Shown here: positions 1-35,807 of the stretch, in pieces
How the letters are laid out: the number at the start of each line of letters is the position of its first letter
Numbering within the stretch: position 1 is the first letter of the stretch
IMG/VR virus record: IMGVR_UViG_3300044293_000370
Span: 1 to 35,807 of that record
Length of the DNA stretch: 35,807 bases
DNA from: a virus
Reading direction: 5' to 3' (one strand)
Notes under the pieces: model-generated
What the model was told of the DNA's origin: nothing
The model's input: the letters and a program-made list of their open reading frames with translations, nothing else
Database searches by the model: none
Program-made: the position numbers and the translations under genes

Positions 1-185
1 GTGTTGCTCCGGCGATCAGCAACCACCTTTGCAACCAATTCGCCACGCTTTTCGAGCATCCCGAACACCACGGCCTTTCCTTTGCCGCCCTTTCCGCCGC
101 GCCGATAACCGCCAACGAAGGTTTCATTGATCTGCACGGTCTTGAACGGGCCACCTAACGGACGATCACCGTCAACGTCAGCCAT
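1..185. repeat. Terminal direct repeat, copy 1 (matches 35623-35807)
   Basis: The first 185 bases are the same as the last 185 in the same orientation, except for one base (T at 128, C at 35750). The repeat lies inside the IS1595-family transposase gene. With the matching IS ends and target duplications on the far sides, this is best read as the overlap left when a circular molecule is opened inside the IS. Two slightly different IS copies in tandem phage genomes are the alternative. Confidence 0.9.
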
Positions 186-545
186 GTGTTCACGGATAAG
201 CGCGGCCATGCGCCACGCGGTCTTATATGTGACCCCAAGCTGGCGCTGCAATTCCTTGCCCGAAACGCCGTGCCGTGTGGTGGTGAACAGGTGGATGGCA
301 TAGAACCACAGTTGCATGGGGGTGCGGGTCTTTTCGAAGGGAGTGCCAACGGTCGGATGCAGGTGGTGGCCGCACCACTGGCAGGAATAGGCGCGCTCCG
401 CCTTGATGCGATACCAGTTCGAAGGGCGCTCGCATGACGGGCATGTGTAGCCCTGCCCAAAGCGCACTCTGAACAGGTGCGAGAGGCAGGTTTCGTCATC
501 CGGAAACATCCGAAAGAAGGCGGCGGTGGTGAGCGGTTTCGTCAT
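1..545 (-). CDS. IS1595-family transposase, N-terminal part (cut by window edge)
   Basis: This is the 5' part of a DDE-type transposase that would cut and insert the IS1595-family element around it. Reading leftward from ATG at 545, the frame stays open to the window edge (181 codons). The N-terminal half has two Cys pairs (CPSC and CQWC) typical of the zinc-ribbon of IS1595/ISXO2 transposases, then a helical region and the start of the catalytic core. The rest of the gene is at the other edge (35283-35807); joined through the 185-base overlap the protein would be 294 aa, normal for the family. In this copy the first catalytic Asp (residue 140, motif QIDET in the other copy) reads Asn (QINET) because of the single mismatch at base 128. 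If real, this copy would be inactive. Confidence 0.88.
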   Translation of the reverse strand, partial: MTKPLTTAAFFRMFPDDETCLSHLFRVRFGQGYTCPSCERPSNWYRIKAERAYSCQWCGHHLHPTVGTPFEKTRTPMQLWFYAIHLFTTTRHGVSGKELQRQLGVTYKTAWRMAALIREHMADVDGDRPLGGPFKTVQINETFVGGYRRGGKGGKGKAVVFGMLEKRGELVAKVVADRRSN

Positions 546-570
546 GCGAATTCAAATGCCTGACCGCTCT

Positions 571-594
571 ACGTATGTCAAGGGGATAAACCCC
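571..594 (-). repeat. IS terminal inverted repeat (transposase end)
   Basis: Read inward on the minus strand, the repeat begins GGGGTTTATCCCC and ends CATACGT. It matches the opposite end (33974-33997) at 23 of 24 positions. The single difference turns TTGGCA into TTGACA (576-581, minus strand), a consensus -35 box pointing into the transposase. This end therefore probably carries the transposase promoter, although no good -10 is visible 17 bases on. Confidence 0.88.
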
Positions 595-602
595 AAAGTT
601 TA
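595..602. repeat. 8-bp target site duplication AAAGTTTA (right copy)
   Basis: This octamer directly abuts the IS inverted repeat ending at 594. It is identical to the octamer abutting the other IS end at 33966-33973. An 8-bp duplication is usual for IS1595-family insertions. The two copies lie at opposite ends of the window, so they support one insertion into a circular molecule. Confidence 0.88.
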
Positions 603-647
603 CACGATGGGGTGTAACTCATTGTCTTTTGATGCGCGGAAAGCTCG

Positions 648-663
648 CTATTTTACAAAATAG
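648..663. promoter_or_regulatory. Perfect 16-bp palindrome in the attP region
   Basis: CTATTTT-AC-AAAATAG is a perfect AT-rich palindrome about 22 bases from the tRNA-derived attP core, in otherwise GC-rich DNA. Its position suits a binding site for a recombination accessory factor (IHF- or Xis-like) or another dimeric protein. This role is inferred from position and symmetry only. Confidence 0.4.
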
Positions 664-685
664 TATAGCCTTTTCAAGGCCACGT

Positions 686-735
686 CCTGATTTGTAATCA
701 GGGGGCCGGGGGTTCAAGTCCCTCAGCCGGCACCA
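686..735 (+). other. attP core: 3' half of tRNA-Thr(TGT), anticodon arm to CCA
   Basis: The stretch holds an anticodon arm (CCTGA, loop TTTGTAA, TCAGG; anticodon TGT at 693-695), a T arm with loop TTCAAGT, the acceptor strand AGCCGGC, and ACCA. The 5' half of the tRNA, expected to begin GCCGGCT, is absent: the preceding bases do not fold as a D arm. A tRNA 3' half beside a tyrosine integrase is the usual attP core that rebuilds the host tRNA gene on integration. No second copy is visible elsewhere in the window, which fits an excised, circular state. The stretch is not a functional tRNA gene here. Confidence 0.82.
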
Positions 736-762
736 TTTTTTTGTGGTGAAGTGTAAACCGTT

Positions 763-1743
763 TTACGCAAACCGCTCGGCCAGCGCCCGCGCGACCCGCC
801 CGCGATCCACGTAGCGCATCCGAATCGCCGCGATCCTTTCGGCGCGCCAGCCCATCACCATCGCAATCTCCGTGTCGGAAAAGCCGACCGACATCAGCCT
901 CGTGGCAAATGTCCCCCGCAGGTCATGCACCTTACGGTCGAAGCCTGCTGGCCGCGCAGTTCTCCAGCTTGATTGCCACCCGTCCACTGTCCACGGCTCG
1001 CCTCTGGACGTGCGCAATATCGCGCCCTTGCCCGGCCCTGTCAGGAACCGGGCAAGGTCAGGGTGCAGTGGAATGATCGCCTCGCCGCCCGTCTTGGCGG
1101 TTGTGAGCGCGATGTAACCGGTCTGCACATCCTCCCATGCAAGTCGTAGCAAGTCCCCGATCCTCAGGCCTGTGAGCGAGCCAAGGGTAAGCACGCGGCG
1201 GATATGGCCGGGGCAGTCTTCGACCGCCTGCCAATGGTGCGCTTCCCATATCAGGTCTGCACGGTTGACGCGGTGTAGCTTCCCGATCTTGAGCGCCGGA
1301 TTGCGGGCGATCATCTCTCGGTCTTCGGCCCATGCCAGCACGGTTGCCAGCATCCCAACGCACCGATCTGCGGCGCGAGGCGTTGACGCCATTTCATCGC
1401 GCCACTTGATGATTTCGGGCCGAATTTTGGGAATGAGCGAAATGGGCACCCGCCCGAAACGGGCGCTAACCTGGTCGAGCCGCTGGCGATATTCGGCCTT
1501 AGTTTTGGCGGCTTTGGCTTCGAACTCGGGTGCGGCCCGGTATCTGTTGATTATGGCATCGAGATCGCCGCGCGATGACTTGCCGAGCGCAGCCTGTGCC
1601 TTTGCTATGAGACCCGGGGTTATGACGGGCCGCGCGCCGTCCTGCTGGTGGATAAGCGGCCCGCCTCTGCGGGCGTAAACATAGAAACGATCACCGCCCG
1701 CGCGCGGCTTTTTGACTATGTGCAGGCCCGATGTATGCGGCAA
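763..1743 (-). CDS. int: Tyrosine recombinase / phage integrase
   Basis: Integrates and excises the phage at the tRNA-Thr attachment site. The 326-aa protein has an N-terminal SAM-like core-binding part (about 60-150) and a C-terminal catalytic domain. The catalytic set is visible: R194 in TGLRIGDLL, K217 in TAKTGGEA, H273 and R276 in HDLRGT, W299 in MGWR, and nucleophile Y311 in RYVD. An in-frame stop lies just upstream, so the TTG at 1743 is the best start; GGGGAG precedes it by about 10 bases. The gene overlaps the upstream small gene by 53 bases, ends the leftward early operon, and reads toward attP 28 bases beyond its stop. Only the host and exact crossover point are uncertain. Confidence 0.95.
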   Translation of the reverse strand: MPHTSGLHIVKKPRAGGDRFYVYARRGGPLIHQQDGARPVITPGLIAKAQAALGKSSRGDLDAIINRYRAAPEFEAKAAKTKAEYRQRLDQVSARFGRVPISLIPKIRPEIIKWRDEMASTPRAADRCVGMLATVLAWAEDREMIARNPALKIGKLHRVNRADLIWEAHHWQAVEDCPGHIRRVLTLGSLTGLRIGDLLRLAWEDVQTGYIALTTAKTGGEAIIPLHPDLARFLTGPGKGAILRTSRGEPWTVDGWQSSWRTARPAGFDRKVHDLRGTFATRLMSVGFSDTEIAMVMGWRAERIAAIRMRYVDRGRVARALAERFA

Positions 1744-1885
1744 GTGAATCGTTCTCCCCGTTCAGGGGTATTATCCGCACATGATCGGAGCCAACGTCAA
1801 GCCCGCCTATGGTGAGGCCATAGGCTTGGGCGATGTTCAGGACGCGCCGGATCTCGGCGTCAGGCACAAGGCGGCGGCGGGTCAC
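1691..1885 (-). CDS. Small protein coupled to the integrase (possible excisionase-like)
   Basis: This 64-aa protein begins at GTG 1885 with an excellent AGGAGG six bases upstream, and its end runs 53 bases into the integrase gene. The N-terminus is basic (MTRRRLVPDAEIRRVL) and could form a short helical DNA-binding segment; the rest is neutral. I recall similar short basic-start proteins directly before integrases in alphaproteobacterial prophages. A recombination directionality role is plausible from position, but no MerR/Xis signature is clear. Its GTG overlaps the stop of the tiny ORF before it (GTGA), so it is probably translated from the polycistronic leftward message. Confidence 0.75.
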   Translation of the reverse strand: MTRRRLVPDAEIRRVLNIAQAYGLTIGGLDVGSDHVRIIPLNGENDSLAAYIGPAHSQKAARGR

Positions 1886-1947
1886 CCCCCGCCTCCTGCA
1901 ATATGCTCGCCGCGTTCGATCTGCGCGATGTCGTCAGGATTACTCAT
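1882..1947 (-). CDS. 21-aa micro-ORF in the leftward operon
   Basis: ATG 1947 opens 21 codons (MSNPDDIAQIER...GGGG). The ORF is joined to its neighbours by ATGA at its start and GTGA at its end. The overlaps at both ends are the main evidence that it is translated. It has no recognisable domain and no strong ribosome binding site, so it could simply be a coupling leader. Existence is plausible, function unknown. Confidence 0.4.
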   Translation of the reverse strand: MSNPDDIAQIERGEHIAGGGG

Positions 1948-2060
1948 GGCTGTATCCACTTAGCAAATGCGCCGACGATCACGCCCAATATATAAAAGGC
2001 GATCACGTGCCCGTTGGTGAGGTTTGACAGCTCCCCAAGCCAGTTCCAAAAGCCCTTCAT
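1944..2060 (-). CDS. 38-aa single-span membrane protein
   Basis: The protein starts MKGFWNWLGELSNL and has one hydrophobic segment (about residues 19-33, VIAFYILGVIVGAFA), so it is likely a one-pass inner-membrane peptide. Its ATG overlaps the stop of the preceding gene (ATGA), and its own stop overlaps the next ATG. Small membrane proteins in a lysogeny-side operon sometimes act in superinfection exclusion or lysis control; nothing here fixes the role. Confidence 0.6.
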   Translation of the reverse strand: MKGFWNWLGELSNLTNGHVIAFYILGVIVGAFAKWIQP

Positions 2061-2344
2061 GGTTGCACCAGTTTGAGCGAGGGGCTAGGCTTGCTAGAAA
2101 GTGAAAGGCGAACCGCAGTCCAGCCTTCTGCGCTCGATTGCTGCTCAAGGCTGTAGCCACGACACGTTGCCATGCGGGCGATCAATTCGACATTTTCGGT
2201 GTGGACGGGAAAACCGTCATGAATACCGCAGTCGATCACTGTCTCGCCGTTTTCAATGCGCTGCCACAACATCCCGGCCTCGAAGCCGTTGACGAACGAA
2301 GCACTTCCATCGGGGAAGGCAAAAAGCATGTTCATGTCATTCAT
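2057..2344 (-). CDS. Hypothetical 95-aa protein
   Basis: Starts at ATG 2344 (MNDMNMLFAFPDGSASFVNG), with two further Met codons nearby as alternatives. A central stretch (WQRIENGETVIDCGIHDGFPV) and a helical Arg/Ala-rich segment follow, with a Pro/Ser-rich tail. No family is recognised and no membrane segment is seen. It overlaps the gene before it by 8 bases and the gene after it by ATGA, so it belongs to the translationally coupled leftward set. Confidence 0.7.
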   Translation of the reverse strand: MNDMNMLFAFPDGSASFVNGFEAGMLWQRIENGETVIDCGIHDGFPVHTENVELIARMATCRGYSLEQQSSAEGWTAVRLSLSSKPSPSLKLVQP

Positions 2345-2501
2345 CGGGAAGCCCCACTATCAGGTTGCCATCCAAGTCTTTGCCAAGTCGAAGTTCGCCT
2401 CGCTCGATCATACGTGAAACGACATATTCGATGCGTTCACCCTCTGTGGTGAAAGTCAGGACTTCGCCCTCGGCGGTTTTAAGTTCGAAAAGGGCACTCA
2501 T
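2337..2501 (-). CDS. Hypothetical 54-aa protein
   Basis: ATG 2501 overlaps the upstream stop (ATGA). The product begins MSALFELKTAEGEVLTF and is short, acidic and amphipathic, with alternating strands (FELKTAEGEVLTF) and a helix (ERIEYVVSRMIERGEL). It looks like a compact alpha/beta accessory protein; no family is recognised. Its stop lies inside the next gene's start region. Confidence 0.65.
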   Translation of the reverse strand: MSALFELKTAEGEVLTFTTEGERIEYVVSRMIERGELRLGKDLDGNLIVGLPDE

Positions 2502-2806
2502 GGCTGCACCTGTTGCGCGAGTGCGGCGCGGATATGTTCTCGCATTTGTGCAACCTCCTCCCGAGCAAGGGGGTCACTTGGGTAGCCTGGTGTGATCAAA
2601 GCGTGCTCGAATAGGACGTAAAGCTCCTGCATCCTGAGTTTTAGGTGAAAGACGAGGGTCGTCGTATCGTTTCGCAGCGCCTCGTTCTCTGCGCGCAGCT
2701 TCGCCAGTTCTTCGGCTTGGGCCACCACAGCCGCGTCATACCCCGCCTGAAAGACATCAGGGTAAGCCGTGGCGAGTATCTCCACGCGGCTCTTTTTCGT
2801 GCCCAT
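2498..2806 (-). CDS. Coiled-coil hypothetical protein (102 aa)
   Basis: The gene begins at ATG 2806, sharing one base with the upstream TGA (TGATG), with AGGAGG upstream; GTG 2809 is an alternative start. Residues about 25-60 contain a heptad-like stretch (QAEELAKLRAENEALRND) predicting a coiled coil. A second helix rich in Glu/Arg follows (REEVAQMREHIRAAL). It is probably a small oligomeric phage protein. No DNA-binding or enzymatic motif is visible. Confidence 0.7.
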   Translation of the reverse strand: MGTKKSRVEILATAYPDVFQAGYDAAVVAQAEELAKLRAENEALRNDTTTLVFHLKLRMQELYVLFEHALITPGYPSDPLAREEVAQMREHIRAALAQQVQP

Positions 2807-3087
2807 CACCGTCCCTCCTCAGGTGAGGCCGTAAGTTTTGATGCAAGCATGTCGGCCATAATCTTTGGGAGCGCTGCCTTCAGGTTGATCGCCATCGGAT
2901 CTTGGCCGCTCAGGGCTTTGAGAACCGCGAGGGTTATTTCGTCCCCGCTCAGCGCGCTACCCTCTGCGTCCAACAGCTTCACGTTTGCCGGATCGTCAGT
3001 CTCCACTACCACAACCCCACTTCGGCGCAGTGCCGCCTTGTCGCGCTGTTTGAGTGCGTTAGGTTTCGTTACAAGTATCTGCGTCAT
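2806..3087 (-). CDS. Hypothetical 93-aa protein
   Basis: Start ATG 3087 shares one base with the upstream stop. The N-terminal half reads MTQILVTKPNALKQRDKAAL and then RRSGVVVVETDDPANVKLLD, a beta-alpha-beta-like pattern; the C-terminal half is helical with several Ala/Leu. A longer open frame extends upstream to 3453 but overlaps other genes and lacks a good start, so the short form is preferred. No family recognised. Confidence 0.7.
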   Translation of the reverse strand: MTQILVTKPNALKQRDKAALRRSGVVVVETDDPANVKLLDAEGSALSGDEITLAVLKALSGQDPMAINLKAALPKIMADMLASKLTASPEEGR

Positions 3088-3236
3088 CACCGCCCCCTGA
3101 TCCGATCGAGCAGCGACCGGCGCTCGGGCTGCATGGGTTGAAGGGGGCCGTGGCGGTAACGGGCGCTCGCCGGGTCTTTCCATCGGGGTTGCGTCCAGCG
3201 GTCGGGCGCGCTGCTGCGGAAGGGGAGGGCGGTCAT
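3087..3236 (-). CDS. Hypothetical 49-aa basic protein
   Basis: This short Arg/Pro-rich product (begins MTALPFRSSAPDRWTQPRWK) fits exactly between two genes. Its ATG 3236 overlaps the stop of the pentapeptide gene (ATGA), and its stop touches the next ATG. The tight fit supports translation. There is no recognised motif; the basic composition may suggest nucleic-acid binding. Confidence 0.55.
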   Translation of the reverse strand: MTALPFRSSAPDRWTQPRWKDPASARYRHGPLQPMQPERRSLLDRIRGR

Positions 3237-4411
3237 GCGGACACCTGCACATCAAGACCCGTGAGCCGCGCGTATTCCAGCGCCCACTCCAGTGCCATTT
3301 TGCTGCGGAAGCCGCCCTCGTTAGCGTCACCGGGCAGCGTCCCCTTGCTGATCGGCGCAAACCACTGTTCGGCGGGCGATGATTCCTGATGCGGAATGCC
3401 AGAAGCCCCGCCGTTCTCCAAAGTGCCAACAAGACATGCGCACGCTCCTTCATAAGTCGAGCCGTTCACGTTGCCTTCGCGCAGGGAACGTATCAGGTGT
3501 GGAACTTCTGCATGACCCATTGCCAGGATCATGAAAAAGTCAGCCTTGATCGGGCGCAGGTCGACATGGCTCAGGTTGGCATGGCGCAGGATGGCATGGC
3601 TCAGGTGGGCATGGCTCAGGTTGGCATGGCGCAGGTTGACACCGCTCAGGTTGACACCGCTCAGGTCGGCATGGCTCAGGTTGGCATGGCGCAGGATGGC
3701 ATGGCTCAGGTTGACACCGCTCAGGTCGGCATCGCGCAGGTCGACATCGCTCAGGTAGGCACCGCTCAGGTTGACACCGCTCAGGTCGGCATGGCTCAGG
3801 TTGGCACCGCGCAGGTCGGCATCGCGCAGGTCGGCATCGCGCAGGTTGGCACCGCGCAGGTCGGCATCGCGCAGGTAGGCACCGCTCAGGTCGACATCGC
3901 TCAGGTCGGCATGGCTCAGGATGGCATGGCTCAGGTGGGCATGGCTCAGGTTGGCATGGCGCAGGTTGACACCGCTCAGGTTGACACCGCTCAGGTCGGC
4001 ATGGCTCAGGTTGGCATGGCGCAGGTTGACACCGCTCAGGTTGACACCGCTCAGGTCGGCATGGCTCAGGTTGGCATGGCGCAGGATGGCACCGCTCAGG
4101 TTGACACCGCTCAGGTCGGCATCGCGCAGGTCGACATCGCTCAGGTAGGCACCGCTCAGGTTGACACCGCTCAGGTCGGCATGGCTCAGGTTGGCACCGC
4201 GCAGGTTGGCACCGCGCAGGTCGGCATCGCGCAGGTAGGCACCGCTCAGGTCGACATCGCTCAGGAGGAAACCGTTGCGCTTTGCCCACATCACTACCAA
4301 GCCCAACTTGACGCTCTCTGGCATATCTGGCGTGACGCTGATTTCGGCGGTGAATTGCACTGCACCAGTCCTGCGGTTGCGGACTTCGTATTTCTCAATT
4401 GTTGGCGTCAT
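3233..4411 (-). CDS. Pentapeptide-repeat protein with C-terminal alpha/beta cap
   Basis: The 392-aa protein has an N-terminal part (1-47), about 48 tandem pentapeptides (48-288, pattern A/V-D/N-L-S/R-x, e.g. ADLSG VNLSG AYLRD) and a 104-aa C-terminal domain (GSTYEGACACLVGTLEN). The repeats should form one long right-handed quadrilateral beta helix. Qnr/MfpA members of this fold mimic DNA and bind gyrase; most phage members have unknown roles. A similar C-terminal cap is familiar to me from other phage pentapeptide proteins. A clear GGAGG precedes ATG 4411. The array is strikingly regular and contains a large internal duplication at DNA level. It lies in the lysogeny-side leftward operon, so a host-modulating role is possible but not shown. 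Confidence 0.92.
   Translation of the reverse strand: MTPTIEKYEVRNRRTGAVQFTAEISVTPDMPESVKLGLVVMWAKRNGFLLSDVDLSGAYLRDADLRGANLRGANLSHADLSGVNLSGAYLSDVDLRDADLSGVNLSGAILRHANLSHADLSGVNLSGVNLRHANLSHADLSGVNLSGVNLRHANLSHAHLSHAILSHADLSDVDLSGAYLRDADLRGANLRDADLRDADLRGANLSHADLSGVNLSGAYLSDVDLRDADLSGVNLSHAILRHANLSHADLSGVNLSGVNLRHANLSHAHLSHAILRHANLSHVDLRPIKADFFMILAMGHAEVPHLIRSLREGNVNGSTYEGACACLVGTLENGGASGIPHQESSPAEQWFAPISKGTLPGDANEGGFRSKMALEWALEYARLTGLDVQVSA
3547..4267. repeat. 15-bp tandem repeat array coding the pentapeptide solenoid
   Basis: About 48 units of a 15-bp motif (plus strand GCTCAGGTnGRCAYS and close variants) run head to tail. On top of this, longer blocks recur: 3601-3690 matches 3931-4020 (offset 330), 3721-3810 matches 4111-4200 (offset 390), and 3841-3900 matches 4201-4260 (offset 360). 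The changing offset shows gain or loss of whole units between two homologous halves. The codon-phase period keeps several other frames open too, producing spurious ORFs on both strands. Confidence 0.92.
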
Positions 4412-4424
4412 GTTCTTGCCTCCA

Positions 4425-4541
4425 TCAAATCCAGGTCATCACGGCCCAAACACTAAGCCCGCTAACGAGCGCGCCGGACAGCGCGCTAAGCAGCAGGCCG
4501 CACACGTATGCGCCGCGATCTTCTTGGGTCGGTTCGATCAT
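4425..4541 (-). CDS. 38-aa single-span membrane protein
   Basis: ATG 4541 follows AGGA by eight bases. After a polar start (MIEPTQEDRGAYV) comes one hydrophobic stretch of about 20 residues (CGLLLSALSGALVSGLSVWA), predicting one membrane span. It ends 13 bases before the pentapeptide gene, and the ribosome site of that gene overlaps its tail. Function unknown; it is one of four very small membrane-type products in this operon. Confidence 0.6.
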   Translation of the reverse strand: MIEPTQEDRGAYVCGLLLSALSGALVSGLSVWAVMTWI

Positions 4542-4552
4542 CTTGGTTCCTG

Positions 4553-4609
4553 TCAATACCCCGCAGCCAGCCCGATCATCGCGGCCAGCAGGGGAAGGTC
4601 ACTGTTCAC
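4553..4609 (-). CDS. Possible 18-aa hydrophobic micro-ORF
   Basis: GTG 4609 overlaps the end of the preceding gene and gives MNSDLPLLAAMIGLAAGY, a short hydrophobic peptide ending just before the ribosome site of the next gene. Length and start are marginal; it fills an otherwise empty 57-base gap in a densely packed operon. Treat as a candidate only. Confidence 0.25.
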   Translation of the reverse strand: MNSDLPLLAAMIGLAAGY

Positions 4610-4922
4610 GCCACGATCGCCAAATCGTGATAGTCGGCGTCTGAACAGAATAAGATTGCTGCCGTAGCCTCTCCCGTAATAAGTCGCCCAATTCAATCGC
4701 GCGCGCCGTGATCTCTTCGGGCGTACTCGGAAATCGCGGATAATTAATAAGCCCAACAGCAACCCCCTTTTCATCACCGTTTGTAAATATATAGTGTATT
4801 TTACTTACGGTGACGCAAAGGCCGACGAGATCGCAGTAATTCTGGCAAGCAGATTTAGCCTCCTGATAATCACCAGCAATAAAAATGGTAACTGGATAGC
4901 TAGGGCTACTTCTCTCAATCAT
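4599..4922 (-). CDS. Hypothetical 107-aa protein
   Basis: The start is set by ATG 4922, which overlaps the upstream stop (ATGA) and has GGAG seven bases before it; a longer reading to 4949 ignores this. The protein begins MIERSSPSYPVTIFIAGDYQ and has a beta-alpha-beta feel, with cysteines at CQNYCDLVGLCV, then a helix (EEITARAIELGDLLRERL). This region uses more AT-rich codons than its neighbours (e.g. 4740-4860), hinting at separate acquisition. No family recognised. Confidence 0.7.
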   Translation of the reverse strand: MIERSSPSYPVTIFIAGDYQEAKSACQNYCDLVGLCVTVSKIHYIFTNGDEKGVAVGLINYPRFPSTPEEITARAIELGDLLRERLRQQSYSVQTPTITIWRSWREQ

Positions 4923-5764
4923 AGGGCTTCTCCGCACCAAGTCCCGCACTCGGCGTCCATGTCAGGGTCATTGTCGAAGGCCCCAGAAAACAAGTCGCCC
5001 TGACTGCGGCTTGCCTTTATTATCTCGGCGTAGCTATATTCGTAGCGAAATGTGCTCCCCCTCGCGGCTTCCATGTCCGCCCACCATTGCAATGTGCCGG
5101 GTGCCGTCCGCTCCACTTCGAGCAGCTTGGGACGGGCTTTCAGGAAGCAGCCATCGCAATTACCCTCAAAAGGCAGTAATTGCAGGTCGAAATCCTGCGC
5201 CGCCCAAAAAGTGCGCACATCTCGATTGGTAACGCCCGCATCGGACAGCGGGCACACTGTCTTCCATCGCTCCTTGCCGAGCTCATTACGGGCGAGCGAG
5301 CGAGATACCCGCGTCGGCTCATCCGCTCGCAGGCCAATCACGTTTAGCCAGTGATCGTAGCCCGCCGCCCGCATGAAATCGCGCATAACCTTGATCTTGA
5401 GTTCGTCGGTGCAGAACCGCATCACGGGATTCGGCAACATCTTCTTACAGGCCAATAGTCCCTCGAAGGGTTCGCCATCCGCCGCCGCGCTGTTAAATCC
5501 AACCTCTTCGAACCGCTCATGATGGGCACCCTTTCTCGCCCGCCATTCAAGCCAGCGCACGCGCACATTCCAGCGGGTCGCGCACTCATGCACAAACCGC
5601 AGCGTTTCCCTCCGCTCCTTGCCGGTGTTGGCAAAGGTGACATGGACGTCATCGGGCAGCACCCCTCCATGCGCTTGGAGGATGCGCCAGAGCATATAGG
5701 CACTGGTGCGACCGCCGCTAAAGCTGATGAGGGCCGGGCCAGAGATCAGGAATGGATTGCTCAC
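4919..5764 (-). CDS. Phage PAPS-reductase-like PP-loop protein
   Basis: This 281-aa member of the adenine-nucleotide alpha-hydrolase superfamily has a PP-loop SFSGGRTSA at about residues 14-22. The family activates sulfate or uses ATP to transfer sulfur. Four Cys are placed as possible metal ligands: C106 (LLACKKML), C118 (RFCTDELK) and C203/C206 (NCDGC). Phage homologues are often annotated as phosphoadenosine phosphosulfate reductase, but a true sulfate-assimilation role is doubtful here. Fe-S or DndC-like thiolation chemistry is an alternative. GTG 5764 is chosen because it overlaps the upstream stop (GTGA), has GGAG eight bases before it, and gives a start similar to phage homologues I recall. 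ATG 5794 would add ten residues. Confidence 0.85.
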   Translation of the reverse strand: MSNPFLISGPALISFSGGRTSAYMLWRILQAHGGVLPDDVHVTFANTGKERRETLRFVHECATRWNVRVRWLEWRARKGAHHERFEEVGFNSAAADGEPFEGLLACKKMLPNPVMRFCTDELKIKVMRDFMRAAGYDHWLNVIGLRADEPTRVSRSLARNELGKERWKTVCPLSDAGVTNRDVRTFWAAQDFDLQLLPFEGNCDGCFLKARPKLLEVERTAPGTLQWWADMEAARGSTFRYEYSYAEIIKASRSQGDLFSGAFDNDPDMDAECGTWCGEAL

Positions 5765-5901
5765 CCGGACACACTCCAGGCTAACAGTGACCATACGCCG
5801 ATAACTCCGACGATCAGCATCCCCCCGGGCACAGCGCGCAGGATCACAAGCGCGTCGGACAGGGTGACGCGGGGGCGTGGGGGGCGATAGGCGCGGATCA
5901 T
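5761..5901 (-). CDS. 46-aa single-span membrane protein
   Basis: Starts MIRAYRPPRPRVTLSDALVI with a basic N-terminus and then a hydrophobic segment (about 27-43, GGMLIVGVIGVWSLLAW), likely N-in membrane topology. ATG 5901 overlaps the HNH gene's stop and its own stop overlaps the next GTG, so it is coupled on both sides. Function unknown. Confidence 0.65.
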   Translation of the reverse strand: MIRAYRPPRPRVTLSDALVILRAVPGGMLIVGVIGVWSLLAWSVSG

Positions 5902-6464
5902 GCGACGCCCTCCTGCTCTTGCTGAATTGCGGCGCGTGCCGCTTCCTTCGCCGCCAAGGGCAGGCGAGCCAGTGCGCGGTTGCATTCGCGATGCGCGAGG
6001 GCGAGATTGCCCAGCGCCCACGTCCCGCCGTTCGCTAGTGCGACTTTGTGCTCAATGGTCGCGTTGTCGCCGAGATCATGACCGCACACCCAGCACGCGT
6101 CGCCGTCGCGTTCGCGCAACCTGCGGCGCAGTTCGGCGGTGGCAGAGACCTTCCCGCGCCCGGCATTATGCCGAGCGTTGGCAGCGCAAATCGCGCCGCG
6201 CAGATCGTCCAGCAGCTTGCGATCCTCGCCGTAGGCAACAAAGCCGCGCGCGCCCCAATAGTCGGCGAATGCCACGTCAAGGGCTTCGCGCATCTGTGCA
6301 TGATCGAGAGGCGGCAGCGACAAATCCTGACGAATGCCAGTCATGCGCTGGCGGTTCCAGTTGCGCCGGAACGTGTCGATTGCATCACGGATAGAGAGCG
6401 GGCGCTCAAAAGCCCCCGCCAACACCGCCGCGTCAATGCGGGCCTGTTGGGCGGCGCGGCTCAT
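5898..6464 (-). CDS. HNH endonuclease
   Basis: The 188-aa protein has a helical N-terminal region and a C-terminal HNH fold. C124 and C127 (CWVCG) likely bind zinc with the downstream CN motif. IEHKVALANGG provides the first His (H139), LGNL the Asn, and AHRECN the last His (H158). HNH proteins nick or cut DNA; in phages they act in packaging, homing or defence against other DNA. This one is not beside the terminase. ATG 6464 overlaps the preceding stop (ATGA). It is the second gene of the PL transcript. Confidence 0.85.
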   Translation of the reverse strand: MSRAAQQARIDAAVLAGAFERPLSIRDAIDTFRRNWNRQRMTGIRQDLSLPPLDHAQMREALDVAFADYWGARGFVAYGEDRKLLDDLRGAICAANARHNAGRGKVSATAELRRRLRERDGDACWVCGHDLGDNATIEHKVALANGGTWALGNLALAHRECNRALARLPLAAKEAARAAIQQEQEGVA

Positions 6465-6778
6465 GCTGCCACCGGGGGGATGCGAGTTTCAACGGCGCGC
6501 GCCTCATACTGCGCGACAAGCACAGCATCGCGGGCAAAGTCGTAAAGGTAGTCCGCAAAGTCAGCGGCGCTTTCCGTTTCAGGATCGGGCAGGCCGCGCA
6601 TCCAGCGAATTTCGCTGAAGTCACCGCAATCAAGGGCGGTTTCTGCGGCGTCCAGCCATTCTCCCCACGAGAAAGGGCCTTCGGAAAGGCTACGCGAGAG
6701 ATTGTAGCGCACTTGGTGCGCAAGCATCTCGCGGCACTCGTCCGCAAGCTGCTCGTCGGTGGGGCAAGGGGTGGGCAT
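6461..6778 (-). CDS. Hypothetical acidic 105-aa protein, first gene of PL operon
   Basis: ATG 6778 has GGAG about seven bases upstream and lies about 23 bases beyond the predicted PL start. The protein is acidic and helical (begins MPTPCPTDEQLADECREM; later AADFADYLYDFARDAVLVAQ) and has no recognised domain. As the first product of a repressor-controlled leftward promoter it sits where phages often place early takeover or anti-host genes. That is inference from position only. Confidence 0.75.
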   Translation of the reverse strand: MPTPCPTDEQLADECREMLAHQVRYNLSRSLSEGPFSWGEWLDAAETALDCGDFSEIRWMRGLPDPETESAADFADYLYDFARDAVLVAQYEARAVETRIPPVAA

Positions 6779-6807
6779 CGGTCGTCTCCAGCTCGTGTTG
6801 CTGGTGA

Positions 6808-6837
6808 CGATATGGGGGAGATTTCCCCCGCTGTCAA
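6808..6837 (-). promoter_or_regulatory. Leftward early promoter PL with embedded operator
   Basis: On the minus strand, -35 TTGACA (6832-6837) is followed after 18 bases by ATATCG (6808-6813) as a -10-like hexamer. The whole spacer is occupied by a 16-bp operator. The layout copies that of PR almost base for base. Bound repressor would block the polymerase directly. Confidence 0.75.
6814..6829. promoter_or_regulatory. Repressor operator OL1
   Basis: GGGGGAGATTTCCCCC, a near-perfect palindrome, sits between the -35 and -10 of PL and is identical to the site in PR (7553-7568). It is the likely recognition site of the adjacent CI-type repressor, inferred from symmetry, recurrence and position. 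Confidence 0.75.
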
Positions 6838-6846
6838 ACTATTTCT

Positions 6847-6861
6847 GGGGGATTTTTCCCC
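6847..6861. promoter_or_regulatory. Second left operator-like site OL2
   Basis: GGGGGATTTTTCCCC is a variant of the 16-bp operator, about 33 bases (three helical turns) from OL1 and upstream of the PL -35. It lies just after the repressor stop codon and next to a 12-bp palindrome CCTAGCGCTAGG (6860-6871). It may allow cooperative binding with OL1. Confidence 0.55.
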
Positions 6862-6871
6862 TAGCGCTAGG

Positions 6872-7483
6872 TCATGCCTGTTTGGGCATCACAAACAGCA
6901 CGGGGGACGCCCACTCGACTGAGACGTTTTCCATGTCAGGCGCATTGAGCGAGCGCAGGGTGTATTTCCCAGGCACGCTGCCAAGCGCCAAGATTTTGAG
7001 GAATGTCCCGCCGTCGCTGGTGCGGACAGCGCAATATTTCCCGACATATTCGGGCAAAAGCCCTTCATGATCGCGGCGCACATAAATGATTTCGCCGTCT
7101 TCATACTTCGGGAGCATTGACGATCCGACCACGACAAGCGCCATTAAGCGCCCCCTCGTTAGCGGTGGGCGGGGTACCATTGGGAAGCCGTGGAAGCCAT
7201 TGGCTTCCAAGTCAACTTCAGCCATAAACAAAACTTCCCCGCCCGCGCCAACATTGCCGACAATAGGCACCATTGCCACCTGCCCGGTAAGCTGATCGAC
7301 GGGCATTTCCAACGCCTCGGCAATCCGGCGAAGCGTATCAATGCCAGGATTGTCTGTGCGGGTTAATAAATCCCTAACGGCGCTTTCGCTCAACTCTGCC
7401 CTTTTGGACAAGGAGCGGCGGCTGAAACCCTTTTCAGCCATCTGAGATTCGATCAGGGCGCGGATTCTTTCGATCTGGGACAT
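6872..7483 (-). CDS. CI/LexA-type phage repressor (HTH + S24 peptidase)
   Basis: This 203-aa protein keeps the phage silent and should self-cleave in the SOS response. The N-terminal HTH spans about residues 20-55 (SRRSLSKRAELSESAVRDLL). The C-terminal S24 domain has the cleavage site A80-G81 (VGNVGAGGEV), nucleophile S122 (GSSMLP) and general base K163 (GTFLKIL). Length is usual for the family. ATG 7483 lacks a clear ribosome site, so its translation may be weak or leaderless. It is flanked by PL on one side and PR on the other, and five operator-like palindromes surround it. Long upstream extension of the frame to 7834 is rejected because it crosses the PR control region. Confidence 0.93.
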   Translation of the reverse strand: MSQIERIRALIESQMAEKGFSRRSLSKRAELSESAVRDLLTRTDNPGIDTLRRIAEALEMPVDQLTGQVAMVPIVGNVGAGGEVLFMAEVDLEANGFHGFPMVPRPPLTRGRLMALVVVGSSMLPKYEDGEIIYVRRDHEGLLPEYVGKYCAVRTSDGGTFLKILALGSVPGKYTLRSLNAPDMENVSVEWASPVLFVMPKQA

Positions 7484-7504
7484 GCGACGATAATGCCATG
7501 TCTG

Positions 7505-7533
7505 ACCATAGCGTGGGGACGCACGAAATATCC
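7505..7533 (-). promoter_or_regulatory. Possible repressor maintenance promoter (PRM)
   Basis: A -10-like TATGGT (minus strand, 7505-7510) lies 22 bases before the repressor ATG. No -35 consensus is present at the right distance; the expected -35 position falls inside operator site OR2 (7521-7536). A weak promoter with an operator at its -35 region fits repressor-stimulated self-expression as in lambda. This is tentative. Confidence 0.3.
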
Positions 7534-7536
7534 CCC
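7521..7536. promoter_or_regulatory. Second right operator-like site OR2 (degenerate)
   Basis: On the minus strand it reads GGGGGATATTTCGTGC: one half matches the operator GGGGGAGATTTCCCCC and the other half is degenerate. It is centred about 32 bases from OR1, upstream of the PR -35, mirroring the OL1-OL2 spacing. Confidence 0.5.
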
Positions 7537-7544
7537 ATGAGGGC

Positions 7545-7575
7545 TTGACGGCGGGGGAGATTTCCCCCATATCTA
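7545..7575 (+). promoter_or_regulatory. Rightward early promoter PR with embedded operator
   Basis: -35 TTGACG (7545-7550) is followed by an 18-19 base spacer holding the operator, then ATATCT/TATCTA (7569-7575). Transcription should begin within a few bases of ATG 7580, so the first message may be leaderless. The architecture mirrors PL. Confidence 0.72.
7553..7568. promoter_or_regulatory. Repressor operator OR1
   Basis: GGGGGAGATTTCCCCC, identical to OL1, fills the spacer of PR between -35 and -10. Occupancy would prevent transcription of the Cro-like gene and the rightward early operon. Confidence 0.75.
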
Positions 7576-7579
7576 GGGC

Positions 7580-7786
7580 ATGAAAACCCTTCTCGAAGAT
7601 ATTCAGGCTTTCATCGCCGCGCATGAGTTGAGCGAAAGTCAATTCGGCGTCCTCGCGCTTGGGGATAAAAACCTTGTCCCCGACATTCGCGGGGATCGGC
7701 GTGCGAGGCCGCGCAGGCTTTGGCCGGAAACCGAAGCCAAGGCGCGTGCCTTCATGGCACAATACACGGCGGAGCGCGCAGCATGA
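7580..7786 (+). CDS. Cro-like small DNA-binding regulator
   Basis: The 68-aa protein is the first gene from PR and divergent from the repressor, the position of Cro. It begins MKTLLEDIQAFIAAHELSES and continues with a compact helical pattern (QFGVLALGDKNLVPDIR...). Similar short proteins ending in WPETEAKARAFM are, as I recall them, common in sphingomonad prophages and sometimes called transcriptional regulators. No ribosome site is visible: the ATG is only five bases after the -10, suggesting leaderless translation. Its stop overlaps the next ATG. Confidence 0.75.
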   Translation: MKTLLEDIQAFIAAHELSESQFGVLALGDKNLVPDIRGDRRARPRRLWPETEAKARAFMAQYTAERAA

Positions 7787-8007
7787 CGCTCGACGCCTTC
7801 GACATCTACATTGCGCGCGCGCACCTTCGCACAATCCGCCGCTTCATGGCGTGGCGAGCGCTGAACGCCGCTGTCAATTCCAATTGCCGCGACGGGGCCT
7901 CTCTCCCCTCTGTCTCTGGTGCGGCAACGGGGGGCGGGAATGTCCCACCCGCCCCCCGTTCCGTTTCTGCGATTAACCTCCTTCACGCCGTTGGGGTTAC
8001 GTCATGA
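7783..8007 (+). CDS. Hypothetical 74-aa protein
   Basis: ATG 7783 overlaps the Cro-like gene's stop (ATGA), and its own TGA overlaps the next gene's ATG. The N-terminal 34 residues are helical (MTLDAFDIYIARAHLRTI...). The C-terminal half is low-complexity (Gly/Pro/Ser) because the DNA there is a perfect 13-bp inverted repeat. Coding of the first half is likely; the tail may be dictated by an RNA structure rather than protein function. No family recognised. Confidence 0.6.
   Translation: MTLDAFDIYIARAHLRTIRRFMAWRALNAAVNSNCRDGASLPSVSGAATGGGNVPPAPRSVSAINLLHAVGVTS
7926..7960 (+). other. Perfect 13-bp-stem hairpin inside an early gene
   Basis: AACGGGGGGCGGG, nine loop bases, then its exact complement. 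It is very GC-rich and followed by CCGTTTCTG rather than a T run, so it is not a classic terminator. In the early rightward transcript it could act as a pause, attenuator or processing site. Confidence 0.6.
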
Positions 8008-8354
8008 CGGGGGGGAGTGTCCCCCACTTTTTGTTTGCCCCTGACAGGGAGAGTTCTCTTAGGGCGGTGTCTCGCGCGCTGCTGAAAGTGCGCGCGCTTG
8101 ACGGCATGACGATCCCCAAAGCGGCTAATGCGCTGGCGTGCAGTCCTGACACGATCAAGGATGCAACCAACGAACTGACGTTGCTCACCTTCGATAAGAT
8201 CGCGCGCCTTATCTATCTGTTCCCCGAACAGTGCGAGGCCATCTTTGAGCTTTGGAACCGGGGGCTGGATGCGCTGACCGCGGAAGAGCACAAGGCCGCA
8301 ATCGAGCATCACACCGCCGCGCTGGTGCGCCTGACTCAGGGGGTGAAGTCGTGA
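8004..8354 (+). CDS. Putative HTH regulator of the early operon
   Basis: The 116-aa protein has a central segment resembling a helix-turn-helix (about 32-60, LDGMTIPKAANALACSPDTI). After it come FDKIARLIYLFPEQCEAIF and a helical tail. It looks like a small phage transcription factor, possibly in the CII position, but no exact family is recognised. ATG 8004 overlaps the preceding stop (ATGA). An operator-like palindrome (8011-8025) covers its first codons. Its stop overlaps the next GTG. Confidence 0.65.
   Translation: MTGGSVPHFLFAPDRESSLRAVSRALLKVRALDGMTIPKAANALACSPDTIKDATNELTLLTFDKIARLIYLFPEQCEAIFELWNRGLDALTAEEHKAAIEHHTAALVRLTQGVKS
8011..8025. promoter_or_regulatory. Operator-like palindrome over a start codon region
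   Basis: GGGGGAGTGTCCCCC resembles the repressor operators but is one base shorter and differs in the centre. It begins four bases after the ATG triplet of the 8004 gene. No promoter is visible around it, so it could be a roadblock site, or fortuitous G/C symmetry. Confidence 0.35.
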
Positions 8355-8461
8355 GCGGAGAACCCACCGCACTGACCAAGGCGGACCTTGCCGCACTGGC
8401 GTTCTGGCGCGCGCAGCCTGCAACTGAAGGCTGGCCGCGCCGAATGGACACGCGAGGATGA
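8351..8461 (+). CDS. 36-aa hypothetical protein
   Basis: GTG 8351 overlaps the preceding stop (GTGA). The product is MSGEPTALTKADLAALAFWR plus a short basic tail, overlapping the next gene by 74 bases in another frame. Position and overlap make translation plausible; a role only in coupling is also possible. Confidence 0.4.
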   Translation: MSGEPTALTKADLAALAFWRAQPATEGWPRRMDTRG

Positions 8462-8588
8462 GCGGGATCTGCGGTTGATGCTGGCCGAAGGCAGGACATC
8501 TGGCTGCATCGCAAAGCGGCTCGGGCGTTCGCGCAATTCTGTGTGCGGCAAAATTCACCGCATGGGCGGGCGGCGGGCCTATGCCTAG
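8388..8588 (+). CDS. GcrA-like / Myb-type HTH protein
   Basis: The core WTREDERDLRLMLAEGRTSG followed by CIAKRLGRSRNSVCGKIHR matches the N-terminal DNA-binding region of GcrA, an alphaproteobacterial sigma70-associated regulator linked to CcrM-methylated GANTC sites. The rest of GcrA (sigma-interacting C-terminus) is missing, so this is a minimal HTH version of at most 66 aa. The start is uncertain: TTG 8388 is the most upstream option, and the frame overlaps the 36-aa ORF. The stop overlaps the next ATG. It might redirect host transcription or bind methylated phage DNA; this is inference. Confidence 0.72.
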   Translation: MPHWRSGARSLQLKAGRAEWTREDERDLRLMLAEGRTSGCIAKRLGRSRNSVCGKIHRMGGRRAYA

Positions 8589-8910
8589 GCCTGAGAACGT
8601 CACGCGCGGCAAGCGCAACAAGCGGCGCGGCAGCGACTTCGAGCGCGAGGTGGTCAACGAGCTAATCGAGGCCGGGCTGAAGGCGCAGCGCGTGCCGCTG
8701 TCTGGTGCGACGCCCTTTGCCAAGGGCGACGTTGAAGTGGTGGCGGGCTTTGACGGCAAGACCCGCTTTACGGGCGAGTGCAAGCGCCGGGCCCGCCTGC
8801 CCAAGATTTTCGAAGAATTAGGCGACTTCGATTTTCTCGCATTGCGCGAGGACAGGGGGGAGACGCTTGTCGTCATCCGCCTGAAAACCTTCGCCGAATT
8901 GTTACAATAG
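8581..8910 (+). CDS. Hjc-like Holliday-junction resolvase / VRR-type nuclease
   Basis: The 109-aa PD-(D/E)xK nuclease-like protein has GSDFEREVVNELIEAGLKA early. Then come RVPLSGATPFAKGDVEVVAG with the active-site Asp and ECKRR as the E-x-K motif. These are features of archaeal Hjc and phage resolvases that cut branched DNA. ATG 8581 overlaps the GcrA-like gene by 8 bases. It stands beside a RecT-like annealing protein and an SSB-like protein, so it probably works in recombination-dependent replication or in clearing branched DNA before packaging. Confidence 0.82.
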   Translation: MPRPENVTRGKRNKRRGSDFEREVVNELIEAGLKAQRVPLSGATPFAKGDVEVVAGFDGKTRFTGECKRRARLPKIFEELGDFDFLALREDRGETLVVIRLKTFAELLQ

Positions 8911-8920
8911 GAGAAACGCA

Positions 8921-9733
8921 ATGACCAATGCAAAGGAGGTGGCAACCGCCCTGGCCCAATCGGGCCTGTGGCAAGGTGCCAACGCCAACACGATCCTGAT
9001 GCTCTGTTACCTGGCCGAGGCCGAGGGGCATCACCCTGCGGTTGTCTACCGCGACTATCACATCATGCAGGGCAAGCCAGCCAAGAAAGCCGAGGCGATC
9101 CTGCGTGATTTTAGCGCGGCAGGGGGGCGGGTCGAATGGCACGGCCTTGACGACACAAAGGCTGACGCGACATTTCATCACCCGAGCGGCACGGTTCGCA
9201 TCGAGTGGACCATGGAGCGGGCGGCAAAGGCGGGCCTGAAAACCCAGATGTGGCAAAAATATCCGCGCCAGATGCTCCGTTCGCGGTGCATCAGCGAGGG
9301 TGTGCGGTCTGTGTGCCCTGCTGCGACTTCAGGCCTCTATGAGGAAAACGAAGTTGCGGACATGGTGGCGCAAGAAGCGCCCGCTCCGCCCGCGCAAGAA
9401 ACGCCGCTAGCCATTGGCCATGAACCCGAAGCCCCCCGCAGGCGCGTGGTTTGGGACACGCCGATCAAGAACAAAACCGCGCTTTTTAGGTCAGTTACAT
9501 CGCTTGAACGCGAGCTTGCGGGCTGTGGCGATAGCGAGATGGTCTACGGACTGACCGCAACTCAGGAATGGCGCGATTTCGTCACCACTGCAGAACAGCA
9601 CGCCCCCCACTACTTGCGCGGCGGAGAGCCTGCCCCGCCTGAGTTTGAGGGCCTTCTGAACACCGCCGAACGCATGGTGCGCGAGTTTGATACCGCCACC
9701 GCTGACCACATGGTCGGCTTGGCTCACGCATAA
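8921..9733 (+). CDS. RecT-like single-strand annealing protein (probable)
   Basis: The 270-aa protein has the feel of the RecT/Redbeta group: an N-terminal LAEAEGHHPAVVYRDYHIMQ and central AAKAGLKTQMWQKYPRQMLR, then SRCISEGVRSVCPAATSGLY. The last element is the hallmark P-R-M-L-R-x-R-A-type segment of RecT proteins. The C-terminal half is a Pro-rich linker and a helical tail. GGAG lies nine bases before ATG 8921. No exonuclease (RecE/YqaJ) gene is adjacent; the Hjc-like nuclease occupies that slot. Assignment is by motif; a remote relative with a different role is possible. Confidence 0.72.
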   Translation: MTNAKEVATALAQSGLWQGANANTILMLCYLAEAEGHHPAVVYRDYHIMQGKPAKKAEAILRDFSAAGGRVEWHGLDDTKADATFHHPSGTVRIEWTMERAAKAGLKTQMWQKYPRQMLRSRCISEGVRSVCPAATSGLYEENEVADMVAQEAPAPPAQETPLAIGHEPEAPRRRVVWDTPIKNKTALFRSVTSLERELAGCGDSEMVYGLTATQEWRDFVTTAEQHAPHYLRGGEPAPPEFEGLLNTAERMVREFDTATADHMVGLAHA

Positions 9734-9744
9734 GGACCAGAAAA

Positions 9745-10011
9745 ATGAGCAACCGCAAAGACATCATGACCCCCCGCAAGAAAAAGGACGGGGGCACCTA
9801 CTGGGTCAAGATTGGCACGGCATGGGAGAACGAGAAGGGCACGCAGCTCGTGTTCGACGCGCTTCCCCTGCCCGATAGCGAGGGCCGCGTGGTCGCCAAT
9901 CTCTTTGAGCCGCGCGAACCGAACGGGGCGCGGCGAGATGAACAACACCGCCAGAACCTCGGCGGTGGGCAGGCCCGCAACGACGACTTGGATTCCGATA
10001 TCCCGTTTTAA
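9745..10011 (+). CDS. Small SSB-like protein with acidic DIPF tail
   Basis: The 88-aa protein has a short beta-rich N-terminal body (GGTYWVKIGTAWENEKGTQL, LVFDALPLPDSEGRVVANLF), a polar linker, and ends DDLDSDIPF. An acidic tail ending D-I-P-F is the signature by which SSB recruits partner enzymes. The body is shorter than a normal OB-fold SSB (about 110 aa), so it may be a minimal or analogous binder. AGGA precedes ATG 9745 by eight bases. Its place right after the RecT-like gene fits a role at single-stranded DNA. Confidence 0.68.
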   Translation: MSNRKDIMTPRKKKDGGTYWVKIGTAWENEKGTQLVFDALPLPDSEGRVVANLFEPREPNGARRDEQHRQNLGGGQARNDDLDSDIPF

Positions 10012-10051
10012 TTTCCGCGTGGTGGGGCCGCATTCCCCGCTCCTAGCCCGC

Positions 10052-10082
10052 TGGCAGGCCGGGTCCGCGCGGAAGCCTGCCA
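10052..10082 (+). other. Stem-loop between recombination genes
   Basis: TGGCAGGC pairs with GCCTGCCA across a 15-base loop that itself contains CCGCGCGG. There is no T run. It lies in the 112-base gap between the SSB-like and HNH genes, which otherwise holds no gene I can support. It could stabilise or process the early message. Confidence 0.45.
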
Positions 10083-10123
10083 CAAAATGTTTCGCAAGGC
10101 CTTGCTTGGGAGGTGTCTTAACC

Positions 10124-10426
10124 GTGCCGAAACCCCCATCAGCACTAGAGCGCAAGCACATTGCCCGCGTGAGGGCGCTGCCGTGCCTTGTGTGCGGCGC
10201 GCAATCCACAGTGCATCACGTTACGGCATACAGTGACAGGCGTGGCAGGTTTTCGCGCTCGCACAGACTGATAACGCCACTTTGCCCGCAGCATCATCTA
10301 ATTCAGTTCGGCCCGCACCAGAGCGTGGAGGCGCTCAATCATCAAAGATTTGCGGCGGTCCACGAAGTTGACCTTTACGCCGAGGCCGTCCGGCTGTGGG
10401 GCGAAAGCGAGGCGCTTTATGACTGA
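10124..10426 (+). CDS. HNH/Ref-like (DUF968-type) nuclease
   Basis: The 100-aa protein starts at GTG 10124 after GGGAGG. It has ALPCLVCGAQSTVHHVTAYS (zinc Cys pair and HH), a basic middle, then LITPLCPQHHLIQFGPHQSV. The CxxC...HH...LCPxHH arrangement matches phage Ref/DUF968-type HNH nucleases, some of which need RecA. It is a second HNH protein in this genome, but unlike the leftward one it sits within the replication-recombination module. It overlaps the next gene by 8 bases. Confidence 0.78.
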   Translation: MPKPPSALERKHIARVRALPCLVCGAQSTVHHVTAYSDRRGRFSRSHRLITPLCPQHHLIQFGPHQSVEALNHQRFAAVHEVDLYAEAVRLWGESEALYD

Positions 10427-10841
10427 TCGCGCCCTATACCGCCTTACCCATGACGGCTTTCGTCCCTTCAATGACAAGGCGCAAGGAGACGTCGCCCGGG
10501 TGAAGCCGGGCGATGTTGTCGAACTGCGCATGACGAAAGTTCGCAACGGCAATTTTCACCGCCTGTTCTTCGCCATGCTGCGGCTGATTAGCGAGAACAG
10601 CGACCCGCACATTACCGAGGATCAAGCGCTCTATCTGGCCAAGGTCGGGGCGGGCTGCGGGCAATGGATCGACACCGGGCGGCGCGAGATGTTCTGCCCT
10701 GGCAGCATTAGTTTTGCGGCGATGGATCAAGGGGCTTTTAACGCCTTCGTGAGGGCCGCAATCCCGCCGCTTGTGACCCGATTTATGGCAGGCACCGCGC
10801 CCGATGCGGTGATTTGCGAAGCGATGGAGATCACAACATGA
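10419..10841 (+). CDS. DUF1367 (YdfU-like) protein
   Basis: The 140-aa protein has the hallmark VKPGDVVELRMTKVRNGNFH followed by RLFFAMLRLISEN. It later has PGSISFAAMDQGAFNAFVRA, matching the DUF1367 family of lambdoid and other phages (E. coli YdfU, lambda NinB-region relatives). The molecular role is not established; members cluster with recombination genes as here. ATG 10419 lies 8 bases inside the preceding gene; the next ATG overlaps its stop. Confidence 0.8.
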   Translation: MTDRALYRLTHDGFRPFNDKAQGDVARVKPGDVVELRMTKVRNGNFHRLFFAMLRLISENSDPHITEDQALYLAKVGAGCGQWIDTGRREMFCPGSISFAAMDQGAFNAFVRAAIPPLVTRFMAGTAPDAVICEAMEITT

Positions 10842-10978
10842 TCGACCCTCTGATTTTGCAGGCGCGCTGGCTGAACGAAGCCGCCGATCTTGAGCGCCGC
10901 TTGGCGATCCGCAAGGCGATGCGCCCCGCCCGTTCCGATGCGTCCAAGCGTGGTTGGGAGAAGCGCCGTGGCGTCTGA
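10838..10978 (+). CDS. 46-aa basic hypothetical protein
   Basis: ATG 10838 overlaps the DUF1367 stop (ATGA). The product (MIDPLILQARWLNEAADLER and a Lys/Arg-rich end) is one amphipathic helix with a basic tail. It overlaps the next gene by 11 bases. No family recognised; coupling and position support expression. Confidence 0.55.
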   Translation: MIDPLILQARWLNEAADLERRLAIRKAMRPARSDASKRGWEKRRGV

Positions 10979-11621
10979 TTTTCACGGCATCATGCGGCCA
11001 AGTGTCGAGCGGTTCGCCTACCTTAGGTGCCCCAGCAAGATAAGGGTTGCAATCATCAACGAAGGCGGGCCGCGCCTGTCTTTGCAAACTATTGAACGCA
11101 AGCTGGCCGGTATGCCGCGTCGGATAACTCGCGTCGATGTTGGAGAGCCTATCGAGAGCGACGGCGAAGACTACCGCGTGGCGGGGCTGGTTAAGGTGGA
11201 AAAGTCGCCACGCACTCGGAAGCCGCGCAATCGCCAGAACCTTGCCCGCGTTAAGCAGGCGGCGCAAGCTGCTGCGACTACGACTGCGTCAGGGCTGCGC
11301 TATACGAGGTCAAGGCCGGATGTTGGCAGCACTCCATTTTCAGACGCGCTCATAGAGGAAGTTTGTGAGGCGCTGGCAGTGCCGCAAGATTTACTGTTGG
11401 GGCCTTCGCGCTGGTGGAAGTTGGCGGCAGTGCGTTCGCTTATTGTGGTGCTCCTGCGAGAGCGCGGTGAGGCGATCTACTCTTACCCTCGCATCGCACG
11501 GATACTTGGGCGGACATGCCATACGACTATTGTTCACTCGTATCAGCGGTTTGAACATTACTGCGCGATTTACCCTGATGTTGCCGCGCTTTATCTAGAA
11601 ATGCGGGAGCCGGGCAAGTGA
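10968..11621 (+). CDS. DnaA-domain-IV-like DNA-binding protein
   Basis: The 217-aa protein starts at GTG 10968 with GGGAG about eight bases upstream. Its C-terminal part (about 145-205) reads SLIVVLLRERGEAIYSYPRI then ARILGRTCHTTIVHSYQRFE. This is the helix pattern and the H-T-T-V/I-x-H signature of DnaA domain IV, which reads DnaA boxes. There is no AAA+ ATPase domain. The N-terminal half holds a basic linker (RTRKPRNRQNLARVKQ). It directly precedes the O-like replication gene, so it probably recognises the phage origin or steers host DnaA. Its GTGA overlap couples it to the next gene. Confidence 0.75.
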   Translation: MASDFHGIMRPSVERFAYLRCPSKIRVAIINEGGPRLSLQTIERKLAGMPRRITRVDVGEPIESDGEDYRVAGLVKVEKSPRTRKPRNRQNLARVKQAAQAAATTTASGLRYTRSRPDVGSTPFSDALIEEVCEALAVPQDLLLGPSRWWKLAAVRSLIVVLLRERGEAIYSYPRIARILGRTCHTTIVHSYQRFEHYCAIYPDVAALYLEMREPGK

Positions 11622-12412
11622 GCCGCATTCGTTCCATTCACCCTGGCATCTGGACCGATGAGGCGTTCGTGACACTGAGCGCGCACGCCCGCGTGTTTCT
11701 GATCGGCCTTTGGACAGAGGCGGACGACAAGGGCATTTTCCCATGGTCGCCGCTTAAGCTGAAAATGCGGCTGTTGCCTGCGGACAATGTGGACGTTGCG
11801 GGGCTGCTTGCCGAACTGGTCGATGGCGGCCTGGTGTTGCCCTATGAATGCGAGGGCAAGACTTACGCTGCGATCCGGAATTTTACCCGCTTTCAGCGCC
11901 CCAAAAAGCCGAACGACATCCACCCGGCTACCGAACAGGCATTGCTTTTTGCGGGGCACGATACGGGAACAAAAGAGGGTGAAAGCAAGAAAGTTCCGGC
12001 GCAGGCCGAAACCAGTTCCGAACCAGTTCCCCACCAGTCCGAAAATCCGCCCGCAGATGGAGGATGGAGGATGGAGGATGGAATAAGAACACCTAAAGGT
12101 GTTTGTGCATCTGGCGATGCACCCGGCTTCACCGCGAATGATTTTGTCGAGTCTTGGAATGAGGCTGCGGCCGCTTGCGGGTTGGCGAAAATCCGCAAGC
12201 TGACTGACGCGCGCCGCAGGGCCTTTGCCGTCCGACGACGAGAATATCCCGAGATTGCCGACTGGCAGAGCGCATTCCGCTGCCTTGTCGAGAACAAGTG
12301 GATGCACGGCGACAACCCTAAGGGCTGGCGCGCCGATCCCGATTTTTTCCTGCAATCTAAGTCATTTACCAAGCTGGTGGAGGGTCAATATGGCCAAGCT
12401 GATCGACCTTAA
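11618..12412 (+). CDS. Phage replication initiation protein (O-like)
   Basis: The 264-aa protein starts IRSIHPGIWTDEAFVTLSAH then ARVFLIGLWTEADDKG, the N-terminal winged-helix signature of many phage replication proteins that bind the origin and load helicase. A Pro/Ser/Glu-rich linker (about 110-165) contains a 7-bp DNA repeat. The C-terminal region (FVESWNEAAAACGLAKIRKL, then RAFRCLVENKWMHG-type helices) resembles primosomal C-terminal domains. GTG 11618 overlaps the preceding stop. No helicase gene follows, so it presumably recruits host DnaB. Confidence 0.85.
   Translation: MSRIRSIHPGIWTDEAFVTLSAHARVFLIGLWTEADDKGIFPWSPLKLKMRLLPADNVDVAGLLAELVDGGLVLPYECEGKTYAAIRNFTRFQRPKKPNDIHPATEQALLFAGHDTGTKEGESKKVPAQAETSSEPVPHQSENPPADGGWRMEDGIRTPKGVCASGDAPGFTANDFVESWNEAAAACGLAKIRKLTDARRRAFAVRRREYPEIADWQSAFRCLVENKWMHGDNPKGWRADPDFFLQSKSFTKLVEGQYGQADRP
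12057..12082. repeat. 7-bp tandem repeat (ATGGAGG)3+ in the replication gene
   Basis: Three full copies of ATGGAGG and most of a fourth lie in the linker-coding part of the O-like gene. Because the unit is not a multiple of three, gain or loss of one copy would shift the frame and cut off the C-terminal domain. Confidence 0.8.
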
Positions 12413-12635
12413 TCGCGGCGGTTCGCAGGCAATTGGCGCGGAGGCGCTGCTGCGGTTCATCGACGACATCAACGTGATCCGGGCGCGCTCGGGCAACCGT
12501 TATCGCTTTGAACCGAAAGCAAACAAGGACAGCGGCATTTTGGAAATGCGCGAGTTCTTCGCGGTTCCGCGCCCGGTTCGCCCCGACACGCCTAGCCCTC
12601 GCTTCGCCGGTCACACGTGGGTTGCAGCAGAATGA
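12390..12635 (+). CDS. Hypothetical 81-aa protein
   Basis: ATG 12390 follows GGAGG by six bases and overlaps the replication gene by 23. The product begins MAKLIDLNRGGSQAIGAEAL. It has a helix (LLRFIDDINVIRARSG), a beta region (RYRFEPKANKDSGILEMREF) and a Pro-rich tail. No family recognised. Placement right after the replication initiator suggests an accessory role in DNA replication. Confidence 0.65.
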   Translation: MAKLIDLNRGGSQAIGAEALLRFIDDINVIRARSGNRYRFEPKANKDSGILEMREFFAVPRPVRPDTPSPRFAGHTWVAAE

Positions 12636-12832
12636 TCCGCCCGATCCCCGCCCCTGGCTATTCGCTGATTAGCGGAACCCGAAAGCCGCCCGCGTCGTGG
12701 GGCACGCACTTGTGGTGCCAGCTTCGCACGGGTTGGTGTGACCTGTTCGCGCCGTGGCCAGTGAGGACAACCCGCTGGGTGCATGACGGGACTGAAGGTG
12801 ACGTGGTGGCAGTGAGGCGAGCCGATGACTGA
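12632..12832 (+). CDS. Hypothetical 66-aa Trp-rich protein
   Basis: ATG 12632 overlaps the preceding stop (ATGA). The product has many aromatic residues and two Cys (GTHLWCQLRTGWCDLFAPW), suggesting a compact beta fold. No known motif. Its last bases overlap the next ATG. Confidence 0.55.
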   Translation: MIRPIPAPGYSLISGTRKPPASWGTHLWCQLRTGWCDLFAPWPVRTTRWVHDGTEGDVVAVRRADD

Positions 12833-13004
12833 CAACTGCAATTCCGATCTAATCGCCACGGCCCGCGCCAACGTCGCGGCAAGGCAAACGCCCGCCAATG
12901 GGCGCGCGATCATGCGGGGCGAGTGGGATGGTGGAACACTGGTGCAAGGCGAGGTCGAACGCCTGCTGCGCGAGCCTATCATGATGGAGGAAGGCGATGA
13001 TTGA
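12825..13004 (+). CDS. Hypothetical 59-aa protein
   Basis: Begins MTDNCNSDLIATARANVAAR and ends with an acidic segment (EEGDD). It overlaps the gene before it by 8 bases and the gene after it by 8. AGTGAGG lies upstream as a partial ribosome site. Probably a small soluble helical protein; function unknown. Confidence 0.5.
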   Translation: MTDNCNSDLIATARANVAARQTPANGRAIMRGEWDGGTLVQGEVERLLREPIMMEEGDD

Positions 13005-13152
13005 ATTTCTAGCAGGTGCCGCGCTGATCTACGCCATCGGCGTTGTTCAGGTCTGGCGTGAGCGCACCGAACACTTTGCGCGGATCGGCGGCGATGGAAA
13101 CGCGCTCAAAATTGCGCTGCTCTGGCCGCTGGCAGTAGGACCGCAGTGGTAA
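12997..13152 (+). CDS. 51-aa membrane-associated protein, last early gene
   Basis: Starts MIEFLAGAALIYAIGVVQVW, one predicted transmembrane segment (about 3-20). After a polar stretch comes a second hydrophobic patch (IALLWPLAVG). GGAGGAAGGCG precedes ATG 12997, a good ribosome site. It closes the rightward early operon just before the large stem-loop. Function unknown. Confidence 0.6.
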   Translation: MIEFLAGAALIYAIGVVQVWRERTEHFARIGGDGNALKIALLWPLAVGPQW

Positions 13153-13181
13153 TGTGCCCTCAGGCCGCCGGAAATGCCCCT

Positions 13182-13242
13182 AGGATTGCGAAGGTGGGTG
13201 CTTGGCATGCTTGCCTAGCCAAGCACCCGTCGCTTCAATCCT
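13182..13242 (+). other. Large stem-loop between early and late modules
   Basis: Two arms (13182-13206 and 13218-13242) pair around an 11-base loop. The inner 11 bp are perfect (GGGTGCTTGGC with GCCAAGCACCC) and the outer 7 bp are perfect (AGGATTG with CAATCCT); a partly mismatched 7-base zone lies between. No T run follows directly. It lies in the 122-base gap after the last early gene, which otherwise holds only the ribosome site of the next gene. It may be a processing or termination element, an origin structure or a small RNA. Confidence 0.65.
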
Positions 13243-13274
13243 ACCCCCCTTAAAACGCCCGGAAAGGAATTGCG

Positions 13275-13805
13275 ATGTCACGAGCCCGTAGAAAGCAGCG
13301 CAAGCACGTCACCGCCGAGGCCCTGGACCTGCCGACGCCCGAGCAACTCAACACGGCAATCTACGACCGCGACTTCGTCATGCACGCCGAAACCGGCACG
13401 AAGGCAATGGCGCACAAGTGCTACCGAGACCCGGTCCTGCGCTGGGAGCGCGACCGAAAGCTAACCGACATACAGGCCAGCGCGATCCGGCGAATGCAGG
13501 CGCTATGGGGCGCGGTTCACGGCGCGCAAAGACTGACAGCGCGATACGATGAGCCGCTAGCGAATTCGACCGGCGAGGACTTGAACCTTCGCATCATCGA
13601 GCTGCGGGACGAATTGCGGCGGATCGAGGGTTACTTCGATGGCGTGCGCCAGTGGTATATGACCTTCGAACGGGTCTGCCGTTTCGGACTTACAGGGCCG
13701 GAAGCCTGCGCAACCGATAGCACTGACGAACGCCGCGCCAGGGATCGGGCGCTTGTGGTTGTGGCGTTCGTGGCGGACCTTATCGCGGCGAAGGAAGGGT
13801 GGTGA
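13275..13805 (+). CDS. Hypothetical 176-aa protein; candidate late regulator (Q-like position)
   Basis: AAGGA lies seven bases before ATG 13275. The N-terminus is basic (MSRARRKQRKHVTAEALDLP). The middle is helical and Arg-rich (DIQASAIRRMQALWGAVHGA), and the C-terminal part has a possible HTH (RVCRFGLTGPEACATDSTDE followed by a helix). No family is recognised. It stands alone between the early operon and a promoter-terminator pair that precedes the terminase, exactly where lambdoid phages place the Q antiterminator. A late-gene regulator role is therefore the leading guess, on context alone. Confidence 0.7.
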   Translation: MSRARRKQRKHVTAEALDLPTPEQLNTAIYDRDFVMHAETGTKAMAHKCYRDPVLRWERDRKLTDIQASAIRRMQALWGAVHGAQRLTARYDEPLANSTGEDLNLRIIELRDELRRIEGYFDGVRQWYMTFERVCRFGLTGPEACATDSTDERRARDRALVVVAFVADLIAAKEGW

Positions 13806-13817
13806 ATTGATGGGGGC

Positions 13818-13846
13818 TTGACTTATTCGGCCCGTTCGTGTAGTCT
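13818..13846 (+). promoter_or_regulatory. Strong late promoter (PR'-like)
   Basis: TTGACT (13818-13823), a 17-base spacer, and TAGTCT (13841-13846) make a good sigma70-type promoter pointing at the terminase genes. Transcription should begin near 13853, just ahead of an intrinsic terminator. Confidence 0.72.
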
Positions 13847-13866
13847 CTCGACAATAACTAGAGATG

Positions 13867-13897
13867 CGCCCGCAGCCGAGAGGTTCGCGGGCGTTTT
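13867..13897 (+). terminator. Intrinsic terminator just after the late promoter (tR'-like)
   Basis: CGCCCGC pairs with GCGGGCG around a 13-base loop and is followed by TTTT. It begins about 20 bases after the -10 box, so unmodified transcripts would end within about 45 bases. This is the layout of an antitermination-controlled late operon. The rest of the 204-base gap to the terminase (13898-14009) holds no gene I can support. Confidence 0.7.
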
Positions 13898-14009
13898 GCA
13901 TTGGGGCGTTCGCGCTCCAGCCCGCCCTAGTCGCAATCTACATTCATTGGGAAAAGCCAAAGCGATCCGGGAACTGCGAGGCGGGCGAATATCACACAGG
14001 GGCAGATGA

Positions 14010-14465
14010 ATGGGCAAGGTAACTAAACTCACTGACGCCGTTCTCATGGCAATCTGTGAAGACGTGGCAAACGGCAAAACCATGAGCGCCGCAGCCAGGG
14101 AACGCGGGGTAACGCCGTCAGCCGTTCGCAAGGCGTTGCTGCGCGACGATACGATGTTTCAACTTTCCTCGCACGCGCGCGAACTGGGCTGCGATGCGCT
14201 TGCCGATCAGTGCATTGAGATCGCGGATGGTGCTGGTGACCCGCAGGATAAGCGCATCAAGATTGACGCGCGCATTCGACTGATCGGCAAGTGGTCGAGT
14301 CGCTACAGCGACAAGGTGACGGTGGAGAACAGCACCACGGTGACGCACAAGTATGACCTCGACAGCATCCCGGACGCGGAGCTTGACCAGCTTGAGCGCA
14401 TCCTTGCCCACGCTGCAAGAAGTAAGGGCGGCGAAGGCGAGGCGGTCGCTTCTAGCGTTCACTGA
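14010..14465 (+). CDS. terS: Terminase small subunit
   Basis: The 151-aa protein has an N-terminal HTH (about 20-45, KTMSAAARERGVTPSAVRKA) that would bind the packaging start site. Then come a conserved helix ELGCDALADQCIEIADGAGD and DARIRLIGKWSSRYSDK, typical of alphaproteobacterial/P22-like TerS. The C-terminal tail would contact TerL. ATG 14010 has AGGGG about 10 bases upstream. It overlaps TerL in another frame, the usual order. Confidence 0.88.
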   Translation: MGKVTKLTDAVLMAICEDVANGKTMSAAARERGVTPSAVRKALLRDDTMFQLSSHARELGCDALADQCIEIADGAGDPQDKRIKIDARIRLIGKWSSRYSDKVTVENSTTVTHKYDLDSIPDAELDQLERILAHAARSKGGEGEAVASSVH

Positions 14466-15798
14466 ATACACGCTGCCGCAGTATCAGCGGGCGGCGCATC
14501 ATGAATTGATCGCGGCGCGGCTTGAAGCGGTCGAACGGGGCGAGGTCGATCGCCTCATGATCTTTATGCCGCCGAGGCACGGCAAGTCAGAGCTGGCGAG
14601 CAAGCGGTTTCCGGCTTGGTGCTTGGGTCGAAAGCCTGATCGGCAGATCATCGCTGCGAGTTACAATAGCGACCTTGCTAATGACTTTGGGCGCAGCGTT
14701 CGCAACCTGATGGCTGAACCTGAGTTCGGGCAGGTCTTTAATGGCGTGACGCTCGCGCCGGATAGCCAGGCGGCGAACCGGATGAACACGAACCGGGGTG
14801 GAGCCTATGTTGCCGCCGGTGTCGGAACTGCGGTTACAGGGCGCGGGGCGCACATTGCGTTGATTGACGACCCGTTCAAGGACCGGGAGGAGGCGGACAG
14901 CGAGCGCCGCCGCGAACTGGTGTGGGATTGGTATAGATCGACGCTCTACACCCGCTTGATGCCGGGCGGCGCAATCGTTCTGATACAGACCCGATGGCAC
15001 GAGGACGATCTTGCGGGGCGATTGCTTCAGCAAGAGTCCGAGCAATGGGATGTGCTGGAGCTTCCGGCGCTGCATCCTGAGCGCGGCGCGCTTTGGCCGG
15101 GGTGGTATGATGAAGCGGCCCTAGCGCGTATCAGGGACACGATTGGGCCGCGTGAATGGTCGGCGCTGTATCAGCAACGCCCGCAGCCTGACGAAGGCAC
15201 GTTCTTTCGCCGAGAGTGGTTCGGCGAGTGGGGTGCCCTGCCGCACTGTCGTTTCTATGGGACAAGTGATTACGCGGTCACGGATGGCGGCGGGGACTAC
15301 ACGGTCCACACGGTATGGGGCGTTGACGCGAAGGGCGACATCTACCGCGCGGAGCGATGGAAGGGCCAAACCGCCTCGGATGAGTGGATTGAGCGCAAGC
15401 TTGACATGGTGGCGAAGTGGAGACCGCTGTGTTGGTTTGGTGAAGGCGGCGTGATTCAGAAGGCGGTCGAGCCAATGCTGCGCCGCCGGATGCGTGAGCG
15501 CGGGGTGCATTGCCGCATGGAGTGGTTGCCTAGCGTTGCTGACAAGCCGACGCGGGCGCGCAGTTTCCAGGCGATGGCCGCAACGGGGCGGGTGAAGTTC
15601 GAGCGCGGGGCGGACTTGAGCGAGTTCCTGGTGTTCCCTGCTGGTAAGCATGATGACGAAGTAGACACCGCTTCGCTGATCGGGCGGGCGATAGATCAAG
15701 CGCATCCAGCGATTGTAGCAGCGCGGCCTGATACAAAAAAGCGCGATCGGTGGGCGTTCAAGGACGAAGGGAGCGACCTCAATTGGAAGACTCTCTGA
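14392..15798 (+). CDS. terL: Terminase large subunit
   Basis: Packages DNA into the prohead. The N-terminal ATPase has Walker A PPRHGKSE (about residues 60-67) and Walker B HIALIDDP (about 155-161). The C-terminal RNase-H-like nuclease has its first Asp in YGTSDYAV (about 293) and last acidic pair in HDDEVD near the end. The frame is open from ATG 14353, but that would overlap TerS by 113 bases. TTG 14392, with GGAG 10 bases upstream, is preferred, giving 468 aa, normal length. The end overlaps the portal gene by 16 bases. Confidence 0.93.
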   Translation: MSASLPTLQEVRAAKARRSLLAFTEYTLPQYQRAAHHELIAARLEAVERGEVDRLMIFMPPRHGKSELASKRFPAWCLGRKPDRQIIAASYNSDLANDFGRSVRNLMAEPEFGQVFNGVTLAPDSQAANRMNTNRGGAYVAAGVGTAVTGRGAHIALIDDPFKDREEADSERRRELVWDWYRSTLYTRLMPGGAIVLIQTRWHEDDLAGRLLQQESEQWDVLELPALHPERGALWPGWYDEAALARIRDTIGPREWSALYQQRPQPDEGTFFRREWFGEWGALPHCRFYGTSDYAVTDGGGDYTVHTVWGVDAKGDIYRAERWKGQTASDEWIERKLDMVAKWRPLCWFGEGGVIQKAVEPMLRRRMRERGVHCRMEWLPSVADKPTRARSFQAMAATGRVKFERGADLSEFLVFPAGKHDDEVDTASLIGRAIDQAHPAIVAARPDTKKRDRWAFKDEGSDLNWKTL

Positions 15799-17621
15799 AC
15801 TACACCGACTTTATTCGGCAATTTGAGGACGGCGAGCGTATCACGTATGATGCGCGCCAGAAGTCCGAGCAGTGCCGCGACTACTTTGACGACAAGCAGC
15901 TTACCGAAAAAGAGCGTGAGGCGTTGACGGATCGCGGGCAGCCGCCTGTGATCTTCAACGAGATCAAGCCCAAGATTAAGACCATGCTCGGGCTGGAAAA
16001 GCAGACACGCAAAGACCCAAAGGCGTTCCCGCGCAACCCTGATGACGAGGATGCGGCCCGCGCCTGCACCGACGCCATCCGCTTTGTGTGCGATGACAGC
16101 CGTTGGGACGATAAGCGCTCCATGGCGGCAAAGAACCTCGCTATTGAAGGCACTGGCGTGGTTTTCGTCGGCGTCAGGAAAGCGCGCGGGGGTTATGATC
16201 CCGAGATCAGGCATGTTGCGTGGGATCGGTTCTATTACGACCCCTACAGCAGCGCTGATGACTTCGCCGACGCCGAGTTTAAGGGTTTGGTCAACTGGCT
16301 TGACCTTGACGAAGCACGCCGCCTGTATCCCGATGCGGATGAGGTGATCCTCGATACGTGGAAGTTAGGCAGCGCGGGGGAGACATACGACGACAAGCCC
16401 AAGTATCAGCTCTGGGCGGATCACAAGCGCAAGCGTGTGCGGTTGTGCGAACACTATTTTAGGCGCGGGGAGGAATGGCTTTACTGCGTCTTCACCGGCG
16501 CGGGCTTTGTGATCGAGCCGCAGCCGTCGCCCTATCTGGACGGCGACGGCGTGCCGGAATGCCCGATCAAGGCAATCTCGCTTTACGTTGACCGCGATAA
16601 CAACCGTTACGGCGAAGTGCAGTCGATGATCTCTCCCCAGGATGAGATCAATAAGCGCCGGTCGAAGTCGCTGCACTTGGTCAATTCGCGGCAGATCAGG
16701 GTTAGCGCTGCGACGGGGCAGGACGCCGAGAAGGTGCGCAAAGAATTGTCGCGTCCCGACGGGGTGTTCATCGGCGAGCCGGGGGATGTTGAGGTTCTGC
16801 CGACTAGAGATATGCTTGCTGGCAACCTGGGCCTGATGAAGGATGCGCGCGAGCATATCCACCGCGTGGGTGCTAACTCGGCGATGGCAGGCAAGGACAC
16901 TGGCGGGCAGTCCGGCAAGGCGATTGCGTTGCAGCAGATGGGGGGCGTGACGGAGAGCGCCGATTATCTCGATGCTATCCGCCGCCTGAGCCTTGCGGTC
17001 TACCGTTCGGTATGGGCGCGCATCCGCCAGTTCTGGACGGCAGAGCGCTGGATCAGGGTTACGGATGACCAGAGCAACGTCCGCTTTGTGGGCCTGAACC
17101 GCCCCGTCACGGCGTTGCAGATGATGGCCAAGCAAATGGGCGTTACCAAGGAGAACGTGGCCGAGGCACCGCAGGAAGTGCAGCAGCGGCTTCAGGCGCT
17201 GGCGCAAGACCCGCGCGCCGAAATGATCGTGGCGACTGAAAATAACGTAACCGAGTTGGACGTTGACATTGTGGTCGATGAGGGCGTGGACACGCCGACC
17301 ATTCAGGCGGAACAGTTTGAGGTTGTGGCAAAGATGTTGCCGGGCGCGCCGCCCGCCATTCAACCGATCCTTTGGGAAGCGCTGTTTGCGAATAGCTCTT
17401 TTCGAGAAAAGGACAAGGTGCTTGAGGCGCTGCGAGCGCCGCCAAACCCTGAGCAGGTGGCATTGCAGCAAGCCGCGCAACAGATGGCATTGCAGGGGCA
17501 ACAGGCAGAGATTGCGAAGACCATGAGCGAGACTGCCGAGAATGAAGCGCAGGCCGCTGCAATTGTGGCGGGGATGCAGTTCAAGGCACTTGAGACGGGC
17601 GCGAGGCTCGCCGGAGCATAG
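15783..17621 (+). CDS. P22-type portal protein
   Basis: The 612-aa protein matches the large P22-like portal family. N-terminal VIFNEIKPKIKTMLGLEKQT is followed by VFVGVRKARGGYDPEIRHVA and DRFYYDPYSSADDFADAEF, then stem-region SMISPQDEINKRRSKSLHLV. A Gln-rich C-terminal helical barrel (VALQQAAQQMALQGQQAEIA) follows. It forms the dodecameric DNA gate at the capsid vertex. The best start is TTG 15783 with AGGGAG nine bases before it. Downstream is a separate scaffold gene. Length and tail fit short-tailed phages. Confidence 0.92.
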   Translation: MEDSLNYTDFIRQFEDGERITYDARQKSEQCRDYFDDKQLTEKEREALTDRGQPPVIFNEIKPKIKTMLGLEKQTRKDPKAFPRNPDDEDAARACTDAIRFVCDDSRWDDKRSMAAKNLAIEGTGVVFVGVRKARGGYDPEIRHVAWDRFYYDPYSSADDFADAEFKGLVNWLDLDEARRLYPDADEVILDTWKLGSAGETYDDKPKYQLWADHKRKRVRLCEHYFRRGEEWLYCVFTGAGFVIEPQPSPYLDGDGVPECPIKAISLYVDRDNNRYGEVQSMISPQDEINKRRSKSLHLVNSRQIRVSAATGQDAEKVRKELSRPDGVFIGEPGDVEVLPTRDMLAGNLGLMKDAREHIHRVGANSAMAGKDTGGQSGKAIALQQMGGVTESADYLDAIRRLSLAVYRSVWARIRQFWTAERWIRVTDDQSNVRFVGLNRPVTALQMMAKQMGVTKENVAEAPQEVQQRLQALAQDPRAEMIVATENNVTELDVDIVVDEGVDTPTIQAEQFEVVAKMLPGAPPAIQPILWEALFANSSFREKDKVLEALRAPPNPEQVALQQAAQQMALQGQQAEIAKTMSETAENEAQAAAIVAGMQFKALETGARLAGA

Positions 17622-17632
17622 AGTTCAACGCT

Positions 17633-17713
17633 GTGACAGCGTGGAAGGTGCCGCCGACCAACGGGCGTTTTGATGGTGCCGCCTACCTTAAGGGCGTTTG
17701 GGTGCAACCATGA
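17633..17713 (+). CDS. Possible 26-aa micro-ORF before the scaffold gene
   Basis: GTG 17633 opens MTAWKVPPTNGRFDGAAYLK and ends with a TGA overlapping the scaffold ATG (ATGA). It fills the 88-base gap between portal and scaffold. No strong ribosome site is seen, so confidence is low; it may help couple scaffold translation. Confidence 0.35.
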   Translation: MTAWKVPPTNGRFDGAAYLKGVWVQP

Positions 17714-18468
17714 CAAGGAAGTCTCTCGACAATATCCTGAGTGAAGACACCGGAACCGAAATGGAGATCAGGCCCAGCCTGCCCGAGACGGACCCGGAAC
17801 CGGGCGTTCAATCCGAGGAAACCGAGCCGCAACCCCGCGATGAACGCGGCAAGTTTGCGCCGAAGGAGGCCGGGGAGCCTAAAGCAGAGCCGCCGTCTGC
17901 CCTTCCGAAGGACGTTTACGAGCCGCTGCGCGCGGTTCGGGACGAGAACAAGACCCTCAAGGAGCAGCTTGAGGCGTTGCGCCGTGAAATTCAGCAACCC
18001 AAGGAGCCGCCCGCGCCCCCGCCTTCCATGTGGGAGGACGACCAGGCGTGGCAACAGCACTTCGGCGGGCAGGTTGTGTCTGCCGCCGTGCAGCAGGCCA
18101 GCTTTCAGAACAAGCTTGCCACTTCCGAGTTCTATGCCCGCAAGAACATTGAGGGCTTTGAGCAGGAATGGCAGTCGCTTAATCAGTGGTTGGTCGAAAA
18201 CCCCGCCGTCGCACAACAGGCATCGGCGGACTACGACCCTTGGGGTTTTGCTTTCCGCGCCTACAAGAACCAGCGCACCATGCAGGAACTTGGGGCAACC
18301 GACATTGACCAGTTGAAGGCGCAGATCAGGGTGCAGGTTGAGGCCGAAATGGCCGCACAACGGCCTGCCACCCCGAACATCCCGCCTTCGCTTTCCAACC
18401 AACGCAGCGTTTCCGGTCGCACTGGCCCCGCATGGGCCGGTCCCAAGCCGCTGAACGAACTGCTCTAG
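17710..18468 (+). CDS. Scaffolding protein
   Basis: The 252-aa protein is highly charged and helical. It has an acidic Pro/Glu-rich N-terminus (LPETDPEPGVQSEETEPQP), the ERGKFAPKE motif seen in many scaffolds, a coiled coil (DENKTLKEQLEALRREIQQP) and a Pro-rich tail ending PLNELL. It lies between portal and coat, the standard place for the internal scaffold that shapes the prohead and then leaves. ATG 17710 is preferred over a TTG 12 bases earlier. Confidence 0.85.
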   Translation: MTRKSLDNILSEDTGTEMEIRPSLPETDPEPGVQSEETEPQPRDERGKFAPKEAGEPKAEPPSALPKDVYEPLRAVRDENKTLKEQLEALRREIQQPKEPPAPPPSMWEDDQAWQQHFGGQVVSAAVQQASFQNKLATSEFYARKNIEGFEQEWQSLNQWLVENPAVAQQASADYDPWGFAFRAYKNQRTMQELGATDIDQLKAQIRVQVEAEMAAQRPATPNIPPSLSNQRSVSGRTGPAWAGPKPLNELL

Positions 18469-18539
18469 CCCGACAAGCAACGCCGTGAGGCGTCGCATTC
18501 CCAACACGCGGCAATGCCGCAACAGATGGATTTTTTATC

Positions 18540-19661
18540 ATGGCAGATACCAGTGTGCCGACGGCACTCCAGGTGGAGCAGTGGGACGACCGCTTCTTCA
18601 CCGAATACCTCCACGACGGCGGCTTCAAAGACCTCATGGGGACCAACGAAAACGCGGTCATTCAGGTCAAGGAGCAGCCTGGTAAGGGCAATGGTGACAA
18701 GGTCACTATCCAGCTCATCAACCGCCTGACCAATGCCGCAGTGACGGGCACCTCGACCCTTGAGGGGAACGAGGAAGACATGTCGCAGCGCTCGTTCTCG
18801 ATCACCGTGAACAAGCGCCGCAACGCTGTCCGTATCCCCGAAATGGCTGAAGTGCAGTCGGCAATCTCGCTTCGTGACGCCGCCCGCGCCACCCTGCTTG
18901 ACTGGGCGATGGAGGATACCCGTGACCTTTTCATCCGCGCTCTCGGCAGCCTAAATGGCACCGCGTTCGTGGATCGCACCGCCACCATTGCGGATGCGTG
19001 GCTGGTGGACAACAAAGACCGCACCGTGTTCGGCGCTTATGCGCGCGGCGGTTCGTCGGGCGGTTCTGACATGTCGGCTGATCTTGCGCAGCTCGACACC
19101 ACGGCTGACCTGTTCAACTTCAGCCGTCTTGACGACATGATTTACGTCGCCAAGACCTGTAACCCGAAAATCCGCCCGATGCGGGACAGCGGCAACGGCA
19201 AGCGGTATTACATCGCTTTCGCCCACCCGGCTGCTTTCCGCGACCTGCGCAACAGCATCGACACCGAAGTTCTCGCTTCGACCGTCGTGCAGATGCAGGC
19301 GAGCAAGCTGTTTGAGGGTGGCGACATCCTGTGGAACGGCGTGATCGTCAAGGAAACCGACAACCTGCCGATCTATGAGAACCTCGGCGCTTCGGGCACG
19401 ACTGAAGTGACCCCGGTTTATCTGTGCGGCGCGCAGGCGGTGGCGGCGGCCTATGCGAACCGCTGGCGCTCGAAGACCGAGGTTTTCGACTACGGTGACA
19501 AGTATGGCGTCGCTATCGACGGCATTTACGGCATCGAGAAGATCATCTTCGGCACCGGCACGAACGACACCGACGACCGCAAGGACCACGGCGTTGTGAC
19601 CGGCTTCTTCGCTACCACTGAAGCGGCGACCGTTGCGGCTGCCGTTGCGGCGGAAAACTAA
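18540..19661 (+). CDS. Major capsid protein (N4-gp56 / DUF4043 type)
   Basis: The 373-aa protein forms the capsid shell. The N-terminal region FKDLMGTNENAVIQVKEQPG, then LTNAAVTGTSTLEGNEEDMS, is typical of the N4 gp56/DUF4043 coat family with the HK97 fold. YYIAFAHPAAFRDLRN and YGIEKIIFGTGTN are further conserved pieces. This family differs from the P22 coat although the portal and tail are P22-like, so the head module looks mosaic. No good ribosome site precedes ATG 18540, unexpected for an abundant protein; the 71-base upstream gap may hold translation signals not recognisable by eye. Confidence 0.88.
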   Translation: MADTSVPTALQVEQWDDRFFTEYLHDGGFKDLMGTNENAVIQVKEQPGKGNGDKVTIQLINRLTNAAVTGTSTLEGNEEDMSQRSFSITVNKRRNAVRIPEMAEVQSAISLRDAARATLLDWAMEDTRDLFIRALGSLNGTAFVDRTATIADAWLVDNKDRTVFGAYARGGSSGGSDMSADLAQLDTTADLFNFSRLDDMIYVAKTCNPKIRPMRDSGNGKRYYIAFAHPAAFRDLRNSIDTEVLASTVVQMQASKLFEGGDILWNGVIVKETDNLPIYENLGASGTTEVTPVYLCGAQAVAAAYANRWRSKTEVFDYGDKYGVAIDGIYGIEKIIFGTGTNDTDDRKDHGVVTGFFATTEAATVAAAVAAEN

Positions 19662-19668
19662 GTTGAAC

Positions 19669-19698
19669 GGGGCGGGCTGAGAGGCTCGCCCCTTTCTT
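19669..19698 (+). terminator. Intrinsic terminator after the coat gene
   Basis: GGGGCGGGC pairs with GCTCGCCCC (one G-T pair) around a six-base loop, followed by TTTCTT. It lies between coat and the next structural gene and would lower downstream transcript levels unless read through. Confidence 0.72.
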
Positions 19699-19714
19699 AT
19701 TTGGGAGACACGCA

Positions 19715-20185
19715 ATGGCGACTTTTACTTCCTCGCAGGTTGCCAGCGGACGGGCGTTCAGCCCGATTATCGGCAATCCCGGCGTTATCACGGCTTATGG
19801 CCAGATCGAAGTGACGGCCAACCCCGCTGACAACGACATTTACGAGCTTGTGCGCGTTCCTGCGGGCGCGACCGTGGTCGGCGGCTATGTGATGGCAGCC
19901 GACATCGACACTGGCACCGAAACGCTCGACATCGACATTGGCTGGGCGGCGAACGGCGCTCAGAATGCAGATCCGGACGGCTTCGGCAACCTCGGTGTTT
20001 GGACGGGCGATGCGGTTTCGGGGGTCAAGCCTGAAGTTGGCAACTACTTCCCGCTGGGTGGTGTGTTGTTCAGCACTGGCCCGCAGACATTCACCCGCGA
20101 GACAATCATTCAGGCTGAGGCCAATGCTGCGGCGAACGCTGGCGGCACGGGCAAGCTTTGGATCGTCATTCATTACGTCGTCTGA
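19715..20185 (+). CDS. Structural protein after the coat (decoration candidate)
   Basis: The 156-aa protein is small, beta-rich and low in charge, with many Gly/Ala/Thr (e.g. DNDIYELVRVPAGATVVGGY). It is flanked by two terminators and has a good GGGAG seven bases before ATG 19715. Position right after the coat and its composition suggest a capsid decoration or head-completion protein; I do not recognise the exact family. Confidence 0.72.
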   Translation: MATFTSSQVASGRAFSPIIGNPGVITAYGQIEVTANPADNDIYELVRVPAGATVVGGYVMAADIDTGTETLDIDIGWAANGAQNADPDGFGNLGVWTGDAVSGVKPEVGNYFPLGGVLFSTGPQTFTRETIIQAEANAAANAGGTGKLWIVIHYVV

Positions 20186-20189
20186 CGGG

Positions 20190-20216
20190 CGGGGGGCTTC
20201 CGCTCCCCGTTTTTTT
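20190..20216 (+). terminator. Strong intrinsic terminator
   Basis: CGGGGGGC and GCTCCCCG form an 8-bp stem (one G-T) with loop TTCC, followed by seven T. This is the clearest Rho-independent terminator in the window and, with the one at 19669, isolates the 19715 gene. Confidence 0.85.
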
Positions 20217-20227
20217 GGAGGTTTCTC

Positions 20228-20329
20228 ATGGCTGATCGCAGCGACCGCATGAGGGTTGCACGCACTGACGCAATTGCGTTCATTACCGCTTCGGGCACTG
20301 GCACGGTTTACGTGAGGCCGGGGGCGTGA
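20228..20329 (+). CDS. 33-aa hypothetical protein
   Basis: GGAGG lies eight bases before ATG 20228, a strong ribosome site for a very short product (MADRSDRMRVARTDAIAFIT...). It starts right after the terminator and overlaps the next GTG (GTGA). It is basic and small; role unknown, perhaps a minor virion or coupling peptide. Confidence 0.5.
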   Translation: MADRSDRMRVARTDAIAFITASGTGTVYVRPGA

Positions 20330-20568
20330 GGTTCCGGTTCATCGGGCAATACACGAACGGCCATACGAGCATCAACGCTGGCGGTGTGGTGTTTGAGGGT
20401 CGTGAGCCTGCCGAGGTCGAGTGCGCGGAACTGGCGCGGCGTTTGGCTGCGAACCCCGAGTTTGAGGCGGTGCATCCGCTGGATCATGACGCCGATGGCG
20501 TGAAGGGCGGCTTACCGCCCCGCAAGCGTGGAAGGCCCAAGAAAAATGCCGATCCAGTGGAAGGCTAA
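20326..20568 (+). CDS. Hypothetical 80-aa protein with AT-hook-like tail
   Basis: GTG 20326 overlaps the previous stop. Residues 1-60 have a beta-rich start (MRFRFIGQYTNGHTSINAGG) and a short helical segment. The C-terminus PRKRGRPKKNADPVEG contains R-G-R-P, the core of an AT-hook that binds the DNA minor groove. In a head-completion position it could contact packaged DNA. The family is not recognised. Confidence 0.65.
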   Translation: MRFRFIGQYTNGHTSINAGGVVFEGREPAEVECAELARRLAANPEFEAVHPLDHDADGVKGGLPPRKRGRPKKNADPVEG

Positions 20569-21169
20569 GGCGGCTGCCGAAATCGTCAAGCGCGAATGGG
20601 TTATTCCCGTTGCGGACGAGGACAGCGCCACGGGGTTTACCGTCTCCGCCAGCGGCGCAACTGTCGATACGAGCGAGCGCAGCGGCGAAACCGTCACCAT
20701 CACCTTTTCGGCGGGCACGAACGGCGAGACTGCCATCGTCACGCTGACTGCCACTACGGCGCGCGGCGAAACGCTTAATGAGACGGCCTATCTGCCGATC
20801 CGGTCCAAACCCAACGCCTTCAATCAAATGGTTTCTGATGTTCTGGCCTACGCCTTGCGCCCGATTGTCGGTGTGGGCAACGCGGCATCTGCCGAGGAAG
20901 AGGCAGACGCGCGCGAAAATCTCGACGATATTTTGGCTTCATGGGCGGGGCAAGGTGCCAACCTGCATGTGAAACTGCCAACGGCATCGTCTGACACGCT
21001 GTATGTGCCCGACTACGCCATTTCGGCAATGAAGGCGGCGCTTCGGGTGCGGATAGTCGGCCTTTACGGTGTGCCGGTTGACGTTGAAGACTACCGCGCG
21101 TCGCAGCGGGGCTTGCAGATGATTAAAGCGGGCCTGTTGCCCGATACTCGTGAAAACGAGTATTTCTAG
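20546..21169 (+). CDS. P22 gp4-like tail accessory protein with N-terminal beta domain
   Basis: In the 207-aa protein, the C-terminal 115 residues match the gp4-type head-tail connector: ADARENLDDILASWAGQGAN, LYVPDYAISAMKAALRVRIV and YGVPVDVEDYRASQRGL. It would seal the portal after packaging. The N-terminal 85 residues are a separate beta-rich, Thr/Ser-rich domain (GFTVSASGATVDTSERSGET) resembling an Ig-like fold. ATG 20546 lies inside the preceding gene, with GGAAGG about 10 bases upstream. Its stop shares a base with the next GTG. Confidence 0.78.
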   Translation: MPIQWKAKAAAEIVKREWVIPVADEDSATGFTVSASGATVDTSERSGETVTITFSAGTNGETAIVTLTATTARGETLNETAYLPIRSKPNAFNQMVSDVLAYALRPIVGVGNAASAEEEADARENLDDILASWAGQGANLHVKLPTASSDTLYVPDYAISAMKAALRVRIVGLYGVPVDVEDYRASQRGLQMIKAGLLPDTRENEYF

Positions 21170-22506
21170 TGCCCGCGCTTTCCTACGGCCTTTCTCATGA
21201 CGAGCGGGCCGAGGGCAACCTTCCTGGCCTGCCCGTGGTCAACATGTATAGCGAGCCATCCTCAAGCGAAGGCGTGGTGCTGCAATCACGGCCACCTTTG
21301 GTGGACCTTGAAGCCGACATGGACGCGGGGCCGATTGAGGCGCTGCTGAAGGCTGACGGCGTGCTTTCGGGCGATTTGATTGGGATTAGCGGCGGGGGCT
21401 TGTATCGCGGCGAAACCCTTATCGGTTCCGTTGTTGGTTCGGGTCCGGCGCGGCTTGCTGGCAACGAATTGGGCGCGATGGCGACGAAAGGCGGCGCGCT
21501 CTACTATTACAACGGCACCACGCTTGCAACGGTTGCCTTCCCCGATAGCGCATCTGTGGCTGACGTGTTTGTGGGCGGTTCGCGGTTTTGGGCGATCCGT
21601 GCTGACACCGGTAAGATTTACTGGACGGACGTTCTCGAAACGGATGTTGAAGCGCTGGACTTCGCCACGGCTGAGAGTTTCCCCGACAGGCTCTTGCAGG
21701 GCCTATGGATTGACGGGATGGCGATCCTCTTGGGTGCGGAGAGTATCGAGTTCTGGCAGCAAACGCGCAGCAATATCCCCCCGATTGCGCCGCTGCAAAA
21801 CATGGTGGTCGAGCGCGGAATCAAGAACACCGGGGCGGCCTGCCGTTTCGCCGAAACCTTTGCGGCGGTCACGAATGAGAACACGGTGATCCTTGGGCCC
21901 GAAGCCCAAACGATCTCCAGCCTCGGCTTGCAGGAGCGCATCGCCTTATCGACGCAGGCGTTCCTTTTCCGCTTCCTGATCGACGGCACCGAGTTTCTGG
22001 CTGTGAGGCTGGACAGCGAGACTCACGTGTTCAACGGCAGGGGGTGGAGCAGGTTCGAGACGCTTGGCGCAAACTGGCGGGCCGGTTGCCACGCGGGCGG
22101 TGTGTTTGGTTCCGCGACGGATGGCAAGACGCTTGCCTTCGGCTCGGGTCATTCGGAATTGGGCGGGGTTCTGGAGCGGCGCTTCAGAGGGGGGCTGCCT
22201 ATCAATGGCGGCGGGGTGAGGATTAACAACCTTCGGCTGCGGACAAATCCGGGCGAGACGCCTTTCCTTGAGGGCGATTACACCCCCGGCGCGGTGGAGG
22301 TCAGAACGTCGCCCAACGCCGGGCGCACCTGGGGCGCTTGGCGCGAAACATCGCTTGGAGCGCAAGGGCAATACAAGGTGACGGTGGAATGGCGTGCCTT
22401 GGGGCTGGCGTCTGCACCGGGGTTTCTTGCTGAATTTCGCGTGACCGATCCGATCCCGTTCAGGGTTTCGGGTGTGTTCGCCAACGAACCGAATGGAGGC
22501 CGCTAG
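21169..22506 (+). CDS. P22 gp10-like tail hub (packaged DNA stabilisation)
   Basis: The 445-aa beta-rich protein starts LSHDERAEGNLPGLPVVNMY. It contains ASVADVFVGGSRFWAIRADT, FATAESFPDRLLQGLWIDGM and VILGPEAQTISSLG; the Gly/aspartate-rich blades are typical of gp10-like hubs. It would complete the tail stack on gp4 and hold the tailspikes. GTG 21169 shares one base with the preceding stop, so it is coupled. Normal length for the family. Confidence 0.85.
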   Translation: MPALSYGLSHDERAEGNLPGLPVVNMYSEPSSSEGVVLQSRPPLVDLEADMDAGPIEALLKADGVLSGDLIGISGGGLYRGETLIGSVVGSGPARLAGNELGAMATKGGALYYYNGTTLATVAFPDSASVADVFVGGSRFWAIRADTGKIYWTDVLETDVEALDFATAESFPDRLLQGLWIDGMAILLGAESIEFWQQTRSNIPPIAPLQNMVVERGIKNTGAACRFAETFAAVTNENTVILGPEAQTISSLGLQERIALSTQAFLFRFLIDGTEFLAVRLDSETHVFNGRGWSRFETLGANWRAGCHAGGVFGSATDGKTLAFGSGHSELGGVLERRFRGGLPINGGGVRINNLRLRTNPGETPFLEGDYTPGAVEVRTSPNAGRTWGAWRETSLGAQGQYKVTVEWRALGLASAPGFLAEFRVTDPIPFRVSGVFANEPNGGR

Positions 22507-22911
22507 ATGGCGACCGTGACGTTGTTCAACTGCTTTGTCGAGGATGCGGCGGAAGGTAAGCACAACCTTGCGACCAACACGCTCAAGGTAGCGTTGACGA
22601 ATGCCGCCCCGCTTTCGTCCAATACGGTGTTCGCCAACATCACTGAGATCGCAGCGGGCAATGGTTACGTGGCGGGCGGGGTAACGGCCACTGTCGCGTC
22701 ATCCTCGCAAACGGGCGGGGTCTATACCTTGATCCTTTCCGGGGTGTCGTGGACTGCCTCGGGCGGCGACATCGCCGCCAGTCGCTATGCGGTGCTCTAT
22801 AACGACACGGCAGCGGGAAAGCCCTTGATCGCCTATGCCGACTTTGGTGTTTCGGCGGCGATCGCAAGCGGCAACACCGAAACGCTCAACGGGTCTTGGA
22901 TCGGTGGCTAG
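22507..22911 (+). CDS. Small virion protein (134 aa)
   Basis: The start MATVTLFNCFVEDAAEGKHN, followed by TNTLKVALTNAAPLSSNTVF and GNGYVAGGVTATVASSSQTG, matches a widespread family of small beta-sandwich phage structural proteins. It abuts the gp10-like gene without gap. I take it as a minor tail/head component; the exact position in the virion is unknown. Confidence 0.78.
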   Translation: MATVTLFNCFVEDAAEGKHNLATNTLKVALTNAAPLSSNTVFANITEIAAGNGYVAGGVTATVASSSQTGGVYTLILSGVSWTASGGDIAASRYAVLYNDTAAGKPLIAYADFGVSAAIASGNTETLNGSWIGG

Positions 22912-23356
22912 TGTCACACCCGCCCCGCTAGTCTATTCGGGGGGCGTTCTGAGAACCCGCAGGGTGGCGGGCGCAAGGCTGACGTTCTTGCCGGGTGTCG
23001 TGATGTCATCTCGGGACACAAGCGCCGCTGGAAGCGTGATTGTGCCCAAACTGGACCGCCTGACGATGGCGGACATGATACCCGGTGAAAACCCGTCCGC
23101 ATTCATGCGGCGCGTTGCCATTTGGCAGAGCAGCATGGAGAGTATCGAGGCCGCACTATCGGCCATCAATGCGCGGGTGGCCGAGTTGGCCGCTATTCTC
23201 GCGCGGCTCACGGCGGCGGAGGCGCTGGCGCAGGCCGCAAAAGATAATGCCGCCGCCGCCGCAGCGTCGGTGGCAGTGGTGCAGGAGGCTGTGGCCGTAA
23301 CATTCGAGGCGGTCGACCCGACATACCGGAGCATTTTCGATTCGGAATTGCAATGA
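22904..23356 (+). CDS. Hypothetical 150-aa coiled-coil virion protein
   Basis: The N-terminal half is beta-like and basic (GVLRTRRVAGARLTFLPGVV). The C-terminal half is a long helix (SMESIEAALSAINARVAELA) followed by an Ala-rich stretch, then a short tail. GTG 22904 overlaps the preceding stop; GTG 22913 is an alternative. A coiled-coil linker next to tail genes suggests a tail-accessory or trimeric plug protein. No family recognised. Confidence 0.68.
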   Translation: MASVTPAPLVYSGGVLRTRRVAGARLTFLPGVVMSSRDTSAAGSVIVPKLDRLTMADMIPGENPSAFMRRVAIWQSSMESIEAALSAINARVAELAAILARLTAAEALAQAAKDNAAAAAASVAVVQEAVAVTFEAVDPTYRSIFDSELQ

Positions 23357-23754
23357 TCCGGCGCGTGTATGACGCATCGGAAATCGACTACCTTCTGAAC
23401 GACCCGGCGATCCGCCCGACGATTGGGGGTGAGGGTGTCTTGAGTGCGTTTGATCTGATCGCGGACGAGCGCAATGTGTTTCTGGTGGACGGCGAAAACG
23501 GCGCGGCGTTCCTGTGGCGCGGGCCGGGGGTGTTTGAGGGGCACAGCTTCTTCAAGGCACGCGGGCGCGAGGCAATTGAATTGGGCAAGCAAATCCTCGC
23601 CAGCATGGGCGGGCAAGCCTCCCTCATTTGGGGGGCAACCCCCGCACGTCTCCGCAATGTTCGCTGGTTCAACCGCCAGATCGGGTTCCGTTCGCTCGGG
23701 ATGATCGAAACCCCCGACCTTGGCCGCTGTGAATTATTCGAAAAGAGGTTTTGA
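23353..23754 (+). CDS. GNAT-fold protein, P22 gp14 / T7 gp13-like (DUF2824)
   Basis: The 133-aa protein begins MIRRVYDASEIDYLLNDPAI and has VFLVDGENGAAFLWRGPGVF, then HSFFKARGREAIELGKQILA. The order of strands and the helix after the acidic loop resemble an acetyltransferase-like fold; phage homologues are P22 gp14 and T7 gp13, needed for assembly of ejection proteins. ATG 23353 overlaps the preceding stop. It leads directly into the ejection-protein genes. Confidence 0.75.
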   Translation: MIRRVYDASEIDYLLNDPAIRPTIGGEGVLSAFDLIADERNVFLVDGENGAAFLWRGPGVFEGHSFFKARGREAIELGKQILASMGGQASLIWGATPARLRNVRWFNRQIGFRSLGMIETPDLGRCELFEKRF

Positions 23755-23755
23755 T

Positions 23756-24580
23756 ATGTCACTCGGTGATATTATCGGTGGTGTTGCGAGTGTTGCCGGG
23801 TCTGTCTTTGGCAGTAGCAGCAACAAGAAGGCTGCGAAAAATGCCGCCCAGGCGTCTCAGTATGCAACCGATCAGGCCGTTGGTTTGCAGCGCGACATCT
23901 ACAACCAGAACAACGCGCTTCTCTCGCCCTTTGTGCAGCGCGGCAATCAGGCCGGAAACGCGATCAATGCCATGCTGGGCCTTGGCGGGGCGGAAATGAC
24001 GACCGGCGGGCCTGCGACTACCAGCGTCATGAACCCCTATCAAACGGGCATGGACGCAGCGGGGCGCTACGGCCTGAGCGAGAATGGCGACTTGATGTTC
24101 CCGGCCATGGGCGGACCGATGAACGCCCTTGCGGGTTTTGGTGGGGGAATGTCGCAAATGCAGCCCTCGCCGCAACAGGCGCAGAACAACGCCTTCGACG
24201 GGTTCCGTGGCTACATCAACAACTCCGATTATGCCTTCAACCTTGGCGAAGGGCTTGACGCCTTGAACAGCGGCTTTGCTGGTTCGGGATTGGTGCAGTC
24301 GGGTGCGGCCCTGCGAGGCGCGCTCGACTATCAAGACAATCTGCGCGCCAGGTATCGCGGCGAATATCTTAACTTGCTCGGGGAACAGCAGGGGGTCGGT
24401 CTTGGCGGCGCTTCGGCGGTTGCGGGTGTGGGGCAGAACTACGCCAACAACGCGGGCCAGCTTATCATGAACAACGCTGACAATCAGGCGAATGCGGCGA
24501 TCTACCGCGCGCAGAACAACCCCCTCGCGGTTGGCCTCGGCACGATTGGCGGCGGCCTGTTCGGCTACGGGAGGCGCTAA
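23756..24580 (+). CDS. DNA ejection protein (P22 gp7-like)
   Basis: The 274-aa protein begins MSLGDIIGGVASVAGSVFGS then NKKAAKNAAQASQYATDQAV, the typical hydrophobic Gly-rich start of phage injection proteins. It is rich in Gly/Ala/Asn/Gln with a Gly-rich C-terminus (GVGLGGASAVAGVGQNYANN). It would leave the capsid with the DNA and enter the host envelope. AGAGG lies about seven bases before ATG 23756. Its stop overlaps the next ATG (TAATG). Confidence 0.82.
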   Translation: MSLGDIIGGVASVAGSVFGSSSNKKAAKNAAQASQYATDQAVGLQRDIYNQNNALLSPFVQRGNQAGNAINAMLGLGGAEMTTGGPATTSVMNPYQTGMDAAGRYGLSENGDLMFPAMGGPMNALAGFGGGMSQMQPSPQQAQNNAFDGFRGYINNSDYAFNLGEGLDALNSGFAGSGLVQSGAALRGALDYQDNLRARYRGEYLNLLGEQQGVGLGGASAVAGVGQNYANNAGQLIMNNADNQANAAIYRAQNNPLAVGLGTIGGGLFGYGRR

Positions 24581-25323
24581 TGGCTATCCAGTGGAACGCC
24601 CTTGCGGGCGGCGGCTTTCAGAACGCCTTGGCGACCGGCTTGCAGTTGGGACAGGTTGCACGTCAGCAGCAGGACAGGCGCGATGAGCGCAACGCGTTGG
24701 CGGCTTTCGTGAAGAACCCAAGTGGGGAAACGGCGGCGGCTGTGGCTCCGTTCAATCCGCAGCTTGCCTATCAATACGGACAAGATCAGCGGGCGGCACA
24801 GGTTCAGCAGGTAGAAACCGGGTTGGCGCAGCGTGCCTTGGCTGGTGACGAGGCGGCCCTTGCAGAATTGGCGACAGTCAACTTCGACAAGTGGAAGTCG
24901 CTCAATCCCGAGATCAAGGCGCGCGCCAGAGAGGAAAGCGAATTGTATGGGCAAGCTGCGCTCGACCTGTTGCAGGTTCCTTATGCCCAGCGCCGCGACC
25001 GTGTGATTGCCTATTCGCAACGCTTCCCTGAAATCCGCGAACAGATCGAGGAAATCGCATACCTGCCGCAAGCGGAACAAGAGACCGCCTTGCGCGCGGT
25101 TGTGATCGACGCGCGCATGGTCGGCAAACTGCATGACATGGAGCAGCCGCAGGCGTTCAATGTCGGCCCTGGCGAAGGGCGCTATGAACGCAATCCGCGC
25201 ACCGGGGCAATCAGCACGATTGTGCAGCCCAATTATGGGAACGCCGCGCCGTTTTCGCCGGTTGCCGCACCTACGCCCGAGCAAATTGATGCAGAACTGC
25301 GCCGCCGGGGAGTCATAAGATAA
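24580..25323 (+). CDS. Internal virion / ejection protein (247 aa)
   Basis: The protein is helical and Gln/Ala-rich (ATGLQLGQVARQQQDRRDER), with a central RYERNPRTGAISTIVQPNYG and a Pro-containing end (AAPTPEQIDAELRRRGVIR). It lies second in a three-gene ejection set and shares bases with both neighbours. It is likely co-packaged with the gp7-like and large proteins; exact family not recognised. Confidence 0.75.
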   Translation: MAIQWNALAGGGFQNALATGLQLGQVARQQQDRRDERNALAAFVKNPSGETAAAVAPFNPQLAYQYGQDQRAAQVQQVETGLAQRALAGDEAALAELATVNFDKWKSLNPEIKARAREESELYGQAALDLLQVPYAQRRDRVIAYSQRFPEIREQIEEIAYLPQAEQETALRAVVIDARMVGKLHDMEQPQAFNVGPGEGRYERNPRTGAISTIVQPNYGNAAPFSPVAAPTPEQIDAELRRRGVIR

Positions 25324-28229
25324 TGCAGCAAGACCTCTCGCAGATGTCCACGGAAGAGTTGTTGCGGATGCGCCAGGCCGCCGCGCAACCACAGCAGCAA
25401 GCCCCGCGCGGCCCCGTGTTCGGCCCACCCCCGGCCCCGCCGCCTCCACCGACGCCGGTTCAAGCGCAGCAGATGCAGAACGACCAAGCGCGGCTCAATA
25501 TCGCGCAGCAGGGCGAAAATCGGCAGCAGGAGCAGTTCAAACAGGGCGGCGTAAGCGAACAACAGGCGTCATATCTCCTTTCGCGTGTCGGCGGCGGGAT
25601 AGACGATCTGAATTACATCGCGCAAAACATGAAGGGCGGAACGGGCGCACCCTCCCTAGGTGACGCTATCGCCTATGATAGCTTTGGGCCAAACAGTGTG
25701 TTCACGCGGGGCCTTACTAGCGAGGGTCGCCGCGCCGTTGAGGATGTGCAGCTTGACATCTTGGATGCGCTTCTCACCCTCGGCACGGGGGCTGCCTACA
25801 ACAAAGAGCAGCTTGCTGGGCAGCGAGCGGCTTACTTTCCGCAGTTCAACGACAGCGAGCAGGCCATCGCGCTTAAGCGCCGCCGTTTGGAGCGCCTTTT
25901 TGACGACTCCATTGCCCGCGCTGGCCCGCTTGCGGATCGCCTGCGAGACTATAAGGGCAAGTTTCTTTCGCCCATGGGTGCAGCGAAACAGCCGACGCTC
26001 AAAGACCAGGCTCCGCTTGGTGTGCGACTGCGCGTTGACGGCGGGCCAAACGATGTGTTCGATCGCGCGGCCTATTTGCAAGAGCGGTTCGGCATCAGCC
26101 CCTCAATGGAAACCCGTCTTGTCGGGATGGTCAATGCAAACAATGGCAATCCGAACGTCACTCCAGAAATGATTGCTGGCTTCTACGAAGCCGCTGGCAT
26201 GGGCAAGAAAGACCCTAATTCCGCTGAGATTCGGCGCATGGCTGAAGATTTGCGGAGCGGCAAGTTTGCCCCGGCAACAGGCCTTGACACCACTGCGGCT
26301 GAGAAGGCCTATCTACAGGGCCTAGACACCATTATTGAGCGTGCGGGGTTCAACCCCGAAGGCGCGGGGCCGACAGCCGCCAACGCGCTTCGCCAAGGGC
26401 TTGCATTCGAGGGCTTCGACGAGATCACGGGCGTTGTGAACGCTATCGCCGAAGGCCTGCAAGGCAACGACCCTATCGCGGGCTATCAAACCGGGCGCGA
26501 TGTTGTGCGCCGAATGAATCAACGCGGCGATGACGAGAACCCTGTTATCGGTTTTGCCGGTCGTCTTGTAGGCGGAGTCCCCACTGGCACTGTTGGAGCG
26601 GCGGGGAGGGTGAACAGTCTTGCCTCGGCTGCGCGTGTCGGCGGCATTGAGGGCGGAATTTATGGCTTTAACTCAGGGCAGGGCGTCGAGGGTTCCGCTT
26701 TAGGGGCCGTCACGGGCGGCATTTCGGGCGCGGCGCTCGGCACGGGCTTTCATTCGGCGGGTAACAAAATCCAGGCAGCCCTTCGCGCCCGGCGCGCTCC
26801 GGTTGACCCTGGCGAAGTTGACAGCGTCTTGCAGGCGGGCGTTCGCCGCGAAGTGACGGTGCGCCGCCCTGACGTTGACCCCAACATTCGCCAACAGCGC
26901 GCCAGCTTGCAGCAAACGGAGCGCGGTCGTGCGGCCATAGCGGCGGCGGATGCAGATGACATCGCGCAAATTGAAGCGGCGCTGGTGCGAGACCTTGGTG
27001 GTCGGGCGGGCACGATCCGCAGCGAAGCGGCGTCCACCGTGCAAACAGGCGTAAAGGCTGCGCGCGATACTTTGCGCAAAAGGGCTGGCGTGGAATATCG
27101 AGCCGCAGCGGCGGAGGCGGGCAACATCACCGCGCCCGCCACGAAAGCCATCGCATTGATCGACGGGCAAATTGCGGAGTTGAACGCGGCGGGGGCCAAA
27201 ATGAACGCCTCTCGCATCAAATATCTGCAAGACATGAAAGCCGACCTTTCGCAGGGGGGCGGGCTTTCGGTCAATGGCCTTCGAGGCTTACGCACCGACA
27301 CTCGCAAAAACTTGGAAAATGCGGGGATTTACACCAGCGATTTTGAACGGCGCTTATCGCTTGTTCTCAATGCGGCATCCGAAGACCTAGATGACGCCCT
27401 GGCTGCGTTCCCTCGCGCGCAAGCACGTTTCCGCGAGGGGGACAAGCTGTGGTCACAGCAGGCCGACTTCGGCAAGAAGGTAGGCGATTTGTTGCTTGGC
27501 AAGGACGGCAACCTCTCGCCGGGGCAGGCTGCGGATAGGATCATGGGTTGGGCGAAGAAAGACCCCGCCCGGATTCACCGCTTGCTGCAAGAGGTGGATG
27601 ACGGGACCAAGGAAGAGGTGCGGGCGCTTGTTGTGTCACAGATTGGGCGTCAGGCCAATGGTAACTTCTCACTCGCAGCGCTTCTCACGCAAACCGGCCA
27701 AGGGCGCGGCGGTGGGCTTTCGCCTTCGGCCATCCGCGCACTTTTTGGCGATGACGGCGCTAAGGCGCTTGCCGACCTGCGCATCCTTTCGCAAGCCAAG
27801 ACAGACGCGGCATCTGCGACCAACCGCAGTCAGACAGGCGGAATAGTGCAGGGTGCCAAAAACACCGTTCGTCGCTTGGTTTTGGGGGCCATTGGCTTTC
27901 AGTCATCGGCTGAACCCATGACGGGTGCCCTTATCAGCGGCGCAAGCATTGCGGGCGGCGAGTTCTTTGAACGGTTGGGGCAAGAACGCGCCCTGCGCCT
28001 ACTCTTGAACCCTGACTTCACGCATTGGCTCCGCACTCTCCCGAACAGTAACAACCCGGCGGCCATCAACCGTAGCTTCGCCGCCTTGCGGTCCACTGCT
28101 TCTCGCTTCCCCAGTATGCTGACTGACGTTCAAGCTTTCGAGCGAATGCTGGTGGAAGCTGTCAACGACAACGAGGCGCGCCTCGCAGCCGAACCACAAG
28201 GCGCAGATCAGACGAGGCGTGGCGAGTAG
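25323..28229 (+). CDS. Large internal virion protein (ejection, P22 gp16-like position)
   Basis: The 968-aa protein has a Pro/Gln-rich start (about 20-75). Next is a domain with RGLTSEGRRAVEDVQLDILD and NKEQLAGQRAAYFPQFNDSE, often found in phage internal proteins. A Gly-rich stretch (about 410-480, e.g. ALGAVTGGISGAALGTGFHS) could insert in membranes. Long coiled coils follow (about 500-700), with a final helical domain. No lysozyme active-site motif is evident. It would form part of the conduit by which DNA crosses the cell envelope. ATG 25323 shares a base with the preceding TAA. Confidence 0.8.
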   Translation: MQQDLSQMSTEELLRMRQAAAQPQQQAPRGPVFGPPPAPPPPPTPVQAQQMQNDQARLNIAQQGENRQQEQFKQGGVSEQQASYLLSRVGGGIDDLNYIAQNMKGGTGAPSLGDAIAYDSFGPNSVFTRGLTSEGRRAVEDVQLDILDALLTLGTGAAYNKEQLAGQRAAYFPQFNDSEQAIALKRRRLERLFDDSIARAGPLADRLRDYKGKFLSPMGAAKQPTLKDQAPLGVRLRVDGGPNDVFDRAAYLQERFGISPSMETRLVGMVNANNGNPNVTPEMIAGFYEAAGMGKKDPNSAEIRRMAEDLRSGKFAPATGLDTTAAEKAYLQGLDTIIERAGFNPEGAGPTAANALRQGLAFEGFDEITGVVNAIAEGLQGNDPIAGYQTGRDVVRRMNQRGDDENPVIGFAGRLVGGVPTGTVGAAGRVNSLASAARVGGIEGGIYGFNSGQGVEGSALGAVTGGISGAALGTGFHSAGNKIQAALRARRAPVDPGEVDSVLQAGVRREVTVRRPDVDPNIRQQRASLQQTERGRAAIAAADADDIAQIEAALVRDLGGRAGTIRSEAASTVQTGVKAARDTLRKRAGVEYRAAAAEAGNITAPATKAIALIDGQIAELNAAGAKMNASRIKYLQDMKADLSQGGGLSVNGLRGLRTDTRKNLENAGIYTSDFERRLSLVLNAASEDLDDALAAFPRAQARFREGDKLWSQQADFGKKVGDLLLGKDGNLSPGQAADRIMGWAKKDPARIHRLLQEVDDGTKEEVRALVVSQIGRQANGNFSLAALLTQTGQGRGGGLSPSAIRALFGDDGAKALADLRILSQAKTDAASATNRSQTGGIVQGAKNTVRRLVLGAIGFQSSAEPMTGALISGASIAGGEFFERLGQERALRLLLNPDFTHWLRTLPNSNNPAAINRSFAALRSTASRFPSMLTDVQAFERMLVEAVNDNEARLAAEPQGADQTRRGE

Positions 28230-28298
28230 CACGCCCCCGATCACGTTTCCCTGAAAGAACAAGAAAACGACAACTAAAAATCGGACAGCCCACTTCAC

Positions 28299-28322
28299 GC
28301 CCGCATCATAGCGGGCTTTTTT
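28299..28322 (+). terminator. Intrinsic terminator before the tailspike gene
   Basis: GCCCGC, loop ATCATA, GCGGGC, then TTTTTT. It closes the ejection-protein group; the tailspike gene begins 15 bases later, so its expression needs read-through or its own promoter. The rest of the 108-base gap shows no gene I accept. Confidence 0.88.
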
Positions 28323-28337
28323 GCATGAGGCAAACAC

Positions 28338-30743
28338 ATGGCGGCAAAGCTAATCACCCTCCCCTTTCGTCCTGCCATCAACCTGCGAGGGGGGATCGAG
28401 CCTGGCGCAAAACTTGAGGTCTACCGCTCTGGCACTTTGACGCCACAGGCGATCTTCGCTGACGGAAACCTCACGACCCCGCTCGCCAACCCGCTGACTG
28501 CCAATTCCTTCGGGCAGTTCCCGGATGTTTACTGGGATGATGCGCAGGCGATCCGAGTTGTCATGAAGCAGGCGAGCGGAGTCGTCATGAGCGACACCGA
28601 CCCGTATATTGGAGAGGCCTCCACAATTTTGGTCGCGGCAACAGCCGCCGCAAATACTGCCGCCGCCCAAGCAAGCGCCGCTTCGGTATCTGCGGCTGCT
28701 TCTGCGGCATCTGCTTCGGCATCGGCTGCATCTGCAGCATCCGCCGCCACGAGCGCCTCTCAAGCCCAGGCATCGGCCGCTGATGCGGCCCAATCTGCTG
28801 CCTATGCCGGGGGCTTCGAGACTCCGGAATATGCGAACCAATCGGCGGGCGAAGCAGCGACCACGGAAGGGCAGATCTTCAGGGTGCCCCTGGGCACTTC
28901 GCCGCAAACCTTCAATTGGTATAGGCGCTTGTCCATTGGATCAGAGCTTGTCTCGCCCTTAGTGTCTAATTCGTTGCTCACGACAACGACTGTTTTTGCG
29001 AGCGTGGCGGGCGAGGTCGGCGTCATCAATCCATTTTACCCGGTCGGCGACGTGCGGCGCTATGGGGTGTTTCCGGACGGTGTGACCAATTGGGAAGGGT
29101 CTTTCCCTACCCGTATCGCTAACATCTTTCAGAACAGTATTAACTCGCTGATCTTCGTCCGGTGGCCGCGCGGGCTTTACAATACAGGCATCAACCTCAC
29201 GCCGACTTATAACGGGAGCCGGATGCATTTCGACCATGCGGTGTTCTCTAACATCGTGCATATAATCCGCGATGGAGCAACGCGCGTCCAAGATGTCCAC
29301 TGGTCGGGCGCGATCTATTCGTATGACCGGCTCGGCATTGACAGCGGGACCAACATCATCCTCCCAGAATATGTTGGGTTGTTGCAAAATGCTGCAATAA
29401 ATCCGCAAGGCACGGGCAATCGAGGAGTGCATTTCCTAGCTTGCGAAAATGTGTCGTGGGGGCTCATTGATGTTTTTGATACAGGCGCGACCTCGGCTGT
29501 GCTCCCTGGTGCGCAGACCATTTGGTCAGGGTTCACGATCCAGTCGCAGGCACGCAAGGGTTTCCGGGGCGCGGTGCGGGTGCGCAATGCCAGTGGGCAT
29601 GGCTGCTACATTAACGGCCTTGATCTTGACCTTGACATCCGGGTTGAAGGTTACGGCAATTCGGCGATTGATTTGGCCACCACGCTCGAAGGAGCGGACA
29701 GCGAGGCGCAATCCGAACTAGGTTGCGGCGTCTGGTTGAATCGCTGCACTGGTAAGGTCGCGCTGCATGTCGATCAGGTCAACGCATCGCCTGTTAGCGA
29801 TATTTATACGATTTTATTTGACGAGACGGGTGTATCCACTGTTGCCGATAGTCGGCACAAGCCGCTGGAAGTGACCTCGCTTTACGCGACGGTGGGCAAC
29901 GGCAATCGCGGCGTGTGTGTCGGCGAAGCACTGGCCCCCAGTATCAATGCTCACGTCGCATTCAACTGCCAGCCCGATATTCGCTTGCGGGCCTCGGCCC
30001 CGACGCTGGCATCAACGTATGCCGGATTTAACGTCCTGCCCCCGAGCACTTCCTCAAGCAGCTATCGCCGGGTCAAGTCAGCGTTGCCGATCACGTTCCA
30101 TGGCTTTGGAGCCGTTCAGGCGTTCAAGGCAACCACGGCTAGCGGAACGAATGTCTATGTCGAGCTTGACCTTGCAGGGCTGGAAACACCGCTCATGGCT
30201 GCGGGTCGCTTTGCGCAGTTCGACGGGACTGCAGGCGTGATGCGCGGGCGAGTGGGTAGCATCCGGCTCTATTATGACGCGGGCTCTACTGCTTCGCCGG
30301 TCGTGGACGTGGATAGCTGCGAAGGGCTGCACATTATGGGTGGCGAACTCCGCGCGAACAGTGTGGTCAATACTACCGCTATTCGTTTTGCCAACAATGT
30401 TGACTGCACGCTTGAGATACCGGTGGTCTACAACTTCGGCAGGACTACGGATGGGGGTATCGGTCTCACGACAAATAGTCGCTGCACCTTTGGCCCGATC
30501 CGCATGGATCGAGCATCAGTTGGGGGGGAGGGCATCCGGTTCATCGGCGATAACTCTGACTGCGTGTTCCAGTCCATCCGGGTGTCAAACTTTGCCGTGG
30601 GCCTCGAAAACGGGACGAGCATGGCATTCACCCGTTCGTCTGCCCGTGATTGCGCCGCCACTGGCAACACCGACAATACAGACATCACGCTGGCTGCATT
30701 CCCTGCGGCCAACCAGTTCAACTGTACCAATTGGGCGGAATGA
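28338..30743 (+). CDS. Tailspike / tail fibre with beta-helix
   Basis: The 801-aa protein binds the host surface. Residues 1-95 form a virion-attachment domain (PFRPAINLRGGIEPGAKLEV and later GQFPDVYWDDAQAIRVVMKQ) common to many podovirus fibres. Residues about 98-155 are an Ala/Ser-rich coiled coil (ASAASVSAAASAASASASAA). The remaining 600 residues are beta-rich, with repeated short Val/Asn/Gly turns and INGLDLDLDIRVEGYGNSAI, consistent with a right-handed beta-helix of the pectate-lyase type, possibly with polysaccharide-degrading activity. GAGG precedes ATG 28338. The C-terminal part is the likely host-range determinant. Confidence 0.85.
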   Translation: MAAKLITLPFRPAINLRGGIEPGAKLEVYRSGTLTPQAIFADGNLTTPLANPLTANSFGQFPDVYWDDAQAIRVVMKQASGVVMSDTDPYIGEASTILVAATAAANTAAAQASAASVSAAASAASASASAASAASAATSASQAQASAADAAQSAAYAGGFETPEYANQSAGEAATTEGQIFRVPLGTSPQTFNWYRRLSIGSELVSPLVSNSLLTTTTVFASVAGEVGVINPFYPVGDVRRYGVFPDGVTNWEGSFPTRIANIFQNSINSLIFVRWPRGLYNTGINLTPTYNGSRMHFDHAVFSNIVHIIRDGATRVQDVHWSGAIYSYDRLGIDSGTNIILPEYVGLLQNAAINPQGTGNRGVHFLACENVSWGLIDVFDTGATSAVLPGAQTIWSGFTIQSQARKGFRGAVRVRNASGHGCYINGLDLDLDIRVEGYGNSAIDLATTLEGADSEAQSELGCGVWLNRCTGKVALHVDQVNASPVSDIYTILFDETGVSTVADSRHKPLEVTSLYATVGNGNRGVCVGEALAPSINAHVAFNCQPDIRLRASAPTLASTYAGFNVLPPSTSSSSYRRVKSALPITFHGFGAVQAFKATTASGTNVYVELDLAGLETPLMAAGRFAQFDGTAGVMRGRVGSIRLYYDAGSTASPVVDVDSCEGLHIMGGELRANSVVNTTAIRFANNVDCTLEIPVVYNFGRTTDGGIGLTTNSRCTFGPIRMDRASVGGEGIRFIGDNSDCVFQSIRVSNFAVGLENGTSMAFTRSSARDCAATGNTDNTDITLAAFPAANQFNCTNWAE

Positions 30744-30744
30744 C

Positions 30745-30843
30745 ATGATCGACACAGAAAGCGACCCGGGCGCTTGGGTTGACGCGATTGCTCATTCCCC
30801 CTGCCTGCGGGTGGAGTGGTTTTATCTGGAGAGCGAAGAATGA
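30745..30843 (+). CDS. 32-aa hypothetical protein
   Basis: ATG 30745 follows the tailspike stop by one base, and its own stop overlaps the next ATG (ATGA). Product MIDTESDPGAWVDAIAHSPC then LRVEWFYLESEE: acidic with a Trp/Tyr end. It probably helps translation of the lysis genes or is a tiny virion/lysis factor; unknown. Confidence 0.45.
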   Translation: MIDTESDPGAWVDAIAHSPCLRVEWFYLESEE

Positions 30844-31073
30844 CTGGTCGCGCCGCAACGCAAGCCGAACGTCTCGTGAAGATCGAAACGCTGCTGGAAA
30901 CAAAGCTCGACGCCATGGCTGAGGACATTCGCGCGATCCGTGCCGATGTTGCGGCTGACAAGGCGGATCTTGCCGCCCTCAAGAACAAGGGTGCGGGCAT
31001 CCTTATCGGGGTGGGGCTGGCAGGCGGGGCCATCGGTGCAGGTATCAGCAGCCTTTTGGAGTGGGTGCAATGA
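30840..31073 (+). CDS. XhlA-like coiled-coil membrane protein (lysis)
   Basis: The 77-aa protein has an N-terminal coiled coil (ERLVKIETLLETKLDAMAED, then IRAIRADVAADKADLAALKN). A C-terminal glycine-rich transmembrane segment follows (about 51-72, AGILIGVGLAGGAIGAGISS). This layout matches hemolysin XhlA-type phage proteins that support holin action. It overlaps the endolysin gene (ATGA), placing it in the lysis cassette. Holin or antiholin function is inferred. Confidence 0.72.
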   Translation: MTGRAATQAERLVKIETLLETKLDAMAEDIRAIRADVAADKADLAALKNKGAGILIGVGLAGGAIGAGISSLLEWVQ

Positions 31074-31744
31074 GGTTTGTTGAGCGTTTCCGTGCGGGCT
31101 TCGCGCGGGCAAAGGAGATCGCAGCCGTGGCGAACGTGACGAAGCCGATACCGACGCGTCTAAATGGACTATCCATGAAAGCTGCGAACGAGGCGATCAA
31201 CGCGCTACCGCCAGTGACGCATCCCGACCACTTCCCCGCCTGCCTCAAGGTGATCTTAAAGCACGAAGGCGGGTATGTGAATCATCCGCGCGACCCAGGG
31301 GGCATAACCAATCTCGGCGTGACTAAGCGGGTATGGGAGGAATGGACGCGGCGGCGTGTGACTGAGGCCGAAATGCGCGGCTTGACCCCTGATATGGTCG
31401 CGCCGCTCTACCGCAAGAATTATTGGGATAAGGTGCGCGGGGCTGATCTTGCACCGGGTCTTGACCTGCACGTGTTCGACTTTGCCGTGAACGCAGGGCC
31501 AGCTCGCGCAATGCGCTATCTGCAAATGATGATCGGCGCGGTCCCTGACAGCAAGATCGGCCCCGCAAGCCTCAAGTCGCTGTCAAAATATATCGACGCC
31601 CACGGCATCCGGCGGGCGATCCTTCGCTATGCCGAACTGCGCGAGGGATATTACCGGGAACTCCCCACCTTCAAGACCTTCGGCAAGGGCTGGTTGCGCC
31701 GGGTGCGCGAAGTGACTGATGCGGCATTGGAGATGGGCGCATGA
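31070..31744 (+). CDS. GH108-family endolysin (lysozyme)
   Basis: The 224-aa protein hydrolyses peptidoglycan. The catalytic Glu66 lies in KHEGGYVNHPRDPGGITNLG, the signature of glycoside hydrolase family 108. A C-terminal segment with FDFAVNAGPARAMRYLQMMI and KIGPASLKSLSKYID matches the PG_binding_3-type half usual in this family. About 55 extra residues precede the core; they are basic and not a clear signal peptide. So export probably needs a holin. ATG 31070 overlaps the upstream stop. Confidence 0.9.
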   Translation: MRFVERFRAGFARAKEIAAVANVTKPIPTRLNGLSMKAANEAINALPPVTHPDHFPACLKVILKHEGGYVNHPRDPGGITNLGVTKRVWEEWTRRRVTEAEMRGLTPDMVAPLYRKNYWDKVRGADLAPGLDLHVFDFAVNAGPARAMRYLQMMIGAVPDSKIGPASLKSLSKYIDAHGIRRAILRYAELREGYYRELPTFKTFGKGWLRRVREVTDAALEMGA

Positions 31745-32010
31745 ACCTCCCCGACATCACCACGCCGGACGGGCGTAGGGCCTGGGCATTCGCTGCCATT
31801 GTGGGCGGCTGCATGGCCTTCACCGCGCTGATTACGTGGTCCGTTTGGATGCTGCGCGGCCATCCTGACTTTCTGTTCTACCTCGCCCTTGCGGCGCACG
31901 TTCAAGTGTTTGTCGGCATGACGGCGCTGGGCTGGGCCATGGGCCGCCGCCTTGTCGCCAGCGCCACCCGTGACGGGCTTTCAATTGATGATGGAGGATC
32001 GAAAGAATGA
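31741..32010 (+). CDS. Two-span membrane protein, holin candidate
   Basis: The 89-aa protein has two hydrophobic segments (about 15-37, AFAAIVGGCMAFTALITWSV, and 46-66, YLALAAHVQVFVGMTALGWA) and a charged C-terminus, like class II holins. It is coupled to the endolysin (ATGA) and to the i-spanin gene (ATGA), typical of a lysis cassette. Function by position and topology. Confidence 0.7.
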   Translation: MNLPDITTPDGRRAWAFAAIVGGCMAFTALITWSVWMLRGHPDFLFYLALAAHVQVFVGMTALGWAMGRRLVASATRDGLSIDDGGSKE

Positions 32011-32330
32011 TTGGATTTGCACTTAAAGCCCATGGCCTTCTCAAGCGTGTGCCTTGGCCAGTCTATGCCGCTCTCGCGCTTCTCGCGGTGTGGGCATGGG
32101 ATCGGATCTCATACGGCAACCGCCGCTATGATGCGGGCCGCGCCGCTGTAGTGGCAGAACTGAAGCAGGCGCAAGCCAAGGTCATGAAAAGGGCGGCTGC
32201 CGCGATTGCGGCGGCTGATGATGCTGGTGCCAAACGCGCCGAAGTTGAGACCAAGGTGCTTAGCGGCCAGATCAAGAAGATCGAACAAGCGGAGGCCAAG
32301 AATGAAAATCCCCTCGACGCTCTGTTTTAG
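32007..32330 (+). CDS. Rz: Rz-like i-spanin
   Basis: The 107-aa protein has one N-terminal membrane anchor (about 15-31, PWPVYAALALLAVWAWD). A long charged helix follows (AVVAELKQAQAKVMKRAAAA and beyond) that would span the periplasm. With the overlapping lipoprotein gene it forms an Rz/Rz1 pair that fuses inner and outer membranes in the last lysis step. ATG 32007 overlaps the preceding stop. Confidence 0.82.
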   Translation: MIGFALKAHGLLKRVPWPVYAALALLAVWAWDRISYGNRRYDAGRAAVVAELKQAQAKVMKRAAAAIAAADDAGAKRAEVETKVLSGQIKKIEQAEAKNENPLDALF

Positions 32331-32616
32331 CGCCCTCGCCCTTGCCGGGTGTTCGCAGCGCGAGGCGATCAATGTGGGTGCGCCGCCCCCGCCGCCTGAC
32401 TATCTGGTGTGCGAGGAATTGCCCCCCAAGCCCGATTTGAAGCCGCTGGAAGCATTCACGCTGCCGGATGGGCGCACTGCCTACCTGAAGGCAGACGTTG
32501 ACGCTAGGGACGGCCATATCGCCCGCTACGTGGTCGCGGTGCGTGGTGCGTGGTTCTCATGCTCAAACCAGCTTGGGAAGGTTCGGGATTACTACGGCAG
32601 CGCCGAGGAGCGGTGA
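32302..32616 (+). CDS. Rz1: Rz1-like o-spanin lipoprotein
   Basis: The 104-aa protein starts inside the Rz gene in another frame, with GGAGG seven bases before ATG 32302. The signal MKIPSTLCFSALALAGC ends in a lipobox (L-A-G-C), so Cys17 would be lipidated. A Pro-rich stretch (GAPPPPPDY) follows, as in Rz1 proteins. It is longer than lambda Rz1 and has an added C-terminal domain (DARDGHIARYVVAVRGAWFS). Confidence 0.83.
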   Translation: MKIPSTLCFSALALAGCSQREAINVGAPPPPPDYLVCEELPPKPDLKPLEAFTLPDGRTAYLKADVDARDGHIARYVVAVRGAWFSCSNQLGKVRDYYGSAEER

Positions 32617-32645
32617 GGCCCCCATCCATAGCTGACAGGTGATTG

Positions 32646-33800
32646 ATGGCTAATCCAGGCTTGTCGCAAGATGAGATGCTAGAAGCCCTACGCCTCGTCA
32701 GCGAGTATGGCAGCATAACCGAAGCCGCGCGGCACATCGGGATGCGCAGGGAAACCCTTCAAGGGCGGGTCAACAAGGCGAGGGATGCTATTGCACGGGG
32801 CGCGCTTGATGTGGACCTCGCTACCCGCGTGCCCGAAGGTCACAAGGTCAAAGGTGTTTCGACGCTCTATGACGCCGATGGCGGGGTTAGGGCGCAATGG
32901 GTCAAAACGGACATTGACACACAAAGGGTTGAACAAGCCTTTGCCAGCGCGATCACCGACCTTTGCGACCGCATCCCGCCTGTGCCTGCGATCCCGCCGC
33001 CAGCTTCTTTCGATACCGAACTGTTGAACGTCATTCCAATGGGCGATCCCCATTTTGGCCTACGCACATGGAAACCCGAGACCGGTGAGGACTTCGATCT
33101 AGGCAAGGCAGAGGAAGTGACATTTGGTGCGGTTGACAAACTAGTTTCCCGCGCACCGCCTGCCGGTGTTGGCTTGCTTCTCAATCTAGGCGACTACTTC
33201 CACGCCGACGATAGCAGCAACCGAACGCCGCGCAGCGGGCACGAGCTTGACGTTGACGGACGATTCCAAAAGATCGCTAGCGTCGGCTTCAGAGCGATGT
33301 TGCGCTGTATCGAGCGGATGCTCGAAACGCACGAACGGGTGATCGTTCGCAACAACCCCGGCAACCACGACCCGCACCAGGCGCTGATGCTTAACATTGC
33401 CGTGGGTGCGCGCTTCCACGACAACCCTCGCGTATATGTCAATCCCTCGCCGTGCAGCTTCTACTACTATCGCTTCGGAAAGGTGCTGATCGGCTCGACG
33501 CATGGCGATGGGGCAAAGATGGCCGACTTGCCGCTCATCATGGCGGCTGACGTTCCGCAGGAATGGGCGGCGGCTGAGTTTCGCGTGTGGCATGTGGGGC
33601 ACTTCCACCACAACCAGCGACTAGGTCAAAAAGACCTAACTGGCTGCGAAGTCGAGACGCACCGAACGCTTGCCGCTGGCGACGCGTGGCACCGTCATCA
33701 AGGCTACCGCGCTTTGCGGGACATGAAGGTCATCAGCTATCACCGCGAATATGGCGAGGACTTGCGCATCCGTTGTGGTGTCGAAAGGCTTGCTGCATGA
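32646..33800 (+). CDS. HTH-containing calcineurin-like phosphoesterase
   Basis: The 384-aa protein has an N-terminal HTH-like segment (about 18-45, SEYGSITEAARHIGMRRETL). Its metallophosphoesterase core has the five classic motifs: GDPHFG (133-138), LGDYFH (181-186), GNHDP (239-243), THGDG (285-289) and GHFHHN (318-323). These coordinate two metal ions. Similar HTH-MPE proteins occur in other phage genomes. The substrate is unknown: nucleic-acid ends, a nucleotide signal or a protein phosphate are possible. It sits at the end of the late region, after lysis genes and before the IS. AGGTGA precedes ATG 32646; TTG 32643 is an alternative. Confidence 0.88.
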   Translation: MANPGLSQDEMLEALRLVSEYGSITEAARHIGMRRETLQGRVNKARDAIARGALDVDLATRVPEGHKVKGVSTLYDADGGVRAQWVKTDIDTQRVEQAFASAITDLCDRIPPVPAIPPPASFDTELLNVIPMGDPHFGLRTWKPETGEDFDLGKAEEVTFGAVDKLVSRAPPAGVGLLLNLGDYFHADDSSNRTPRSGHELDVDGRFQKIASVGFRAMLRCIERMLETHERVIVRNNPGNHDPHQALMLNIAVGARFHDNPRVYVNPSPCSFYYYRFGKVLIGSTHGDGAKMADLPLIMAADVPQEWAAAEFRVWHVGHFHHNQRLGQKDLTGCEVETHRTLAAGDAWHRHQGYRALRDMKVISYHREYGEDLRIRCGVERLAA

Positions 33801-34003
33801 CTGCTGCCGAAGCCCTCCGCCGCGCCGCTGATGCGGTCAATGATTGCGCGATAGGCGAGCGCAAGGAACGCGTGATCCGGCTTCTCGCCCTGCACGTTAT
33901 CCGTGTGTGCGGGGAAGGCGAGAACGCCGAGGAAGCGCGGCTGTTGTGCGAGTTGCTGGGGGAGAAAAGTTTAGGGGTTTATCCCCTTGGCATACGTGAT
34001 TGA
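33797..34003 (+). CDS. Small helical protein with IS-altered C-terminus
   Basis: ATG 33797 overlaps the phosphoesterase stop (ATGA). The 68-aa product begins MTAAEALRRAADAVNDCAIG and is a two-helix acidic protein (EENAEEARLLCELLGEK-like tail). The IS inserted at 33974: removing it and one octamer makes the frame read HDGV and stop after GEKSL. As found, the last nine residues (GVYPLGIRD) come from the IS inverted repeat. So the natural protein was 63 aa. Function unknown. Confidence 0.72.
   Translation: MTAAEALRRAADAVNDCAIGERKERVIRLLALHVIRVCGEGENAEEARLLCELLGEKSLGVYPLGIRD
33966..33973. repeat. 8-bp target site duplication AAAGTTTA (left copy)
   Basis: This octamer directly abuts the left IS end and is identical to 595-602. 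Together the two copies show one insertion event across the window edges. Confidence 0.88.
33974..33997 (+). repeat. IS terminal inverted repeat (passenger end)
   Basis: Begins GGGGTTTATCCCC and ends CATACGT, matching the other end (571-594, opposite strand) at 23 of 24 bases. It also supplies codons to the interrupted small gene. Confidence 0.88.
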
Positions 34004-34028
34004 CTCAAGCTGTTGAGTTCGCATAGCA
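34000..34028 (+). promoter_or_regulatory. Possible promoter of the IS passenger gene
   Basis: TTGACT (34000-34005), a 17-base spacer, then ATAGCA (34023-34028), with a modest -10. It lies just inside the inverted repeat and 22 bases before the passenger gene's ATG, so the element probably carries its own promoter. Confidence 0.45.
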
Positions 34029-34050
34029 TCCTTGCGTATTGGAGGGGCGC

Positions 34051-34941
34051 ATGGACCAATCAGCACCTTTAAGTCTCTATCTGGACCTTGAGAAAGGGCA
34101 CATTGCTGACATTGAGGTTGTGTCACGGGCTGCTATTGCTTGGTCACAGGCAGTCAAAGAGCTGGCTTATATCGCCGATCCGTCAATCGAGGTTCGCGTC
34201 GAGTTGTTAAATGGCACCGAAGGCAGTCTAAGTCTTAACTCGATAGTGAGGGTGATAAAGCAAACTGCTGCAAATAACCCAAAGCTGACTACGGTTATAA
34301 TCACTTGCTTGACTTGGTTCGCACTTGAAACAAGCTCCTACACCTTGGCGAAGATATACGATTACCTACTAAGCGATGATGCTCCCGCCGAAGCTCGCAG
34401 CCTGTCCGACAGCGAGCGAACCGCTGTCGCTGAAGAGGTTGTGCGGATCGTTCGAGAGCAGACCGCGCGACAAGAGCGTGAGGCCATTTTCCGTGAGCTA
34501 GCACGTGACCCAAAAATTCGAGGTGTCGGCGTCACCACTCGGCCAGGCCAGCGACCGGCAATTGTTGTGCCGCGCTCCGAGTTTCAGGCGCGCTCTGGCC
34601 AAACGGCCAAGATAGACATTCAGGATGCCAAGCGTCGAAGCACGACAGAGATCGCGCAAGTGACCCTCGTTAGCCCTATCTTGAAGGATGCTGAGCGGCG
34701 ATGGCGTTTCCAGATTGGTGCCCTGCCAGAATTTGGGGCGACCATGAAGGACCACGAATTTCTTGAGGGCGTGGCGAAGGGTGATATCTCCATCCCGCTG
34801 CGCATCGGCATCGAGATGGAAGTCGAGCTCGAAACCAAAGAAGAGTTAGAGGATCAGCTCTGGGTGGTGAAAGAGCGCAACGTCCTGCGGGTTCTATCCC
34901 CCAAACGAGCCAGACATGACTTATTCGCCCCGCAACGCTAG
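34051..34941 (+). CDS. IS passenger gene, unknown 296-aa protein
   Basis: GGAGG lies six bases before ATG 34051. The N-terminal 100 residues form an alpha/beta domain (LSLYLDLEKGHIADIEVVSR and VELLNGTEGSLSLNSIVRVI). A hydrophobic segment (about 78-96, TVIITCLTWFALETSSYTLA) could be a membrane span. Then comes a charged helix (SERTAVAEEVVRIVREQTAR) and a beta-rich C-terminal domain ending LETKEELEDQLWVVKERNVL. No enzyme motif is seen. It is bounded by the IS repeats, so it moves with the transposase. The function could be a host-fitness, immunity or regulation cargo; I do not recognise the family. It shares 21 bases convergently with the small membrane gene. Confidence 0.85.
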   Translation: MDQSAPLSLYLDLEKGHIADIEVVSRAAIAWSQAVKELAYIADPSIEVRVELLNGTEGSLSLNSIVRVIKQTAANNPKLTTVIITCLTWFALETSSYTLAKIYDYLLSDDAPAEARSLSDSERTAVAEEVVRIVREQTARQEREAIFRELARDPKIRGVGVTTRPGQRPAIVVPRSEFQARSGQTAKIDIQDAKRRSTTEIAQVTLVSPILKDAERRWRFQIGALPEFGATMKDHEFLEGVAKGDISIPLRIGIEMEVELETKEELEDQLWVVKERNVLRVLSPKRARHDLFAPQR

Positions 34942-35097
34942 GTAAGCAAAAGCGCATATCGACGCAAATAGGATAATCGCACCGACAGACCATGCAGCCC
35001 CGACGTCCAACTCCTTCATAGCCGAAAGGCCCAACAATACCGCGAGGGCGGTAAGGGCTACCTGCCCCTTTACGGATAATTTTTGGCGCTTCATCAT
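34921..35097 (-). CDS. IS passenger gene, small two-span membrane protein
   Basis: Reads leftward to a TAA inside the end of the 34051 gene. The 58-aa core (MMKRQKLSVKGQVALTALAV...) has two hydrophobic segments (GQVALTALAVLLGLSAM and GAIILFASICAFAYLAL) joined by a short acidic loop, and a basic N-terminus. The start is uncertain: ATG 35097 or 35094, or upstream ATG 35145 or 35193; none has a strong ribosome site. It may act with the larger passenger protein, which also has a possible membrane segment. Confidence 0.6.
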   Translation of the reverse strand: MMKRQKLSVKGQVALTALAVLLGLSAMKELDVGAAWSVGAIILFASICAFAYLALRGE

Positions 35098-35282
35098 CCT
35101 GCGTCGATGATGCTTTGGCGGCAGACTGCGTAAAACATGAGTCATATCAAACACTTGAATCACAAGGGATTTTGCGGTGTCAGAGAGTAACATGACGCTT
35201 CGAGAAGCGCGAGCGAAAAAAAATATCTCAGGATTTGTCCGGTGCCACGAAGGCGAGATCGGTGACGCAGACGCGTTCGATC

Positions 35283-35807
35283 TCACTCTGCGGGCAATGG
35301 CCGGAACGTCGAAAGAAGCTCCGGCAGCATCGTCTCCGGACGGTTCCGGCGATTGAAGCGATACTCGAATTCCTTGACGTAGCGGGCAAGGTGTTTGGGG
35401 CTGACGCTGGTGTGCGTCCCGCCGATTGACCGCTTCAAGTGGCTCCAAAAGCTTTCGATGGCATTGACGGTCACGCCTTCATCCGAGACCCATTCTTCGC
35501 GTCTGTGGTTCACTTGCTTGTGCCAATAGCCGTTGTTTTCGCCAAGCTCGCCGTAGCTCGACAGTTCGTCCGTATGGATTTCGCTGTAAGGGCGCACGTT
35601 CTTCAAAATCTCTGGCACCAGCGTGTTGCTCCGGCGATCAGCAACCACCTTTGCAACCAATTCGCCACGCTTTTCGAGCATCCCGAACACCACGGCCTTT
35701 CCTTTGCCGCCCTTTCCGCCGCGCCGATAACCGCCAACGAAGGTTTCATCGATCTGCACGGTCTTGAACGGGCCACCTAACGGACGATCACCGTCAACGT
35801 CAGCCAT
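35283..35807 (-). CDS. IS1595-family transposase, C-terminal part (cut by window edge)
   Basis: This 174-codon piece starts within the gene at the window edge and ends at TGA 35283. It holds the catalytic core: first Asp in QIDETFVGG (140 in joined numbering), glycine/lysine-rich loop GGYRRGGKGGKGKAVVFGML, second Asp in EIHTDELSSY (200), and NAIESFWSHLKRSI with the last acidic residue and Lys (235-245). This copy keeps the first Asp, so it would be active if joined to an intact 5' part. Confidence 0.93.
   Translation of the reverse strand: MADVDGDRPLGGPFKTVQIDETFVGGYRRGGKGGKGKAVVFGMLEKRGELVAKVVADRRSNTLVPEILKNVRPYSEIHTDELSSYGELGENNGYWHKQVNHRREEWVSDEGVTVNAIESFWSHLKRSIGGTHTSVSPKHLARYVKEFEYRFNRRNRPETMLPELLSTFRPLPAE
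35623..35807. repeat. Terminal direct repeat, copy 2
   Basis: Matches bases 1-185 with one mismatch (C at 35750 against T at 128). See the first copy for interpretation. Confidence 0.9.

Follow-up and report, generated by a model that had tools for sequence, protein, structure and literature searches.

What kind of switch is formed by a repressor gene flanked by two outward-facing promoters that carry the same operator? The locus considered here is part of a virus record of 35.8 kb, the whole of which we refer to as the window, and which encodes an integrase, a RecT-like protein, an HNH nuclease, a PAPS-reductase-like protein and a terminase. We consider it highly probable that the region is a temperate-phage immunity switch built like that of lambda, a judgement that covers the whole mechanism proposed below, its hairpin part included. 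Scans of viral contigs yielded about 30 distinct relatives of the repressor, with 43-76% identity, and the conservation of the switch was followed in the window together with 20 of these relatives. The features of the locus are collected in Table 1.

Table 1. Features of the switch region, with positions given for the window
Feature	Position	Strand	Description
First PL gene	6461-6778	-	105 aa; no family match
Inverted repeat/hairpin	6782-6810	-	Straddles the predicted PL start; fold -15 kcal/mol, z -4.86
PL core	6809-6837	-	-35 TTGACA 6832-6837; OL1 6814-6829; -10 CATATC 6809-6814
OL2	6847-6862		Centre 33 bp from OL1; score 13.7, fourth best in the window
Repressor gene	6872-7483	-	203 aa; CI-type, N-terminal HTH and S24/LexA-type domain
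OR3 slot, decayed	7484-7499	-	ATGGCATTATCGTCGC, abutting the repressor ATG; palindrome score -23.6
OR2	7521-7536		Centre 32 bp from OR1; score 8.3, sixth best in the window
PR core	7545-7573	+	-35 TTGACG 7545-7550; OR1 7553-7568; -10 CATATC 7568-7573
cro-position gene	7580-7786	+	68 aa; small protein, predicted to be helical and HTH-like; 25-member alignment
Terminator-like hairpin and T-run	8009-8034	+	GGGGGGGAGTGTCCCCC; in the PR operon after short genes, placed like lambda tR1

Two predicted outward-facing promoters with one operator

The sequence TTGACRGCGGGGGARATYTCCCCCATATC occurs in exactly two copies in the 35.8 kb, facing outward as the cores of PL and PR, and in no copy in dinucleotide shuffles; within both copies lies the exact 16-mer GGGGGAGATTTCCCCC, the operator that we call OL1 and OR1. 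To follow it through the family, an operator matrix was built from OR1 of the window and 20 relatives, and both flanks of the repressor gene were scanned. OR1 was always found inside the PR spacer, and OL1 inside the PL spacer in all 21 genomes, with OL following the repressor gene either immediately or several hundred bases later, depending on the genome. When scored with the relatives' matrix, OL1, OR1, OL2 and OR2 are the first, second, fourth and sixth best 16-mers of the window. These results bear out an earlier note on this DNA in two of its claims, that PL and PR are mirror images with one operator inside both spacers, and that the repressor gene, here an HTH/S24 gene, lies between them. 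Of the geometric details in that note, the 18-base spacer followed by ATATC is correct if measured to ATATCx, but the likelier -10 is CATATC, which leaves 17 bp. Similarly, the identical geometry of the two promoters holds in the window's own subclade only, while in the other relatives OR1 is 2 bp nearer to the -35 than OL1 is.

The -10 hexamers of PL and PR are poor sigma-70 matches, and a standard promoter scan detected neither promoter. In the relatives, PL has a CATAnC-like hexamer, then 6 nt and then usually an A, and in the window the A at 6802 is the predicted PL start. The predicted PR start is A7580, the first base of the cro-position ATG, which would make this transcript leaderless. 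The distance from OR1 to this ATG is 15 nt in most relatives outside the window clade; within the clade it is mostly 11 nt, with two members at 12 and 14, and this near-constancy places the predicted PR start on or beside the ATG. The cro-position protein itself has no sequence family match. Its model is helical (pLDDT 82.8); it weakly resembles the folds of 434 repressor, P22 c2 and C.Esp1396I, and its HTH neighbours have Z values of 5 to 6.6, which is common-fold level only. Lacking a family match and having no more than weak HTH neighbours, the gene is likely to act as Cro by its position only, and we do not name it Cro on structure alone.

Two operator-like sequences were seen elsewhere. 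The stem of the terminator-like hairpin GGGGGGGAGTGTCCCCC at 8009-8034 resembles the operator, and the third best 16-mer of the window (score 14.4) is an isolated operator-like sequence at 902-917, inside the integrase gene, which may be chance.

Second and third operator sites

Beyond OL1 and OR1, each promoter has a second site at a conserved distance. Sixteen of the 21 genomes have an OL2 with a score above 13, at 30-33 bp from OL1 in every case, and 20 have OR2 at 31-33 bp inward of OR1. OR2 is not a full palindrome: it combines a single good half-site (ATATCCCCC) with a degenerate half, and this poor half is a conserved non-operator sequence of the CGCGAAAT type. Hence, the weaker operators that had been proposed 32-33 bp upstream of the promoters do exist and are conserved, with the qualification that the one at OR consists of one half-site only.

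A third site, OR3, is found in 18 of the 21 genomes at 68-70 bp from OR1, with its last base touching the repressor start codon, so that OR1, OR2 and OR3 follow each other at 0/+32/+69 in these genomes. The presence of OR3 in so many genomes marks the family as having a lambda-type switch of OR1/OR2/OR3 and OL1/OL2, with 32/37 bp spacing. The third slot mostly holds TGnGATAnn or a near variant, that is, an extended -10 located 12 nt before the repressor start codon, and at this distance the repressor mRNA is predicted to be leaderless. GATATT in OR2 had also been considered as the -10 of PRM, but was dropped, as the extended -10 in OR3, at its fixed 12 nt before the start codon, fits better.

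The window has two OR sites and a decayed third slot, in which the extended -10 of the predicted leaderless PRM (TGG-CATTAT) and the spacing are kept while the palindrome is gone. Could this be a genuine two-site switch, with two sites each at OR and OL and a repressor gene without third-site autorepression? The score of the window's slot, -23.6, is far below that of any operator, and two relatives, L002 and L003, likewise keep the slot with no scoring site in it. However, this position is occupied by a third site in 18 of the 21 genomes, the window retains both the slot length and the -10, and a local loss is more likely than a family design; we consider a two-site design somewhat unlikely. 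Rather, the window is probably a derived case with a decayed OR3 palindrome. The earlier notion of a two-site design unlike lambda therefore captures the absence of a third palindrome in the window, but neither the third operator of the family nor the placement of the first operators: in lambda, OR1 and OL1 also lie between -35 and -10, such that an operator in the spacer is no difference from lambda.

By their spacing, OR1 and OR2 are three helical turns apart and on the same face of the DNA, while OR2 and OR3, at 37 bp or 3.5 turns, are on opposite faces. This arrangement may reflect a cooperative pair of OR1 and OR2, with OR3 acting alone in autorepression. As OR2 has only a half-site, cooperativity is a guess from the spacing, and all that the 32-33 bp indicate is a fit with same-face pairing of the sites.

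A predicted hairpin across the PL start

The most interesting part of the switch is the PL-leader hairpin. Its 3' arm holds the Shine-Dalgarno sequence GGAG (6786-6789) of the first PL gene, and its outer 5' arm lies upstream of the predicted start. In all 21 genomes, predicted folding pairs the Shine-Dalgarno region of the first PL gene with the stretch that separates the PL -10 from the predicted start; this 5' arm is often CTCC, most often followed by A. When the PL leaders were folded from 9 nt after the operator, they gave weak structure, as the repeat emerges only if the sequence from the -10 to the start is included. The 3' arm of L015 and L026 is located further downstream and is visible only in a longer fold, and in L008 the longer fold of the leader prefers a different structure. 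Pairing tends to be stronger between a 5' arm and its own leader than between arms and leaders combined by shuffling (0 of 20000 permutations); when the arm is restricted to 8 nt that all precede the start, the count is 0 of 5000, with control segments being weaker. A second clade and a Sphingomonas prophage, which were not used in finding the pattern, have similar repeats, and altogether the repeat was seen in the window, L002-L027, L009, L011, L025, L031, L033 and L053. The first PL genes vary in length and in N-terminal sequence among the phages; the hairpin therefore seems to belong to the switch, not to the gene.

What could such a hairpin do? The repressor gene and the PL operon are co-directional, and no terminator between them was found in the window. 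The PL start predicted from the -10 and the common A falls inside the repeat and would leave out the 5' arm. We infer that the first PL gene could not be translated from RNA that reads through from the repressor gene, but could be from transcripts initiated at PL, which would be devoid of the outer 5' arm. Alternatively, the PL transcript might contain the entire repeat, which would then stabilise the 5' end or act as a riboregulator instead of silencing read-through. Such a role would agree with its conservation and with its ending on the Shine-Dalgarno sequence, and the PL start is a prediction. Yet the 5' arm is no further than 6 nt from the -10, and most genomes then have a C followed by an A seven bases past the hexamer, where transcription usually starts; an RNA with the whole arm would need to start almost inside the -10. 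We regard an in-transcript hairpin as unlikely, and favour the silencing of read-through RNA.

There is a precedent in phage T4, where leader hairpins of gene e, soc and I-TevI hide the ribosome-binding site in read-through RNA, and where the gene e RNA from a promoter inside the repeat has no 5' arm and is translated (PMC3014915). In T4, however, the choice is between early and late transcription, whereas here it would be between repressor read-through and PL, on differing first genes. We found no description of such a PL leader in the open-access papers searched, a limited set of incomplete coverage.

The repressor and its probable operator specificity

The repressor matches HTH_26, HTH_3 and Peptidase_S24 of Pfam as well as the transcriptional repressor family phrog_4, and its model (pLDDT 84.5) has Foldseek matches to lambda CI and 186 CI. 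Ala80-Gly81, Ser122 and Lys163 are invariant across the repressor alignment, suggesting that the repressor may undergo SOS cleavage.

Evidence for the pairing of repressor and operator comes from residue 34 in the recognition helix. A serine at this position goes with GGGGG half-sites at both operator pairs in nine of nine cases (one half-site being TGGGG), and a threonine with GTGGG, GTGTG or mixed half-sites in 12 of 12. Residue 34 thereby predicts base 2 of the half-site in all 21 genomes (Fisher p 3e-6, a value that overstates the association, since it reflects few independent changes, two in the best tree and at least one forced), and it is the sole two-state protein column that separates the two groups perfectly. 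L023, with Ser34 and GGGGG sites, is placed by the best tree apart from the window clade, though there may have been a single origin. Among more distant repressors, the accompanying sites are GTGTG palindromes or, in one group, of the GGTWGGA type; the switch layout recurs with GTGTG palindromes in a distant clade and in the prophage of a Sphingomonas parapaucimobilis plasmid. As the operators change with the recognition helix in 21 of 21 genomes, binding of the repressor to these palindromes is strongly supported. It is very improbable that the palindromes serve a host regulator or the cro-position protein instead: Cro proteins normally share CI operators, and binding by the repressor is a prediction from sequence, but the operator follows repressor residue 34 throughout, and the high-scoring sites of the window cluster next to the repressor gene.

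The proposed switch and its relation to known systems

From the positions, the conservation, the operator/helix association and the cognate pairing, all established by sequence, we infer binding, cooperativity, start sites, autoregulation and translational silencing as follows. The CI-type repressor would bind the GGGGGAnATnTCCCCC palindromes, and its occupation of OR1 and OL1 in the spacers of PR and PL would turn the lytic operons off. Second dimers at OR2 and OL2, three helical turns upstream and on the same face, would bind cooperatively. The cI gene would be transcribed from PRM, whose extended -10 adjoins the start codon and whose predicted start is 7483 (-), and neither the cI nor the cro mRNA would have a leader. 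In most relatives, excess repressor would occupy OR3, on top of the PRM -10, and shut its own gene; in the window, with the palindrome lost and the -10 kept, the repressor would escape this autorepression. Finally, the hairpin would hide the Shine-Dalgarno sequence of the first PL gene in repressor read-through RNA, but not in PL-started RNA.

In lambda, PL and PR point outward around cI and share operators, cI is leaderless when transcribed from PRM, OR3 lies at PRM, and the operator centres are spaced by about 23-24 bp. The present switch resembles it in the outward PL and PR flanking the repressor gene with a shared operator at both, conserved in the relatives, and, as judged from sequence and model, in a repressor with an N-terminal HTH and a C-terminal S24 domain with an Ala-Gly site and a Ser/Lys pair. 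It differs in its unrelated operator sequence, in centres 32 and 37 bp apart, in having two OL sites, in the lost OR3 palindrome of the window, in the predicted leaderless cro and in the Shine-Dalgarno hairpin across the PL start. Individual traits of the family recur in the immB regions of the telomere phages N15, PY54 and phiKO2, which share the set of three OR and two OL sites (N15) and the leaderless cI and cro (PY54). OL and the promoter of repA, a replication gene, overlap in N15, and the telomere phages have different hosts. N15 has its three OR sites between repressor and cro, in addition to two OL sites, and in PY54 both the cI and the cro mRNAs have been mapped as leaderless (PMC4488713). 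The lambdoid repressor switch of the Stx phage 933W does without OL3 (PMC3317979), and its repressor apparently lacks cooperative binding to adjacent sites.

Taken as a two-layer switch, in which the repressor blocks transcription from PL and the start-point hairpin blocks translation of read-through RNA, and which has leaderless cI and cro and a phase difference between 32 and 37 bp, the system may or may not constitute a separate and widely distributed version of the lambda design; we see the two outcomes as evenly balanced. If it does, lysogenic transcripts would be unable to make the first PL protein, whichever gene that is, and helical phase would separate the cooperative pair from the autoregulatory site. 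The hairpin, if confirmed, would complement prophage repression with a translational safeguard governed by the starting point of the RNA. The approximately 30 relatives form a phage family, linked to Sphingomonas, in which operators, promoters and repressor specificity are readable from sequence, and which displays an apparent natural loss of the third site as well as a specificity change tied to one recognition-helix residue.

Host and neighbouring genes

Which bacteria do these phages infect? A prophage-like region on the Sphingomonas parapaucimobilis plasmid encodes a 42% relative of one of the repressor relatives and matches the switch layout, and the host is likely to be found among Sphingomonadaceae or Sphingomonas-like bacteria. 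Searching genome contigs with the repressor gave a 30% relative in Bradyrhizobium as the sole match, and a search of 385 genomes of its class gave no match at 1e-40, which is uninformative either way. The switch region had no blastn match among phage records, and Rfam returned sub-threshold chance matches only.

The terminase of the window (14353-15798, +) shares 76% identity with the terminase of Pam1, which was deposited as a phage of Pseudanabaena, a likeness to a cyanobacterial phage that stands against the Sphingomonadaceae to which the immunity region points. Pam1 was not matched in the repressor search, and the CI gene of its record differs in size. The host of Pam1 or of the window may be misassigned, or the virion module may be widely shared.

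Several observations concern neighbouring genes. Downstream of PL, a PAPS-reductase-family gene (4919-5794, -) is adjoined by the HNH nuclease gene (5898-6464). In L009 and L011, HIRAN-like reading frames lie between repressor and PL, the position of rexAB in lambda, and an annotated HIRAN-domain gene is found beside the repressor in the Sphingomonas plasmid record (L053:3542-3964). In the same record, the annotated start of the HTH protein (L053:2800-3588) is seemingly too far upstream, and a leaderless ATG right behind GTGTGATAGATCACAC suits the family better.

Follow-up and report, generated by a model that had tools for sequence, protein, structure and literature searches.

Some insertion sequences (ISs) are known to carry passenger genes; for these transporter ISs (tISs), the IS1595 family is the classic example, according to the part of PMC3129680 that cites Siguier, Gagnevin and Chandler (2009). 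The element described here resembles a tIS of this family, with its DDE_Tnp_IS1595 transposase, terminal inverted repeats (IRs) of the family type, 8-bp target-site duplication (TSD) and passengers unrelated to transposition. It differs in that a whole subgroup is concerned, in which every bounded member has a passenger and near-identical transposases are found with unrelated passengers. The larger passenger gene encodes a member of LAPAL_fam (NF053583/phrog_3243). Within this family, it belongs to a divergent clade marked by a convergent gene for a two-span membrane protein, which distant members lack. The same protein matches the PADLOC model PDC-S42, as do distant LAPAL passengers; however, the PDC-S42 entry consists of a single gene, whereas the clade studied here always has a second one. 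Phage-defence candidates (PDCs) are proposed through “guilt by embedding” and are mostly unvalidated (PMC12988326). Finally, temperate phages have morons, such as ORF19 of Lactobacillus phage A2, in which a homologous protein is encoded beside integrase or lysis genes. By contrast, the present pair was brought into a phage by an IS and lies between a late gene and an attP-like site.

In the literature searched, with Siguier 2009 and ISfinder outside it, no description was found of the LAPAL and two-span pair or of a freely exchanged passenger slot, and neither PDC-S42 nor the LAPAL motif is named. The transporter IS and the LAPAL family are already known, and the pair and the swapped slot appear to be new as far as these searches reach.

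A transporter element in a probably circular podophage genome

The window, meaning the whole stretch of DNA analysed, is an entire virus record of 35,807 bases. It is the genome of a temperate podophage, probably circular, and its main features are listed in Table 1. The two ends of the record overlap, with 184 of 185 bases identical; the lone mismatch, T at 128 against C at 35750, could come from a second IS copy or from strain variation. The element spans both record ends, running from 33974 to 35807 and continuing at 186–594, with a joined length of 2243 bp. Across this join, the two transposase halves form an uninterrupted frame of 294 amino acids containing a zinc ribbon (CPSC...CQWC) and the DDE domain, and the transposase passes the NF033547 cut-off of 75 bits. 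The two IRs, of a type also present in 56 relatives, are paired with a TSD whose copies agree at 8 of 8 positions, which is far beyond chance.

Table 1. Features of the element and of the neighbouring phage genome, with positions in the window
Feature	Position	Strand	Basis or remark
Small phage gene, with the element inserted close to its 3' end	33797..34003	+	native stop at 615-617
Target-site duplication AAAGTTTA, first copy	33966..33973
IS1595-family element, right-hand part (cargo genes and 3' part of transposase)	33974..35807		IR and TSD; DDE_Tnp_IS1595 134 bits
Terminal inverted repeat GGGGTTTATCCCCTTGGCATACGT	33974..33997	+
296-aa LAPAL_fam protein	34051..34941	+	ribosome-binding site GGAGGGG just upstream
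58-aa two-span membrane protein	34921..35097	-	convergent with LAPAL gene, 21-base overlap
IS1595 transposase, C-terminal part (DDE domain)	35283..35807	-	PF12762 4e-39, 134 bits; NF033547 138 bits
IS1595-family element, remainder (second end, with 5' part of transposase)	1..594		1-185 repeats 35623-35807
IS1595 transposase, N-terminal part	1..545	-	zinc ribbon CxxC...CxxC
Terminal inverted repeat GGGGTTTATCCCCTTGACATACGT	571..594	-	23/24 identical to other end
Target-site duplication AAAGTTTA, second copy	595..602
tRNA 3' end	686-735		adjoins integrase; anticodon loop TTTGTAA
Integrase	763-1743		followed further along the record by repressor, recombination and replication genes, terminase, portal, capsid, connector and endolysin

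An earlier note on this DNA had described a cargo of two convergent, overlapping genes between IS1595-type IRs, which moves with the IS and has entered a phage. Each part of this description is borne out. Both open reading frames (ORFs) are present, the IRs exist, though at opposite ends of the record, and IRs and TSD enclose a complete unit. When the flanks are fused into an empty site, with one TSD copy dropped, the phage gene that starts at 33797 regains a natural ending, ...GEKSLHDGV-stop; therefore, the IS struck the last codons of this gene. A similar gene stands uninterrupted at the corresponding place of a related phage contig (L004, 6119–6307). The same note had taken both cargo genes to be oriented independently of the transposase, which is true of the 296-aa gene, opposed to it, and not of the small ORF, which runs in the same direction. 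The single promoter-like site seen, at 34000–34029, is no better than chance. The locus is a “transporter” IS1595 element with passengers inserted in the phage genome, and its anatomy as given here can be regarded as practically certain.

A linear prophage lying between two IS copies was considered and is disfavoured. The matching 8-bp TSD occurs on both inner flanks and therefore points to one insertion into a circular molecule, and the tRNA at the attP-like site is incomplete. This partial tRNA is, from our own reading of its anticodon loop, probably tRNA-Thr. ARAGORN did not find a complete tRNA. Since only the 3' end is present, the site looks like the attP of an unintegrated circular genome. 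Two further genes of this genome are recorded here. A 392-aa ORF at 3233–4411 (minus strand) has many strong, repeated PHROG matches to families of unknown function, which are possibly driven by composition, and an accessory gene of the phosphoadenosine phosphosulfate reductase type is found at 4919–5794 (minus strand).

The LAPAL protein and its two-span partner

The larger cargo protein had been described as belonging to no recognised family, which does not hold. It reaches NCBIfam NF053583 (LAPAL_fam) with 65.5 bits against a curated cut-off of 60 bits, over residues 15–283 of 296, and it matches phrog_3243 (4e-10). The PDC-S42 model matches its C-terminal half (8e-11) and nearly its full length (5e-9), as judged by E-value. 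No Pfam match and no enzymatic motif were found in it. Single-sequence searches of phages, plasmids, viral contigs and genome contigs with this protein gave no homologue, and the LAPAL protein of another copy (L064) had no match in viral contigs; LAPAL relatives surfaced first via the transposase and then in profile searches of genomes.

The AlphaFold (AF2) model of the protein has a pLDDT of 84 and predicts an N-terminal alpha/beta domain, hydrophobic helices at about 77–107 and a C-terminal OB-fold-like domain at about 193–290. Residues 193–290 resemble OB folds, with the best VIA-align hit to Rim1 SSB (Z 7.9, rmsd 2.8, 82 aligned residues); at a Z under 8, this predicted resemblance may merely reflect a common arrangement. 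The N-terminal 175 residues combine a beta-alpha-beta-beta layout with the hydrophobic helices (model pTM 0.83). No convincing structural relative of this part was found, and Foldseek found no PDB hit below 1e-3, whether the full protein or just the N-terminal part was compared. Likenesses of LAPAL to adenylyl cyclase, M16 peptidases and ribosomal S6 were weak and were taken as a common beta-alpha-beta layout. The transmembrane span at 79–96 is only putative because this stretch is just moderately hydrophobic in the window copy.

The genes had been proposed to form a pair, and comparison supports this. A two-span ORF of 57–82 amino acids, convergent with the LAPAL gene and overlapping its 3' end, accompanies 15 of 15 intact close homologues. 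Thirteen of these were flagged automatically, L162 was added from its ORF list, and the window copy was assessed manually, as its longest small-ORF form exceeds the length filter; an in-frame ATG upstream, at 35145, allows an alternative form of 74 amino acids. In a further copy (L078), the small ORF is intact beside a frameshifted LAPAL gene. Such a partner is found at none of nine distant LAPAL genes and, as a control, at none of 66 other passengers of the same IS group. With the overlap left out, the dN/dS of the small ORF is 0.11 (L048/L134) and 0.28 (L149/L150). Judged by these substitution ratios, the small ORF is under purifying selection and for this reason is taken to be a gene.

Nine copies of the pair lie inside the IS1595 group of the window element (the window, L039, L048, L064, L075, L078 with its frameshifted LAPAL gene, L080, L098 and L138); L138 is counted by its adjacent transposase rather than by IRs and TSD. 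Another pair (L151, 5377–8545) belongs to a different IS1595 group, with a transposase 29% identical, IRs matching at 24 of 24 positions and the TSD GATATTTG. Its LAPAL gene is on the opposite side of the transposase compared with the window group. Because of the distant transposase and this changed side, it is probably an independent capture. The earlier note had asked whether homologues are always located between IS1595 repeats, and they are not: for six intact pairs (L134, L135, L148, L149, L150 and L162), neither an IS1595 transposase nor paired IRs were detected in the vicinity. At least five of them are in phages or prophages. By our own ORF reading, four (L134, L148, L149 and L150) are surrounded by phage-type genes for packaging, lysis and tail and are taken as prophages; L162 is in a phage contig, and the context of L135 is ambiguous.

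Distant LAPAL genes are also found in the integrase region of phages. The gene adjoins the integrase directly in Bifidobacterium phage PMBT6 and in Lactobacillus phage A2, where ORF19 stands between lysin and integrase. In Listeria phage vB_LmoS_188, it has the integrase on one side and, on the other, a gene whose annotation reads “putative superinfection immunity protein”; further examples come from Bifidobacterium phage Bbif-1 and a Vibrio tailless phage. Based on the copies in phages and prophages and on the distant genes near integrases, we infer that the pair is an accessory module of the lysogeny region of temperate phages that was captured by IS1595 elements. It is rare: one of 385 sampled genomes of the class has it, namely the genome used as centre, and in two orders, it occurs in 7 of 396 and 10 of 292 genomes, with distant matches and centres included. 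A LAPAL relative at 4357–5214 of L127, a plasmid-like contig, is apparently a decayed copy near relaxase, antirestriction and IS5-like genes.

Passenger exchange in the IS1595 group

A set of 89 relatives was collected, most of them at 42–81% transposase identity. Elements were considered fully bounded with at least 18 of 24 matching IR positions and at least 7 of 8 in the TSD; 56 of the 89 qualify, and the TSD is perfect in 55. These bounded elements are 1.2–2.9 kb long, and all of them have 0.4–2.0 kb past the transposase. A passenger is present in every one (56/56), none being compact, and 54 have their main passenger in convergent orientation with the transposase. The passengers sort into 34 sequence clusters, that is, unrelated families. 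On a transposase tree of 64 rows, the passenger labels need 20 changes, and shuffled labels need 20.9; co-inheritance of passenger and transposase is thus not detectable.

In close pairs of elements, DNA identity extends from the left end to about 10–110 bp past the transposase stop, then vanishes and resumes only in the last 24–30 bp, at the right end. One pair, L058 and L061, is 92% identical across 1043 bp including the transposase, and the passengers are unrelated; this is a recent passenger swap. Such a swap may have taken place by recombination at the transposase together with the use of a new right end. In the proposed course of events, a constant module, made of the left end, the transposase and about 10–110 bp beyond it, would be repeatedly re-paired with unrelated, mostly uncharacterised genes, which would then be closed by the 24–30-bp right end.

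Most passengers match no family. The exceptions are PDC-S42/LAPAL, M78 (ImmA-like) peptidases and DUF7946/DUF7947. PDC-S42 is matched by 5 of 72 panel passengers, with the best value of 6e-117 among distant LAPAL passengers. One passenger cluster recurs in L057, L079, L086 and L104, and its L057 member contains an ImmA-like M78 peptidase domain; the M78 passengers of the panel match several PADLOC defence-protein models. The passengers of L041, L045 and L072 contain DUF7946 and DUF7947 (shown for L045); they are of LAPAL-like size and unrelated to LAPAL by profile comparison. Passenger clusters 1, 2 and 5 were tried as remote LAPAL relatives, and HHalign gave none, while the L082/L060 pair showed a weak C-terminal hint only. 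It is proposed, tentatively, that this IS1595 subgroup might be a general cassette-exchange vehicle in Alphaproteobacteria whose passengers are untapped phage-conflict modules, the LAPAL pair among them.

What the pair may do

There is roughly an even chance that the pair is a membrane-associated anti-phage or superinfection module. As a lysogeny-region module of temperate phages picked up by an IS, it would protect the carrying cell from other phages. The LAPAL protein, with its predicted alpha/beta domain, hydrophobic helices and OB-fold-like domain, would sense or bind a product of infection. The two-span protein would be its membrane partner, either as an effector, which would block the membrane or make it permeable, or as an anchor that also controls LAPAL. 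With their 3' ends in convergent overlap, either gene would impede the other when heavily transcribed, so that their levels may be set against each other.

The PDC-S42 match favours this anti-phage reading, as do the location in the lysogeny region, including the Listeria phage neighbour annotated for superinfection immunity, and the pairs without IS1595 near lysis or packaging genes in the four prophages and the phage contig. The rapid passenger turnover in the IS group also agrees with it, fast turnover being typical of conflict genes. However, PDC-S42 is a still unproven candidate, LAPAL bears the NCBIfam label “putative phage structural protein”, and most other passengers of the IS group have no match among defence models. 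The lack of an enzymatic motif and the middling fold matches also count against it. In addition, two other PADLOC candidates had no activity in one native host (PMC12409345).

It is possible, though improbable, that LAPAL or the small protein is toxic and is neutralised by its partner, in which case the IS would be an addiction element kept in the replicon. The strict co-occurrence of a larger protein with a small membrane partner and the mobile location would fit. However, distant LAPAL genes do without the partner, and the two genes are convergent with a 3' overlap in all intact homologues, with no co-directional operon; this gene order disfavours a standard toxin-antitoxin operon. The copy in L078, with its frameshifted LAPAL gene, speaks against the small protein as the toxin and is still compatible with it as the antidote.

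It is likewise unlikely that the pair is a lysogenic-conversion or host-fitness module outside phage conflict, for example in envelope modification or stress sensing, to the benefit of the lysogen. Such a role would be consistent with the lysogeny-region location, the membrane partner and the lack of an enzymatic domain, but the PDC-S42 match and the capture by IS elements with quick passenger turnover argue against it. Very improbable is a role of the passengers, including the LAPAL pair, in transposition itself, such as target choice or copy control: the presence of a passenger in all 56 TSD-bounded members would agree with this, but the passengers form 34 unrelated families with no association with the transposase tree, and the pair is also found without IS1595. 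The least credible reading, suggested by the NCBIfam name and the cut-off reached, gives LAPAL proteins a structural role in phages, since the phage homologues examined adjoin integrase or lysis genes, not head or tail modules, and many copies are on IS1595 elements in bacterial chromosomes, where phage genes are not needed.

What began as a hunch about a single IS has thus become a well-defined module of two genes, in which the partner can be tested and the limits of the element are clear. The findings also point to a compact class of mobile elements in which a passenger is always present and is evidently exchanged. Should these passengers be conflict genes, the slot downstream in the IS1595 subgroup would be a direct catalogue of new candidate defence systems, most of them without a family match. 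The insertion also shows a route by which phages can acquire lysogeny-type accessory genes without recombination between phages.
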